Positions 1 through 46,787 of a stretch of DNA of 46,787 nucleotides are shown piece by piece. Both the position numbers and the translations under genes were made by a program. Numbering within the stretch: position 1 is the first letter of the stretch; each line of letters begins with the position of its first letter. Below the pieces are notes generated by a model. It searched no databases. It saw nothing but the letters and a program-made list of their open reading frames with translations, and was not told where the DNA came from. The stretch comes from a virus: the IMG/VR virus record IMGVR_UViG_3300024999_000161, positions 1 through 46,787 of that record; one strand, 5' to 3'.

Positions 1-163
1 TCCCCAACTCGTCAACTTTTCTAATGATACCTAATGATCTCATTTACCTTTCCCCCTTTAATTTAATAATCTTTTCCTCTGTTTCCACGATAAACACTAT
101 ATATACATTATATACCTTTGGCACACTGAGCACAATAGGCACAACGTATATTTTATGTGTTTC
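1..163. other. Left-edge non-coding region with short direct repeats
   Basis: No convincing gene is present. CTAATGAT occurs twice at 21-28 and 31-38. GCACA occurs three times at 121-125, 130-134 and 139-143, an exact 9-bp period, just upstream of the promoter of a small ribbon-helix-helix gene. Such phased repeats are plausible operator or partition-type sites for that protein. The function is inference; the repeats are seen directly. Confidence 0.4.
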
Positions 164-193
164 TTGCCCATACTATGCCTAATGTGCTATAGT
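164..193 (+). promoter_or_regulatory. Promoter of the RHH gene
   Basis: TTGCCC at 164-169 and TATAGT at 188-193 are separated by 18 bases. They lie just upstream of the AAAGGAG ribosome binding site of the gene starting at 222 and just downstream of the phased GCACA repeats. Confidence 0.45.
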
Positions 194-221
194 TAATCTT
201 GAGAAAGGAGAGTGAATAATA

Positions 222-401
222 GTGAAAACTGAGCCTAAAAGATTAGGGATAACGTATTCCGGTGAACAATTGGACAAAATAGATGATTATAGAAAAGATA
301 TTTCCGGAATACCCGACCGGACTAATGCTATTCGGCAGTTAATTGATCTCGGATATGAGTACCATAAGTTGAAAAAAGATTCTGCAAACCAGGAGAACTA
401 A
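222..401 (+). CDS. Small ribbon-helix-helix (Arc/CopG-like) DNA-binding protein
   Basis: A 59-residue protein starting at GTG, with GAAAGGAG about 10 bases upstream. The N-terminus gives a short strand (RLGITYSG), followed by two predicted helices (QLDKIDDYRK and RTNAIRQLIDLGYEY), the usual ribbon-helix-helix order. Such proteins act as dimers and often repress their own promoter or serve as plasmid partition or copy regulators. It has its own promoter and terminator and faces away from the early operon. The phased GCACA repeats upstream are candidate binding sites. The fold is inferred from the residue pattern, and the exact role is unknown. Confidence 0.7.
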   Translation: MKTEPKRLGITYSGEQLDKIDDYRKDISGIPDRTNAIRQLIDLGYEYHKLKKDSANQEN

Positions 402-419
402 CTCCTGGTTATTTTTTTA
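387..419 (+). terminator. Rho-independent terminator after the RHH gene
   Basis: A perfect 9-bp stem, AACCAGGAG (387-395) with CTCCTGGTT (402-410), and a 6-base loop containing the stop codon of the RHH gene, followed by an A and a run of T. Confidence 0.9.
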
Positions 420-427
420 GAGATGGT

Positions 428-775
428 TTATTCGACGAACCACTTTCCATTAAGCATTTCCCGTAAAATTACAGGACTCTTTCCAACCATAATCTCAAAT
501 GCAGAACCAAGTCTGTAGTATCTCACCCAATTTTCATACCTGATATTCTTTTCGCTATTTATGGCGGTCATGAAGTCAACTGGTTCAGGTACTAACTCCC
601 AATTGTGTTTATCGTCTGAAATAAGAAATGGAGTATGGATAGATCCATTCCAACAAAGTTGTCCATTACAATTTTTTACTACTTTTTCTATCTGCCCATG
701 GCATGGATTTAAACACCTAAATTCTTTTTTCATATCACTTTCGTACCATTCTTTAATCATTTCCCACGTTTCCAT
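428..775 (-). CDS. Hypothetical phage protein, last gene of the early operon
   Basis: A 115-residue soluble protein with an N-terminal Cys pair (CLNPCHGQ) and a C-terminal module reading VDFMTAINSEKNIRYENW ... LNGKWFVE. Small Bacillota phage proteins often carry this kind of 'aspartate-phenylalanine-x-x-A-I-N' tail with a terminal GKW segment, but I cannot assign a function. It is the most downstream gene of the leftward early operon and ends against the rightward RHH terminator. Confidence 0.6.
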   Translation of the reverse strand: METWEMIKEWYESDMKKEFRCLNPCHGQIEKVVKNCNGQLCWNGSIHTPFLISDDKHNWELVPEPVDFMTAINSEKNIRYENWVRYYRLGSAFEIMVGKSPVILREMLNGKWFVE

Positions 776-864
776 CTAAACACCAACTTTCTCGATTCTT
801 TACATTAGATTTAAAGTGGGACCCTGTTTTATGTAAATTGGTCCCGATGATGTTGGAGATTAAA

Positions 865-1578
865 CTATTCTGTTACAATTACTTTCCCATCCGCAATCAA
901 GTAACTAAGCGCATTCTCGAAGTAATCCTTGATATTCTTCCTAGCAGCCATCTTCCACGCTCCACCATCAGCTTCAAACAATGCCGCCTTTGGACCTTGT
1001 TGTAACCTAAGCAAGAACTCTCCTTCTGGTTGCTCGACTTCTACAAACGTCCTGTAAGGGGCCAAGTTGACTATTGGAGGTATCTTCACATTTCCAACAG
1101 TAGCGATGCCTGTCTTAGCTACTACAGATTGACTCATGCCATCGTCTGAGCTTGTCTTCACAGCCTCTTCTTTAACATTGCCGAGGATTGCAATAAGCTT
1201 GTCCCTTGTATCGTTTTGAACAAATGTACTTTTTAGCATGATGTTCATGGCCTCAAGATCAAGATAGTTGTCAAAGGTTATTCGCGGCAATTCAGCAGTT
1301 GCGGAGTATAGATTAAATCGTTCAAGATGCCCTCTAAGCACAGTATGGACATTTACCTTGGTAGGCGACTCAACATGGATAATAAGGTCGCCCAAGGCGT
1401 TGTGAGCGTGTTCTTTCTGGATAAGCTCAACTAGACTTGCAAGGGTTTTAGTTGAGAAAATGACCGGTGCATCTTCGGGGAGTTGGGTAAGCTGCCTATT
1501 CACAAATTTAAAACCGTTGTGTTCAGTGACTTCCGTATTGCCAAGTTTTACAATGTACTCGATTGCTGCTCTAATCAA
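865..1578 (-). CDS. Conserved hypothetical phage protein of the recombination/replication cluster
   Basis: A 237-residue protein starting at TTG, with TAGGAG about 10 bases upstream, immediately after the stop of the 1579-1941 gene. No membrane segment is seen. The C-terminal half holds a segment, SSDDGMSQSVVAKTGIA, then RTFVEVEQPEGEF and ALFEADGGAWK. I recognise this as a family that recurs beside Gam, DUF669 and the so-called replication terminator protein in phages of Bacilli and Clostridia, but its biochemical role is not known to me. The tight gene spacing supports a joint role with those neighbours in DNA replication or recombination. Confidence 0.75.
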   Translation of the reverse strand: MIRAAIEYIVKLGNTEVTEHNGFKFVNRQLTQLPEDAPVIFSTKTLASLVELIQKEHAHNALGDLIIHVESPTKVNVHTVLRGHLERFNLYSATAELPRITFDNYLDLEAMNIMLKSTFVQNDTRDKLIAILGNVKEEAVKTSSDDGMSQSVVAKTGIATVGNVKIPPIVNLAPYRTFVEVEQPEGEFLLRLQQGPKAALFEADGGAWKMAARKNIKDYFENALSYLIADGKVIVTE

Positions 1579-1941
1579 TTACTTCACGCTCCTAATTTTT
1601 AATACGTTGGTTACTTCGGTATCATCAAGAAGAGACATTTGGTTAGGGTCTTGTTTAAGTAACTCCATGGCGCGAGGATTGCCGTCTGCATCCTGCTCTA
1701 CATAAATCCTTGTGGCAATGGGCATTACTGGGGATAGAGTTGACTTCGCCTGAGCTTCGCAGGAGATAATTTCGCGCTTATCGTCTGATCTGAAGGTTAC
1801 TGTAACCGTTAGCTTACGGGCTTTTGTAGCATCCGTGTTTGGGTCGAGAATGTTGTTGAGGATTTTGGTTGATTCATTGTCTACTTGTTCCAGAATTGCA
1901 CCACGGGCCAGATCGAGGATACTCACTTCTTTTGTTTGCAT
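1579..1941 (-). CDS. Phage 'replication terminator protein' family member
   Basis: A 120-residue protein with the typical opening SILDLARGAILEQVD, then NNILDPNTDATKARKLTVTVTF and a middle segment QAKSTLSPVMPIATR. Bacillota phage proteins with this pattern are routinely labelled replication terminator protein, although that name is not experimentally secure. It is encoded between the 237-residue conserved protein and the DUF669 protein. ATG start with AAGGAGAG upstream. Confidence 0.7.
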   Translation of the reverse strand: MQTKEVSILDLARGAILEQVDNESTKILNNILDPNTDATKARKLTVTVTFRSDDKREIISCEAQAKSTLSPVMPIATRIYVEQDADGNPRAMELLKQDPNQMSLLDDTEVTNVLKIRSVK

Positions 1942-2050
1942 TTTTAATACACTCTCCTTATTATTTTGTTTTTTGCGTTACTGTAGTTGAACTGATGGAC
2001 TTCTGATTGTGAGCAAGGGCAGTCCTCCTATTTGGTTATATTGTCGAATA

Positions 2051-2608
2051 TTAGAAAGGTATGTCGCTATTCAAGTCTACTTCTTGCCCATATTGGCTAT
2101 AATTCGTGCTAGTCGAAGTACCTTGAACACGCTTGATTTCAGGAACCTTTACGCCCTCCCTAACCTTGTCAACGGAAGATGTAAACCGACATTTTACGGA
2201 AGTTTTCACTTGGCCATCATTGCCCACATATTCCTCTTCTCCGAATATGCCGCCAAAAAGCTTACCAACAAGTGCCTTTTCGTTCCAGTCCCATTTGAAT
2301 CCTGAATTGCTTTGCTCGATGCAAGTAATGAACCCCTTGAAATACTTTAAGTCATTTTCCTTAATCGTCTGATAGTACATTCCTGGCCATTTTGCACTTG
2401 AATCATTTTGTTGCTTGCGTTTGAATTGGCGATCATAGAAGCCCTCATTTTCTCCATCTGCAATATCGAAAGCAATCCGCATTAGGCTGCCATAATCTTT
2501 TTCCTCAACAACAACTTTTAAGATTACGCAAATATGACCACCAGGAACAATCCTCTCATAATCGCCTGTGAATGCCTCTGTTTTGTCAAAATCGTTATAC
2601 TTTTTCAT
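2051..2608 (-). CDS. DUF669-family phage protein
   Basis: A 185-residue protein. It starts MKKYNDFDKTEAFTGDYERI, then PGGHICVILKVVVEEK, and the middle holds RIAFDIADGENEGFYDRQF and YFKGFITCIEQSNSGF. This order fits the DUF669 family, which resembles single-strand DNA-binding accessory proteins and sits next to a P-loop ATPase in many phages. Here it overlaps the end of the P-loop ATPase gene at 2595. It probably works in replication or single-strand annealing; the exact activity is not established. Confidence 0.75.
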   Translation of the reverse strand: MKKYNDFDKTEAFTGDYERIVPGGHICVILKVVVEEKDYGSLMRIAFDIADGENEGFYDRQFKRKQQNDSSAKWPGMYYQTIKENDLKYFKGFITCIEQSNSGFKWDWNEKALVGKLFGGIFGEEEYVGNDGQVKTSVKCRFTSSVDKVREGVKVPEIKRVQGTSTSTNYSQYGQEVDLNSDIPF

Positions 2609-3245
2609 TTGTTTTTTCCCCTTTCAAATTCCAATACTCACGTACTTTTTCATCAACAAATTTTAAGTCGTTAGGTATCTCGGCATCTTCAAACATTTCC
2701 AATGGAGATTTAGAAACATCCGTACCGTCCGATTGAGTTTTAAAGATATATCTGTCGTTACTCTTCATGGCACGGAGAGCGATAGTAAACATTCCTTCTA
2801 TGCAACATTTTTCGTCCAGTATTTTCCCTATGGTCTTTGGTCTGATGTCGCCAAATTCGTTTTTGTCTTCGTGCATGACGAAATAAACTATTTTGTTTTC
2901 TGGCATGGACTTTACGAATTCAATCAGGTTCCAAAATGAATCTCCAACCCTGTTGTAAAATCCAAATACTGCATTACCGGCCCCTGCACTACTATGGCCT
3001 TTCATAAACATGTTGACTATGAGATACCCTGCATCATCAATTATGATACTGTCCTTAGCTGTCTTGCTAAGGCATTTGAATATTGTCTCGTAATCGTCGG
3101 TATTTACTGTGCTTTCAAATTTCTTCTTGAATGGTAGTGGTTTTCTACTAACATTTATCAGGCCAATCTCTTTTTCATCGAAATTACGAAGGCTTGTTGA
3201 TTTTCCTGATCCACTGCGCCCTATAAGCAATATAGGTATTCCGAT
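2595..3245 (-). CDS. Phage nucleotide-binding P-loop ATPase, probably initiated at ATC
   Basis: About 216 residues. The Walker A motif GRSGSGKS is near the N-terminus and the Walker B-like DSIIIDDAG is about 60 residues on, followed by KIVYFVMHE. This matches the small AAA ATPases found beside DUF669 proteins. The only conventional in-frame start is TTG at 3230, which cuts the first beta strand and is 23 bases from the ribosome site. A perfect AAGGAGG lies 8 bases before an in-frame ATC at 3245-3243, which would give M-G-I-P-I-L-L-I-G-R. The ATG at 3252 is out of frame and one base from the SD. I annotate from ATC. Confidence 0.8.
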   Translation of the reverse strand: MGIPILLIGRSGSGKSTSLRNFDEKEIGLINVSRKPLPFKKKFESTVNTDDYETIFKCLSKTAKDSIIIDDAGYLIVNMFMKGHSSAGAGNAVFGFYNRVGDSFWNLIEFVKSMPENKIVYFVMHEDKNEFGDIRPKTIGKILDEKCCIEGMFTIALRAMKSNDRYIFKTQSDGTDVSKSPLEMFEDAEIPNDLKFVDEKVREYWNLKGEKTNEKV

Positions 3246-3263
3246 ATGCCATTCCTCCTTTCA

Positions 3264-3833
3264 TCACCCTAACTTAATAGCCACATCCTCCGTTTCCTCC
3301 ACCACTATTTCTGGTAGAACTTCTCCTGTACTCGTAAATATTGCCTTACCATCTTTTGTGATGGTTAATGCCTTTTTCAACTCCGTCTTGATGGGAGTTT
3401 TCACAACCTTAACAAATTCGCCCATACCATTATCAGATAAGAATTGAACAAGTTTTTCTTCATCCCCATAATCGAATTTCTTCGCCTTACGGAAGCTAAC
3501 CACTCCATATGGACTGCGTTGTCGCCACTTGGGGTCAATTACCCTTTGATCCTTTGCAAACTCCTTTACAAGCCCTTCTAGGTACTCTACGCTACCTAGA
3601 TATGATTCCTTTTGCTTGTCAAACCATTTGTTAATGCGGTCGATCTCTTCCTTGAATAAGAGTAAATCTTCATTATGGCTTTTCTCTAGGGCTGACAGTT
3701 TCCGCAATGTCCAATTTAGAGATGATAAGTCTGTAATGGCAAATCGTTCTTTTTGTTCCCCTTCCACCTCTTCTGTAGATGCCGTTAGGAATTCAGTTAA
3801 TTCTTCGAGTTCTTCTTCTTGTAACCAGTTGAT
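3264..3833 (-). CDS. gam: Gam-like host-nuclease inhibitor, probably initiated at ATC
   Basis: The core reads FAITDLSSLNWTLRKLSALEK, then a long charged helix (HNEDLLLFKEEIDRINKWF) and a C-terminal KWRQRSPYGVVSFRK region. This is the Mu Gam/COG4396 pattern; such dimers bind DNA ends and block RecBCD/AddAB-type nucleases. The first conventional start, GTG at 3767, has no good ribosome site and would remove about 22 N-terminal residues. A perfect AAGGAGG lies 7 bases before an in-frame ATC at 3833-3831, giving M-N-W-L-Q-E-E-E. It lies between the SbcC-like ATPase and the P-loop ATPase, a recombination cluster. Confidence 0.8.
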   Translation of the reverse strand: MNWLQEEELEELTEFLTASTEEVEGEQKERFAITDLSSLNWTLRKLSALEKSHNEDLLLFKEEIDRINKWFDKQKESYLGSVEYLEGLVKEFAKDQRVIDPKWRQRSPYGVVSFRKAKKFDYGDEEKLVQFLSDNGMGEFVKVVKTPIKTELKKALTITKDGKAIFTSTGEVLPEIVVEETEDVAIKLG

Positions 3834-3862
3834 AAAAATTCCTCCTTAAAATTATCAATAGA

Positions 3863-5194
3863 TTAGCTCTCTTTAATTGCCCCATCTTCAATCCAGATGC
3901 CAACACTTCCGGACTCATCGACGACTTCCATCCAAACTTGGAATTCATTTTCTTTAGCCATTTCCTCAATAATCGCCATATGTTTTTTGTCGAGCAGCGA
4001 ACCATCGTCAATCCGAATGACTCTCAACTCAGGGTTTAACGCCATCGCAATCGCTAGGGATACCTGTAACTTTTGTGCAGAACTAGCTTGGTCAAACGGT
4101 AGCCCTTGATAAGTAACCCCACCACCACTAAAATCTAATCCATCAATCGGGAACTTAGCTGTTTTCATCAACTCAGCCTTATAAGCTTTTATGGATTCTA
4201 ATCGACTTGTGTAATCATCCGATTCTTTTTGTGCTATCTCATAGTCTGTTTTGGCGGTCCTGAACACATCCCACGCCTGAGCCTTGCGATTAGTTTCGTC
4301 TGCATTAGCTATGCGATTATTTATATCCGTCAAGTCCTTGTCTTGAATTCGGGCTACCTTTGCGCTAAATTTTTCATATTCCTTCTTTGATGATGCCAGG
4401 GAATTAGTCGCAAGGGTGAACTCTTCTTCCTTCTTGGCAAGTTGCTCCTTTAGTCTCTTAATCTCTTCTCTAATCTCACTAATTCCTTTTTCCTGAACAG
4501 AAATCGAATAATCATTTGCCTCTTTTTGCTTGCGTTGTTTTTCATTTTCTCGATTAATAGCAAGCAAATTTTCTTTTTCTGCCATTAATTCCGAGATACT
4601 TACCGCATCGGTTTCAACCGCCCCAACCTTGCTTTCATAACTTGCCTTAGCCTTACTAAGATCACGATTAACAACTGTTCTACCATCAAATACAATCTTG
4701 TAGACACTGTTTAAGGTATCCAATGGGTTACTACCTTCAACGACCGCAACCCCTGCTAATTCGCTCAATTTTGCCTTGTCGATAGATATATTGACAATAC
4801 CCAACAAGGTATCAACTTGAGCCCTTTTATCTCCCTTAGCAAAAGCAAGTGGGTCAAATGAAAACTTCCCGATGAGCTTGTCGAGCATGTCTTGTGGTTT
4901 AGGGTATTTAAGTCCTTGGGGATTTCTAACCTCAAGCGTTGATCCGGACTCGGTAAACTTTCGAGTAACAACCATGTCGCCAAGATTAAGGACCACATTG
5001 CCCTTCTTTTCTCCCATTCTTATTGGTTGGTCCTGTATGTTTTTTGTTCCACCTAGTGCCCACCAGATAGAGTCTAATACTGTTGTTTTACCCTGTTCAT
5101 TAGCACCTGAGATTTTAACAACATTGGTATCTGGACAAATTTCAATAGCTTTTAATTTCTTAATGTTCTCTGCTTGCAGTTTTACGATTTTCAT
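3863..5194 (-). CDS. SbcC/RecF-like AAA ATPase with central coiled coil
   Basis: 443 residues. The N-terminus MKIVKLQAENIKKLKAIEI and Walker A GANEQGKTT (about residues 31-39) are of the RecF/SbcC/Rad50 type. A central charged coiled coil runs from about 195 to 330 (QKRKQKEAND ... IKRLKEQLAKKEEEF). A signature-like SSAQKLQVSLAIAMALNPEL and a degenerate Walker B (VIRIDDGSLLD) follow. It probably binds DNA ends during phage recombination with Gam and the DUF669/P-loop pair. No SbcD-type nuclease gene is adjacent, so it may act alone or with a host partner. Confidence 0.85.
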   Translation of the reverse strand: MKIVKLQAENIKKLKAIEICPDTNVVKISGANEQGKTTVLDSIWWALGGTKNIQDQPIRMGEKKGNVVLNLGDMVVTRKFTESGSTLEVRNPQGLKYPKPQDMLDKLIGKFSFDPLAFAKGDKRAQVDTLLGIVNISIDKAKLSELAGVAVVEGSNPLDTLNSVYKIVFDGRTVVNRDLSKAKASYESKVGAVETDAVSISELMAEKENLLAINRENEKQRKQKEANDYSISVQEKGISEIREEIKRLKEQLAKKEEEFTLATNSLASSKKEYEKFSAKVARIQDKDLTDINNRIANADETNRKAQAWDVFRTAKTDYEIAQKESDDYTSRLESIKAYKAELMKTAKFPIDGLDFSGGGVTYQGLPFDQASSAQKLQVSLAIAMALNPELRVIRIDDGSLLDKKHMAIIEEMAKENEFQVWMEVVDESGSVGIWIEDGAIKES

Positions 5195-5205
5195 TTTCTT
5201 CCCCC

Positions 5206-5646
5206 TTAAAAATCATTAGGTTTCATTTGCAGTTCATCGCGGCTTTCATGGAATTCAAGATATTTATCGTTTCCCTCAGAGCGTGATTGTCCTCCCTTCC
5301 ACCATCGGGGCCCCTCGCCTTTAAATAAAGGTTCATCATTTCTCCAACCCACAATCTCATATATCGGTATCATCTCAGCCAACGCCACATTACGCTCCAA
5401 GATACAACCCTCAGACCTTTCCCAATCTCCTGTGAGAAACAGGCAATCACAAGCCTCAACCAAGTTCTCGCAAAACTCCAACGCCTTACTTCTCTCTCCT
5501 GGTGCTTTGTCATTCATAAAACTAAATGTCAGTACAGGAGAGATTGGCATGATTCCAAAAGGTACAAGTGATTTACAGATATGCTTAATTGCTTCGAGAT
5601 TGGATTTTTTCCCTCGGTACGGATGAGCTACATACACCAACTTCAT
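5206..5646 (-). CDS. DUF4406/nucleoside deoxyribosyltransferase-like protein
   Basis: 146 residues. It starts MKLVYVAHPYRGKKSN, followed by PISPVLTF, a conserved CDCLFLTGDWERSEGCILE stretch and a short C-terminal extension rich in charged residues. This is the pattern of the nucleoside 2-deoxyribosyltransferase-like (Rossmann-type) phage proteins; the GDW-S-GC-E segment carries the usual catalytic glutamate. It could act on nucleosides or nucleotide-derived signals. ATG start with AAGGAGG upstream. The neighbouring PP-loop gene suggests nucleotide or DNA modification chemistry, which is inference. Confidence 0.7.
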   Translation of the reverse strand: MKLVYVAHPYRGKKSNLEAIKHICKSLVPFGIMPISPVLTFSFMNDKAPGERSKALEFCENLVEACDCLFLTGDWERSEGCILERNVALAEMIPIYEIVGWRNDEPLFKGEGPRWWKGGQSRSEGNDKYLEFHESRDELQMKPNDF

Positions 5647-5657
5647 GATTTACCTCC

Positions 5658-6458
5658 TTATCCGTCATAACAACCACAGGTTTGCTCTACTGTTTCTATA
5701 AATAATGACTTCTGATAATTTCCTCCACCTAGTGCCTTTTCACCACATAAAGCCTTGGATTGTTCAATTTCCATGTATCTTGTGTGTTTAATAAACTTCA
5801 TCCACGAAAAACTTCTACCTAGTCTAAGTGAGGTTGTTATGGATGCTCGTATTTCGATCAATAACGCCCTCTTTAGTAAGTCGTAATGATTGGCTCTTAG
5901 TTCAAGTATTTCTTTCTTGGTCATGCTTGGACAGAAGAAGCATGATGATTTACCAGGTTGCGGAAGTCCTGCATCAGATATTGTCTTCTTACAAGCATCC
6001 CTGTCCATTTCCCATTCGATCAGAGGAAACCAATTCGTATATTTTTTATTGCCCGACTCTCTCATCCTGCGCTCTTCTCCGTACTCGTAGCCGATGGCCT
6101 TGGTTACTGTTTCACCGTTTTTCCACGCGTTAACAAAAGGTTCAAAATGATTGGCAAACTTATCTTGTGGCTGTGCCTTAAATCTCTGTGAGCATGACTT
6201 GAATCCATATGCAAGGCTAGGTAAAGCCTTTCGCTTTAGGCAATCTTCTTCGAGTGTTATCGAGCTTTTAACAGTTGTGATTGGGGGAAATCCTTTGCCA
6301 ACTAGCCAAAGAGAAAACATAACCACATACCAATAAGTTTCTGGCCTCTCCCCTCCTGTATCAGCGAAGAGAATTAAGTCTGGCCTTATGTCTCGTTTGA
6401 CCATTTCAATAAGTTCTGCCGTACTGTCTGTGCCGGCTCCATAGCTTACTAAGAGCAT
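5658..6458 (-). CDS. PP-loop ATPase of the PAPS reductase/DndC-like family
   Basis: 266 residues. The N-terminus VSYGAGTDSTAE is a variant of the SGGxDS PP-loop that binds ATP. Family features follow: DLILFADTGGERPETY, a Cys in FKSCSQRFK, and a CxxC in SSCFFCPS. The C-terminus ends with CGCYD. Members adenylate a substrate, then transfer sulfur or an amine, as in PAPS reductase, DndC and QueC-type enzymes. The four or more cysteines suggest an iron-sulfur or zinc centre. The start overlaps the end of the Spo0A-like gene by 10 bases, so the two are translationally coupled. The substrate is unknown. Confidence 0.8.
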   Translation of the reverse strand: MLLVSYGAGTDSTAELIEMVKRDIRPDLILFADTGGERPETYWYVVMFSLWLVGKGFPPITTVKSSITLEEDCLKRKALPSLAYGFKSCSQRFKAQPQDKFANHFEPFVNAWKNGETVTKAIGYEYGEERRMRESGNKKYTNWFPLIEWEMDRDACKKTISDAGLPQPGKSSCFFCPSMTKKEILELRANHYDLLKRALLIEIRASITTSLRLGRSFSWMKFIKHTRYMEIEQSKALCGEKALGGGNYQKSLFIETVEQTCGCYDG

Positions 6459-6799
6459 TCTTTATCCAACCTAAACCCAATAGTCTCCCCTAACGCCGCG
6501 ATAAACTCCGAATTCGCCAAATGCCCATCCTTGCCCAAAACCTTAATCTTAGTCTCATCACTAGCCCTACTCAGCCTAATGGCATTCCTTATGCCTCTCT
6601 CAACGTGCGTCCACTCAACCTTATCGTCGTACATCTCTGCAACCCCTGGATACAAATCCTTAGTGACTGAGTAGATGGAATTTGGGTTATCTCGAAGGTA
6701 TCTAAGTGCAGATTTCAAAAATTGATAGCCCTTCAAGTGTGCAGGTATTTGCAATTCTCGTAGTGCTTCATAAATCGCAAGCTCGAATGCTTTATCCAT
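6449..6799 (-). CDS. Spo0A C-terminal-domain-like DNA-binding protein (no receiver domain)
   Basis: 116 residues that follow the effector domain of Spo0A along almost the whole length: LQIPAHLKGYQFLKSAL, then VTKDLYPGVAEMYD, VERGIRNAIRLS and HLANSEFIAALGETI. In Spo0A the second and third blocks form the DNA-contacting helix-turn-helix that reads the 0A box. The phosphorylated receiver domain is absent, so the protein would not need phosphorelay input. It could regulate phage genes or interfere with host sporulation genes. It lies in the early operon, coupled to the PP-loop gene. Homology is clear by eye; the target is unknown. Confidence 0.85.
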   Translation of the reverse strand: MDKAFELAIYEALRELQIPAHLKGYQFLKSALRYLRDNPNSIYSVTKDLYPGVAEMYDDKVEWTHVERGIRNAIRLSRASDETKIKVLGKDGHLANSEFIAALGETIGFRLDKECS

Positions 6800-6980
6800 T
6801 GTGTTCAGTCCTTTCTCTCTTACACTTCCTCAACTCCCTACCCGACCTAACCACTCCCTTCTCCCTCAACCTCTCAGCAGTAGCACAAACCACAGCATAT
6901 TGACAACGCTCAATGCTTCTCTCGCCCACACACCCACCGCAAGTCCTTAGATGATTGAGAAAGTTCTCGTAGATAGTCAC
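6792..6980 (-). CDS. Small Cys-containing hypothetical protein
   Basis: 62 residues from a GTG start. The N-terminal half has a Cys cluster, LRTCGGCVGERSIERCQYAVVC, and the rest is Arg/Lys-rich. It overlaps its neighbours on both sides by a few bases (6977-6980 and 6792-6799), as expected for a real gene in a compact operon. The cysteines could bind a metal. I do not recognise the family. Confidence 0.6.
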   Translation of the reverse strand: MTIYENFLNHLRTCGGCVGERSIERCQYAVVCATAERLREKGVVRSGRELRKCKRERTEHNG

Positions 6981-7321
6981 GCTTCACGCTGAAGGATTGA
7001 TTTAATAGGGTCAAGTCGCATTACTAATCTGATAAGTGTTTCTCCATCGCAGTTTATATGGTAGATTTCCTCATCAATGCCAGTCATAGGGTTAGTGTGC
7101 TTTGCGGATGTTCCGGCGTATTCAATGTCTGGAAATAGTTCGTCTAGTTCGTTAACGAGTAAATTGTCAACTCCAAATGGTCCGTCCCAATCAACTCCGA
7201 CAGCAGATTCAATCGTTATTCTGGTTAGGCCGTTGTTTCGTTGAATCATAGTCTCACTAATTAGTGGACTATCTTCTAAGCAATAGATAGCTTTGAGCTG
7301 CTCGGTTGTTAAATCTTTCAT
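6977..7321 (-). CDS. Hypothetical early phage protein
   Basis: 114 residues, acidic, no membrane segment. The start MKDLTTEQLKAIYCLEDSPL is followed by SAVGVDWDGPFGVDNLLVNELDELF. It overlaps the zinc-ribbon gene upstream by 4 bases (7318-7321) and the 62-residue gene downstream by 4 bases, showing tight operon packing. No family recognised. Confidence 0.6.
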   Translation of the reverse strand: MKDLTTEQLKAIYCLEDSPLISETMIQRNNGLTRITIESAVGVDWDGPFGVDNLLVNELDELFPDIEYAGTSAKHTNPMTGIDEEIYHINCDGETLIRLVMRLDPIKSILQREA

Positions 7322-7512
7322 CTCATTCCAGCCCTTCTCTTCCGCTTATTTCGAGGTCTTGCCACAATTGGGGCAATCTCCCTTACGCAGTACCAATACC
7401 CTTCTACGCCACACTCCCATGTAGCACCACAGTTACATTTAGCCTTAACTTGCCCTTCTGGAAAGTCGATTGGCTTACCACATACACATTTGACAAGCAT
7501 TTGTTTAACCAC
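7318..7512 (-). CDS. Small zinc-ribbon protein
   Basis: About 64 residues starting at GTG, which sits 7 bases after GGAGG (a TTG one codon earlier is also possible). It carries a CxC...CxC arrangement, MLVKCVCGKPIDF then AKCNCGATWEC, typical of a phage zinc ribbon, and a basic C-terminal tail (RPRNKRKRRAGMR) that could bind nucleic acid. Confidence 0.6.
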   Translation of the reverse strand: MVKQMLVKCVCGKPIDFPEGQVKAKCNCGATWECGVEGYWYCVREIAPIVARPRNKRKRRAGMR

Positions 7513-7566
7513 CAAAACCCCTCCTTGATAAAGATTAGGAATAGTTTTAGGAATATGTGTTATACT

Positions 7567-7710
7567 TTAAGAGATTGTTTTTTCTACAGCTCGTTTGGTG
7601 TTACAGCACCGGCGAGCCTTTTTCTTTTCGAAGCGATACCAACAGTAGAACCAAAAGGCGAATGCAATCGTCATGTAGTGACTGAGGAAAACAGTTTGGG
7701 TATGGTTCAT
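7567..7710 (-). CDS. Short single-span membrane peptide
   Basis: 47 residues. The ATG overlaps the TGA of the MazG-like gene (ATGA), a typical coupling signal. A hydrophobic stretch, MTIAFAFWFYCWY (about residues 13-25), is followed by a strongly basic tail (RFEKKKARRCCNTKR), so the protein probably inserts with the tail in the cytoplasm. Function unknown. Confidence 0.55.
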   Translation of the reverse strand: MNHTQTVFLSHYMTIAFAFWFYCWYRFEKKKARRCCNTKRAVEKTIS

Positions 7711-8030
7711 CGTAAATCACTCTCAAACATTGGATTCAAGTCAGTTTTACCTTTTCTAACGTTGTCAGCTATCATCATTGCAAAGTTGGCAATATCGGCG
7801 GCTTCTCTAATCACGGTTTCCTTTCTAGTCTCTGATTCAGCATCCCAATCAAGATTGATTAGCGATTTCCTCAACTCTTCAGTCTCCTCGACCATGCGAT
7901 CGAACAAATAGTCTTGCCCACAACCATTCCAACCACCTTTGTGGTCGTTTATCCTGAGCTTCTGCTCCATCTTTTCAGCAAACCAATTAACCCGTTCTCT
8001 CGGCTTTCTTTGGCCTAATATATCTTCCAA
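7707..8030 (-). CDS. MazG-like nucleotide pyrophosphohydrolase family protein
   Basis: 107 residues, TTG start with AGGAGGG upstream. The segment NDHKGGWNGCG is followed by MVEETEELRKSL and then VIREAADIANFAMMIADN. The EEtEEL and E-x-x-D pattern matches the metal-binding glutamates and aspartate of all-alpha NTP pyrophosphohydrolases. Phage members probably remove unwanted nucleotides or alarmones such as ppGpp; the substrate here is not known. Confidence 0.7.
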   Translation of the reverse strand: MEDILGQRKPRERVNWFAEKMEQKLRINDHKGGWNGCGQDYLFDRMVEETEELRKSLINLDWDAESETRKETVIREAADIANFAMMIADNVRKGKTDLNPMFESDLR

Positions 8031-8042
8031 CCCTTATCCCTC

Positions 8043-8126
8043 CTAAATCCGAATACTCTCCATCAACTCTTTTTCAATCCTCCCGACTTCCTCCATCAAT
8101 TCTTTATACCCATTAGCATTCGACAT
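8043..8126 (-). CDS. Very small ORF in the early operon
   Basis: 27 residues (MSNANGYKELMEEVGRIEKEL ... SIRI), a probable amphipathic helix. Starts at ATG at 8126, with possible longer forms from the in-frame GTG or TTG upstream. It fills the gap between two better supported genes. The SD is weak, so this is tentative. Confidence 0.35.
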   Translation of the reverse strand: MSNANGYKELMEEVGRIEKELMESIRI

Positions 8127-8159
8127 TCTCACCTGGCGATGGAGCAAATACCTGTAACA

Positions 8160-8309
8160 TTAGGCCAGAGTTGAGAAGTAACCAAGTGTAGTAAGTAATT
8201 CCTTGCCTAAGTTTTTGCTGTCCTCTTTGGTGATGATGGATTTTTGATTGACTGTCATTTGGTCAGAGTCCGATGTGATACAGTAAGTGTCGTTAATGTC
8301 TATTCGCAA
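8160..8309 (-). CDS. Small hypothetical phage protein
   Basis: 49 residues from a TTG start 7 bases after a perfect AGGAGG that overlaps the stop of the upstream 35-residue gene. The sequence begins MRIDINDTYCITSDSDQMT and ends LLTTLGYFSTLA. The layout, a strand then 'ITSD', a lysine-rich middle and a 'GYF-TL' end, is a familiar pattern among short phage proteins of unknown role. Confidence 0.6.
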   Translation of the reverse strand: MRIDINDTYCITSDSDQMTVNQKSIITKEDSKNLGKELLTTLGYFSTLA

Positions 8310-8321
8310 TGGTGTTCCTCC

Positions 8322-8429
8322 TTATTTCTTCAAAACTTCATTGAACAACTTAATATTGCGTGGGTCACTGTTCCCATCAACAACTACCTTAATTCCGTTT
8401 CCTGATACATAAACAACTTGCTTTTTCAT
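8322..8429 (-). CDS. Small hypothetical phage protein
   Basis: 35 residues, MKKQVVYVSGNGIKVVVDG ... FNEVLKK. ATG with AGGAGG upstream. The composition is typical of a compact beta-rich peptide. The stop codon lies next to the ribosome site of the following gene. Confidence 0.55.
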   Translation of the reverse strand: MKKQVVYVSGNGIKVVVDGNSDPRNIKLFNEVLKK

Positions 8430-8448
8430 TTTTACTTCCTCCTAATTT

Positions 8449-8550
8449 TTACTTCACTAATTTAGATAAGTATCTTTTGATTTGACCCTTAGATTGCTCT
8501 GGCAGCCATCCATTAGTAGTTTTTACCGTACTGCCTTGGAGTCGTTGCCC
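8449..8550 (-). other. Open, coding-like stretch without a conventional start
   Basis: A frame that stays open for 33 codons and ends KTTNGWLPEQSKGQIKRYL-SKLVK. It reads like a real small phage protein but has no ATG, GTG or TTG start before the last few codons. It lies in the only gap of this size in the operon, directly upstream of the 35-residue gene. It may be a decayed gene or one using a rare start codon. Confidence 0.3.
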
Positions 8551-8586
8551 TCAATCAGTCTAGCCCTGAGAAAGTAGGTTAATTTA

Positions 8587-8826
8587 CTAACTTTCGCTAA
8601 CAAGCTTAATCTCAAAAGTATCGAAATCAACAGTTTTGTTACCATTTGGTAGACTGTATTTTTTGTTTATGCGCTCCCACCAATCAGACCTACTAATTTC
8701 AAGATCACGAATAGCTGGTCCGATAATGGCTAGGGTTTGCTTTAATCCACCAATCCCCCTTCTTATACTCAATAGCTCCTCGAATTCATCCCTTGTCACC
8801 GTTGCTAAAATTGCCTCATTGTCCAT
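8587..8826 (-). CDS. Hypothetical early phage protein
   Basis: 79 residues, ATG start with GGGAGG upstream. A helical N-terminal half (TRDEFEELLSIRRGIGGLKQTL) is followed by RSDWWERINKKYSLPNG and a short strand at the end. No family recognised; a soluble small early protein. Confidence 0.55.
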   Translation of the reverse strand: MDNEAILATVTRDEFEELLSIRRGIGGLKQTLAIIGPAIRDLEISRSDWWERINKKYSLPNGNKTVDFDTFEIKLVSES

Positions 8827-8841
8827 TTGATTAAACCTCCC

Positions 8842-9030
8842 TCACTTAATCAACTTTGCCGAAAATGATTTCAATTGCCCTTCCGATAATTCAAATCGTC
8901 CATAGGCTTTCTTGGTATCAACGAATCCGTTACACTTCTGCTGAATTCGTTGTTTCTCCTGATACCTCAACCTCCTAGCACAATCTCTCTGTAGTAGTTT
9001 CCATCCGGTTAAGTGGTGCAATGTACTCAC
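8842..9030 (-). CDS. Small basic hypothetical protein
   Basis: Up to 62 residues from GTG at 9030, but the best start is probably the in-frame TTG at 9021, which lies 8 bases after AGGAGG. The protein is strongly basic (QRDCARRLRYQEKQRIQQK) and could bind nucleic acid. Unknown function. Confidence 0.5.
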   Translation of the reverse strand: MSTLHHLTGWKLLQRDCARRLRYQEKQRIQQKCNGFVDTKKAYGRFELSEGQLKSFSAKLIK

Positions 9031-9046
9031 CTCCTAATATAGGCTG

Positions 9047-9187
9047 TTACTTGGAGTCCTGACTCCTCCCCTTCTTAGATGCGTCTACTGCAGCCCAATA
9101 TCCAAGGCCACCCTTTTTCTCTCGCAATCTCCGTGTAATCGCTTTTTGCTCCTCGGATTTAGTCATTGAACTTAGGGATTTACTCAT
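9047..9187 (-). CDS. Small basic hypothetical protein
   Basis: 46 residues, ATG with a perfect AAGGAGG nine bases upstream. MSKSLSSMTKSEEQKAIT is followed by RRLREKKGGLGYWAAVDASKKG. The protein is Lys/Arg-rich with no membrane segment. It sits between the antirepressor and the other small early genes. Confidence 0.6.
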   Translation of the reverse strand: MSKSLSSMTKSEEQKAITRRLREKKGGLGYWAAVDASKKGRSQDSK

Positions 9188-9221
9188 TTGTTTTTCCTCC
9201 TTCTTAATGCTTGTCCATTTG

Positions 9222-9887
9222 TTAATTAGTCAACATGTTCTGATTCAAATACTTACCCTTAACCGTCTTACTAATCGAAAGATCCAAATTAAACTTCTCA
9301 TTAACTCCCATAAGATTTACGGTTTCTTCTAAAACCTCTTGGCGTTGCACTAACATTTCAGGAGTCATTGCGTCCTTCTTTAGCATTTTTGGATAACCAT
9401 ACATAGTTGACACTGTTTTATTGGCAACCGTGTTAGCCTTGATGTAGTCAACCTTAACTGGTTGAGATAGGTTTAATTTGAGGTGATTCATGGCTTCGAT
9501 TTGATGCCCTTTATCTAGCATGCGAAAAACTTTATCCGCGCTAGATAATTTCCTAATCTCCTCGATTGTTTCCCATGCCCAATCCATAAATCCGTTAGCT
9601 TTAGGTTGGCGACTCCACCTGCATATTTCATAAACACCTTTCGGAAAGTAAACGCAGGTATCGTATTCCTTTCCGTCAGTACCCCTCAGTTTGAGGGTAA
9701 CTGAAAATTTGTCTAATCTTTCCCGATACTTTGAGTGCAAGTTATCAATTGCCTTTTGTGGGTTCTTGTACTCTAACGCTCTCCCAATTTGTTCCCTAGT
9801 CATTAACGCATTTTGCTTATCGTCTTGCCAGAAGTCACATTGAATGCTTCCGAAGTTTTCTGACTTGACCAACTTTGTGTTACTCAT
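9222..9887 (-). CDS. BRO-N domain antirepressor
   Basis: 221 residues. The N-terminal ~115 residues follow the BRO-N/antirepressor pattern: IQCDFWQDDKQNALMTREQIGRAL, then a FPKGVYEICRWSRQPKANGF segment with DWAWETIEEIRKL. The C-terminal half is helical. Phage antirepressors of this type free the lytic promoters by binding or displacing the repressor. Its place directly behind the Cro-like XRE gene, second in the leftward early operon, fits that role. Confidence 0.8.
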   Translation of the reverse strand: MSNTKLVKSENFGSIQCDFWQDDKQNALMTREQIGRALEYKNPQKAIDNLHSKYRERLDKFSVTLKLRGTDGKEYDTCVYFPKGVYEICRWSRQPKANGFMDWAWETIEEIRKLSSADKVFRMLDKGHQIEAMNHLKLNLSQPVKVDYIKANTVANKTVSTMYGYPKMLKKDAMTPEMLVQRQEVLEETVNLMGVNEKFNLDLSISKTVKGKYLNQNMLTN

Positions 9888-9895
9888 AAATCCTC

Positions 9896-10090
9896 CTATT
9901 CTTTTAATAAATCATCCACAGTACAACGAAGGGCATGCGCTAACTTTTCTGATGTTTTAAGTGATGGATTTTTTATGTTTCGCTCGATGTTACTAATGGT
10001 TGGACCTGCCACGCCGATGATTAGCGCTAACTCCCTTTGGTCAAGTCCTCGCTTGATTCTGTATGCCCTTACATTTTCTCCGAAGCTCAT
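9896..10090 (-). CDS. Cro-like XRE-family regulator
   Basis: About 64 residues from the ATG at 10090, preceded by GGGAGGTGA; an in-frame ATG at 10120 lacks a ribosome site. The whole protein is one helix-turn-helix: VRAYRIKRGLDQRELALIIGVA, then TISNIERNIKNPSLKTSEKLA. First gene of the leftward early operon and divergent from a larger XRE repressor, which is the usual Cro/CI arrangement. Confidence 0.8.
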   Translation of the reverse strand: MSFGENVRAYRIKRGLDQRELALIIGVAGPTISNIERNIKNPSLKTSEKLAHALRCTVDDLLKE

Positions 10091-10172
10091 TTGTTTAAGT
10101 TCACCTCCCCTTGTTATCATATAGCTAAATAAGTTTTTAAAAAAAGAGGAATAAAATTGATTCGATATACAT

Positions 10173-10201
10173 ACAATATCAGCTTATAGATAAATAGTCA
10201 A
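10173..10201 (-). promoter_or_regulatory. Leftward early promoter
   Basis: On the minus strand TTGACT (10201-10196) and TATTGT (10178-10173) are spaced by 17 bases. It should drive the long leftward operon that begins with the Cro-like gene. Confidence 0.75.
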
Positions 10202-10217
10202 GAGAAATCTTTAATAA

Positions 10218-10234
10218 CTTATCAAATAGCTAAG
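10218..10234. promoter_or_regulatory. Candidate operator in the lysogeny switch
   Basis: CTTATCAAATAGCTAAG is a 17-bp imperfect palindrome between the two divergent promoters. Partial copies of its half sites occur at 10119-10133 (ATAGCTAAATAAG) and at 10182-10196 (GCTTATAGATAAATA), the latter inside the leftward promoter. Confidence 0.45.
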
Positions 10235-10251
10235 AGGTATATTTTACCGTG

Positions 10252-10279
10252 TTGTGGTATCAATAACATGGGGTATAAT
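10252..10279 (+). promoter_or_regulatory. Rightward repressor promoter
   Basis: TTGTGG (10252-10257) and a perfect TATAAT (10274-10279) with a 16-base spacer, 50 bases before the repressor start at 10329. Confidence 0.7.
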
Positions 10280-10328
10280 AATATGGTTATCGGGTATGTT
10301 ATCTATATGGTAAATCGGAGGTGTTGCG

Positions 10329-10715
10329 ATGAACTATGGAGAAAAGTTCAGATATGTTAGAGAGTTAAGGCAAATGACGCTCTCTGATTTATCTAAAAAA
10401 TGTAATCTATCTATCCCTTATTTAAGCGATATAGAACGAGGTGTAAAACGCCCAGCTATGAAATCTTTAGAGAGGATTGCAGATGCGCTCTCAGTGGACC
10501 CGTGGTTCTTCATGTCTCAAACGGCTGTGACATTCACAGAACTAGCCAAAATCTCCAACTACGAGCCACCTCCTGACATCCTAGAATTTGTAACAAATCA
10601 AGAAAAACTCCCCTACATCCTCTTGGCCAAAAAGATGAGTGAAGACGGAATTTCCCCTGAAGCGTGGGAAGTCCTGATTGACAATATTAAACAACTGACA
10701 AAACCCAACAAATAA
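10329..10715 (+). CDS. CI-like XRE-family repressor
   Basis: 128 residues, ATG with GGAGGTG upstream. N-terminal helix-turn-helix: YVRELRQMTLSDLSKKCNLS, then YLSDIERGVKRPAMKSLERIADAL. It is followed by a region of about 55 residues that is probably for dimerisation; there is no LexA/CI-type serine peptidase motif. It faces away from the Cro-like gene and has its own promoter and a downstream hairpin, so it is the best candidate for the lysogenic repressor. Induction would have to be by the antirepressor or another factor, not by self-cleavage. Confidence 0.8.
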   Translation: MNYGEKFRYVRELRQMTLSDLSKKCNLSIPYLSDIERGVKRPAMKSLERIADALSVDPWFFMSQTAVTFTELAKISNYEPPPDILEFVTNQEKLPYILLAKKMSEDGISPEAWEVLIDNIKQLTKPNK

Positions 10716-10723
10716 ATAAGATA

Positions 10724-10774
10724 AAAGCACAAACAACGACTAACTGTAATATAACTGTCGAATGTTTGTGCTTT
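10724..10774 (+). terminator. Hairpin after the repressor gene
   Basis: AAAGCACAAAC (10724-10734) pairs perfectly with GTTTGTGCTTT (10764-10774) across a 29-base loop. The U-tract is poor, so it may act as an mRNA 3' end or partial terminator. Confidence 0.55.
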
Positions 10775-10887
10775 CTGTATTATTATTACATTTTACATAG
10801 TCTCTGATAGTTGCTAAAATAGAAACAAGAGTTCTAAAAAGAAACATTTGTTCTTATTTATGGGTAGCAACGAGAGGAGATGGGTAG

Positions 10888-11070
10888 ATGAAGGAAGTAA
10901 TTGTCTGTGATTTTATTGATATTAAAGGGATGGTAATCGGGAACTCAATACTCGTTGATAGACGCTATCTTGGGGCACTAAAGGACAGATTAAAGGCAAT
11001 GGGATGTACTGAGCAACGCAAATATAAAGTGGATATCTTGAAGGATAAAGTAATTACCCTGTCGAAATAG
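10888..11070 (+). CDS. Hypothetical protein upstream of the replication attenuator
   Basis: 60 residues, ATG with GAGAGGAG upstream. MKEVIVCDFIDIKGMVIGNSILVD is followed by a helix rich in Lys and a strand (KYKVDILKDKVITLSK). No family recognised. It lies just before the leader that controls the Rep-like gene, so it may help copy control. Confidence 0.6.
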   Translation: MKEVIVCDFIDIKGMVIGNSILVDRRYLGALKDRLKAMGCTEQRKYKVDILKDKVITLSK

Positions 11071-11085
11071 GAGTAAACAAGGAGA

Positions 11086-11126
11086 AACCCCCTGAGACTT
11101 CCACCTGCAAGTGTTCTCAAGGGGTT
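11086..11126. other. Stem-loop in the rep leader, possible antisense RNA end
   Basis: AACCCCCTGAGA (11086-11097) pairs with TCTCAAGGGGTT (11115-11126) with one mismatch, and the inner ACTT/AAGT extends the stem. On the minus strand it would form the 3' stem of a leftward antisense RNA; no strong promoter for such an RNA is obvious. Confidence 0.4.
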
Positions 11127-11132
11127 CCGTTA

Positions 11133-11220
11133 AGACGGGGTTATTATGTTGTATTAAGTTTAATACATATTTTTGCCCCTGTCTAGTTCTTGCAATGAAT
11201 TTAGATAGGGGTTTTTATTT
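11133..11220 (+). promoter_or_regulatory. Transcription attenuator before the Rep-like gene
   Basis: Two mutually exclusive hairpins are visible. CCCCTGTCTA (11176-11185) pairs with TAGATAGGGG (11202-11211), followed by TTTTTATTT, a terminator ending just before the start codon. Alternatively the same CCCCTGTCT pairs with AGACGGGG (11133-11140) as an antiterminator with a one-base bulge. The GGGG that would serve as SD lies in the terminator stem. This is the architecture of plasmid rep attenuation controlled by antisense RNA. GTATTAA-GT-TTAATAC (11151-11166) is an extra perfect inverted repeat. Confidence 0.6.
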
Positions 11221-11619
11221 ATGCCTAAGATGCCGAAAATGTCCACAGAATATCATTCAGACTTACTTATTCATGATGGCCACTTGGTTGTAATTCAGGA
11301 GAGGCTAGTAAAAGTGTTTGGACTCGACAAGGCCGTGTTTCTACAGAAGTTACACTATTGGCTCAATACAGAGTCTGGAGTAGTCATTGAGCGTAGGAGA
11401 TGGGTTTACAACACGCTAGAGCAATGGCATAACCAAATGCCTTGGTGGTCGCTAATGACGATTAGGAGAATGGTCAAGGATTTGGAAAAGTCCAAAGTAT
11501 TAGTGACCTGCAAAATAAACGTAGATAAAGGCGATCATACTAAGTGGTATACCATTGACTATGGAGTTATGAATGATATGTGGAGGGAATACCTAGATGC
11601 CAATAGCAGCCATTGGTAG
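11221..11619 (+). CDS. Winged-helix replication initiator-like protein
   Basis: 132 residues. The core reads VFGLDKAVFLQKLHYWLN, then RRWVYNTLEQWHNQMPWWS, then TIRRMVKDLEKSKVLV and KWYTIDYGVM. This is the N-terminal winged-helix pattern of phage replisome organisers and RepA-type plasmid initiators. The usual C-terminal domain is missing, so the protein is short for an initiator. The attenuator upstream and the iterons and DnaA boxes just downstream support a replication role. The start ATG at 11221 has only the GGGG of the attenuator stem as ribosome site. Confidence 0.7.
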   Translation: MPKMPKMSTEYHSDLLIHDGHLVVIQERLVKVFGLDKAVFLQKLHYWLNTESGVVIERRRWVYNTLEQWHNQMPWWSLMTIRRMVKDLEKSKVLVTCKINVDKGDHTKWYTIDYGVMNDMWREYLDANSSHW

Positions 11620-11631
11620 GCATTCACAGAG

Positions 11632-11799
11632 TTATCCACAGGAAGATATTAGGATATGTTCATTTTGAACAAAAGCCATATGTTCATTTTGAACAAAAGC
11701 ATATGTTCATTTTGAACAGATCTACTAATACATAAATAACTACCCATAAATAACTTATACATATTATCTTATTAACTATAAAAACTAAGGTTATCCACA
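11632..11799. other. Probable plasmid-type replication origin
   Basis: Perfect DnaA boxes TTATCCACA lie at 11632-11640 and 11791-11799. Between them are three copies of the palindromic GTTCATTTTGAAC at 11658, 11682 and 11705, within 23-24-bp repeats that share ATATGTTCATTTTGAACA. Then follows an A/T-rich stretch (about 11718-11785) suited to melting. DnaA boxes, iterons and an A/T-rich zone downstream of a Rep-like gene are the classical theta-type origin. Confidence 0.75.
11657..11718. repeat. Three iterons
   Basis: GTTCATTTTGAAC occurs at 11658-11670, 11682-11694 and 11705-11717, start-to-start 24 and 23 bp, with the flanks ATAT before and AAAAGC after the first two copies. Each core is itself an inverted repeat (GTTCA-TTT-TGAAC). 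Likely Rep binding sites. Confidence 0.85.
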
Positions 11800-11813
11800 G
11801 AAAGGAGTTAATC

Positions 11814-12359
11814 ATGTACTCGACACTCAAACAATGCTCCGAGCTTGCAAAGCAAAATATCAGTACTAGTCGCTTTTACAAAAATAAGTATCTCCAATAT
11901 TTCAAAACATCAGGTGAGGGCAAGAAAACAAAGTTTGAAGAGAACTCCACCGTTGAACTGCTTCGACTAATCGGAGAATCCTATACCAAAGGATTAGATT
12001 CAGATCAAATTACCGACCTACTAGATATGCAGTATGGCGTAACAGTAACCGACATAGCGCAACAAGATAATAACAGCATAGGGACAGCGCAACACGAAGA
12101 TTTAGTGCAGAGTATAAGGAGTGTCTTTATTGAGGAGATTAGCAAAAGAGACTCTCTAATCCTTGATTTGCAAGAAGAACTTGAAGGGATAAAGCAAGCT
12201 CTTGCAGAACAAGCCGAGAGGGCCGAGAATAGTGCTAGGAGGCTAGAGGAACGAGATAAGGATATAACACAAAGGCTTAGGGACATAGTCACAGCACAAG
12301 AGCAACGCAACAAAGAGAAGGTTCCTTGGTATAGACGGTTGTTAAACCTCGATAAATGA
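11814..12359 (+). CDS. MerR-like HTH plasmid protein with C-terminal coiled coil
   Basis: 181 residues, ATG with AAAGGAG that partly overlaps the second DnaA box. The N-terminal part (MYSTLKQCSELAKQNISTSRFYKN, then STVELLRLIGESYTKGLDSDQI) fits a MerR-type helix-turn-helix. Residues 115-165 form a long charged coiled coil, and the end is KEKVPWYRRLLNLDK. Proteins with this plan are common on Bacillota plasmids beside origins. It may regulate replication or aid segregation. Confidence 0.6.
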   Translation: MYSTLKQCSELAKQNISTSRFYKNKYLQYFKTSGEGKKTKFEENSTVELLRLIGESYTKGLDSDQITDLLDMQYGVTVTDIAQQDNNSIGTAQHEDLVQSIRSVFIEEISKRDSLILDLQEELEGIKQALAEQAERAENSARRLEERDKDITQRLRDIVTAQEQRNKEKVPWYRRLLNLDK

Positions 12360-12376
12360 ATCGGGGTTATTTTTTT
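12345..12376 (+). terminator. Rho-independent terminator after the replication genes
   Basis: AACCTCGAT (12345-12353) pairs with ATCGGGGTT (12360-12368), one G-U pair, loop AAATGA, then a run of seven T. The stop codon of the preceding gene lies in the hairpin. Confidence 0.85.
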
Positions 12377-12465
12377 GCCTAAATTTAGCAGGAATAATGG
12401 ACGAACAGCTCTGAGTATTGTTAATCATCAGTTGTTCCACATTTATCACACAAAGGGGTGACGAA

Positions 12466-12654
12466 ATGCAACGTGATCTACGAGTAAGACTTAGAAACTT
12501 CTTGGATAAGGACATTAAACAAGGTATCGAGAAACTAGGGCCATTAGAACAGGGAGAACTTAGCGAACTAATTCGCTTAGGAATGAGGAAGGTATTGCAA
12601 GAGAAGGGAGTAATCCCTGATAAAAAAGCCACGACACCCCGAAGGATACCGTGA
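12466..12654 (+). CDS. Small ribbon-helix-helix-like protein
   Basis: 62 residues from the ATG at 12466 with GGGGTG upstream; the frame is open further 5' but without a ribosome site. MQRDLRVRLRNFLDKDIKQG is followed by QGELSELIRLGMRKVLQEKG, whose 'ELSELIRLGM' helix is typical of RHH/CopG-type proteins. It may regulate plasmid copy number, partition or the transfer-like operon downstream. Its 3' end overlaps a terminator that belongs to the opposite strand. Confidence 0.55.
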   Translation: MQRDLRVRLRNFLDKDIKQGIEKLGPLEQGELSELIRLGMRKVLQEKGVIPDKKATTPRRIP

Positions 12655-12655
12655 C
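12622..12655 (-). terminator. UUCG-loop terminator for a leftward small gene
   Basis: On the minus strand GTCACGGTATCC (12655-12644), loop TTCG, then GGGTGTCGTGGC (12639-12628) and six T. All 12 base pairs form if four G-U pairs are allowed. It lies within the last codons of the rightward RHH-like gene. Confidence 0.75.
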
Positions 12656-12662
12656 TTCTCGC

Positions 12663-12752
12663 TTAAAACAATATCTTCCCTATCTGAACGAAGACAACTC
12701 CTGCCATCATTAAGTAACTCATGTAAACACCGCCTTTGTAATCCGTTTTCAT
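12663..12752 (-). CDS. 29-residue hydrophobic peptide, possible type I toxin-like
   Basis: MKTDYKGGVYMSYLMMAGV, then VFVQIGKILF: one membrane span with a basic residue near each end. ATG with AAGGA upstream. It is antisense to its surroundings and is followed at once by a strong terminator. Short, terminator-capped, membrane-spanning peptides near plasmid origins are often toxins of type I systems. No antitoxin RNA has been identified here, so this is a hypothesis. Confidence 0.4.
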   Translation of the reverse strand: MKTDYKGGVYMSYLMMAGVVFVQIGKILF

Positions 12753-12796
12753 TATCCTTCCCTTAATTTTTAAATTTTATGTATGGAGGAATGATT

Positions 12797-13927
12797 ATGG
12801 CTAAACAAAATCAAATTGAAGAAATCAGAGATAGTCTTAAATCAATCTGGCTACATCGAAAAGGAAATGAAGTAAGAGCAGCTGTTCAGGATGTTATTGA
12901 TGCAAAGTACAAAGAAGGAACTCGACCCCTAATTATGAATGCTTCAAAAAAGGAAAACACATGGACGTTCACGATTCACCTTCCCCCTGCTACCGGATTC
13001 TTGGAGTTTCAAAAACTAAGTATATTATTCCAGGATGCAACAGGCGGCTCGGTCCATATTGAAAAGCGTGGCAAGGTCGTAAAGATGGAGGTTATGACAG
13101 AGGAGCTCAAGAAGAGTTATGCTTATTCCCTTTTTGACCACAATAAATATAAGAAGATGGCTATTCCGATCCCCATAGGCATATCAGCCAAGGGTTTAAT
13201 AGTTCGAGATTTAGTGGACTATCCTCACCTACTTGTAGCCGGGGAAACAAATTATGGTAAGAGTAATCAGCTTCATGTAATTGCAAACTCGATTCTTCTT
13301 TATCGACCAGAAACTCACATTGTTATCATTGACCCTAAATCAACTGAGTTTGATTATCTTAACAGAATGGCTTTAGTGGTTGATGAAATGAATGTGGTAA
13401 AAAGCCTATTTGAAGAACTTAATAGGGTAATGGACAAACGGAAGAAAATTTTAAAATCAGCCTCTTGCGCTAAGATTAAGAAATACCATGAGAAGGGCTA
13501 CAGCATGCCTTATATCGTCCTAATTGTTGATGAATGGGCAGATCTACCCGAAGATGCTCAGGACAGCTTGTGGAGGCTCCTAAGAATGGGGCGGTTTGTT
13601 GGAGTTCACGTAATTGCAGCCACGCAAAGGCCGTCGAGCAAAATATTTGAAAAAGCCGGCGATCTCAAAGCAATGTTTCTCGGAAGAATATGTTTTGTAG
13701 TTGCCGATGTGATTAATTCCAGGATGATCCTGGATTCGGATGAAGCCGCGCATCTTAATGCCATAAAGGGCAGAGCTATCTATAAATGCGGCTTAGAGAA
13801 ATTGGAAGTACAGACATTGCTACTGGAGCCAGACGAGGCTATTAAACTTTACAATGAAAGTTCAATGATAATAAGAAGTGAGTTAATCAAGATTGAACAA
13901 CCGCGAAAAGTATTACCACCTAGATAA
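12797..13927 (+). CDS. FtsK/SpoIIIE-type DNA translocase
   Basis: 376 residues from the ATG at 12797, preceded by GGAGGAATGATT. Walker A is GETNYGKSN (about residue 153), in VAGETNYGKSNQLHVIANS. Walker B is IVLIVDEWADL (about 250), followed by the FtsK-type GRFVGVHVIAATQRPSS. There is no N-terminal membrane region and no gamma domain. Soluble FtsK/TraB-like pumps of this size occur in plasmids and integrative elements, where they move DNA during transfer or act with a relaxase. It is followed by a replication-relaxation protein, interrupted by an opposed homing nuclease gene. Confidence 0.85.
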   Translation: MAKQNQIEEIRDSLKSIWLHRKGNEVRAAVQDVIDAKYKEGTRPLIMNASKKENTWTFTIHLPPATGFLEFQKLSILFQDATGGSVHIEKRGKVVKMEVMTEELKKSYAYSLFDHNKYKKMAIPIPIGISAKGLIVRDLVDYPHLLVAGETNYGKSNQLHVIANSILLYRPETHIVIIDPKSTEFDYLNRMALVVDEMNVVKSLFEELNRVMDKRKKILKSASCAKIKKYHEKGYSMPYIVLIVDEWADLPEDAQDSLWRLLRMGRFVGVHVIAATQRPSSKIFEKAGDLKAMFLGRICFVVADVINSRMILDSDEAAHLNAIKGRAIYKCGLEKLEVQTLLLEPDEAIKLYNESSMIIRSELIKIEQPRKVLPPR

Positions 13928-14489
13928 TATTACTTAATTGGGATTCCCTTAATTTGCTTTTTCTATACCGTTCTTTATTGTATTCGCTTTTTCTTTGTCT
14001 AATTTCTTCCTTATGCAATTGCTCATATCTTCGTTCCCTCTTCCTCCCAAGCTCCCTTTTCCTTACTGGGTCAATAGGTTTACAATCACTATGCTTTCTA
14101 CCCTTTAACGCCACGCTAATCTTATCCCTAGTTTCCTGAGATATAGTTTTACCCATATTAACTCTTGAAATATTCGCAAGATGTTCTTCCGAAAAACCAC
14201 TTGTCGTGTCTATGTTAAACCCGAACTCCCTTTCAACACTTCTTGATTCATCCATATAAAACTGTTCCCTATCTATTAACAATTCTTTTCCACATATTTC
14301 TAATATTCTAAAAGAAAATGATACTTCGCCAAAAATATTCCAAGATGATTGTAGGTTCTTGTTATAGTGGTTATTGTTGCGCAACATCCACCTATGTTGT
14401 GCAAACCTATGGGTTAAATTACTAGAACTACCAACGTAAACCATTCCATTAACAGTGTTCCTAATCTCATATATACCACTTTTTTCCAT
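13920..14489 (-). CDS. GIY-YIG homing endonuclease with NUMOD-type tail
   Basis: 189 residues from ATG at 14489, with GGAGGGTG 8 bases upstream. N-terminal nuclease: SGIYEIRNTVNGMVYVGSS (GIY...YVG), then RFAQHRWMLR and a catalytic Glu in IDREQFYMDE. The tail holds SEEHLANISRVNMGK and ETRDKISVALKGRKHS, NUMOD3-like DNA-binding repeats, and a basic end. It points against the flanking operon and overlaps the end of the FtsK gene by 8 bases, as expected for a selfish insertion between two cooperating genes. It has its own promoter and leader. Confidence 0.85.
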   Translation of the reverse strand: MEKSGIYEIRNTVNGMVYVGSSSNLTHRFAQHRWMLRNNNHYNKNLQSSWNIFGEVSFSFRILEICGKELLIDREQFYMDESRSVEREFGFNIDTTSGFSEEHLANISRVNMGKTISQETRDKISVALKGRKHSDCKPIDPVRKRELGRKRERRYEQLHKEEIRQRKSEYNKERYRKSKLRESQLSNII

Positions 14490-14536
14490 AACAAAAACAC
14501 CCTCCATAGCGTTTATTTTTCTCCTATTTACCCAGA

Positions 14537-14589
14537 GTGGGAAGCAAGGTTGGAGTTCCTCGCTTGTCGTGTAGCTATCACTATCCCAC
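14537..14589 (-). promoter_or_regulatory. Structured leader of the homing endonuclease
   Basis: In the transcript GUGGGA (14589-14584) pairs with UCCCAC (14542-14537), enclosing AAGCGAGG (14565-14558) paired with CCUUGCUU (14549-14542) around an 8-base loop. The element occupies most of the untranslated leader before the ribosome site. It could limit translation or be a small structured RNA in its own right. Confidence 0.5.
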
Positions 14590-14595
14590 CCTTAT

Positions 14596-14606
14596 ATTAT
14601 ACCATA
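14596..14606 (-). promoter_or_regulatory. Extended -10 promoter of the homing endonuclease
   Basis: TATGGTATAAT on the minus strand: perfect -10 TATAAT (14601-14596) with the TGn extension and no clear -35. The same ATGGTATAAT string occurs at the promoters of the structured RNA (23012) and of the HNH homing gene (37796). Confidence 0.6.
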
Positions 14607-14623
14607 ATTAGGATGTGAATGAT

Positions 14624-15307
14624 ATGAATAACTTCCAGAAGTGCATCGGTAGAGACAAACAAATTTTTGATCTCCTCGAATCCCAAGTCTGCCTAACCAC
14701 GGATATGATTCATCGACTAATCTTCAAGGGTAACTGTCTTCGTATCGCTCAAAGGAGATTAGAAAAGCTTTCTTCTCCCCCTTACCCTAAAATCAAGAGA
14801 GACAGGCGAAGATTAGGCGAACCATACTTCTACTATATGGACCATAAGCCAGGGCAATTAGACCACGTTTTGGGAGTCTCACAGGTATTTACATGGATTA
14901 GCTTAACTCTTGCTAATATGGAGCGACTGCACTCGTTTAACAGGGAGGTGAAGGATTACAAATCAATCCGGCCAGATGCTTTTTGTGCTATTAAAAACCT
15001 ATGGCAAGATGCCTTTTACTTCTACTTTGTGGAATTAGACATCAATCGAAGTGGTCATGATTTCGGAAAAAAGGCCAAGAAGTACAATGATTTATTTAGC
15101 TCAGGGACCTATATGAATCAATGGTGGGTTCCTCTATCTAGGCGATTCCCTGCCATTATTGTTGTGACAACCGGCAGAGTAAACACTATTAAGGAAAAAA
15201 TAGAAAGGGAGAATGTCAATGGTCTTGAGTTTAGGGTTTATTCCCTTGACAACATAAAGGAGGAATGTCTCGATGATGGAGGCAGCAAAGCAAGTATTCG
15301 GTCCTAG
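14624..15307 (+). CDS. Replication-relaxation family protein
   Basis: About 227 residues (ATG at 14624; GTG at 14615 is less likely). KQIFDLLESQVCLTTDMIHRL is a winged-helix start, then LRIAQRRLEKL, and PYFYYMDHKPGQLDHVLGVS holds the conserved Asp-His. Then follow IRPDAFCAI and FYFVELDINRSG. This is the pattern of the 'replication-relaxation' family (PF13814), found with FtsK-like ATPases on Bacillota mobile elements. It may nick or bind the origin of transfer or regulate replication; the activity is not shown. Confidence 0.75.
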   Translation: MNNFQKCIGRDKQIFDLLESQVCLTTDMIHRLIFKGNCLRIAQRRLEKLSSPPYPKIKRDRRRLGEPYFYYMDHKPGQLDHVLGVSQVFTWISLTLANMERLHSFNREVKDYKSIRPDAFCAIKNLWQDAFYFYFVELDINRSGHDFGKKAKKYNDLFSSGTYMNQWWVPLSRRFPAIIVVTTGRVNTIKEKIERENVNGLEFRVYSLDNIKEECLDDGGSKASIRS

Positions 15308-15509
15308 TCAACCAGGGTTTATTATTGTTCTTCTCGTAACCCTTGCCGTAGGAAGTTGGTTAGGCGAAATGATTACTACAGCTATTGGTAAGGGTCAAAT
15401 ATCGGCTATGATTAGAACAGGGACGCAGATTGCATCCATACTTGCAGTAGTAGCCCTTGCATGGAAACTACTCAACATCTTCTATAACTTCACCCAAGGC
15501 AAGATGTGA
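15273..15509 (+). CDS. Small two-span membrane protein
   Basis: 78 residues, ATG after GGAGG within the end of the previous gene (35-base overlap, another frame). Two hydrophobic segments, GFIIVLLVTLAVGSWLG (about 15-31) and IASILAVVALAWKLL (about 53-67), flank a short polar loop. The size and place, between a relaxation protein and a membrane peptidoglycan hydrolase, resemble small membrane subunits of transfer systems. Function is inferred from context only. Confidence 0.65.
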   Translation: MMEAAKQVFGPSQPGFIIVLLVTLAVGSWLGEMITTAIGKGQISAMIRTGTQIASILAVVALAWKLLNIFYNFTQGKM

Positions 15510-16093
15510 TGGCTAAACTTATATTCGACTTACTGCTTATAGGAGTTGCCTCATTCGTCGGTTATTGCATATGTGTCGCTGTTGAAAGAAAACGAATCGC
15601 GAATCAAATAATCGTAGTCGCAGGGATGATGATATTGCTCGTATTGATGCAGGACCTAACTCCTATTATCAATAAATGGGGCGCAAAAATAGATTCGTGG
15701 AAAAGTACAGCAGATAATATAGGCAATCTAGGAAAAGGTAGTTGGATAATGCCGATGAAAGGAGAGATAACTCAGGAGTTTAAGGGGGAACAGCATCACG
15801 GTGTAGACATTGGAGCACCCACGGGAACAGTCGTAGAGGCCACTAAGAAGGGTGAGGTGACTCGCGTTGAATGGAGTGACATATATGGAAACATGATCGT
15901 CATTGACCACGGTGGAGGGTTTGAATCGTTGTATGGACATTTATCAGGAATATCAATTAAGGTCGGTTATCCGGTGATAGCAGGAACAAATATAGGTAGT
16001 TGTGGTTCAACTGGTAGATCAACGGGAAGTCACTTACATTTTGAAATACGACTACATGGTCAGGCCCAAAATCCCATGAATTATCTCAGATAG
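15509..16093 (+). CDS. Membrane-anchored M23 metallopeptidase
   Basis: 194 residues; ATG at 15509 overlaps the stop of the preceding gene. Two membrane spans (about 5-20 and 30-48) come first, then a C-terminal LytM/M23 domain: TQEFKGEQHHGVDIGAPTG (HxxxD zinc ligands), then GNMIVIDHGGGFESLYGHL (second zinc centre HxH-like: YGHL) and GSHLHFEIRL (HxH). It would cut peptide bridges of the cell wall from outside the membrane. In the context of the FtsK-like and relaxation genes it may open the wall for DNA transfer; a virion lysis role is less likely, as a separate endolysin is present. Confidence 0.8.
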   Translation: MAKLIFDLLLIGVASFVGYCICVAVERKRIANQIIVVAGMMILLVLMQDLTPIINKWGAKIDSWKSTADNIGNLGKGSWIMPMKGEITQEFKGEQHHGVDIGAPTGTVVEATKKGEVTRVEWSDIYGNMIVIDHGGGFESLYGHLSGISIKVGYPVIAGTNIGSCGSTGRSTGSHLHFEIRLHGQAQNPMNYLR

Positions 16094-16103
16094 GAGGATT
16101 GCA

Positions 16104-16361
16104 ATGAGGAAAAACTTTCAAATGTTTATGATGGGTTTAATTGTAACGATATTGCTCATTCTCTCAAATCTAGCTTTTGAGCTATACCCATCAACTAAAT
16201 ATGTCGCGATCACTTTTGATTCACTATTAGCCATCGTATTACTGAGATTGGCCTTTAAGGAAATAGGGAAGATTTTAAAAGAAGAATCTGTGAGTTTTGT
16301 CATTTCTGGCTTAGTCGCCTCCTTAGTCGTTATTTGCTTAGTCGTTTGGTTAGTCGCTTAA
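16104..16361 (+). CDS. Small membrane protein
   Basis: 85 residues, AGGAGG 6 bases before ATG. Three hydrophobic segments: MFMMGLIVTILLILSNLAF, VAITFDSLLAIVLLRLAF and FVISGLVASLVVICLVVWLV, with a short charged loop KEIGKILKEE between the last two. It follows the M23 peptidase by 10 bases and is probably part of the same membrane complex. No family recognised. Confidence 0.6.
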   Translation: MRKNFQMFMMGLIVTILLILSNLAFELYPSTKYVAITFDSLLAIVLLRLAFKEIGKILKEESVSFVISGLVASLVVICLVVWLVA

Positions 16362-16411
16362 TACGACTAGAGTACAAGTTATAAATAACTATTTTACTGC
16401 ATTTATTTTTT

Positions 16412-16494
16412 AAAAGAGAGGGTTAGGAGGGAGAGATTGAGGGGCACGAGGAGAAAGAGAAGAAGGAAAGGGAGAGTTGAGAAAAAGTACACAG
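16412..16494 (+). other. Purine-rich intergenic tract
   Basis: About 80 bases that are almost all A and G on the plus strand, with repeated GGAGG/AGGAG-like words, between two membrane protein genes. It contains no open gene of note. It could be an untranslated mRNA segment with ribosome-like sites or a protein binding region. Confidence 0.5.
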
Positions 16495-16506
16495 GAAAAT
16501 AATAGA

Positions 16507-16541
16507 AAAACCCTTCGCCAAAAGCAGAGGGTTCATTTTTT
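16507..16541 (+). terminator. Terminator-like hairpin
   Basis: AACCCT (16509-16514) pairs with AGGGTT (16528-16533), with inner GC pairs, followed by CATTTTTTG. It probably ends the transfer-like operon. Confidence 0.65.
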
Positions 16542-16599
16542 GCATATTATTCCCCATCTCGGACACACTAACCTAAATCCATCTAAAGGAGGGAAAGAG

Positions 16600-16857
16600 A
16601 TGAGAAAATTAATCTTAATCCTATTAGCCCTAGTTCTTTTGGCCACTAACCCAAATAAAGAAAACTACATCGACTACACAAAGCAAAATATCCTTGGGCA
16701 TAATCCATCCGGACTAGTTTCAATACTTGCCGATCCATTAATCGACAAGACAACAACAGAGAGCAATCTGTACTTCGCGACTGTTTATAGGACTAAGTTT
16801 GGAGAGAGTAACGTTACTACTTTGGGGGTATTGAACAAATTCATCCCCTTGAAATAG
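16600..16857 (+). CDS. DUF4359-like small secreted/membrane protein
   Basis: 85 residues from ATG at 16600 with AAAGGAGGG upstream; the longer reading frame lacks a start signal. The N-terminal MRKLILILLALVLLATNP is a signal or anchor segment, followed by KENYIDYTKQ and later VYRTKFGESNVTTLGVLNKFIPL, the order found in DUF4359 proteins. A small envelope protein, possibly of the transfer module or a lysogenic conversion factor; unknown. Confidence 0.65.
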   Translation: MRKLILILLALVLLATNPNKENYIDYTKQNILGHNPSGLVSILADPLIDKTTTESNLYFATVYRTKFGESNVTTLGVLNKFIPLK

Positions 16858-16890
16858 AAAATACCCTACTCGTTTGAGTGGGGTATTTGT
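16858..16890. terminator. Bidirectional terminator between convergent operons
   Basis: AAATACCCTACTC pairs with GAGTGGGGTATTT around a GTTT loop, followed by T residues in both directions. It separates the rightward DUF4359 gene from the leftward small-gene operon. Confidence 0.8.
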
Positions 16891-16900
16891 TTGAGTTATT

Positions 16901-17281
16901 TTACCAATAATTAGCTGTTACAAATATCTTATAGTTACAGTTAAACTTTTCACACATTATTTTAGCCCATTCCTCTAACTCTTCTTTCTGTTTCGCTAAT
17001 TTATCCCACTCAATAACATCACCATAGCCGTATGTGACCATATCATAAACCACTATATCACCTTCGGATGCTGATATCTGCATACTTTCATTGTAGTCTG
17101 ACTCCATAACTCTGTGATGATAATTATTTCCAGATATTTTTATTTCACCTTCTAGGTCAATTACCCCTTCTTCTTGATACTTCCACACCTTTGATTCTTC
17201 AAGTATATTTTTCCATGTTTTTCTCGATAAATCATCTGGTGTCAAGGTTAATAATAGAACAGCGTTCGGATGAGTGCTCAT
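16901..17281 (-). CDS. Hypothetical phage protein
   Basis: 126 residues from the ATG at 17281, with AGGTGG 6 bases upstream; the frame is open further but with no ribosome site. MSTHPNAVLLLTLTPDDLSRK is followed by a segment of mixed strands and a C-terminal WDKLAKQKEELEEWAKIMCEK helix and NCNYKIFVTANYW. It is the last gene of the leftward small-gene operon. I do not recognise it. Confidence 0.6.
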   Translation of the reverse strand: MSTHPNAVLLLTLTPDDLSRKTWKNILEESKVWKYQEEGVIDLEGEIKISGNNYHHRVMESDYNESMQISASEGDIVVYDMVTYGYGDVIEWDKLAKQKEELEEWAKIMCEKFNCNYKIFVTANYW

Positions 17282-17309
17282 AAGATTCCACCTTTCATAT
17301 TTTTCACCC

Positions 17310-17714
17310 CTACAATATTTCTTTAACAGCTTGGAAAAGTGAGTCAACTAACTTTGAATTACCCAACCACATGGTCCTATTAATACTCAGCCGCAGGTTT
17401 TCGTTTTTTAGACTAGGTTCTTCGGTAAAGTTATCGAGTAGCTCTATCATTTGGCCAATACTCAAGATGGGCAATGAGTTTTCTTCCGGTCTACATGAGG
17501 GGTCTTCACCATCATCAATTTGACATTCGCAATTCCAATAGCCGCCACAAGAACCATTTACGCCAGAACCAAAAGTAGGGATGTTTCCGGTTTCTTCATC
17601 AATATTAACGAAGTGGTCTCCTTCTTCTTTATGTTCCTTCCACCATGCCCTCAACTTCTCTTGTTGCTCAGGACTCAATTCTTTTAGGTTTTCTACGGTT
17701 ATTCCTTGACGCAA
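17310..17714 (-). CDS. Hypothetical phage protein with SIGQMIELL module
   Basis: 134 residues, TTG start with AGGAGG 7 bases upstream. N-terminal helix (LKELSPEQQEKLRAWWKEH), a Cys/Gly-rich middle (GSGVNGSCGGYWNCECQID) and a C-terminal half beginning LPILSIGQMIELLDN and ending LVDSLFQAVKEIL. The C-terminal half has the same plan as the next gene, so the two are probably distant paralogues. Function unknown. Confidence 0.65.
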   Translation of the reverse strand: MRQGITVENLKELSPEQQEKLRAWWKEHKEEGDHFVNIDEETGNIPTFGSGVNGSCGGYWNCECQIDDGEDPSCRPEENSLPILSIGQMIELLDNFTEEPSLKNENLRLSINRTMWLGNSKLVDSLFQAVKEIL

Positions 17715-18016
17715 GCCAATACCTCCTTAGTCGCTCCCCATAATGCGTCTATTAATTCATATTCAGAATACGTAACTTCTTTTTTATTTACTTCGATCGT
17801 TACAAGCCATTGCTTTTGAATATATTTGATGCCAACCAAATAGAATGCGCCCTCTTCGCCATGAGTATGTAGAAATTCTATCATCTCACTAATTGTTGGA
17901 GGTTCTAGGTGATAGTTTTGAGCTTGTTCGTATTTGTTTGTGGCATAAAACCATTTCTGACGTTCTTCTTCCGTTGAGTATTCTTTTATGTCTTCAAAAG
18001 TAAAATACCGTTTCAC
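17699..18016 (-). CDS. Hypothetical phage protein, paralogue of the preceding gene
   Basis: 105 residues, GTG start. It contains PPTISEMIEFLHTHGEE and ends LIDALWGATKEVLACVKE, parallel to the C-terminal half of the 17310-17714 protein. The overlap with that gene at 17699-17714 shows coupling. Unknown function, perhaps an early host-interaction factor. Confidence 0.65.
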   Translation of the reverse strand: MKRYFTFEDIKEYSTEEERQKWFYATNKYEQAQNYHLEPPTISEMIEFLHTHGEEGAFYLVGIKYIQKQWLVTIEVNKKEVTYSEYELIDALWGATKEVLACVKE

Positions 18017-18037
18017 CTCGCCCCACCAACCTTTCTT

Positions 18038-18253
18038 TTAATTCTCTGCGACCAAAGTATTAAATCCACAAGCAGGACACTTACTATCTGCCCCACCTTC
18101 GCCATCATACACAAGGTAACCACCATGCATATTTATTTTAAAGACAGCACTTTTCAAATCCATATATCCGGTGTCATAATCGCAATCCTCGCAACATATA
18201 GAAGTCATTATTTCGCCCTGTTCCTCTATTTCTTCGGCAGATATATTATTCAT
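18038..18253 (-). CDS. Small zinc-ribbon protein
   Basis: 71 residues. Paired cysteines MTSICCEDCDYDTG and SKCPACGFNTL form a CxxC...CxxC zinc ribbon; the middle holds KINMHGGYLVYDG. One of several small Cys-pair proteins in this operon. The role may be protein or nucleic acid binding. Confidence 0.65.
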   Translation of the reverse strand: MNNISAEEIEEQGEIMTSICCEDCDYDTGYMDLKSAVFKINMHGGYLVYDGEGGADSKCPACGFNTLVAEN

Positions 18254-18274
18254 GCCTATCTATCCCTCCCATCC

Positions 18275-18439
18275 TCACTCCATCTTAAATAACTTCGCCA
18301 ATCCCCTGCACCGCTCAAATAACTCGCTATTATCTTTTGGAACTTGCATTTCATTAATCAATTTTCTGGCTGATTCTCCGGTTAGTATTGGCGATGTTTT
18401 TGGTATTGCTAGAATCTTGTAGTGTTGGTATTTAGTCAT
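18275..18439 (-). CDS. Small phage protein with GESARKLINEM motif
   Basis: 54 residues; the start overlaps the stop of the preceding gene by 8 bases. MTKYQHYKILAIPKTSPIL is followed by GESARKLINEMQVPKDNSE and FERCRGLAKL. Such short proteins with 'ISGESAKKLI' stretches recur in Bacillota prophages with no known function. Confidence 0.55.
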   Translation of the reverse strand: MTKYQHYKILAIPKTSPILTGESARKLINEMQVPKDNSELFERCRGLAKLFKME

Positions 18440-18860
18440 TAATACTCAACCCTTTATTCCTGAATCTTATCGTCCATGATCTGCTTGCGGTGTAAGTGTC
18501 TCCTACAGATTTACTAAATACGCTTTCTATCTTATCAACCATCTCCACAGGTAACGGTTCCCGACATTGCTCATAGCAACTATACTCCGATGCAAATATA
18601 CCCAACCCCCTAGCCATCTTAGCAATCGTGATACCTAGTTCCCTTCTCCTGTCTTTTATTATTTCTATTGAAATTCCATTCGCCGAATTTATCTCATTAA
18701 CTTCTTCCTTTTCATTTTTGATTAATTCATCAAGCTTGAGTTTAGCTTGTTTGACTTCACAATCAGAGTTATGGCAATCGAATATCCCACCGTGTGATTT
18801 TTCTCCATCCCAAAAGCCTATTGGATATTTAGTTGGGTTTGTGCAGGTTTGGCAATTCAT
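18432..18860 (-). CDS. Hypothetical protein with zinc-binding N-terminus and XRE-like segment
   Basis: 142 residues, ATG with GGAGG upstream. N-terminal cysteines (MNCQTCTNPTKYP, FDCHNSDCE) suggest a zinc finger. A middle segment, IKDRRRELGITIAKMARGLGI, then SEYSCYEQCREPLPVEMVDKIE, reads as a helix-turn-helix of the XRE type. It may be a phage regulator of the small-gene operon. Confidence 0.6.
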   Translation of the reverse strand: MNCQTCTNPTKYPIGFWDGEKSHGGIFDCHNSDCEVKQAKLKLDELIKNEKEEVNEINSANGISIEIIKDRRRELGITIAKMARGLGIFASEYSCYEQCREPLPVEMVDKIESVFSKSVGDTYTASRSWTIRFRNKGLSIND

Positions 18861-19180
18861 ATTTTTCCTCCCATCCCTAAAAGCCTACCATGAAACGATT
18901 CGGGTGATTCGCGCATCATTGATTTAACTAACTCATCTTGCAAGGCATCCGACTTTTCAGCTAAATGAACAATTGCCCTCAAGAGCGCATTTTCATACGA
19001 TATGTCACCGTTCCTATGGAACATAATGCAAGTATTAATGATTGCATTATGATAACAAAGTTCTCCTTCTACGAACTTCTTTAGCTCATCATCGTTATTA
19101 ACATCGACATTTTTATAGTTTGCGCTGCTCATTGTCACCCCTACTCCGCTAGTCATGGGTTTACTGCTTCTACCTGTCAT
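18857..19180 (-). CDS. Hypothetical phage protein
   Basis: About 107 residues from the ATG at 19180, which has GGGGGGA upstream; ATG at 19198 is an alternative. Mostly helical: DDELKKFVEGELCYHNAII, then ISYENALLRAIVHLAEKSDAL and LVKSMMRESPESFHG. Overlaps the next gene by 4 bases. Unknown. Confidence 0.55.
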   Translation of the reverse strand: MTGRSSKPMTSGVGVTMSSANYKNVDVNNDDELKKFVEGELCYHNAIINTCIMFHRNGDISYENALLRAIVHLAEKSDALQDELVKSMMRESPESFHGRLLGMGGKI

Positions 19181-19185
19181 ATGGA

Positions 19186-19320
19186 TTATTCCCCCCATTC
19201 CGTAGGAAGTGGTATATTTAGAAGTATGCCAATAAGAGCTATGTTGCCATCAGGAGCATGTGTGGATTTATCTAATTCTCCACAAAGTCGGCATTTATAA
19301 ATTAATGTACCGCCTACCAT
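19186..19320 (-). CDS. Small single-ribbon protein
   Basis: 44 residues, AAAGGT close to the ATG. MVGGTLIYKCRLCGELDKS has a CxxC, followed by THAPDGNIALIGILLNIPLP. A half zinc ribbon that may need a partner or a dimer. Overlaps the next gene's upstream part. Confidence 0.5.
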   Translation of the reverse strand: MVGGTLIYKCRLCGELDKSTHAPDGNIALIGILLNIPLPTEWGE

Positions 19321-19335
19321 ACCTTTATTCCCCCC

Positions 19336-19572
19336 TCAATCCCTAAAACCAATCGACTCCTGAGCATCAATCTCGCAAACTAAATCCCAATAAGTGAAGT
19401 CGTTACCTTGTTCATCCTGCTTAATAAACTGTCGCTCAATTATCCATTTGCATTTCCTTGTGTCTGCTGTGATTCTAAGATGGCACATGATCGTTGGACC
19501 GTAACATTTATCTAATATTAAGGCATCTTTATTGCCCATGTTTATGGCTTTATTTTTAGCATCGAAGTCCAA
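19336..19572 (-). CDS. Hypothetical phage protein
   Basis: 78 residues from TTG at 19572, with GGAGG 8 bases upstream. MDFDAKNKAINMGNKDALI is followed by MCHLRITADTRKCKWIIER and FTYWDLVCEIDAQES; a beta-rich small protein. Not recognised. Confidence 0.55.
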   Translation of the reverse strand: MDFDAKNKAINMGNKDALILDKCYGPTIMCHLRITADTRKCKWIIERQFIKQDEQGNDFTYWDLVCEIDAQESIGFRD

Positions 19573-19588
19573 TTAGTTTTCCTCCTTC

Positions 19589-19795
19589 TCAATCAACTCT
19601 GCACTTGGGATCATCAGACCAATTTAGGCAAGTCTCACCTTTGGCGCTATACATATCATAGTCATTACAAGTGTATGGATAACTAAATCTCCACCTTATG
19701 CAAGAGATGCACTTTCTACCTTCAGTGCGTTCCGCTTCTTGATAATCCTTGTATTTCCTCGCTTTTCCGATAAACACATCTTTAATAGTGATCAC
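19589..19795 (-). CDS. Cys-rich hypothetical protein
   Basis: 68 residues, GTG start 8 bases after GAGGTGG. Cysteines in RKCISCIRWRFSYPYTCND and GETCLNWSDDPKC suggest a bound metal. Not recognised. Confidence 0.55.
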   Translation of the reverse strand: MITIKDVFIGKARKYKDYQEAERTEGRKCISCIRWRFSYPYTCNDYDMYSAKGETCLNWSDDPKCRVD

Positions 19796-19798
19796 ATC

Positions 19799-20077
19799 CT
19801 ATTCCACCTCCTTCTCAATCATCAAGTATGCCTCCATGTACTTAATTGTCTCATCAATCCTCTTTTTTGTTCCGTTTAAAATCTTTTGAGCCATATCGAA
19901 ACTGATTAATCCTTGATGTGCCATATCCGAAGAGTTTTTCATCAATACGGTGTATTCATGAATAGTCCTTGCACAGCCAACGATATTATCCAGGTTGTAC
20001 TTACTTGGAGCGAGCTTGTTATTACATTCCCTTTCCTGCTCGCTAATTTTATTGATTACCTCTGCCCAACTTGCCAT
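19799..20077 (-). CDS. Helical hypothetical protein
   Basis: 92 residues, ATG. It is helical throughout: EVINKISEQERECNNKLA, then VGCARTIHEYTVLMKNSSDMAH and KILNGTKKRIDETIKYMEAYLMI. No membrane segment and no recognised family. Confidence 0.55.
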   Translation of the reverse strand: MASWAEVINKISEQERECNNKLAPSKYNLDNIVGCARTIHEYTVLMKNSSDMAHQGLISFDMAQKILNGTKKRIDETIKYMEAYLMIEKEVE

Positions 20078-20109
20078 TATTCTCCCTCACCTTTCTCTAT
20101 CTTCCACGT

Positions 20110-20310
20110 CTAGATTTTCGATTTGTGATCCTCCTTTATAAATTCAATCCAATCATCCACATCTCCCCCAGGCCATCCAACTCTTTGATAATCCAAACCA
20201 CCGTCTGCAAAAACAGATTTGCATTTACATTCAACAAAGTCATGTCTGTACTTGCTTTCAATTATATCTCCACATTTTTTACATTTTATTTTATTTTTGT
20301 ATTCTGCCAT
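20110..20310 (-). CDS. Small zinc-ribbon protein with DGGLDYQR motif
   Basis: 66 residues from the ATG at 20310, with AAGGG upstream. NKIKCKKCGDIIESKYRHDF, then ECKCKSVFADGGLDYQRVG: a CxxC...CxC ribbon followed by a conserved DGGxDY motif, a pattern I know from many Bacillota phages (DUF7695-like). It ends with a short acidic helix (DDWIEFIKEDHK). The role is unknown. Confidence 0.65.
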   Translation of the reverse strand: MAEYKNKIKCKKCGDIIESKYRHDFVECKCKSVFADGGLDYQRVGWPGGDVDDWIEFIKEDHKSKI

Positions 20311-20546
20311 TATTCCCAACCCTTCTCTATCTTCCACATCTTACGACTTCGCTTAAACTTTTTCGGCTCGGTAAGCAACGAATAAAGCAGTTCATTCCTA
20401 ATCTTATTCTCTCGATTACAAAGCGAACCAGTGCAATTAAAATAATAAGGACTGTCGGCCATATTTGTTATCTCGAATTCTTCCATAATCTCAATATCGT
20501 AATAATTGAGTATGAGTTCTAATGGAGTGCCTTCAAATCTTGCCAT
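20310..20546 (-). CDS. Hypothetical phage protein
   Basis: 78 residues. LELILNYYDIEIMEEFEITN, then YYFNCTGSLCNRENKIRNEL and LLYSLLTEPKKFKRSRKMWK. The short 'EEF-I' strand and the lysine-rich end resemble many small early phage proteins; no function. Confidence 0.55.
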   Translation of the reverse strand: MARFEGTPLELILNYYDIEIMEEFEITNMADSPYYFNCTGSLCNRENKIRNELLYSLLTEPKKFKRSRKMWKIEKGWE

Positions 20547-20548
20547 CT

Positions 20549-20935
20549 TTACTTATTCCCCCTTCCGTCTTTATTCTCATTGTAATAATCCCAATCGAAC
20601 TTACCGTCCACTACTCTACCTTTACCAATATACTCAGAAGCTTTGGTTAAATAGGCTCTTTCATCCGTACCACCCATCGAAGCATATGCAAAGCCAAAAC
20701 AATTACAATTAACAATGTGGTCGCATGTGTGGGACAATTTGCAACTCCCACAACATCTATTGTCCTTGAATATTGGGCATTGAGGTAGATCAAGAGGAAT
20801 CTTATGCTTGTCGTTTTTGTATCTGTTGCGGGTATCAAGATGAGTACAAATGTAAATAGGTGGGTCGATTAGGCCGTGCTTGACATCGTAGGATAAAACT
20901 ATTCTCTTCATTATTTTTACAACTGAGTTAATCAT
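20549..20935 (-). CDS. Cys-rich hypothetical protein
   Basis: 128 residues from ATG at 20935, AAGGAGG about 11 bases upstream. Cysteines cluster in LDLPQCPIFKDNRCCGSCKLS, then HTCDHIVNCNCFGFAYA. The last third is polar (SEYIGKGRVVDGKFDWDYYNE). A zinc-binding small protein of unknown role. Confidence 0.55.
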   Translation of the reverse strand: MINSVVKIMKRIVLSYDVKHGLIDPPIYICTHLDTRNRYKNDKHKIPLDLPQCPIFKDNRCCGSCKLSHTCDHIVNCNCFGFAYASMGGTDERAYLTKASEYIGKGRVVDGKFDWDYYNENKDGRGNK

Positions 20936-20937
20936 CT

Positions 20938-21273
20938 CTACTTCTTCCTCCTTCGATTTCTAAGCCTCAAAAACGCATTATACCTCTCCATATAAGGCTC
21001 AAATTGCTTAGCAAACTCAGGGTGAACAGGAAAACCTAATGTTAAGTGATCGGAAATAATCTTTATCGCATCGGAAACATCATCCTGCTTACGGAGCCAT
21101 TGGCTAAAGTTAATCATTGATACCTGTTGCTTGATGTTATCCTTTTCGATTCTTTTATCATCATCAAACCTATTAATTCTATCAATACACTTTTTAATGT
21201 TTTCCTCTGACAATGAGTGTGTTTCGGTATTGCTATTGTCCTTGGGGTTAGGAAAACTATTTTTGAATAACAA
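20938..21273 (-). CDS. Hypothetical phage protein
   Basis: 111 residues from TTG at 21273, AGGGGG upstream. It is mostly helical: LSEENIKKCIDRINRFDDD, then FSQWLRKQDDVSDAIKIIS and a basic tail LRLRNRRRKK that may bind nucleic acid. Not recognised. Confidence 0.55.
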   Translation of the reverse strand: MLFKNSFPNPKDNSNTETHSLSEENIKKCIDRINRFDDDKRIEKDNIKQQVSMINFSQWLRKQDDVSDAIKIISDHLTLGFPVHPEFAKQFEPYMERYNAFLRLRNRRRKK

Positions 21274-21289
21274 TCTTTATTTCCCCCTC

Positions 21290-21625
21290 TTAAATCCTTT
21301 TTAACCCACCGAATAAACCCCTCTGATAAACCTCGGTTGTCCTCTTCTCGATCTCGATGATTTTGTCAGGCATTTTCTTATTAAGAGTTTCATTGATCTT
21401 CGCCCCTGCTTCGGCTATGGCCATATTGGCGATTGCTTCAGGACTGATTTTGCCCATAATTTCTGCAAAGTGTTTTTCGATGTAATCATCGGCAATTGCA
21501 TCAGCTAATTTTTCCACAACTCTCAATTTGACCATATTACCGAGATTCAATTGTTCGTCTACTGAAATGCTCATACTGTAAACATCAACGCCATTATTCA
21601 TGTCCTTCCATGTGCTTATTGTCAT
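21290..21625 (-). CDS. Hypothetical phage protein
   Basis: 111 residues, ATG. MTISTWKDMNNGVDVYSMSI, then KLRVVEKLADAIADDYIEK and AIANMAIAEAGAKINETLNKK. A helical, charged soluble protein. Not recognised. Confidence 0.55.
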   Translation of the reverse strand: MTISTWKDMNNGVDVYSMSISVDEQLNLGNMVKLRVVEKLADAIADDYIEKHFAEIMGKISPEAIANMAIAEAGAKINETLNKKMPDKIIEIEKRTTEVYQRGLFGGLKRI

Positions 21626-21716
21626 CTTGCTTCCCTCTCTTCTTAATTTGTTTTAATGCAATCCTGCTTCAAAGATCAAGTTAGCCATTATGCCCTCAGT
21701 TGCAAAATGATTTGGG

Positions 21717-22451
21717 TTATTTCCCGTGAAACTTAGCGTGGCAATCTCCGCATAATACAATTACGTCATTGAATGTCTCTCGACCTCGATTATCATAGTT
21801 ATTGTGGTGAACGTGTAGTGTGTCGTCATTGGTGTTACATAATTTGCATCTATGCTGTGCGTTTTTCAATGCCTCGGACTTGAAATGTAACCAATGTTCA
21901 GTTTGCAGATATTCTTCATATGGCATCGCCTTGAACGCCTTTATCATTTTGGAATAATTTTCTTTGATGAATTGGGAATTGTCGCTTTCTGGCAGGAATG
22001 GATCTTCCTCTAGCTCGACTATTGAAACGAGCCTTTTTATTGGCGTAGCTTTATGTAATGACCCTAAATAATTCAACCATTTACTTCCATCATCCATAAA
22101 ATCAAGCATTGCATTTGATTTCTGTAAAAATGTCTCCAGATTCCATTTGTAACGTAACTTATAGCCTTCGTCCTTAATTACTATCGTATAGTTGTCGATT
22201 GCCTGAAGTATCTCTTCTTTGGAATAATCCTCAGTTAAGCGTTTCAATATAAGCGGAGTTCTTCTTGAATACTTGCGATGGACGATAATATTTTTCGAGT
22301 TCCAATACTCAAGAATTTCGGATGCTAATTTTTCTGATTGAGAATCCTGCTTCGGTAGTGTAGTTGTTGGTAATTCTCGTTTAATAAAGGTTTTGCGCTC
22401 AATTAGTTTGTTCGTTGTAATCCCCTCCTTGGTGACATTTTTCTTTGTCAT
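21717..22451 (-). CDS. HNH endonuclease with N-terminal DnaD-like segment
   Basis: 244 residues. The C-terminal domain is HNH: ALKNAQHRCKLCNTNDDTLHVHHNNYDNRGRE is the Cys-pair and HH part, followed by NDVIVLCGDCHAKFH, giving two CxxC pairs and the catalytic His. Residues 40-120 (LASEILEYWNSKNI ... LRYKWNLETFLQKSNAMLDF) resemble the phage replication-protein C-terminal segment that ends with a 'W-LE-FLQ-N-MLDFMDDG' block. A fusion of a replication-linked helical part with HNH. It sits second in the small-gene operon, just after an RHH gene. Confidence 0.75.
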   Translation of the reverse strand: MTKKNVTKEGITTNKLIERKTFIKRELPTTTLPKQDSQSEKLASEILEYWNSKNIIVHRKYSRRTPLILKRLTEDYSKEEILQAIDNYTIVIKDEGYKLRYKWNLETFLQKSNAMLDFMDDGSKWLNYLGSLHKATPIKRLVSIVELEEDPFLPESDNSQFIKENYSKMIKAFKAMPYEEYLQTEHWLHFKSEALKNAQHRCKLCNTNDDTLHVHHNNYDNRGRETFNDVIVLCGDCHAKFHGK

Positions 22452-22580
22452 CTACTTCTTCTTCATCTCCTTATCAAGAATCCTACGCACCAACTCCGAC
22501 TTCCTTATTCCTAATTTTTCGGACAACTCTTCTAGCCATTTGTGTTGCGGTTCTGTAATATACAAATCTATCCTCTTCAC
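22452..22580 (-). CDS. Small ribbon-helix-helix regulator
   Basis: 42 residues, GTG with GGAGGTGAT upstream. MKRIDLYITEPQHKWLEEL is followed by SEKLGIRKSELVRRILDKEM, a classic CopG/RHH layout with a strand then two helices. First gene of the leftward small-gene operon; it probably represses its own promoter just upstream. Confidence 0.75.
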   Translation of the reverse strand: MKRIDLYITEPQHKWLEELSEKLGIRKSELVRRILDKEMKKK

Positions 22581-22600
22581 CCAATCACCTCCATACGTTA

Positions 22601-22629
22601 ATTATACACCTATACATGGATACAAGCAA
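22601..22629 (-). promoter_or_regulatory. Promoter of the small-gene operon
   Basis: TTGCTT (22629-22624) and TATAAT (22606-22601) on the minus strand, spaced by 17 bases. A direct-repeat-like GTATCCATGTATAGGTGTAT lies between the boxes and may be the operator of the RHH protein. Confidence 0.75.
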
Positions 22630-22704
22630 CGGAAAATCATGACTAATATCGACGAATCAGGACATACTAGCATTATTCTCACAAAAATTTTAATTTGTTA
22701 GGGG

Positions 22705-23005
22705 CAAAACAAAAAGCCCTACCCACAATTAAGTGAGCAGGGCTTTTCGTTTGTAACAACAATGTTACGCACATTGTGAAGCGAATCTACTTAAAGATGG
22801 TTGAGCAATATATTTTATTTCCGTTGCATCTCGGAAAACTACTTATATTGTGTAGGCAAGGAATTTCACCTTACACGGCAGCCGAGCTTTCTGCCTAACG
22901 AGTTTTTAACGGGTTCACTCCCTGATACTCCTAGCTTTCACAATGTCGAGTCGAAAAGCTCACATTGCATACTTACCACGATAGCGTCTTATTCCGCCAC
23001 TACAC
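22705..23005 (-). ncRNA. Structured non-coding RNA gene of unknown class
   Basis: About 300 nt between an extended -10 promoter and a terminator, with no credible ORF. Stems seen: 23000-22995 with 22986-22981; CAATGT/ACATTG (22967-22962 with 22946-22941), whose loop (22960-22955) pairs with 22938-22933 as a pseudoknot; GGCAG/CTGCC (22895-22891 with 22881-22877); TACAC/GTGTA (22876-22872 with 22854-22850) around GGTGAAATTCC; CAATATA/TATATTG (22850-22844 with 22812-22806) with an inner TTTCCG/CGGAAA; ACAATGT/ACATTGT (22777-22771 with 22765-22759). The 3' end is the 22711-22749 terminator. I cannot assign a family with certainty; testing against HEARO/omega-RNA and other phage RNA families is warranted. 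Confidence 0.7.
22711..22749. terminator. Strong bidirectional terminator
   Basis: AAAAGCCCT pairs with AGGGCTTTT, with an inner CCAC/GTGG-like match, and T-rich ends on both strands. It ends the structured RNA on the minus strand and has no plus-strand gene before it. Confidence 0.85.
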
Positions 23006-23011
23006 ATTATC

Positions 23012-23022
23012 ATTATACCATA
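23012..23022 (-). promoter_or_regulatory. Extended -10 promoter of the structured RNA
   Basis: TATGGTATAAT on the minus strand (-10 TATAAT at 23017-23012). A poor -35 (TTTCCA, 23040-23035) is 17 bases upstream. The transcript should begin near 23005. Confidence 0.65.
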
Positions 23023-23043
23023 TTTCCACTCAGATGGAAAAGG

Positions 23044-23223
23044 TTATTTCACAGCATCCCGATTCATTAACGTAGCAATGACAGCTGCAATGGCAGAAAC
23101 ACCATTGGCAATAGCATTAATCTGTTCATCGGAAATTATGTCATAACCGAACGCACCTGCCGCCAATTTTACCGCACCCAAAAGACCCATTACAATAGTC
23201 GGTTTACGAAGTTTTTCTAACAT
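23044..23223 (-). CDS. Small membrane protein of the lysis cassette (holin-like)
   Basis: 59 residues from ATG at 23223 with AAAGGA upstream. TIVMGLLGAVKLAAGAFGYDI and AIANGVSAIAAVIATLMNRDA form one certain and one weaker hydrophobic segment. Small phage holin-like proteins of this size lie next to endolysins; here it directly follows the endolysin and may be a second holin or antiholin. Assigned by size, hydrophobicity and position. Confidence 0.55.
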   Translation of the reverse strand: MLEKLRKPTIVMGLLGAVKLAAGAFGYDIISDEQINAIANGVSAIAAVIATLMNRDAVK

Positions 23224-23240
23224 ATAAATCAATTCCTTTC

Positions 23241-24704
23241 TTATCCTAAATACTTCTTAACAGCTTGGGCGGTATCGTACTTGTTGTCTCCCGACAGCAA
23301 AACCTCATTTGCATGACCGGTTGTAGGACCACCAATAACAATGAGTTTTTTCGCCTTCATAGCATCAATTGGAACAGACTTATCATCGAGCCGAATAAAT
23401 ATAGCACAGTTATGTTTCTGTGCTACGTCTGCCCCTGCCCAATAATCTCGTTCTGAGTAAAGCAAAACAGCAACGTTCAACACTTCATTTCCCCCCTCGA
23501 TTTCTGTTTTTATGTCTGCCATAAGCCTAGCCCACGGAAAGTACTTACCTGGGCACTTTGTGGCATATTGTTCATTGTGTTTGTGGTGACATCCTGTAGT
23601 AATCCCATACTGCTTATGCACAGAGATAGCACCTTTTAGCAACCCTTGATACTGAACTTCCGACATTCGATTCTCCTCAAAATTCCCTACACAAGCAATA
23701 GCAAACGACCTCTGATTCATCGTATAGCCGCTACCGTCCGGTGCAAGACCTGTGTCATGGGCTCCTGAATATTTAGCGTCCCTACCCATTTCCATGGACC
23801 CATCGGGCAGGATAACCATATTGTAGCCAATGTCTCCCCAACCTTTAGCCTTATGCTCTTTGCGTATGACGTCGGCACTCGAATAATCTCCAACAGTATG
23901 ATGATAATCAACCATAGTTATTTTGCATGGCCTAATCTGCATGGTATCCTCCTTCTCTGGAATGACCCTATCTGTTATGGCCCATGTCTCCAAGATAATA
24001 CCTGAGTTCATAGGAATGTAACATCTTCCGTTGTCTCCCCAATCGCCACCCCAGCTATTGAGAACAATCCAATCATTCCCCCTCCATCCTACGATGGTCA
24101 TTTCGTGATATCCCTGAAACTGATCGTCCGAAGTTGGATAAGGCACTCTCGGATTAGTCTTATTAACCTGATAAAAGGATTGGTAAACAGAAATCATGAT
24201 GGGAACCGACCCTAACTCAAGCAAGGCCGTTTTAATATCGTCTACAGACCCTAAGGTTGCATAAGCCGTTATTCTATGGGGATAGGCTTTTTCCAGTAAA
24301 GCACTCTTCCTGTTGTCAAATATGTTTTTAATCTGTGGCCACTCTACATTCTCCGGAAAGCTCTCGTAGTCACAGACCCCTAAATCTAGTAGTTGTTTTA
24401 ATGCTTGCCTTGGCATCATGCCATATCCTTGATGATCTTCAGGACCGCGACCTCCATAGATAAAGCCAGGAGAGAGTTTGACATACTCCCCATACTGTCC
24501 TTCTTTTACAATTTCTCTGCAATAGGCAAGCGCATGAGCAACGCAAGAGCCAACTGCTCCCTGACTCTTTACTTCATGATTGTGGGGGATTTCAAAGGCA
24601 TTAGGGAAGGTTGTTGCCACTTGTGGTACTAACTTACTAATACGCCAATCTCTCTCGTCTGGAGGGCTTTTCTGCGCCCCTAATGGTATTGATCTATAGT
24701 CCAT
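23241..24704 (-). CDS. Modular endolysin: papain-like peptidase, amidase_2 and C-terminal wall-binding-like domain
   Basis: 487 residues. Residues about 40-255 form a C1A papain-like domain: HEVKSQGAVGSCVAHALAY (Gln and catalytic Cys), FQGYHEMTIVGW (His) and IVLNSWGGDWGDNG (Asn). From about 256 an N-acetylmuramoyl-L-alanine amidase_2 domain follows: YHHTVG, FAIACVGNFEENR, then GCHHKHNEQYATKCPGKYFPW, with zinc ligands His and Cys. The last ~80 residues (VLNVAVLLYSERDYWAG ... LIVIGGPTTGHA) resemble cell-wall binding repeat 2. A cysteine peptidase in a phage lysin is rare; it could cut wall proteins or peptides. Confidence 0.85.
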   Translation of the reverse strand: MDYRSIPLGAQKSPPDERDWRISKLVPQVATTFPNAFEIPHNHEVKSQGAVGSCVAHALAYCREIVKEGQYGEYVKLSPGFIYGGRGPEDHQGYGMMPRQALKQLLDLGVCDYESFPENVEWPQIKNIFDNRKSALLEKAYPHRITAYATLGSVDDIKTALLELGSVPIMISVYQSFYQVNKTNPRVPYPTSDDQFQGYHEMTIVGWRGNDWIVLNSWGGDWGDNGRCYIPMNSGIILETWAITDRVIPEKEDTMQIRPCKITMVDYHHTVGDYSSADVIRKEHKAKGWGDIGYNMVILPDGSMEMGRDAKYSGAHDTGLAPDGSGYTMNQRSFAIACVGNFEENRMSEVQYQGLLKGAISVHKQYGITTGCHHKHNEQYATKCPGKYFPWARLMADIKTEIEGGNEVLNVAVLLYSERDYWAGADVAQKHNCAIFIRLDDKSVPIDAMKAKKLIVIGGPTTGHANEVLLSGDNKYDTAQAVKKYLG

Positions 24705-25106
24705 TTATTTCCCCTCACTTTTATCCTGTAGTTGGCTAAGCACCCGAGCTATTCCTGGCGGTAATGGAACTCCAAGTATTCCTAAATTCTCAGTAACCGA
24801 TATTCCCTCTCTGGAAATATAAAAGTAAATTGTGAGTGTCCTAAATATGGGGTCATGATTTCCAACCATTTCGTCAAGTAATACAGACACAACCAATACG
24901 GCAAGGATAATCCCCTTGCGTATTCCACCCCAGTACATAACCTCGCTGTTTACTTTGTGACCCCTTACAGCCCCTAGAAACCCAGTTAAGTAATCCATAA
25001 TCATGAAGGCTATTAGAACTTTCAAGGAGGCATCCCAACCACCTAAACACGCTGTTGCTGTTGTTCCCATTGCCGCTATAAAGACATTAAGGCTAAACTC
25101 TTTCAC
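24705..25106 (-). CDS. Holin of the toxin secretion/phage lysis family
   Basis: 133 residues, GTG start. Hydrophobic segments: VFIAAMGTTATACLGGW, VLIAFMIMDYLTGFLGAVRG and GIILAVLVVSVLLDEMVG. The conserved segment IMDYLTGFLGAVRG and the C-terminal ENLGILGVPLPPGIARVLSQL are typical of phage holin family 4. It would form the lethal membrane lesion that releases the endolysin. Adjacent to the endolysin. Confidence 0.85.
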   Translation of the reverse strand: MKEFSLNVFIAAMGTTATACLGGWDASLKVLIAFMIMDYLTGFLGAVRGHKVNSEVMYWGGIRKGIILAVLVVSVLLDEMVGNHDPIFRTLTIYFYISREGISVTENLGILGVPLPPGIARVLSQLQDKSEGK

Positions 25107-25130
25107 GCTTTCACTGTCCTTTCGCGCTAC

Positions 25131-25433
25131 CTATTTGACCACCACTTTACTTTTGATTGCCTCTATTGTCTGCGGTCCAATACCCTTTACTTTGTCTAAT
25201 TCCCACAAATCAAGATAAGGCCTATTTTGAACGATTCTGTTTGCCAAGATAGGCCCAATATCAGGAAGTGACTCCAATGCTTCAACGGATGCACTATTGA
25301 TGTCGATCTTGTGGCAATCCCTGTTGTACATAAGGAGAAAAGACAGTAGACATAGGGCAATGATTAGAATCATAGTTGTGATAGTACGTGCGTCTGTCGG
25401 ACAACGTTTTCTTTCGAGATCATTATTTCGCAA
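25131..25433 (-). CDS. Membrane-anchored helix-hairpin-helix (ComEA-like) protein
   Basis: About 100 residues. The start is chosen as TTG at 25433 after GGGGTG; the longer frame runs into the leader terminator. One membrane span, TMILIIALCLLSFLLMY, then a double HhH domain: IDINSASVEALESLPDIGP, then LANRIV and LWELDKVKGIGPQTIEAIKS. This is the plan of ComEA, which binds DNA at the surface. It is unusual within a lysis cassette. It might protect phage DNA, bind host DNA on lysis or be a lysogeny trait. Confidence 0.7.
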   Translation of the reverse strand: MRNNDLERKRCPTDARTITTMILIIALCLLSFLLMYNRDCHKIDINSASVEALESLPDIGPILANRIVQNRPYLDLWELDKVKGIGPQTIEAIKSKVVVK

Positions 25434-25460
25434 CTCGCACCCCCTATTTAAAGATAGGAA

Positions 25461-25493
25461 TAAGAAAAGAGCATCCGATTTCTCGAATACTCT
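25461..25493 (-). terminator. Terminator within the lysis leader
   Basis: AGAGTATTCGA (25493-25483), loop GAAA, TCGGATGCTCT (25478-25468) and T-rich tail TTTCTTA. All 11 pairs form if two G-U are allowed. It lies between the leader promoter and the first lysis gene, so read-through would control lysis. Confidence 0.8.
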
Positions 25494-25539
25494 TCTTAGA
25501 GTGCATTGCACCCCGTTTGTCCCCCGGGTTGTCCTTATG

Positions 25540-25602
25540 AACTAGGGAAACGCTGGACAAAAGCGTTTTGTCACAGGTCATGACTCCTGCCTATCCCTAG
25601 TT
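25540..25602 (-). ncRNA. Structured leader RNA upstream of the lysis cassette
   Basis: AACTAGGGA (25602-25594) pairs with TCCCTAGTT (25548-25540) to close a domain. Within it GACAAAA (25572-25566 region) forms a 7-bp hairpin with TTTTGTC (25562-25556), whose CGC loop (25565-25563) pairs with GCG at 25553-25551, an H-type pseudoknot. CAGG/CCUG pairing precedes it. It sits between the promoter at 25608-25635 and the terminator at 25461-25493, the position of a riboswitch, an antitermination site, or a free-standing small RNA. Confidence 0.6.
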
Positions 25603-25607
25603 TTAAT

Positions 25608-25635
25608 ATTGTAGCATAGACTTTGTTTAGATCAA
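25608..25635 (-). promoter_or_regulatory. Promoter of the lysis leader
   Basis: TTGATC (25635-25630) and TACAAT (25613-25608), spacer 16, with a TG one base before the -10. The next leftward genes are the HhH, holin and endolysin genes. Confidence 0.65.
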
Positions 25636-25641
25636 AGACAA

Positions 25642-25670
25642 TTGTTGGATACCATTTATAAATTTATATG
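25642..25670 (+). promoter_or_regulatory. Possible rightward promoter
   Basis: TTGTTG (25642-25647) and TATATG (25665-25670) with 17-base spacing, upstream of the two small membrane proteins. Confidence 0.4.
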
Positions 25671-25733
25671 AATCCAATACCACAACCGAGTGATAAGTGG
25701 TAAACTATTACATAAAAAGAAAAGAGGGAGAGG

Positions 25734-25868
25734 ATGATAGGATTAATTTTGGTTTGCTCCATTTTACTGTGCTTTGTGATTGGGTTAAATTTATGGCAGA
25801 GCATTACTATGGTTTTATTTAGTACCTGTGTGTATTTAACAGGAAGGAGAATGGAAAATGGATTATGA
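25734..25868 (+). CDS. Small membrane peptide
   Basis: 44 residues, ATG with GAGGGAGAGG upstream. MIGLILVCSILLCFVIGLNL is one hydrophobic span; a second weaker one follows (SITMVLFSTCVYLTG). It overlaps the next gene by 11 bases. Both genes point against the flanking lysis and virion operons; perhaps a lysogenic or superinfection factor. Confidence 0.55.
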   Translation: MIGLILVCSILLCFVIGLNLWQSITMVLFSTCVYLTGRRMENGL

Positions 25869-26076
25869 TGTATTTTTGAGTTACGCATTTCCGATACTGG
25901 GCATTGCTATATTTTTAGCCTTGTTATGCGTAGGATTAGCTATGGTAATAGCTAAACTTAGGGGCCAAAAAGAAATGCCGACATGGATTTTAGTTGTTCT
26001 TGGTTTTGGATTTTTGAGTTCGATTGCAGTTATATTCATAGTTGGAACTTTACTGGGTTGGGAAACGCCGATTTAA
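25858..26076 (+). CDS. Small two-span membrane protein
   Basis: 72 residues. Two hydrophobic segments, AFPILGIAIFLALLCVGLAMVIA and WILVVLGFGFLSSIAVIFIVG, separated by the charged loop KLRGQKEMP. AGGAAGGAG lies just before ATG. Encoded after the 44-residue peptide, with which it may work. Confidence 0.6.
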   Translation: MDYDVFLSYAFPILGIAIFLALLCVGLAMVIAKLRGQKEMPTWILVVLGFGFLSSIAVIFIVGTLLGWETPI

Positions 26077-26106
26077 AGGAGTGCAATACGCACCCCTTTT
26101 TATTTT
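26075..26106. terminator. Bidirectional terminator between the membrane genes and the virion operon
   Basis: AAAGGAGTGC (26075-26084) pairs with GCACCCCTTT (26090-26099) except for one mismatch, followed by TTTTATTTT. It serves the rightward gene and also closes the leftward virion operon. Confidence 0.8.
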
Positions 26107-29021
26107 AGCCATTTACTAGTAGATTTTTTCGAAGTTTTCTTCTTCTCCTCAGCCAAAGCGTCATCCGATTCCAATACCCCTTGAGTCTGGTACTTATCAA
26201 AGGCATCTCTCAGCGCATCCCTTTGTTCATAGAGCTTATTCATTTCTGCCTTTTTGGCATCAAAAGGAGTTATCTTTGCACCGAGCAAGAAGGATAATAG
26301 TTGGTTAAATTTCTTCTCGCCTTTTGCGTCAATAGACTTAGAAACATTCTCCATGAATGGAACTTGAGACATCATGTACCTTACTCTTGCAGGAACTTGT
26401 AATTCCCTAGCCTCTTCCTTGTTTAATCCATATTGTGTGCCTAGCATTTTTACAACTGGTTCAGGTAAGTCAGGAACGTATCCTGGAGCCTTCTTCATCT
26501 CTCCTGGATACTTCTCTATTTCGTCACCAAAGAACGTGTTTTGGTTTAGTTGTAATTCCAGTGGAGCCTTAAGCAATGGAGAGAGAGAACCAAGTGCTGT
26601 TTTCCCAATTTGACTAGGGTTAAGTTTTTCCAGATCGCCCATCGGAAGGTTTGAGTTCCAGTACATAGGATTTCCATCTTGCTGTAATGGCGTTTTTACC
26701 CAGTTTGGATTATCCATGTACTCGGGCATATTCCTTTCGTCTACAGGGGTCGATAAGTCCCTAACTCCATCAAGAGCCTTGTCTGTTGCCGCGTACTTAC
26801 CAGGTGTTCTGATTATATTTTCTGCTTGAAGTGGAACGTTCTTTCTTAACCAAGTATAGAACGGAACCGTTCTTTTCAGGACATTCTTTTCAAACGGAGT
26901 AACATCACCATAATCAAAGAGATTTTTATCAACTACCTTTGCTGCTTGTTTTACATCACCTGTTTTATTCATTTCTGACAAGAAGTTGAACGACCTCGCT
27001 TGATCCTCGACTAATCCACCTACGGTTCTTCCACCCTTGATTAATGCGTTATTTTGCGACAGTGGATTCAAGAGTTGTGGAACTTTTTGCAGTTTTCCCT
27101 TTAATCCCTCATCTAGTTGCTTTTCAATATAGTTAGGAATATCCTTGCCTATCCACCCTGTATTAGTGACCCCCTCCTTTTTCATTAGTTCACTAACTTC
27201 GCCAAGCGTCATTTTTCGACCACCAACATCAATAGTTTTATTGGAAATCCTTGAACCAACAAGAGGTAGTTTTGTTGTATTCGTCCCCAACGCCCTTAAG
27301 TGATTCATTGGGTTGAGTAGTTCCTTCCCGCTATTGAGTGTTGTCTGGAATACATTTGACTGAGCATTCCTAATATGGAATCCTGGATTAACCGCGGTTG
27401 CATAGGCTTTCCATAAGTTAAGAACATTGTCGTAGGCCCCTAATATTCCCTTACTCCCCTCATCAGTTTGTAACTTTTTGAAGTTGTTTAATTCCCCTGC
27501 TATTTGCTTGGGTAGCGCATACACCGGAACGTTCTTCGAGACAAGCATACCATTCCTTACTGCTCCTGCCGGAATCTCTATCATTTCATCCTTCGACATA
27601 CCTTTGACTAACTCTAAAACCTCATCCGGAACAGTACCAGAGGGGAAGAACGCCAGACTTCCCTTGGGCAGATATACGCCCATGCTAGGGTCGAGTTCGT
27701 CTATATTCTTCGCGTTTACCTTAGTGCCGTACTTATCTAAGGTTTCATTGATGAACTTTTGTGTTTCTGTCGCTCTTGCGCTTACAACCTGCCTAGAACC
27801 TACCAACTTGGCAATATCCGTTTCGGGCTTTAACCCTGCATCTATAGCATCCTGTAGGGTATCAAATTTCTTCTGCTTGCCATGACTTCCGATGGTTGCT
27901 TTTATTCCTTGGTTATTGGTTATGCCTTGCAGGAATGACTTTGTTTTATCAGGATAGATACCTGGTACATAGTTAAGTCTTGGATTTTTAAGCAACCCTA
28001 ATTCCTGCTCTGCGTTAGAAGATTTAAAGAATGACATCCTAGCTTTATCTGCCAAGCTTCTAACCTTTGGGCTTGCAGAATTATATAGGCCAATGTCCTG
28101 TATGGCGTGTGCGGCTTGAGTTCTCTCGGCCTGAGTGTAACCCTTAGCCATCTTAATTGCATCTTCTACGGCTTTATTCTGTGCGTAGGAGAGGGAATTT
28201 TGATAACCTTTCTTGGTATCGACAAATGCGCTCCATACGTTCTTATCTGTTCCCGCTTCCCTAAAGTTTGGTACAAGTGCTTTTCCTAGTGTCTGAACTG
28301 GTTTAGTATCCCTAAGTAAGTTTCCTGCCTTGAACAGCCCTGCTTTCTCTGCCCCTTTTTCAATAACGCTACCAGGGATGAGCGAAGCCCCCATAAACTT
28401 TACTCCACCTCTATCTATGGCCTCTTTTCCTAATAGTTCAGGAACAACCTTCCCTAGTCCTTTTGCGGCTGTTTTGCCACCTATTTTAGCCGCCGTTCCA
28501 GTTCCTAAAGTTAAGTAGGTCGTAGGGTCCAAAAGTACATCCCCAGCAAAGCCAAGAGCAGAGCGTAGTTTGCCCTGCTCCATGCCTGATTGTTCCAGCA
28601 CATCCCTATAGGAAGTTTTGTCCTGTCCGCTTAACCCCCTGTATCCAGAACCGAGCACACTTTTAAAGGAATCTTTTTTGTCGTCCGTAAGAGTTTTGGC
28701 TATGTTTGCAGAGGCATATTGACCGCGAGAAATTACGTCAAGTACGTCACCTAGGAACCTTGTATCTCGTGGTGTATTAAGCTTTCTTTCGAGCCAATTA
28801 CGATCATCACCTTCGCCAGGAACTGGAAGTTTCTTGTCCCTCAATGTACCTGTTTTATTTATAACCTCTGTCCTCATGGATTTCTGAGCTTTTGAGAAGT
28901 CACTTTCTTTCAGGAGGGAATCAGGGTCATCTATCCAATTTGAAGCAGAATTAGCAGAATTACTTGAACCACGTAGCCATGATTTTTTTTGCGCGGGAGC
29001 ATCCTGACGCAACCAACCCAT
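26100..29021 (-). CDS. Large internal virion protein
   Basis: 973 residues, the largest gene in the window. Regions: a polar Ser/Asn-rich start, two hydrophobic Gly/Ala-rich patches (about 150-205) that could cross a membrane, a middle of mixed structure, and a segment FDYGDVTPFEKNVLKRTVPFYTWL (about 700-725) that recurs in large phage proteins ejected with DNA (LPD38-like). The end is Lys-rich. No peptidase or lysozyme motif is evident. Position at the end of the virion operon behind a Gln-rich protein suggests an internal head or ejection protein as in podoviruses. Confidence 0.7.
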   Translation of the reverse strand: MGWLRQDAPAQKKSWLRGSSNSANSASNWIDDPDSLLKESDFSKAQKSMRTEVINKTGTLRDKKLPVPGEGDDRNWLERKLNTPRDTRFLGDVLDVISRGQYASANIAKTLTDDKKDSFKSVLGSGYRGLSGQDKTSYRDVLEQSGMEQGKLRSALGFAGDVLLDPTTYLTLGTGTAAKIGGKTAAKGLGKVVPELLGKEAIDRGGVKFMGASLIPGSVIEKGAEKAGLFKAGNLLRDTKPVQTLGKALVPNFREAGTDKNVWSAFVDTKKGYQNSLSYAQNKAVEDAIKMAKGYTQAERTQAAHAIQDIGLYNSASPKVRSLADKARMSFFKSSNAEQELGLLKNPRLNYVPGIYPDKTKSFLQGITNNQGIKATIGSHGKQKKFDTLQDAIDAGLKPETDIAKLVGSRQVVSARATETQKFINETLDKYGTKVNAKNIDELDPSMGVYLPKGSLAFFPSGTVPDEVLELVKGMSKDEMIEIPAGAVRNGMLVSKNVPVYALPKQIAGELNNFKKLQTDEGSKGILGAYDNVLNLWKAYATAVNPGFHIRNAQSNVFQTTLNSGKELLNPMNHLRALGTNTTKLPLVGSRISNKTIDVGGRKMTLGEVSELMKKEGVTNTGWIGKDIPNYIEKQLDEGLKGKLQKVPQLLNPLSQNNALIKGGRTVGGLVEDQARSFNFLSEMNKTGDVKQAAKVVDKNLFDYGDVTPFEKNVLKRTVPFYTWLRKNVPLQAENIIRTPGKYAATDKALDGVRDLSTPVDERNMPEYMDNPNWVKTPLQQDGNPMYWNSNLPMGDLEKLNPSQIGKTALGSLSPLLKAPLELQLNQNTFFGDEIEKYPGEMKKAPGYVPDLPEPVVKMLGTQYGLNKEEARELQVPARVRYMMSQVPFMENVSKSIDAKGEKKFNQLLSFLLGAKITPFDAKKAEMNKLYEQRDALRDAFDKYQTQGVLESDDALAEEKKKTSKKSTSKWLK

Positions 29022-30314
29022 TTAATATCCCTCTCCCTTCAGCAAGTTCCATCTTGCTCTTTCCTTCTCCTTGAGATGGTTCTCTATATAGTTGGTATCT
29101 AATTTTCCCAATTTGGCAGTTCCATTTTTTATGAGGTTTTTAGTCAGTGCGTAGAGTTCCTCAAATTTTGTACCGCTATTAATCTCGTTATCTATCTCCG
29201 AAATAACTTCCATGGTTGAAGTTTTGCTAGGTGTGTATCCGTAACCGCTTTTTTTGGATGAAGACGAACCGCTACTACTCCTACTGCCACCACTCCCTCC
29301 CGAACTACCCGACTTTGCCAGTGCCGCCTTCCTATAAGCCTCATCAGCCTCAAACTGGTCTCGTTGCAAGTTTAATTGAGCCATCCTGTACGCCTCATCA
29401 GCCGTATAACCCTGCTGTTGGAATTGTTGCTCCCACAGAACAGCCTTTTGTTCTGCATCAAATTGCTTCTGTTGCCACTGTTGCTGTAAATCCGCCAACT
29501 CTGCATTCTGATCGAACTGAGCTTGCCTAAAGGAATTGTCAATCCCCTGCTGTGATAACGTATCAGCCCTTGTCTGAGCATCTAAGAACGCCTTCAACGC
29601 CCCACTAGCCTTCTCTGACTCAAGTTGATTCGTCAAGCTCAAAGTCCCATCATTGTACTGCTTTTCGCCCAACTGCAATTTCTCCGCAATGTCATTGAGT
29701 GCCGCCACCCTCTGAGCATCAATATCGCTCGATTGATTCGATACGTCTGTCTCGAACTGATTCTGTGCGCCTGTAATACCAGATATAGCGTTTGAGCGAT
29801 TGAGGTCAACGCCTAATTGCTCCGAGCGATTGAAGCCAGAGTTATAACGCCCTGTTGCCGCCATAAGCTCTTTTACTCCACGAGAAGTCTGTGCCGCATC
29901 AGCACTCGCCGCATTACGTTGCTGTTGGAATTCAGGTAATCGAGCATCACGAACGGCATTGAGTTTGTTTGTGGCAGAATTGTAATTATTGGTGACAGTA
30001 GATTTCTGAGAGTTGAGGGCTTGAGAATTGCTCTCCCATGCTTGGCGAAGTGCATCTTGTTTGGCCTTGGCTGCTTGTTCTGCGATCATGTTTTGGTATT
30101 TAGTGAGAGAGTTTTGATAGGAGGATTTGGAAGAGGATGAACCACCTCCACCACCACCTGAACTACTACCGTATGAACTGTACGCCTTGTCATAGTCGGC
30201 ACGCGAACCACTACCTGTGGTTGTTTGGCCTGTTTTCGGGTCTTTGATGGTATAATTTCCGGTTTTTGTATCATAGGAGCCTGTCTTTTTCATAATCATT
30301 TTTTCTGTCGCCAT
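29022..30314 (-). CDS. Ser/Gln-rich virion protein, probably internal or ejection protein
   Basis: 430 residues. Low-complexity Ser/Gly stretches near 50-65 and 345-360, and a long Gln/Asn/Ala-rich coiled coil between (EQQFQQQGYTADEAYRMAQL and similar repeats with 'ADEAYR' twice). The C-terminal 70 residues are structured (EVISEIDNEINSG ... NLLKGEGY). It stops one base before the 973-residue gene starts. Together they look like podovirus internal virion proteins that form the ejection conduit. Confidence 0.65.
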   Translation of the reverse strand: MATEKMIMKKTGSYDTKTGNYTIKDPKTGQTTTGSGSRADYDKAYSSYGSSSGGGGGGSSSSKSSYQNSLTKYQNMIAEQAAKAKQDALRQAWESNSQALNSQKSTVTNNYNSATNKLNAVRDARLPEFQQQRNAASADAAQTSRGVKELMAATGRYNSGFNRSEQLGVDLNRSNAISGITGAQNQFETDVSNQSSDIDAQRVAALNDIAEKLQLGEKQYNDGTLSLTNQLESEKASGALKAFLDAQTRADTLSQQGIDNSFRQAQFDQNAELADLQQQWQQKQFDAEQKAVLWEQQFQQQGYTADEAYRMAQLNLQRDQFEADEAYRKAALAKSGSSGGSGGSRSSSGSSSSKKSGYGYTPSKTSTMEVISEIDNEINSGTKFEELYALTKNLIKNGTAKLGKLDTNYIENHLKEKERARWNLLKGEGY

Positions 30315-30336
30315 AGTTCACCTTCCTTTCGAGCAT

Positions 30337-30367
30337 GAAAAAAGAGAGGTGTTTGTTTACCTCTCTT
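30337..30367 (-). terminator. Intercistronic terminator
   Basis: AAGAGAGGT (30367-30359) pairs with ACCTCTCTT (30350-30342) followed by TTTT, on the minus strand, just after the 49-residue gene. Confidence 0.75.
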
Positions 30368-30515
30368 AAACTATCGGAACAATCTTATCTTGAAATCCAT
30401 CAGCCACAAGTATTGCGTCAACCGTATCCTTCAATGGTAAGTATTTTGCAATCTTAAAAACCGCTAAATAATCCAATCTTCCCTCTTCGATTCCATTAGC
30501 TAAATATAAAGCCAT
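30366..30515 (-). CDS. Small phage protein in the tail region
   Basis: 49 residues, ATG with AAGGAG upstream. MALYLANGIEEGRLDYLAVF, then KYLPLKDTVDAILVADGFQ. Similar short proteins follow tail-fibre genes in many Bacillota phages. Perhaps a chaperone or cap; no known function. Confidence 0.55.
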   Translation of the reverse strand: MALYLANGIEEGRLDYLAVFKIAKYLPLKDTVDAILVADGFQDKIVPIV

Positions 30516-30539
30516 GTTTGACCACTCCTTCTAATTCTT

Positions 30540-30731
30540 TTAAGGGTTCATTACGATAAAATCAACCGCACCTTGAAGTATGGCGTATTTTTCTTTGAGT
30601 AATTCTAATTCTGTTTTTGGAGGTACAACGGGTGGCAAACTAGCTTCGTATTCCCTTTGTGCTATTTCTTCGGGAGTAAAGGGGGATTCTTTAATCTCTC
30701 CTGTTGCACAATTAATAACCAACTTATCCAT
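30540..30731 (-). CDS. Small tail-associated protein
   Basis: 63 residues; the ATG at 30731 overlaps the TAA of the fibre gene (TAATG). MDKLVINCATGEIKESPFTP is followed by IAQREYEASLPPVVPPK and ELLKEKYAILQGAVDFIVM. This plan, a short strand with 'CATGE' and a helix, is common in small proteins behind phage tail genes (XkdW-like). Confidence 0.6.
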   Translation of the reverse strand: MDKLVINCATGEIKESPFTPEEIAQREYEASLPPVVPPKTELELLKEKYAILQGAVDFIVMNP

Positions 30732-31627
30732 TACTTGCACCCCCATAGGACGAATCTACTACCTATACCGATATTCCCAGCACTTGCTTTTAGGGAAATC
30801 TTACTGATCTCAGTTAAGGCGTTTGTCCAAATCCCACCTAAGGTATATTTGTATAAATCGCCAGCCCCAGTACCGTCCTCAGTGTACCATTCGGCAATTA
30901 CGCGTTTTGATTTTGAGGAGATAAAATTAGAAATTTCAATCATCCCAAACGAATGCGTATAACCACTATCGGGCAATGCTCTTTCTAAAAGTATTTTTGT
31001 AGCACCCACTACACCTAATGCAGCTGTATTTGCTCCAACGGCATAGAATTGTTGATACCTATAATTTGCAGCTACATCATCGTTGAATATTAACTCTAGA
31101 CCCGCCACTGTTGTTGTATCTTTAACAGCATCAAACATTAATCTGAGATTTTTATACCCACTTGGTATGCTAGAAAAATCAATCTGTGCTACTGCACTAA
31201 CGAGTGTTTGTTCGGCTATTTTTACCCATGCCCCATCCGTTACATCTTTCCACTCTGTAGCTGTTGCCCCCGCATTGACTACAAGTGCTTGCCCGGTTGC
31301 TCCTATTGCATCAGGAGCATGTTTGATGTTATTCGATGAATGCGTAGCAAGCCTATCCTTAATCTGCCCCTCCTCATCCGACAACTTAACATCTGTCAAC
31401 GACCCATCGGTTATCTGCCCCAATATTGCATTGACAATCGCCACATAAAGCCAATTATCTTCACCCGTTGAATTAAGCAAATCAACCAGACCATTCACAA
31501 ATACCCTGACTTCCTCCGACTGAGCATCTAATTTCTCCCATACTTTAGCGGGAGATAAGACAGAGTTTAAGTCATATGGTTGTCCAACAAACTTATCTGT
31601 GATTTCCCCCATTTTTGGATATGCCAT
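30731..31627 (-). CDS. Tail fibre/receptor-binding protein
   Basis: 298 residues. The N-terminal ~75 residues are helical (NSVLSPAKVWEKLDAQSEEVR) and probably attach to the tail. A middle region (THSSNNIKHAPDAIGATGQALVV) is typical of phage fibre shafts. The C-terminus is beta-rich (IDFSSIPSGYKNLRLMFDAVK ... FVLWGCK), as in receptor-binding tips. It lies between the nozzle gene and small tail genes. Confidence 0.65.
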   Translation of the reverse strand: MAYPKMGEITDKFVGQPYDLNSVLSPAKVWEKLDAQSEEVRVFVNGLVDLLNSTGEDNWLYVAIVNAILGQITDGSLTDVKLSDEEGQIKDRLATHSSNNIKHAPDAIGATGQALVVNAGATATEWKDVTDGAWVKIAEQTLVSAVAQIDFSSIPSGYKNLRLMFDAVKDTTTVAGLELIFNDDVAANYRYQQFYAVGANTAALGVVGATKILLERALPDSGYTHSFGMIEISNFISSKSKRVIAEWYTEDGTGAGDLYKYTLGGIWTNALTEISKISLKASAGNIGIGSRFVLWGCK

Positions 31628-31639
31628 TATTTAACCACC

Positions 31640-33532
31640 TCACTTAACACGTTTCCTCATACTGTAGCTAATCATAGCCGCTAACATCGTCATGCCACGA
31701 TTGAGCATGTTGTTGCGGATTTTAAAGCTGAAATAGGCAGCTTTCACCCCTATCTTCTCGCTCTGCGATTCGGGATAATCAGGAGCATCCGACCCTGCAT
31801 TAAAGTACGCTGCGTGGAAGTATCGAGCATCAAAACCCCCTACTTTCTGAACAATAGGTATTTCCTCTTCCCCTCCATCAGAGATAAGCGTTAAGGTATG
31901 CTCTGTGCCAAATCCTGCCTTAAACGTCAGGTTGATTCGCTCAAACTTCTTAATCCATTCTCTGCCACCTAAGAACATTAGAGGAGCTTGCCACCACGCG
32001 TCTATGGCAACGTTATCATCAGAGTACGGATTATTGTCTACAGGTTGTTGTTCCTCATAAAGCATACCAATTGCATTATCGCTCATATAAAGAACGTCAG
32101 AGCGTGTAATAAAGCCCCCTGCTTTGCCGTATAGCCCCGAATAGGGATACCAACAAAACACATTATTCGCTAAGTCTGAGTAGTCTAGGTCAAGTACCCA
32201 CACTTTGTCTTTGACATGGAGTAGATACTTGTTGCGATACACCTCGGCATGAGCATTCTTTAAATCGGATTGAGTATTGTCGAGTAAACCACTTGCTATC
32301 CCATTACGTCCGTTGATATTGCGACTGACCATTTTGCAGTTCGCTTGCCCTTTGACTAAGCTAGGCCATGTCCATACTACGCCATTATCTGAGAGGGCTA
32401 GAAGGCCATTTTGAGCAGGGTGAACTGTTCTGGGTGCAATACATCCAAACTCATCATTAAGACCGTATGTCGGAAAGCTCACATCTCCTGACGAGCTAAT
32501 ATCAATCTCTGAATACCATTGACTTGTCTCATCGCCAGGTTGCTTATAAGTGATAAGATATTCGTTCATCCTGCCCCATCCTGAGATTGCACGAGCGTCA
32601 CCACCAACGCCGAAATCATCATCTTGAGGCCAATACGTTGGGTCATACACAGCACAGAATCGAATGAGATTGGGATATTCGGGATGTCCTGAAATCATTA
32701 CTCTTGAGTCGTTTTTACCACCATACTCGATTGCCATAGTGCATTTAGTAATGACGGTTTCATCCATGAGAGCATCGGCTTCGAGTTGAATCTCTACATT
32801 GTCTGTGCCAAGAATAGGAGCAGTTGAAAAGGTTGCTTTCCATGTTGTCCTGTCAAAAGTAAAACCACTACCCTCAACCATTTCTACGCCATAAATATAG
32901 GCTTTAAAGAGATTAGTAGAGAGAGTGATTTTTGTTTTGCCGTCTTCTTGATATTGAATACCACATTGATACTCGGTCGCTGTACCATTGGAAGAAAAGG
33001 ATTCTCGCCAAAAGTCAGATAGATGATTGAAGTTCTCGTTTGGAGTCCCTTCTGTGCCATCAGGTTTCTTGCCCATTGCTACTACAGGAACATAGGCTAG
33101 GCTTTTTACCGTAGCGACAGGGTTTTCGCCATCATAATAGAGGAATTCGGTACCGGTTAGGAAATAGCACTTATCACCGACATCAAAGAATGTGACCAGG
33201 GCATCGACAAAGGTCAGAACCGAACCTGTGCAGAGGTCTGTTTTTGTGTCTAATGTCTCATCATAAGAGTAGAGCTTGCCACCATGGGCAATAAGAAAAA
33301 TCGGCTCGTCTGAACCGATTCTGTAGTATTCATGTGTGCCGCGGATTGGAGTTATGCCCCATGAGGTTGCGTTGACACGGGAGAAGCCAAATCGTTTTGT
33401 CGGGACCGAACCCCCTGAGTAGTTGCAATCTTGCATATCAGGCGAACAATTTGGAGGAATCTGATCGGGAGCGACAGCTATATTTAGACCTCCCGAAAAG
33501 CCATCGGAAAAATCATATACTTGAGTTGCCAT
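31640..33532 (-). CDS. Tail nozzle/hub-like beta-propeller protein
   Basis: 630 residues. DFSDGFSGGLNIAVAPDQIPP then NCSPDMQDCNYSGGSVPTKRFGF is the standard start of podovirus and other phage proteins that list 'ND-RNCxYxxxGxxxKRxG'. The rest consists of repeats such as PIFLIAHGGKLYSYD and YLLHVKDKVWVLDLDYS that look like beta-propeller blades. It probably forms the distal tail tube of a short tail. Adjacent to the adaptor gene, as in T7-like and related phages. Confidence 0.65.
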   Translation of the reverse strand: MATQVYDFSDGFSGGLNIAVAPDQIPPNCSPDMQDCNYSGGSVPTKRFGFSRVNATSWGITPIRGTHEYYRIGSDEPIFLIAHGGKLYSYDETLDTKTDLCTGSVLTFVDALVTFFDVGDKCYFLTGTEFLYYDGENPVATVKSLAYVPVVAMGKKPDGTEGTPNENFNHLSDFWRESFSSNGTATEYQCGIQYQEDGKTKITLSTNLFKAYIYGVEMVEGSGFTFDRTTWKATFSTAPILGTDNVEIQLEADALMDETVITKCTMAIEYGGKNDSRVMISGHPEYPNLIRFCAVYDPTYWPQDDDFGVGGDARAISGWGRMNEYLITYKQPGDETSQWYSEIDISSSGDVSFPTYGLNDEFGCIAPRTVHPAQNGLLALSDNGVVWTWPSLVKGQANCKMVSRNINGRNGIASGLLDNTQSDLKNAHAEVYRNKYLLHVKDKVWVLDLDYSDLANNVFCWYPYSGLYGKAGGFITRSDVLYMSDNAIGMLYEEQQPVDNNPYSDDNVAIDAWWQAPLMFLGGREWIKKFERINLTFKAGFGTEHTLTLISDGGEEEIPIVQKVGGFDARYFHAAYFNAGSDAPDYPESQSEKIGVKAAYFSFKIRNNMLNRGMTMLAAMISYSMRKRVK

Positions 33533-33546
33533 TTAAACCACCACCC

Positions 33547-34491
33547 TTACCATGAAAAGAGGTTTGAAAATGTTCCTGTCTGTGAAGATGCACTTGAAAT
33601 AAGATTCAAGCGTTTCTCTGTGTACTGCTTCAGATATCCATCCCCTTTTCCTGTCTCTTCAGAGTTCTGAATTGTACCGGCACAGTTGTAGCATATGATT
33701 AACGCAGCATCATCCCTCAAATCAATCTCTAGTTCATCGTCCGTTGCCTCTACACCTGTGAATGTCAATAGATTAGGTTTTCGCCAGTACCTTATCAAAA
33801 ACTCACATGGACCTTCAAATGAGTTCACGAAAAGTTCATTTTCAGGAGTCTTAATAAGATTGGTATAGGGAAGGAATTGTCGAGCATCCCTTCTAATCTC
33901 CACATAATTAAGGTCTAGGAAATCAGAAGGAGTCTCAACCTTGCGCCATGGAGAACGGGAAGGAATCGAGTTCACATCAGGGAAGGAGTATGGATAGAGG
34001 ACGAAATTGCGGAATAGATAAACGTAGTCGCCCGTAAACCTCAGCCTCACTGTGTTTGTGGGTAATGAGGGAGATATGAGTCGCTTGTACTCCACAAAAG
34101 TAGTAACAGATGATTCTATGGTTATCGTTTCGAGAGGGGTGTAGGTTGTGCCATCGGAAGACTCCTCGATAACGATGGCTGCAGGACCTGTTGATTCAAA
34201 AGCGCATGATTTTGCATTGCTTAGTACGATGGAGAAATCTATGGATGGAATATGCTGCCGAATTGAGCTTGTATCATCATAGAGAGAGTTTTTGATGGGG
34301 TTATGAGGGATGAGGAGGGTTTTGGGGAGTTTTGCAGTTGTAGAAGCTAATTCCATGATGCTTTCGTTCGTAATTTGTTGAATCTGAAAATTAAAATCAG
34401 CATTTTTACTTTGCGGAACAACGTTCCCCCTTGAGCTGAATTCTCCGAGAATCTTCAGGGTTGCTGTTCTGACTTGACCATAGTTAATCAA
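33547..34491 (-). CDS. Head-tail adaptor/tail tube A-like protein
   Basis: 314 residues, TTG start 6 bases after GAGGTG. The N-terminus (YGQVRTATLKILGEFSSRGN) and the C-terminus (DAALIICYNCAGTIQNSEETG then GDGYLKQYTEKRLNLIS) are helical as in podovirus connector adaptors. The middle is a beta-rich insert (PAAIVIEESSDGTTYTPLET) like a carbohydrate or discoidin-type module. Encoded directly before the nozzle protein. The role is inferred from order and structure. Confidence 0.6.
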   Translation of the reverse strand: MINYGQVRTATLKILGEFSSRGNVVPQSKNADFNFQIQQITNESIMELASTTAKLPKTLLIPHNPIKNSLYDDTSSIRQHIPSIDFSIVLSNAKSCAFESTGPAAIVIEESSDGTTYTPLETITIESSVTTFVEYKRLISPSLPTNTVRLRFTGDYVYLFRNFVLYPYSFPDVNSIPSRSPWRKVETPSDFLDLNYVEIRRDARQFLPYTNLIKTPENELFVNSFEGPCEFLIRYWRKPNLLTFTGVEATDDELEIDLRDDAALIICYNCAGTIQNSEETGKGDGYLKQYTEKRLNLISSASSQTGTFSNLFSW

Positions 34492-34512
34492 TCATTTCAC
34501 CTCTTTCAGGCA

Positions 34513-34539
34513 CAAAAATAACCGCCCGAATGGACGGTT
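34513..34539 (-). terminator. Intercistronic terminator
   Basis: AACCGTCC (34539-34532) pairs with GGGCGGTT (34527-34520) around ATTC, followed by ATTTTTG, on the minus strand, between the tail appendage genes and the adaptor gene. Confidence 0.75.
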
Positions 34540-34576
34540 TGGGGGACTAGGACAAGGGTATCTTTAGCGAAGTTAA

Positions 34577-34777
34577 TTACACTGTCACTAACGCAATTGA
34601 CTGCCTAAACTTGTCAATTTTTAAATTTAAATCAGTCATTGCTACTTCTTCCGACTCGGCAATTTCATAATTGTGCCGAACAACATAAATCGTACTTGCA
34701 TCGCTAATATATGCCACCTTCTGTTTCCCTACTATATCCCCGTTTGCATCAAAGATGCTATCCGTGAATATGTCCAT
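34577..34777 (-). CDS. Hypothetical tail-region protein
   Basis: 66 residues; ATG lies next to the TAA of the preceding gene (TAAATG). MDIFTDSIFDANGDIVGKQK, then VAYISDASTIYVVRHNYEIA; beta-rich small protein. It probably works with the appendage proteins next to it. Confidence 0.55.
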   Translation of the reverse strand: MDIFTDSIFDANGDIVGKQKVAYISDASTIYVVRHNYEIAESEEVAMTDLNLKIDKFRQSIALVTV

Positions 34778-35272
34778 TTATGCCACCGTCCTTTGCATAG
34801 TGGATAGATAGACCTTTAAGGTATCCAATGTCGTAACATTATTTACATCTGCCACAACGATTTTATACCCAGCAGGCAGAACGATCTTTGTCATGGGTAT
34901 AGTCAAGCTAGTAACCATGTCATATTGTAACCCGTTACCAAAATTAAGCTTTTTTGTTTGCGAAGCAGGTATATCTAACACGGCCTGAAAACCCCCAATT
35001 AAAACATCAGTCGATGTCTTTAGTCGTACCCAAACTTGTCTATTTGCAACTATTGCAGTTGTTGTTAAACTCGCGTATATATTCAGTACTTCCCATTCTT
35101 TTCCGGTTGGGATTGTGAATGTTTTTGTATTGCCTACTGCTTCATCAATTACAACAACAGGCGACCACGTATCTATTACAGGTATATTCGCTAAACTCCC
35201 AACTACCACAACAGGAGTTGACCCATCACTATTATACTTTTGGTAATTTCCTTGTCTGTCTTGAATTGACAT
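34778..35272 (-). CDS. Tail appendage protein with QGNY-DGS N-terminal motif
   Basis: 164 residues. The start MSIQDRQGNYQKYNSDGSTP parallels the start of the 35787-36149 protein (WDKQGNYLKLNPDGS), which suggests a shared attachment tag. The rest is a beta sandwich (NTKTFTIPTGKEWEVLNIYA ... MTKIVLPAGYKIVVADV). Such modules are common in accessory fibres. Confidence 0.55.
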   Translation of the reverse strand: MSIQDRQGNYQKYNSDGSTPVVVVGSLANIPVIDTWSPVVVIDEAVGNTKTFTIPTGKEWEVLNIYASLTTTAIVANRQVWVRLKTSTDVLIGGFQAVLDIPASQTKKLNFGNGLQYDMVTSLTIPMTKIVLPAGYKIVVADVNNVTTLDTLKVYLSTMQRTVA

Positions 35273-35298
35273 GTTTAATCACTCCCTTTTAGCCATAA

Positions 35299-35784
35299 TC
35301 AACATTTGATTATGAAATTCAAAGTTATATATGGTTGTAGGTTATTGTGAGCTTGACCGCCGCCAGCGTAAGAGGTTCCATATTGATTGTATCCGGTGTC
35401 TAGCCCTGAGTAATTTGAGAATAGATCACTTATGTCGTAATCAGTTCTAACATAACCTTGTACGCTGTGACTGTGATTTGGCATTTGCTCGATTGACAGA
35501 GTGTGCGTTTTTGCTCCACCTGTTTTGCCTAGCGTGTCAAATTCTGCTTGAGTAGAGTCTACTCCTACCGGGGTATTGCCTTTAAAATTGGGCAGATTAA
35601 AGGTTGTGCTATCATCACCTACACCATAATTAGTTCCTATTACATCAAATAATGAAGCATATATAACTCTAGAAACAGCAGAACCGTCACACAATAACCA
35701 TCCATCAGGAACAGTTGAGGACGCAAACATTTGAACTATACCTGGATTAACACAATTTGTTCCTTGGGGCGGACATACTCTCAT
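35299..35784 (-). CDS. Tail collar domain fibre protein
   Basis: 161 residues from the ATG at 35784, with GGGAGG upstream. QMFASSTVPDGWLLCDGSAV, then YASLFDVIGTNYGVGDDSTTF and NLPNFKGNTPVGV form the phage tail collar domain (PF07484). The C-terminal half is Gly/Asn/His-rich (EQMPNHSHSVQGY ... AGGGQAHNNLQPY). A receptor-binding or fibre-tip protein, encoded among other appendage genes. Confidence 0.85.
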   Translation of the reverse strand: MRVCPPQGTNCVNPGIVQMFASSTVPDGWLLCDGSAVSRVIYASLFDVIGTNYGVGDDSTTFNLPNFKGNTPVGVDSTQAEFDTLGKTGGAKTHTLSIEQMPNHSHSVQGYVRTDYDISDLFSNYSGLDTGYNQYGTSYAGGGQAHNNLQPYITLNFIIKC

Positions 35785-35786
35785 AC

Positions 35787-36149
35787 CTAAATCCCTCCCG
35801 CCCAATTGATTTGCATTGTTGCATTTGCCGACAATTGCAGGTTGTACGCAATATCAGCAATTAGCAAAATATTGAAGGCGTAAAGATTATTTGGCTCTAG
35901 GGCAACTCCGCCATTAAGCTTGTTTAAAACACCGTCAGTTTCTAGTGATAGGACACCTGTTGTATCGGTTGCAACTTGTAGAGTTGTGTTTTGGCAAACT
36001 GTAGATGTGTAGTCTGTAAAGATATCTGTATTAGCAAGCACGGTTATATCTGTTCCTCGTCTTACTAAGCCGCCTACTGTATTCGTATTTACACTTCCGT
36101 CAGGGTTTAGCTTTAGATAGTTTCCTTGTTTGTCCCAAACTGTTGACAT
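35787..36149 (-). CDS. Tail appendage protein with QGNY-DGS motif
   Basis: 120 residues. VWDKQGNYLKLNPDGSVNT, then a beta-rich body ending YNLQLSANATMQINWAGGI. It shares its N-terminal motif with the 34778-35272 protein. It overlaps the upstream gene (36100-36354) by 50 bases in another frame. Confidence 0.55.
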   Translation of the reverse strand: MSTVWDKQGNYLKLNPDGSVNTNTVGGLVRRGTDITVLANTDIFTDYTSTVCQNTTLQVATDTTGVLSLETDGVLNKLNGGVALEPNNLYAFNILLIADIAYNLQLSANATMQINWAGGI

Positions 36150-36354
36150 TTTTAGTCACATCCCTTTTGGGTTTTTCTGCTTTGATTGGTTTAATAATTT
36201 CGGCTACTTGCTCAACAATTGAGCTAATCACTGTATCCATCGCGATCGGACGCAGGGATTCAACCGTTTTGTTGAGTTGTTGTAGTTCTACAAGAATGGC
36301 GAATAGCAGTTTGTTTGTGTCGCCTACGAGATTTTCAGGTTTGATGTTGAACAT
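36100..36354 (-). CDS. Hypothetical tail-region protein
   Basis: 84 residues from the ATG at 36354 with GGAGGTA upstream. MFNIKPENLVGDTNKLLFAI, then LVELQQLNKTVESLRPIAMD form a probable trimeric coiled coil; the tail (PIKAEKPKRDVTKNVNS) is basic. A candidate for a fibre connector. Not recognised. Confidence 0.55.
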   Translation of the reverse strand: MFNIKPENLVGDTNKLLFAILVELQQLNKTVESLRPIAMDTVISSIVEQVAEIIKPIKAEKPKRDVTKNVNSLGQTRKLSKAKP

Positions 36355-36365
36355 ACTTACCTCCA

Positions 36366-36392
36366 AAAGAAAAAGGGAGCAAATGCCCCCTT
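36366..36392 (-). terminator. Intercistronic terminator
   Basis: AAGGGGGC (36392-36385) pairs with GCTCCCTT (36380-36373) around ATTT, followed by TTTTTC, on the minus strand. Confidence 0.75.
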
Positions 36393-36395
36393 AGA

Positions 36396-36779
36396 TTAAG
36401 CGTCACCTGACACTCTGACGAAATCTGTGCCATTACCCATGACGATAGCTGTTTTCCCATTGGCAACTGCTATGCCTGTTTCGCCAGCCGCTTTAATCGT
36501 GACGATTTGACCTGTTGCATTAGAGAGTATATAGACCTTGCCGACTGTTGGGGTTGCGACTGCTGCACAACCTGCATCGGAGGTTCCAGTTGCAGTTAGG
36601 ATGTTGGCGTTCATTTCTGCTGCTGTTAAGGCCCAATCGACATGACCAGTTCCATAACTGTGAGTTGCTACGCCAAGGGTGAGAACGGGGGCTGTTAGGG
36701 TTTTGTTGGATAGGGTTTGGGTTTCGCTAGGGAGTACGACTGGTTCTTGTACGCCAGATGAGTTTGCTGTGTGTAGCAT
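36396..36779 (-). CDS. Fibre-like virion protein
   Basis: 127 residues, ATG with GGAGGTG upstream. It opens MLHTANSSGVQEPVVLPSET then QTLSNKTLTAPVLTLGVA, the 'LSNKTLTAP' motif of phage fibre and head-fibre shafts. The remainder is a beta-rich small domain (GKVYILSNATGQIVTIKA). A capsid fibre or short tail fibre; it lies between the capsid and tail genes. Confidence 0.65.
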   Translation of the reverse strand: MLHTANSSGVQEPVVLPSETQTLSNKTLTAPVLTLGVATHSYGTGHVDWALTAAEMNANILTATGTSDAGCAAVATPTVGKVYILSNATGQIVTIKAAGETGIAVANGKTAIVMGNGTDFVRVSGDA

Positions 36780-36798
36780 GATGCACCTCCATAAAATA

Positions 36799-36821
36799 AA
36801 AGCACCCCTATTGGAGTGCTT
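36799..36821 (-). terminator. Terminator of the HNH homing gene
   Basis: AAGCACTCC (36821-36813) pairs with GGGGTGCTT (36807-36799) with one mismatch, followed by TTATTTT, overlapping the last codons of the HNH gene. Confidence 0.7.
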
Positions 36822-37776
36822 TTTGTTGTTCGTTGTATTCAGTTCTACTGTATTTCGTCCATGCGTATCCTGCCGCCTTGCGACATTCGGCGTTGTGGTA
36901 TTTCACTTTTCCTCTTTTGAAACGAGATAAGGATACAGTGAATTCAATTCCGCAATGTTCGCAGTTTAGGGTTACGGTATTCATTTTTGTTTTATAGGCG
37001 TTTTGGCATTCTTTTGAATGAAACTTACCTCGACCGTCCTCAGTCCTAGCATCAGACACTCTAAATTCTATGCCGCAGTTTAGGCATGTTTTTATTGTAT
37101 GTGGAGTTGTATCGAATCTAGGATTATGATGCTTAGTATGGCACGAATCACAGAGAGTCTCAAGGTTATCAAGTTCATTGTTTGGGTGGTCCGTTTGTCC
37201 GGAACCATCTATATGGTGCATGGCTAGGTTCTCAGTCGCACCACATCTTGTACACTTATAACCATCGCGTTCAAGGGCTATGGCCTTGTTGCCAGAAAAA
37301 TAAATATCATCGCGGTATTTTCTTTCTCTTTCCCTGTAAGACTCCTTGTTCTGCTCGCGTTTTCGTCTGTTGTTTTCCCTTGAACGTTCAGGATTACTTA
37401 GTCTCCATTGCTTTGCTTGTTGCTTTTTCTTATCTTTGTTTAAGGAATAATGTCTGTCGCTAACGCATTTTGGGCTACAACAGATTTGTTTGTTTTGAAC
37501 AGGCATAAAGGTTGCTCCGCAAACAACGCATATCCTTTCTGTAAGCTCTATGTTTTTCCTTTTTGCCTTTGCGTCAACTCTGCATTCATCAGAACAGTAA
37601 ACTTGGTCACTTCTTTTTTTGGGAACGAATGACTTATTGCAATGGGGGCAGATTTTTTGTCCGGCATTGAATGCTTCGCGTATTTTGCGCGCTTCCTTAC
37701 GACACTCAACCGAACAATACTTGTCTGCCCCTTTGCAATTAAACAACTTCCCACAATGAAAACAATTAGCTTCCAT
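36808..37776 (-). CDS. HNH homing endonuclease with repeated zinc fingers
   Basis: 322 residues from ATG at 37776 (GGAGGTG upstream); the in-frame ATG at 37791 precedes the expected transcript start. Four or five treble-clef-like fingers: NCFHCGKLFNCKGADKYCSVEC, KICPHCNKSFVPKK and RICVVCGATFMPVQ at the N-terminus, KTCLNCGIEFRVSD and LNCEHCGIEFTVSL at the C-terminus. An HNH core lies between: ERDGYKCTRCGATENLAMHHIDG, then ETLCDSCHTKHHN. The central QAKQWRLSNPERSRENNRRKRE helix is basic. A free-standing homing nuclease inserted in the virion operon, with its own promoter and terminator. Confidence 0.85.
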   Translation of the reverse strand: MEANCFHCGKLFNCKGADKYCSVECRKEARKIREAFNAGQKICPHCNKSFVPKKRSDQVYCSDECRVDAKAKRKNIELTERICVVCGATFMPVQNKQICCSPKCVSDRHYSLNKDKKKQQAKQWRLSNPERSRENNRRKREQNKESYRERERKYRDDIYFSGNKAIALERDGYKCTRCGATENLAMHHIDGSGQTDHPNNELDNLETLCDSCHTKHHNPRFDTTPHTIKTCLNCGIEFRVSDARTEDGRGKFHSKECQNAYKTKMNTVTLNCEHCGIEFTVSLSRFKRGKVKYHNAECRKAAGYAWTKYSRTEYNEQQKALQ

Positions 37777-37795
37777 TAATTTCACCTCCATGGTT

Positions 37796-37824
37796 ATTAT
37801 ACCATTTCGGATTCACTATGTCAA
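37796..37824 (-). promoter_or_regulatory. Consensus promoter of the HNH gene
   Basis: TTGACA (37824-37819), 17-base spacer, TATAAT (37801-37796): a perfect sigma-A promoter on the minus strand. It sits in the gap between the capsid gene and the HNH gene. Confidence 0.9.
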
Positions 37825-37839
37825 GCTAATCGCTTATAT

Positions 37840-38811
37840 TCACGCTGGGATGGAAAATTGAAATGGATGCCACGAAAATGCCCCTGCACTAAACCACATA
37901 AGGGAACCAATTTTCCATACTTGAGTTTCCATATCCTTCCAACTATTTACCTCATATGAGTCTCCGCTTTCAAGTCTATTTACCAATTTTAGGGATTCTT
38001 TTGCTTGCTCAGAGTCGATAACCATCCATGGCTGTCCTGTTTTTCCAGCCTGTTTGCGGAAATTTTTCCACACAATCAACTTCATTGAGCCGTAGAAAAT
38101 GTTAGGATTATTATCGGCAGTATCCACCTTGCCCATGCCCCCAATAATCTCAATGGCTTTTTGGCGCAGAGCCGTAGGCACTACTAAACAGTCTGGCTGG
38201 AGATTCCCGTCCTTACCATTTTCTTCCTTTAAGTCGAACATCTTTTGGCAAACCAGCTCAAGATTGGCCTCGTTTAGCTCTAGTGCCTCAAGGTTGTCCT
38301 GAGTGGATTCATAGTTAGCTGACGTGTGGGCATTGGACGCAATAGGCAGCCCATTAGCAACATTCGTCCAATTCAAGTTAACCCCATTAATCGCATAACT
38401 CGCTTGGTCGGCATTTGTAAAAATACCGGCACACGCATTTTCCCTAAGTCTAGCGGCTGCCAAGGCAAATTTGCCTTGGTCAGTTTTGAGATTCACTAAT
38501 TTAGCATTCGACAAAAGAAAACGGTCGTAAGCCATGCCACTTTGCCAAATTATGGGAGTCCACACTTTGGAATTTCCTTCCTTTTGTGTTCCGTATGTGA
38601 ATTCTCCACCCCATTGAGTAAACTCAGGTGCTCCAACCATTTCACTGATGGCCTCCGTTGCATTGTCCGATTGAATCTCATCAAACAACATTGGAATCAT
38701 GGAATCCTTGATGGCATCAAGGTATTTATCTTGCCAATAGGCCATCAGTGGGTTTTCATATAAACCTACCATCTTCTGAAAATTACCACTATCTTGAATC
38801 AATACACCCAT
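37840..38811 (-). CDS. Major capsid protein
   Basis: 323 residues, ATG with GAGGTG upstream. It opens MGVLIQDSGNFQKMVGLYENP and contains MIPMLFDEIQSDNATEAIS, ASNAHTSANYESTQDNLEAL, QPDCLVVPTALRQKAIEII and DNNPNIFYGSMKLIVWKNF. The 'PTALR...A' block, the central loop and the C-terminal strands fit an HK97-fold major head protein of the Mu gpT-like type. Position after scaffold and decoration genes supports this. Confidence 0.85.
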   Translation of the reverse strand: MGVLIQDSGNFQKMVGLYENPLMAYWQDKYLDAIKDSMIPMLFDEIQSDNATEAISEMVGAPEFTQWGGEFTYGTQKEGNSKVWTPIIWQSGMAYDRFLLSNAKLVNLKTDQGKFALAAARLRENACAGIFTNADQASYAINGVNLNWTNVANGLPIASNAHTSANYESTQDNLEALELNEANLELVCQKMFDLKEENGKDGNLQPDCLVVPTALRQKAIEIIGGMGKVDTADNNPNIFYGSMKLIVWKNFRKQAGKTGQPWMVIDSEQAKESLKLVNRLESGDSYEVNSWKDMETQVWKIGSLMWFSAGAFSWHPFQFSIPA

Positions 38812-38832
38812 TTCAATACACCTCTTCTTTCA

Positions 38833-39252
38833 TTACGCTTGGCAAATGTTCTTGCCAGCAATCATTTGTACTTTCAAATTTGTGGCATCCTTCTTCAAAA
38901 TCCGTAAATGCCCACCGGTAACAGTCGCACTCGCCACATTAGCACCGTTCGCATCCAACACAGCCAACTTCAATCCAGGTAAGAATGTAGCAGCCGCCGT
39001 TCCTGTGTAATCAGCCTCAATGATATCCCCAGGCTTAACCAACTCCATCACGGCCAGAACATCCGTCCCTGCATCAGCCGCCTTAACGCAAACAGCCTCA
39101 ATCGCCGCTGTTGCCGCCGATTTTGTCCAGCGATTTGAAGACAGGTAATAGCCACTTCCTACTACAGCCGCCTCAGAGTCAGTCATATAAATGTCCTCCA
39201 CGAATTTGCCATGGTAGTTCCCAAGGATACTACCGATAATTTTTAACGCCAT
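38833..39252 (-). CDS. Head decoration/stabilising protein
   Basis: 139 residues, ATG with AAGGAG upstream. MALKIIGSILGNYHGKFVED, then GSGYYLSSNRWTKSAATAAI and DIIEADYTGTAAATFLPGLK. Ala/Thr/Val-rich and beta-rich, as in capsid decoration proteins. Encoded between the scaffold and the major capsid genes, the usual place. Confidence 0.65.
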   Translation of the reverse strand: MALKIIGSILGNYHGKFVEDIYMTDSEAAVVGSGYYLSSNRWTKSAATAAIEAVCVKAADAGTDVLAVMELVKPGDIIEADYTGTAAATFLPGLKLAVLDANGANVASATVTGGHLRILKKDATNLKVQMIAGKNICQA

Positions 39253-39266
39253 GGTTCACACTCTCC

Positions 39267-40145
39267 TTATTTCTTTAAATACTTAGCCTCTTTCTTCCGA
39301 GCCTCAGCCTCCGTATAACCCATCGCTTTCCAGACGCGCATCTTCTCGGCAGAGACTTCAACCTCTTTACCCTGTACCTGATTCCCACTCTTTTCTGTCC
39401 CCAAATGAGCTTTACTTCCGATATTGCGAATTGCCCCTTGCGCCCCTTCCTCCTTAGCTCTTTGGCGAATCTCAGCGCGATTAACAGCCTCATAAGCTTC
39501 TAAAAGGGTCATCCCTCTATACGCCTTCTCCTTAATAGCATCAAAGTTCGGTAACGCTTGCATATCCGCTAATGTCTTTACCTTCAAATCTGGATACTCG
39601 TCTGCTAACTCCTTAATCTCAGCGTTAATTGCAGCTTGGCCCTGCTGCGCTTTTGCCGCCTTGATATCGGGATGATTCGCAACGAGTTCATTAATTAGGT
39701 CAGGGTCAACGCCCTTTGCTTTGTACTCTTCCTTTTGTAAAGCAGCCTCAAATTCCTCAACCGTGTTAATTCCATGAGACTTGCCATATTGCGCGGCAAC
39801 ATCAGCATCAGAGTAGACTCCATATTCCTTGCCGTATTTACGAGCAATCTCTTGGTCACGCCTACGTTGTGTCTCTAGGTCTGCCGCTCGCCTTTCAGCC
39901 GCTTCAGCTTTACGCCTCATTTCAGCAAAGGCGGCATTTTGCTCAGGAGTTTGTCTTGTCTGAGTAGCGACCTCAGTACCACCTTGGGTTCCTTCTTGGG
40001 TTCCCTCGGTTCCGGTTTCGCCTCCGGTTAACTCTCCTGTTTGTGTTCCTTCGGTTCCTGTGTCTGTGGAGGCGGCGGCCCCTCCGATTGCGCCATCTTC
40101 ATCCATCATTGGACGTAGGGTTTTTAGATTGAAAATGTTAAACAC
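39267..40145 (-). CDS. Head scaffolding protein
   Basis: About 292 residues from the GTG at 40145, preceded by GGGAGA. A Gly/Thr/Glu-rich N-terminal region with repeated 'TEGTQ' (TDTGTEGTQTGELTGGETG and on) is followed by a long Ala/Glu/Arg-rich helix (AAFAEMRRKAEAAERRAADL), then helical segments with EFEAALQKEEYKAKGVDPDL, ending in a basic region (ARKKEAKYLKK). Scaffolds have this low-complexity start, coiled-coil body and basic capsid-binding end. Confidence 0.8.
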   Translation of the reverse strand: MFNIFNLKTLRPMMDEDGAIGGAAASTDTGTEGTQTGELTGGETGTEGTQEGTQGGTEVATQTRQTPEQNAAFAEMRRKAEAAERRAADLETQRRRDQEIARKYGKEYGVYSDADVAAQYGKSHGINTVEEFEAALQKEEYKAKGVDPDLINELVANHPDIKAAKAQQGQAAINAEIKELADEYPDLKVKTLADMQALPNFDAIKEKAYRGMTLLEAYEAVNRAEIRQRAKEEGAQGAIRNIGSKAHLGTEKSGNQVQGKEVEVSAEKMRVWKAMGYTEAEARKKEAKYLKK

Positions 40146-40222
40146 GATAATTCTCCCTTTGCGTATCCGTTCGCCAACGTATTGCACCTATTTGGAAGGT
40201 GAACCCTGCCTCAAATTAGGCA

Positions 40223-40252
40223 TAAGAAAAAGGCGACTGGTATTGCCGCCTT
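40223..40252 (-). terminator. Terminator upstream of the scaffold gene
   Basis: AAGGCG (40252-40247) pairs with CGCCTT (40235-40230), loop of 11, followed by TTTTCTTA, minus strand. It may set the ratio between upstream and capsid genes. Confidence 0.65.
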
Positions 40253-40269
40253 AACCGGATGAATTGGAC

Positions 40270-40419
40270 TTATTTGCCGTTGTTGTTGCCTTTCTTAGCG
40301 CGTAGGTCCCCTTGGTTCTTAATTATACGTGTGGCTGGCTTACTGCGCTCCCCTGAAGTCCCGTAGGTAAATGATGCTTTACAGGGCATTGCGCGGTCTA
40401 GGTTTTTTCCGTTTGCCAT
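40270..40419 (-). CDS. Small basic protein
   Basis: 49 residues from the ATG at 40419 with GGGAGGTGAT upstream. MANGKNLDRAMPCKASFTYG, then SGERSKPATRIIKNQGDLR, basic and polar. Not recognised; encoded just before the scaffold gene. Confidence 0.5.
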   Translation of the reverse strand: MANGKNLDRAMPCKASFTYGTSGERSKPATRIIKNQGDLRAKKGNNNGK

Positions 40420-40452
40420 TATGATCACCTCCCTTAACTTAAAGATGGGTAA

Positions 40453-40490
40453 AATAAAAGAGTCACCATTTAGCGACTCGTCAATTGACT
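40453..40490 (-). repeat. Intergenic hairpin repeat, copy A
   Basis: Directly after the stop of the DUF3307 gene the minus strand reads AGTCAATTGACGAGTCGC, then the stem GAGTC/GACTC and TTTTATTTT. It is shared with 40838-40871 and, in its first 16 bases, with 41251-41271. Confidence 0.65.
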
Positions 40491-40814
40491 TTATATTAAG
40501 CAAGTAATAATTTGGACCATGTGTAATGCTTGATCAATCCATAAATCCTTTGTAAGGGCATTTACCTTATCTGGCTTCTGTGCTTTCCACATATCAATAA
40601 TAAAATGACCAATTAATAACATTGCAACTTTCCAATAAGCAAATAATCCAAGGTAAACCAATCCTGCTGATATTGTTCCTGCCCATATGACGGCGTGGCA
40701 GAACAATAAGTAATCATAACTTCCCTTGAACTTGGCGAGGAATTCACCTTGCAGTGGATAATCAGCTACAAAGTGTAACCAGAACAAAACTAGGAATGCG
40801 AATAGATAATCCAT
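40491..40814 (-). CDS. DUF3307-family membrane protein
   Basis: 107 residues, ATG with AAGGTGG upstream. DYLFAFLVLFWLHFVADYPL, then LFCHAVIWAGTISAGLVYL and KVAMLLIGHFIIDMWKAQ: three or four membrane spans with the family motif 'HFVADYPLQ' and 'HFIIDMWK'. DUF3307 proteins are common on phages and mobile elements, function unknown. It may be a lysogeny or superinfection factor. Confidence 0.75.
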   Translation of the reverse strand: MDYLFAFLVLFWLHFVADYPLQGEFLAKFKGSYDYLLFCHAVIWAGTISAGLVYLGLFAYWKVAMLLIGHFIIDMWKAQKPDKVNALTKDLWIDQALHMVQIITCLI

Positions 40815-40837
40815 TCAAATCCACCTTTCTTAACGCA

Positions 40838-40871
40838 TAATAAAAGAGCCTTCTCAGCTCATCGGTTGACT
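40838..40871 (-). repeat. Intergenic hairpin repeat, copy B
   Basis: After the Acb2-like gene's stop the minus strand reads AGTCAACCGATGAGCTG, with stem GAGC/GCTC and TTTTATTAT. It differs from copy A at the YYGAY positions. Confidence 0.6.
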
Positions 40872-41240
40872 TTATTTAATATGTGTTCCCTCGACCCCAC
40901 GTTTTTCTCTCGCCATTGTTCGCTTTCTTAGCCACATCAACGCTTCTTCAAGCTTTGTAATGGCAACTGCGTTATCCCTGCAAGCAAATTCACTTTTTTG
41001 GAAGTGCTCAAGGCGGGTAATAACCATTGCAATTAAATCCTCATTACATACACCGTTGACGCCACATTCTTTGATTGGTCCCTCTTGAAAATGAACCTCC
41101 GCAAGCTTTCGTTCCTCAGTCATCGACATAACCTCAAAATTATGAGGTGCATTGTACTTCATTAACTCTGGAGATTCGTGATATACCGCCGTGTATTTAT
41201 TTGTTAATAAATCATGTTTAAGTTCCATTTTGTCCATCAT
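40872..41240 (-). CDS. Acb2/Tad1-like hairpin domain protein (possible anti-CBASS/Thoeris sponge)
   Basis: 122 residues. The C-terminal region reads [20 protein letters not shown], then [21 protein letters not shown] and [16 protein letters not shown]. The '[28 protein letters not shown]' helical hairpin is the pattern of phage Acb2/Tad1-type sponges, which bind cyclic nucleotides made by CBASS or Thoeris defences. N-terminal: [20 protein letters not shown]. The assignment is from family memory, not a search, so the sponge activity is a hypothesis. Confidence 0.6.
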
Positions 41241-41250
41241 ACCTTTCTTT

Positions 41251-41271
41251 CTTGACTCATCAGTTGACTAA
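41251..41271 (-). repeat. Intergenic repeat, truncated copy C
   Basis: AGTCAACTGATGAGTC spans the end of the following gene (stop TGA at 41262-41260). It matches the first part of copies A and B but has no second hairpin arm. Confidence 0.5.
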
Positions 41272-41508
41272 CTCATATGTTAATTCGAAAATGTCTGGCT
41301 TACAGGGATAAAACTCGCCACTTACACCCTTGATAATGAAATCGCCACTACTTGCCCTCATGGTTCCTTCTAGCGTGACAATCTCCATGTAATCTTCACC
41401 TACTGGCTCCAAGGCTTTTCCCCCACAGAACTCATGTATGTCTGCTGTGTTTTTCCCATCAAATTGTACTGCCTCAATCACTACGGGTTTTTTACGATAT
41501 TTCGCCAT
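41260..41508 (-). CDS. PGDYG-like small phage protein
   Basis: 82 residues from the ATG at 41508. [20 protein letters not shown], then [20 protein letters not shown] and [19 protein letters not shown]. The '[11 protein letters not shown]' start and the '[21 protein letters not shown]' block are hallmarks of this very common phage family, whose function is unknown. In the accessory stretch between the portal and head genes. Confidence 0.75.
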
Positions 41509-41554
41509 TACCTTACCCACCATACCTCTCTAAATTAGCCAAAATCATTTGGTT

Positions 41555-41734
41555 TTACAGTTTTTCACTCAACCATATAATCAAGCTGATATTTTCTTGA
41601 ATCACCTTGATTTCCTTAACACCCAACGTCTGCCCATCGTATCCTTCGTTGATAGAGGCCAACCGCTTGATACTATTAATAATGATGGGATTGAGCGTTT
41701 CTTTCTCAAACACTTTCCACTCTTCCTTATCCAT
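41555..41734 (-). CDS. Small helical protein after the portal gene
   Basis: 59 residues; the ATG lies 8 bases inside the portal gene's end, with GGAGGA upstream. MDKEEWKVFEKETLNPIIIN, then GVKEIKVIQENISLIIWLS. Helical, charged. Possibly a portal or assembly helper; not recognised. Confidence 0.6.
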   Translation of the reverse strand: MDKEEWKVFEKETLNPIIINSIKRLASINEGYDGQTLGVKEIKVIQENISLIIWLSEKL

Positions 41735-43865
41735 CTTGTCCTCCTACAATCTGCTGCAATATAGCAATCTGTTCTTTCTGTGGCCTACTCAAAAACACCT
41801 CCAACTTATCGGGGTCCATCTGTAGCAATAACCTCTGTACAGGCTCTGGAAACTCCTGTAAGGCTTGCAATATCTCAGGAGGTATATTTGCCTCTCCTTG
41901 TGGTTGCTCACCCTCCTGTGGCATCCTAGACTCTCCTACAGTACCTTGTGTCTCTCCTGTTGGTTGCATCTGTGTTAAATCCCGTGGTTGAAGTTGTATT
42001 CCTGCTTTTGCCGCTAATTGAATCTGTCCTGCAATCGGTAAATCCCTAAATGAGATTGATTCAGCAGGTCCTTTTTGTTCTTCCTGCTTAGGTGCTTGTT
42101 GCATCTGTCTAACAATCTGCCCCATCTCATCAATGACACCCTGTAGGTCCGGTACACCAAGTTTGTTAAGCAACTTCAAGAAGGTCAGGTTCCCTGGGTT
42201 TGGCTCGAATCGTCCTTGTCCTGCTAGGTTACTCAATGTGTTGAACACTTCACTTCTCGACTTCATGAATCCACTCTCAGCATTAATCTCAATATCAAAG
42301 TCAGGATAAATGTAGTTGCCCGACATATCCTTGAGCATTGCCAACCTGTCGAACTTCCCATACTGTGCTTTTGGTTGTGGCATAGATGGGTCTGCATTCG
42401 GGTCTTGTAATGGTTCTCCTTTAATTCTGAACGGCCTAGTTTCGTCTACAAAGGCTAAGGCAAAGTCTGCAATCGTTCTGTATATCCTCTTATAAGCAGA
42501 GGCCTTATACGCTGTTTTAAGGGCTACCTTGAAGTTTGCTTGCTCAACATATACCTGAGCTTGCCTGCCACTCGTTACGCCTTGGTCTCGAACGCCTAAC
42601 GCTGAGTTTGTGGCTCCTGTTAAGAGTTGCATCCACTCTTTGAGTTGGTTAATCCACGCTACACCGTCGATGTTGCTGTTCATGTCGATTTCTTTTGTCG
42701 ATTGGTTCGGGTCCTTAACGTAAATCACACTAGAGATAGATGATTCAAGGGCAATCTTTACTTCTTGGCTGTCACAGAGAATCTTCTTATTTCCCTTTAA
42801 GTGCTGTTCCTCATGCTGATAAACCGCTTTTTTGATGGCCTCGTTAATGTCGTGAATATCTTCCATGATGGAGATTCCCCAAAAGGACTTGTCCCTCGGA
42901 ATAAATGGCTGATAAATTAAATCCCAGGACTTTGGAACATAATAGTCAACCTCTTTGCCTTCGTATTCCTCAGTATTGGCAATCTCTCCCTCAATTCTCC
43001 GATGGAAGAACTTTGGTAGATGGCTAATTACTAGGTCACCAGACCACCATAGCTTGCATATGTCGCCTTCTTCATCTCTGTAGGATGTTTCTACGATGGT
43101 GTACTTAGCTAACCCCATTTCCTGATCTCCTGCGTCTTGATCAGAAACGGTTATTCGCTGTGAACCACTCATTTCGTCATACTCATGAAAGAGTTGAGCT
43201 TTATTCTCAAGCACTTCCTTTGTGATATGTGGCCATTTGCGAATAATGTAATTGGCTGTGCGGTTGTTTGGATGATGATAATGCTCCATGTCGTCGATTG
43301 ATGTTGCCCCATGGTTCGGGATAATGTCTTTCGGGTGAGGCATGGAGATTTCTATTTCCCCGACATAACCTGCCTTTTTGACGTTGTTGTTCCAATGGAT
43401 TTTGTGGAAAGCTCCACCAAACTTCATCACCCTACGTTCATTGTGGAGGTTGATTTCTTCAAGGGATGGTTGAGCAGAACGAACCACATACATGACATAG
43501 TTTTTAAGGATTTCAACAGACTCCTCATCATCTTGAGCTATAGCTTTGAAGTCAGGGTCAGGGACATCCAAGCTCACCAAGGATTCTGTTATCATTCGAG
43601 GGAAATTGATAATCGTGCGTGGACTCCTGTTGGAATTGGTTAGCTCATCCTCAACATTTTGGAAGTCCCTACCTGCATTGTATACGCTCTCCCAAGCATC
43701 GAACCTCTTATCCCAGGGTGCCTTAGCTCGTTTATCTGCCTCGAATACAGGTTGCCATTGCTCTATAAGTTCGCGGTCTGCCTCTTCTTGCTCGGCATCG
43801 ACTACCATTTCTTTTTTGCCCATGATTTTACCAGCCACCTTTTTCGCCTTAGTTAGTAGCGACAT
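41727..43865 (-). CDS. Portal protein
   Basis: 712 residues, ATG with GAGAGGTG upstream. It contains VYNAGRDFQNVEDELTNSNR, YVPKSWDLIYQPFIPRDKSF, QLKEWMQLLTGATNSALGVR then GVTSGRQAQVYVEQANFK; the last ~130 residues are Gln/Pro/Glu-rich. The length, the central GATN...GRQAQ region and the place right after the terminase gene identify a portal of the P22-like size class. It forms the dodecameric ring at the head vertex. Confidence 0.85.
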   Translation of the reverse strand: MSLLTKAKKVAGKIMGKKEMVVDAEQEEADRELIEQWQPVFEADKRAKAPWDKRFDAWESVYNAGRDFQNVEDELTNSNRSPRTIINFPRMITESLVSLDVPDPDFKAIAQDDEESVEILKNYVMYVVRSAQPSLEEINLHNERRVMKFGGAFHKIHWNNNVKKAGYVGEIEISMPHPKDIIPNHGATSIDDMEHYHHPNNRTANYIIRKWPHITKEVLENKAQLFHEYDEMSGSQRITVSDQDAGDQEMGLAKYTIVETSYRDEEGDICKLWWSGDLVISHLPKFFHRRIEGEIANTEEYEGKEVDYYVPKSWDLIYQPFIPRDKSFWGISIMEDIHDINEAIKKAVYQHEEQHLKGNKKILCDSQEVKIALESSISSVIYVKDPNQSTKEIDMNSNIDGVAWINQLKEWMQLLTGATNSALGVRDQGVTSGRQAQVYVEQANFKVALKTAYKASAYKRIYRTIADFALAFVDETRPFRIKGEPLQDPNADPSMPQPKAQYGKFDRLAMLKDMSGNYIYPDFDIEINAESGFMKSRSEVFNTLSNLAGQGRFEPNPGNLTFLKLLNKLGVPDLQGVIDEMGQIVRQMQQAPKQEEQKGPAESISFRDLPIAGQIQLAAKAGIQLQPRDLTQMQPTGETQGTVGESRMPQEGEQPQGEANIPPEILQALQEFPEPVQRLLLQMDPDKLEVFLSRPQKEQIAILQQIVGGQDG

Positions 43866-43940
43866 TGTTTCACCTCTCTTTAGACATAAAAAATCCGAGG
43901 TCGTTCAAAACGTCCACGGTGTTCTGGTTTTCTAATGAAG

Positions 43941-44171
43941 CTAAGTTAATACATAAAAATCTGTATTATCATTGTCTCTATCAGGGTCGTCGAAGGCCAT
44001 TTCAATGCCATAATACCCTCCGTTGTTTGACGCAATCCAGAACTCCTTATATTCTCTTACTTCTGGCGTTCCTGTTTCATCTTTGTATTCATATCCATCT
44101 GCTACTACGGTTTTTATATTTTTTTCTTGGTCTAACTTAGAAAGTATTTCAATCAACTCTTTGACTTTCAT
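43941..44171 (-). CDS. Small hypothetical protein between terminase and portal
   Basis: 76 residues, ATG directly after the terminase stop. KVKELIEILSKLDQEKNIKT, then GYEYKDETGTPEVREYKEFW and YYGIEMAFDDPDRDNDN. A family of short phage proteins begins with 'MKVKELIEILSKLDQ'. Not known to be a virion part. Confidence 0.6.
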   Translation of the reverse strand: MKVKELIEILSKLDQEKNIKTVVADGYEYKDETGTPEVREYKEFWIASNNGGYYGIEMAFDDPDRDNDNTDFYVLT

Positions 44172-44173
44172 AT

Positions 44174-46087
44174 TTACTTCTTCCTCCGATACTTAGCCAT
44201 CTCTACATACTTATCACTGAACTCAATATTAGCCTTGACTCTCGCCTTCTCTTCTTCGCTCATATTGGGAGGTAGCTCGAATTGGGCATTGCGTTCGACT
44301 GTGAATCGCTGTTGGGTTCTACTTGCATTAGCTATCATGTCACTCATTAGGATATCGTCATGTTTGCCTGACTCTGCATCGGGTCTGCCGTTTTTGTCAA
44401 TGACGAAGGTTAGGCATTCGGAAAGCATGTCGATGTGAGTGAAGAGTTCGATGTTGTCACGGATTAGGACGATTTCATTTGAAATAATCATTGGTCGAGT
44501 GTTTGAATCGGTTTTCCAACCGTTCTTGTATTGCTTTTTATGGCCTACTTCGTCAATGACTTCACGCCTATACTGCTTTGGATAGTTAAGCCGTTCCAAT
44601 TCCTTGACAGGGTAGATATCAAAGTTAATTTCAATACTCAGTAATGCTGTGTTGTAATACTTTCCAAGGCAGTACATTTGGTGCGCGTAGGTATCGGGGT
44701 CTATCTTATCGTGGAGGGTTGCAACACGTTTTCCGTTGGAGTTGTCGATAACCGTTGCACTAAACTTATCAGCCCCATCTCCAGCCGTATCTCCTCCCGC
44801 ACAATAAGGATGTCCTGCTTTTGGTTCCTCATAAATGTGAATATAATTGCCGAATCCATTGACAAATCTGATTGAATCGTCCTTGATCTTATCTTTGGTT
44901 TCAGGGTTGTTCCACTCGAATAAAAAAGAACCTCGTTTCGGAGGTTTTTCTTTGTATTGTTTTTTCAATTGTTCCATTCGTAGCATAATTTGTTTGCTAT
45001 TGAATACCGGTCTACCTGTCGCGAGGAACGCCTCCGATGGGTAAGAAGGGCACTCTTGGGACATAATGTCCCTGTCTCCATTACAATCGTTCTCAAGCGA
45101 CCACATATACCAGGCTATTTGTTCAACTTTTAGATTGTAAAGATCATATATTTTCCTCAGATAACAAGGAAGGCAATCGCAATTATTATCATGACTCCTA
45201 GAGTCTTCCATGGTCTGCGTGATTTCTTTTGCAACTTCATCAGTCACCGGCATTTGGTACTCAGAACTATCAAACCAAGCGAAAAACATGGGAACCCATT
45301 GACTCTTCCCTGCCTCGGCCTTATCCCAAAGGTCCTTGAAGTCGTTCATTCCGTTGGCAGTTGATTCAATCGCGACAATTGTTCCTACTTTTTTGGGAAC
45401 AGATTTAAGGATACCCGTTAAGCTCTTTTTTGGATTGCCCGAATAAAAGGCGAACTCGGAAAGGTGAACATAGTAATGAGTATCGGAACGACCAATACCT
45501 TCACTACCTGCTGTCTGCACCTTGATTCTGCTGTTAAGACCTTCCTGCTTGCCTTTATAATGAGGAGGTCTATCAAATATAAGTTCTCTTGCGTTAGATG
45601 CCTGTTGAAGTGGTTTAACATTATCTGGTAAATTTTTGTTCATGAATTTAGCCTTTTCGAAAATCGCATTCGTGCTATCATCACGATGGGCGACTACAAG
45701 GGCTATTCTGTTTTTATGTTTAATGATTCTGCATATAAATTTACCTTGAATATATGTCGAACCACCAACCTGCCTAGCCTTCAATATAATGAGTCGCGCA
45801 GGAATTCCCTGGGCCTCCAACTCTTTTATCTTATCGTCAATCTTCTTTTGGATTTCATTAAGTACGAGTGGTACTGTGTCGCCATCCTTATTAACGATCT
45901 TAACGTAATACTTTAACCAATACTCATCATCCCTCCTAGCCGCCTCCTGCTTTAATTGCTCATAATAGGCAGCCAATTGGGCTTGAGTCATTTTCTTCTG
46001 CTTTGGTTGCTCCTCTGCTTTTGGCTTTTCTACCTTTGGCTTGGCAGCAGCTTTTTTCGGTTCCTTTTTAACTTTTTGCTCTGCCAT
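44174..46087 (-). CDS. terL: Terminase large subunit
   Basis: 637 residues from the ATG at 46087 with AAGGAG upstream. An N-terminal Lys/Pro-rich tail (about 1-35) precedes the ATPase: IILKARQVGGSTYIQGKFI (Walker A-like 'RQVGGST'), IALVVAHRDDSTNAIFEKAK and KVGTIVAIESTANG (Walker B with Glu). The C-terminal nuclease has AGGDTAGDGADKFSATVID (catalytic Asp) and GKHDDILMSDMIANA (second and third Asp). It packages DNA into the prohead. No small subunit is in view; it may be the gene just beyond the right edge. Confidence 0.9.
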   Translation of the reverse strand: MAEQKVKKEPKKAAAKPKVEKPKAEEQPKQKKMTQAQLAAYYEQLKQEAARRDDEYWLKYYVKIVNKDGDTVPLVLNEIQKKIDDKIKELEAQGIPARLIILKARQVGGSTYIQGKFICRIIKHKNRIALVVAHRDDSTNAIFEKAKFMNKNLPDNVKPLQQASNARELIFDRPPHYKGKQEGLNSRIKVQTAGSEGIGRSDTHYYVHLSEFAFYSGNPKKSLTGILKSVPKKVGTIVAIESTANGMNDFKDLWDKAEAGKSQWVPMFFAWFDSSEYQMPVTDEVAKEITQTMEDSRSHDNNCDCLPCYLRKIYDLYNLKVEQIAWYMWSLENDCNGDRDIMSQECPSYPSEAFLATGRPVFNSKQIMLRMEQLKKQYKEKPPKRGSFLFEWNNPETKDKIKDDSIRFVNGFGNYIHIYEEPKAGHPYCAGGDTAGDGADKFSATVIDNSNGKRVATLHDKIDPDTYAHQMYCLGKYYNTALLSIEINFDIYPVKELERLNYPKQYRREVIDEVGHKKQYKNGWKTDSNTRPMIISNEIVLIRDNIELFTHIDMLSECLTFVIDKNGRPDAESGKHDDILMSDMIANASRTQQRFTVERNAQFELPPNMSEEEKARVKANIEFSDKYVEMAKYRRKK

Positions 46088-46102
46088 AGGTTTCACTCCT
46101 TA

Positions 46103-46270
46103 TCACCAATCACACCAACCAACTTTCGATTCAGGACTTTGACTCTCTACTACAATCTCCTCGTCCCTGCATCGACCTAAATCATAGTTCCATCGCTTGC
46201 AGGTTGCACAGTTTACTCGAATGTTAGGTTCTATTTCGATAAAGCATTTGCACGCTCTATTTTCTCCCAT
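46103..46270 (-). CDS. Small Cys-rich protein before terL
   Basis: 55 residues from the ATG at 46270, 7 bases after AGGAGG. MGENRACKCFIEIEPNIRVN, then CATCKRWNYDLGRCRDEEIV, with a CxxC and more cysteines, so possibly metal binding. Not recognised. Confidence 0.55.
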   Translation of the reverse strand: MGENRACKCFIEIEPNIRVNCATCKRWNYDLGRCRDEEIVVESQSPESKVGWCDW

Positions 46271-46293
46271 GGGTTGTCCTCCTGAATTCATAG

Positions 46294-46539
46294 TCAATCC
46301 ATCTTTAATGTTCCCTCGGAACAATTATTATCTATCGAAGGAGAAGTGTACTTGGCAAATACGCTCAACTTATCCGTTATCGCTGCATGAGGGTGAGCGG
46401 ATTTTGCGGGAACAGTACATACGAATACATAGCCCCTTGCTGTAAAATGTTCGATAGTTTGAATATCTACATAACCATTTGTAATTATTGAATCTAACTC
46501 AAGCATGGTATTTTTCACTCCTTGTACTGAATTATCCAT
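46294..46539 (-). CDS. Hypothetical protein before terL
   Basis: 81 residues, ATG with AAGGAGTG upstream. MDNSVQGVKNTMLELDSIIT, then NGYVDIQTIEHFTARGYVF and VCTVPAKSAHPHAAITDKL. The alternating polar pattern suggests a small alpha/beta fold. Not recognised. Confidence 0.5.
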   Translation of the reverse strand: MDNSVQGVKNTMLELDSIITNGYVDIQTIEHFTARGYVFVCTVPAKSAHPHAAITDKLSVFAKYTSPSIDNNCSEGTLKMD

Positions 46540-46622
46540 TAAACGTCAACTACCAACGTTTGTCTTCCGGTTTAAAGGTAAGTTGCATGTCTACAACGTA
46601 AGACGAGCTTTTTTCGCTGAAA

Positions 46623-46787
46623 TCATGGGGTTTTGGGTTTAGAAAAAGGAGTTAATGAGAGGAGGAAATTAACATTTTGTAAGCGGTCCGCTATTCGCTT
46701 GTTGGCGATTGCACAATACTCTTCATCTTTTTCGATGCCAATAAAAAATCGCCCTGTATTTAAGGCGGCGATTGCGGTTGTTCCGGA
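46623..46787 (-). CDS. C-terminal part of a DNA methyltransferase (truncated by the window edge)
   Basis: 54 residues are visible, running off the right edge. GTTAIAALNTGRFFIGIEKD, then EEYCAIANKRIADRLQN: the end of the conserved 'GSGTT' AdoMet-binding loop followed by 'R-xxGIExxxEYxxIAxxR', typical of N6-adenine or N4-cytosine methylases (PF01555). It likely protects phage DNA from restriction. Only the last third is in view. Confidence 0.85.
   Translation of the reverse strand, partial: SGTTAIAALNTGRFFIGIEKDEEYCAIANKRIADRLQNVNFLLSLTPFSKPKTP

Follow-up and report, generated by a model that had tools for sequence, protein, structure and literature searches.

The minus strand of the window (the whole 46,787-nt stretch of viral DNA analysed here, IMG/VR record IMGVR_UViG_3300024999_000161) carries a gene that probably, at roughly 70%, encodes a trans-acting phage noncoding RNA consisting of a tRNA-like scaffold and a hypervariable cargo domain. 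The gene lies between a holin gene, which ends at 23044, and an RHH/HNH operon, which starts at 22580. That its product belongs to a family of tRNA-like RNAs, named TLS (tRNA-like structure) here, is close to certain. An earlier note made from the sequence alone had proposed an orphan or new-class RNA at this locus. A real and unassigned structured RNA gene with promoter and terminator is indeed present; the tRNA-like structure with its hypervariable insert was missed in that note.

The extended -10 promoter reported on the minus strand was found at 23040-23012 (TTTCCA-17-TATAAT with TG, -10 box 23017-23012). It has 10/12 matches and is the top of four sites in the region. In the window's phage group, 9/9 related loci keep the same -10 box, which ends 5-6 nt upstream of the RNA, and in most of these nine loci the RNA is directly 3' of the holin gene. 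With this spacing transcription would start at the TLS itself, and in the window's group the predicted start (T23006/G23005) falls on the first base or bases of the acceptor stem. The strong terminator was also recovered, as a 19-bp stem at about 22752-22706(-) in the minimum-energy fold; a simple terminator scan of the region did not list this hairpin. It is 90% identical to a terminator lying further downstream in two relatives, L008 and L007. In L008 a second short promoter-to-terminator unit (8340-8466) is located between the TLS and another unit at 8490-8770, and the window terminator resembles that of the 8340-8466 unit, not the one directly behind the L008 TLS. No ORF of 40 aa or more was detected on the sense strand of the window RNA, in agreement with the first reading. 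An antisense ORF of 89 aa overlaps the RNA and could not survive the insert swaps described below. With its own promoter and a terminator behind it, the TLS of the window's group would function as an RNA in its own right, not as a leader, its expression being predicted from these two signals. Further along, the window encodes at 23241-24704 an endolysin of unusual make-up, with an N-terminal papain-type cysteine protease domain (PF00112) joined to an amidase (PF01510).

A structured RNA of about 300 nt had been claimed. The fold was upheld: the 306-nt RNA has a folding energy of -98.2 kcal/mol compared with -76.1 ± 5.5 kcal/mol for shuffled sequences (z = -4.0, 0/100). The extent was not, because the conserved part is only 158 nt long and is followed by a trailer of about 140 nt that includes the terminator; comparison with relatives showed that the trailer (22753-22848) is unconserved in the family. 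The 19-bp terminator hairpin supplies much of the folding energy of the 306-nt RNA, and the 158-nt part on its own gave a z of only -1.6, so the proof of the fold comes from covariation and not from energy.

The whole TLS occupies 23006-22849(-), and the family model matches both of its halves (23.1 and 23.4 bits). When this segment was folded alone, the minimum-energy structure was the exact scaffold, with a 7-bp acceptor, the 3-bp D-stem, P3, two nt and a 6-bp T-arm, so that all helices are present in the window copy. The acceptor strands TGTGTAG (23000-23006) and CTACACA (22849-22855) form 7/7 pairs, and all seven pairs covary across the family. The Leu-type D-arm (22984-22997) has the stem GCG/CGC and the loop GAATAAGA. 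By sequence and fold, a hypervariable insert (22896-22983) replaces the anticodon and variable arms. The closing hairpin P3 (GGCAG/CTGCC, 22877-22895) stops two nt before the T-stem, which is a family feature, and the T-arm (22856-22874; stem GTAAGG/CCTTGC, loop TGAAATT) is supported by the fold and by T-stem covariation. The pseudoknot described earlier is a candidate: 22960-22955 (AGCTTT) can pair with 22938-22933 (AAAGCT) as S2 across the stem S1 (22967-22962/22946-22941), and a pseudoknot at the same insert position covaries in another member group. Of the two loops that had looked conserved, GGTGAAATTCC is the T-arm of the conserved part, while the TTTCCG hairpin is in the unconserved trailer.

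Relatives were not found directly. A blastn search of the window RNA against phages and plasmids gave no real match, and the first exact pattern, built from the window's T-arm, had zero matches because the window copy is divergent. The neighbouring holin gene was used as bait and retrieved two close relatives. At the matching place in L008, three short RNA blocks are conserved with unrelated sequence between them: the stem sides GTGTAG/CTACAC, a GCGGAATAGGTAAACGC block and a GTAAGGTGCAAATCCTTAC block. Judged by sequence, these are the acceptor stem, a tRNA-Leu-type D-arm and the T-arm. Scanning with the 5' block yielded a dozen further copies, and a scan with the 3' block found more copies in phages and Clostridia, nearly all with a matching 5' half upstream. 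Eight loci (L014, L015, L018, L019, L021, L028, L029 and L049) were taken as chance pattern matches. Among cultured phages, the core query detected the scaffold with different acceptors in SPP1 and in Weissella, Leuconostoc, Enterococcus and SPO1-like Bacillus phages; later matches came from Listeria, Brochothrix and Lactobacillus phages. In a Paenibacillus phage the T-arm half was matched, and partial matches were also obtained in Synechococcus, cyanophage and Klebsiella sequences. The SPP1 copy sits between gene 9 and the scaffold gene 11, within the head operon. The copies in cultured phages are nearly all unannotated and are missed by ARAGORN and Rfam. The pattern was present in only 2/391 Clostridia genomes. 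R1, the spliced-core model, is effective on loci, but at genome scale its prefilter overlooked one known copy, so genome tallies are no census. Two scans of viral contigs, in which only the D-arm and T-loop were fixed and the acceptor was left free, gave at least 234 unique members, with 226 different inserts and 152 different acceptors among the matches listed. The invariance of the D-arm and T-loop in these large scans is thus partly due to selection.

Covariation across homologues, suggested earlier as a check, was very strong. An alignment of 26 cores was almost gapless, with 98.7% of cells paired; it contained 30 double-change cells compared with 8.3 in shuffled alignments (0/500), and covariation was strong at the T-stem and at one D-stem pair. 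In a set of 53 members there were 211 double-change cells (54 ± 6.5 when shuffled, 28-43 in slid controls), and both sides changed at 12/16 pairs. Among the at least 234 members listed, the acceptor pairs at 7/7 positions in 184 and at 6/7 or more in 220, compared with 9 and 38 for shuffled partners, and the T-stem pairs at 6/6 in 223. The covariation of acceptor and T-stem establishes a real, tRNA-like fold that contains a 7+6-bp stack. Homologues keep the stems, and 196 of the at least 234 members have no open sense frame through the RNA, which answers the concern that they might keep a reading frame instead.

The family plan places a 7-bp acceptor on a 6-bp T-arm, 13 bp in total and one above normal. 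The D-arm is of the tRNA-Leu type and carries GG, the T-loop TGCAAAT has G at position 55, and P3 is followed by a two-nt linker and then the T-arm. A D-arm of this type was found in 13/34 phage tRNA-Leu and is almost absent from other tRNAs. G55 occurs in 7/299 tRNAs and throughout the TLS family; it prevents the usual modification of U55, and 13 bp in place of 12 would weaken binding by elongation factor. The D-arm and T-loop are conserved beyond the needs of the elbow, though the scans select for both. Acceptor, D- and T-arms are therefore those of a tRNA in outline, while an anticodon loop (7 nt on a 5-bp stem) is absent and replaced by inserts. The discriminator varies (A117 T76 G22 C19 among the at least 234 members listed), and CCA is not encoded in the members. 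Aminoacylation as tRNA-Leu, considered from the D-arm, was rejected on these grounds, and charging by any one synthetase is unlikely. A TATAAT-like box was found within 22 nt in 15 of the at least 234 members listed.

Within this plan the window copy is, from its sequence, a divergent member. Its D-loop GAATAAGA has 3 nt fewer than the family GAATAGGTAGA and no GG pair, and its T-loop reads TGAAATT where the family has TGCAAAT (also TGTAAAT), so that neither element of the family elbow was found. With both lost, the elbow contact may be lost as well; the tertiary folding of this copy is uncertain, and it may be drifting or decaying. L007, a near relative of the window's phage, lacks the RNA, which is thus dispensable there.

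The insert lies between D-arm and T-arm, sometimes also within the D-loop, and is about 40-120 nt long and often pseudoknotted. P3 of at least 7 bp directly before the T-stem was found in 70 of the at least 234 members, compared with 6.4 after shuffling. Its closing pair is mostly G-C, and its 3' strand ends two nt before the T-stem in most members. Stems that cross P3 occur at twice the frequency seen in controls, and five related inserts show compensatory changes in both crossing helices of a pseudoknot. Inserts are otherwise unrelated: only 86 of the at least 234 members fall in any similarity cluster, the largest having five. Over the 60 nt upstream of the TLS the window matches L017 at 98.3% identity, whereas their inserts share 59.6% identity, compared with 56.6% for shuffled sequences. 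With a near-identical flank and an insert at shuffle level, the insert must have been replaced, probably by recombination through the conserved arms. The window insert has no homologue among the sequences searched, and antisense matching of inserts to their own phage sequence was not above chance.

A second module is present in the D-loop of some Clostridia members. Modules are also reshuffled, as in L045 and L050, which have the main insert in common, L050 carrying an extra D-loop module. In six loci (L016, L030, L039, L041, L047 and L050) this module has a conserved GGTAAAACTAAAYGGC ... TGCTRAATGGTAATAG around two variable hairpins and is aptamer-like. The insert of L024 (9640-9814) contains a second tRNA-like D-arm (TAGCTCAGTTGGTAGAGC) and an acceptor-like stem CATGG/CCATG, that is, a nested tRNA-like structure. 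Inserts of L264, L259, L102 and L301 contain a normal TTCGAAT-type T-arm.

A tRNA was located within 500 nt of the TLS in 40/172 members with enough flank, on the same strand in 40/40, compared with 9.9% for random positions in the same loci. On the upstream side, the closest genes group into clusters of ArpU/RinA-type late activators and sigma-like factors, and downstream genes encode terminase subunits and HNH nucleases. TLS copies are also placed in tRNA islands of large phages. ROOL was found in 8/63 TLS loci scanned, as near as a few hundred nt, and in none of the further TLS loci scanned; most loci, the window included, have neither ROOL nor GOLLD. The known RNAs near TLS are ROOL, mcrA, rliG, rli62, skipping-rope and phage tmRNA. 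Their clustering marks the interval from late activator to terminase and the tRNA islands as RNA hot spots, and the TLS is an unrecognised element of both.

Several other RNA elements were observed in these neighbourhoods. Directly behind the SPP1 TLS (L066 705-760) is a mini-tRNA-like element of about 45 nt, CGGAC...CGGGTTCAATTCCCGG..GTCCG, without an anticodon arm. L007 (4090-4380) and L008 (8490-8770) share a promoter-RNA-terminator unit with 92% identity between them, whose 5' end carries a perfect T-arm (GTTCG TTCGACT CGAAC), with a block resembling acceptor and D-arm further on; the unit may encode a tRNA-like RNA that is circularly permuted. Downstream of the TLS in eight loci (L013, L020, L039, L040, L042, L043, L045 and L048) is a conserved hairpin pair, TATTAA..CTAGG..TTAATA and AGAAC TTTCCTAGTGA GTTCT. 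The loops are complementary and seem to covary, and the pair is likely a kissing-loop RNA element of Clostridia phages. The Enterococcus phage EFDG1 (L069) has at 1645-1995 a tmRNA (RF00023, 140.6 bits) that is unannotated in its record.

Known families did not account for the RNA. No Rfam family reached its gathering score in the window, with GOLLD and ROOL included in the search, and the ROOL and GOLLD models never matched at TLS positions. Permissive Rfam matches in the window (ohsC, rli38 and others) were driven by the terminator hairpin and were far below gathering scores. ARAGORN called no tRNA in the window and none of the TLS copies, and found no tmRNA in the window in its tmRNA mode; the Rfam tRNA model had no match at the TLS. 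A group I intron in a tRNA was rejected, as no Rfam intron matched in the window, the inserts have no common core, and P3 abuts the T-stem. The earlier impression of a HEARO/omega-type guide RNA of an IscB/TnpB-like nuclease has only the adjoining HNH gene in its favour and can be set aside: RF02033 gave no match at E<=10, the fold is that of a tRNA, as are the conserved blocks, and the 244-aa neighbouring protein matches phage HNH endonuclease families only, in line with the observation that no IscB-like gene is present.

As to how such an RNA would work, its tRNA-shaped body may be read or sheltered by the host tRNA machinery, which could provide processing when it is made together with tRNAs, stability, and perhaps binding to a tRNA-binding protein. 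A constant partner would then bind or process the scaffold while the insert meets a variable target, one that might differ between hosts or rivals. We tentatively favour, with low confidence, a function in counter-defence or as a decoy, directed at host systems for sensing or cutting tRNAs or components of translation. We rank a translation-associated role next and, for members lacking their own promoter, a cis role in late operons after it. The family at large could also have a different function.

A translation or ribosome-associated RNA would place a tmRNA-like body on the ribosome or a factor, and its pseudoknot domain would tune translation, of host or phage, late in infection. The plan of tmRNA, a tRNA-like part with pseudoknots in place of the anticodon arm, fits this, as do the co-location with tRNAs and the EFDG1 member, which stands directly behind the phage tmRNA so that the last tmRNA base is the first TLS base. 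The Rfam tmRNA model, however, misses the TLS and in L069 finds only the neighbouring tmRNA; the open-frame survey gave no shared tag frame, an encoded CCA and a fixed discriminator are absent, and hypervariability is unexpected in a ribosome part. We consider this role unlikely. The cis-acting alternative, a tRNA-like processing signal or an antitermination or leader structure acting between late activator and terminase, is doubtful too. Many temperate phages do place the TLS between an ArpU/RinA-type regulator and HNH/terminase genes, the SPP1 copy is inside the head operon, and since many members lie inside late operons without their own promoter, a cis role elsewhere is possible. Against it, a dedicated promoter in the window's group would begin the RNA exactly at the acceptor stem and a terminator follows, TLS copies also occur in tRNA islands of large phages, and a processing signal has no need of a hypervariable insert.

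Two further readings are quite improbable. In one, the TLS is a partner or cargo of the large phage RNAs ROOL and GOLLD, which build hollow cages proposed to hold tRNAs (PMC12286853). The ROOL copies in 8/63 loci agree with this, but most loci lack either RNA, and the co-location would arise because both are independently tied to tRNA islands. In the other, the locus is the remnant of a decayed tRNA-Leu gene or a site of neutral insertion, an old tRNA with its middle overwritten by random sequence. The Leu-type D-arm, the arbitrary-looking inserts and the lost elbow bases of the window copy could be read in this way. For the family as a whole, decay is already contradicted by acceptor and T-stem covariation over 152 different acceptors among the matches listed, by covarying P3 and pseudoknots within the inserts, and by G55, the 6-bp T-stem and the CAT linker, which are shared derived features absent from every tRNA set.

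Hundreds of TLS copies thus occur in phages that infect Gram-positive bacteria, among them the model phage SPP1 and SPO1-like phages. The family seems to have gone unannotated because the insert is rejected by tRNA finders and methods for RNA families are blind to the hypervariable middle. The extreme variability of inserts next to genes that are nearly identical suggests that an arms race is waged by RNA and not by protein. It is conceivable, although we would not call it the expected outcome, that these tRNA mimics of Bacillota phages are a natural modular "display" RNA in conflicts among phage, host defence and rivals, with modules recombining through the conserved arms. The engineered "tRNA scaffold" has a natural counterpart in the TLS, and SPP1 with B. 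subtilis makes its function directly testable.

Mimicry of tRNA is known as a principle from tmRNA, viral tRNA-like structures and Y RNAs. To our knowledge, no family across Bacillota phages that combines an invariant tRNA-like scaffold and a hypervariable pseudoknotted domain has been described; the open PMC text searched contained no description of this one. The TLS is like tRNA (tRNA-Leu, RF00005) in its 7-bp acceptor, Leu-type D-arm with GG, 7-nt T-loop and position in same-strand tRNA clusters. It differs in its 6-bp T-stem, G in place of U at 55 and large hypervariable insert, in having no anticodon arm, fixed discriminator or CCA, and in being uncalled by ARAGORN and Rfam. With tmRNA (RF00023) it shares tRNA-like ends and a pseudoknotted domain that replaces the anticodon arm, and phage copies adjoin. 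Unlike tmRNA it has a true D-stem and a hypervariable domain, no match to the model and, by the open-frame survey, no shared tag frame. ROOL (RF03087) and GOLLD are likewise structured noncoding RNAs of phages and prophages near tRNA islands with no function assigned, but they are hundreds of nt long, conserved throughout and not tRNA-like, and have no match to the TLS in sequence or structure. Bacterial Y RNAs (YrlA) are noncoding and imitate the D- and T-arms of tRNA, as the TLS does. Their tRNA-like module is in an internal loop beyond the Ro/Rsr-binding stem, whereas in the TLS the RNA's own ends form the acceptor stem. Finally, mcrA (RF03010), rliG (RF02415), rli62 (RF01486) and skipping-rope (RF02924) occupy the same interval or island, 60-130 nt from some copies, and are separate adjacent elements; the rliG alignment ends where the TLS begins.
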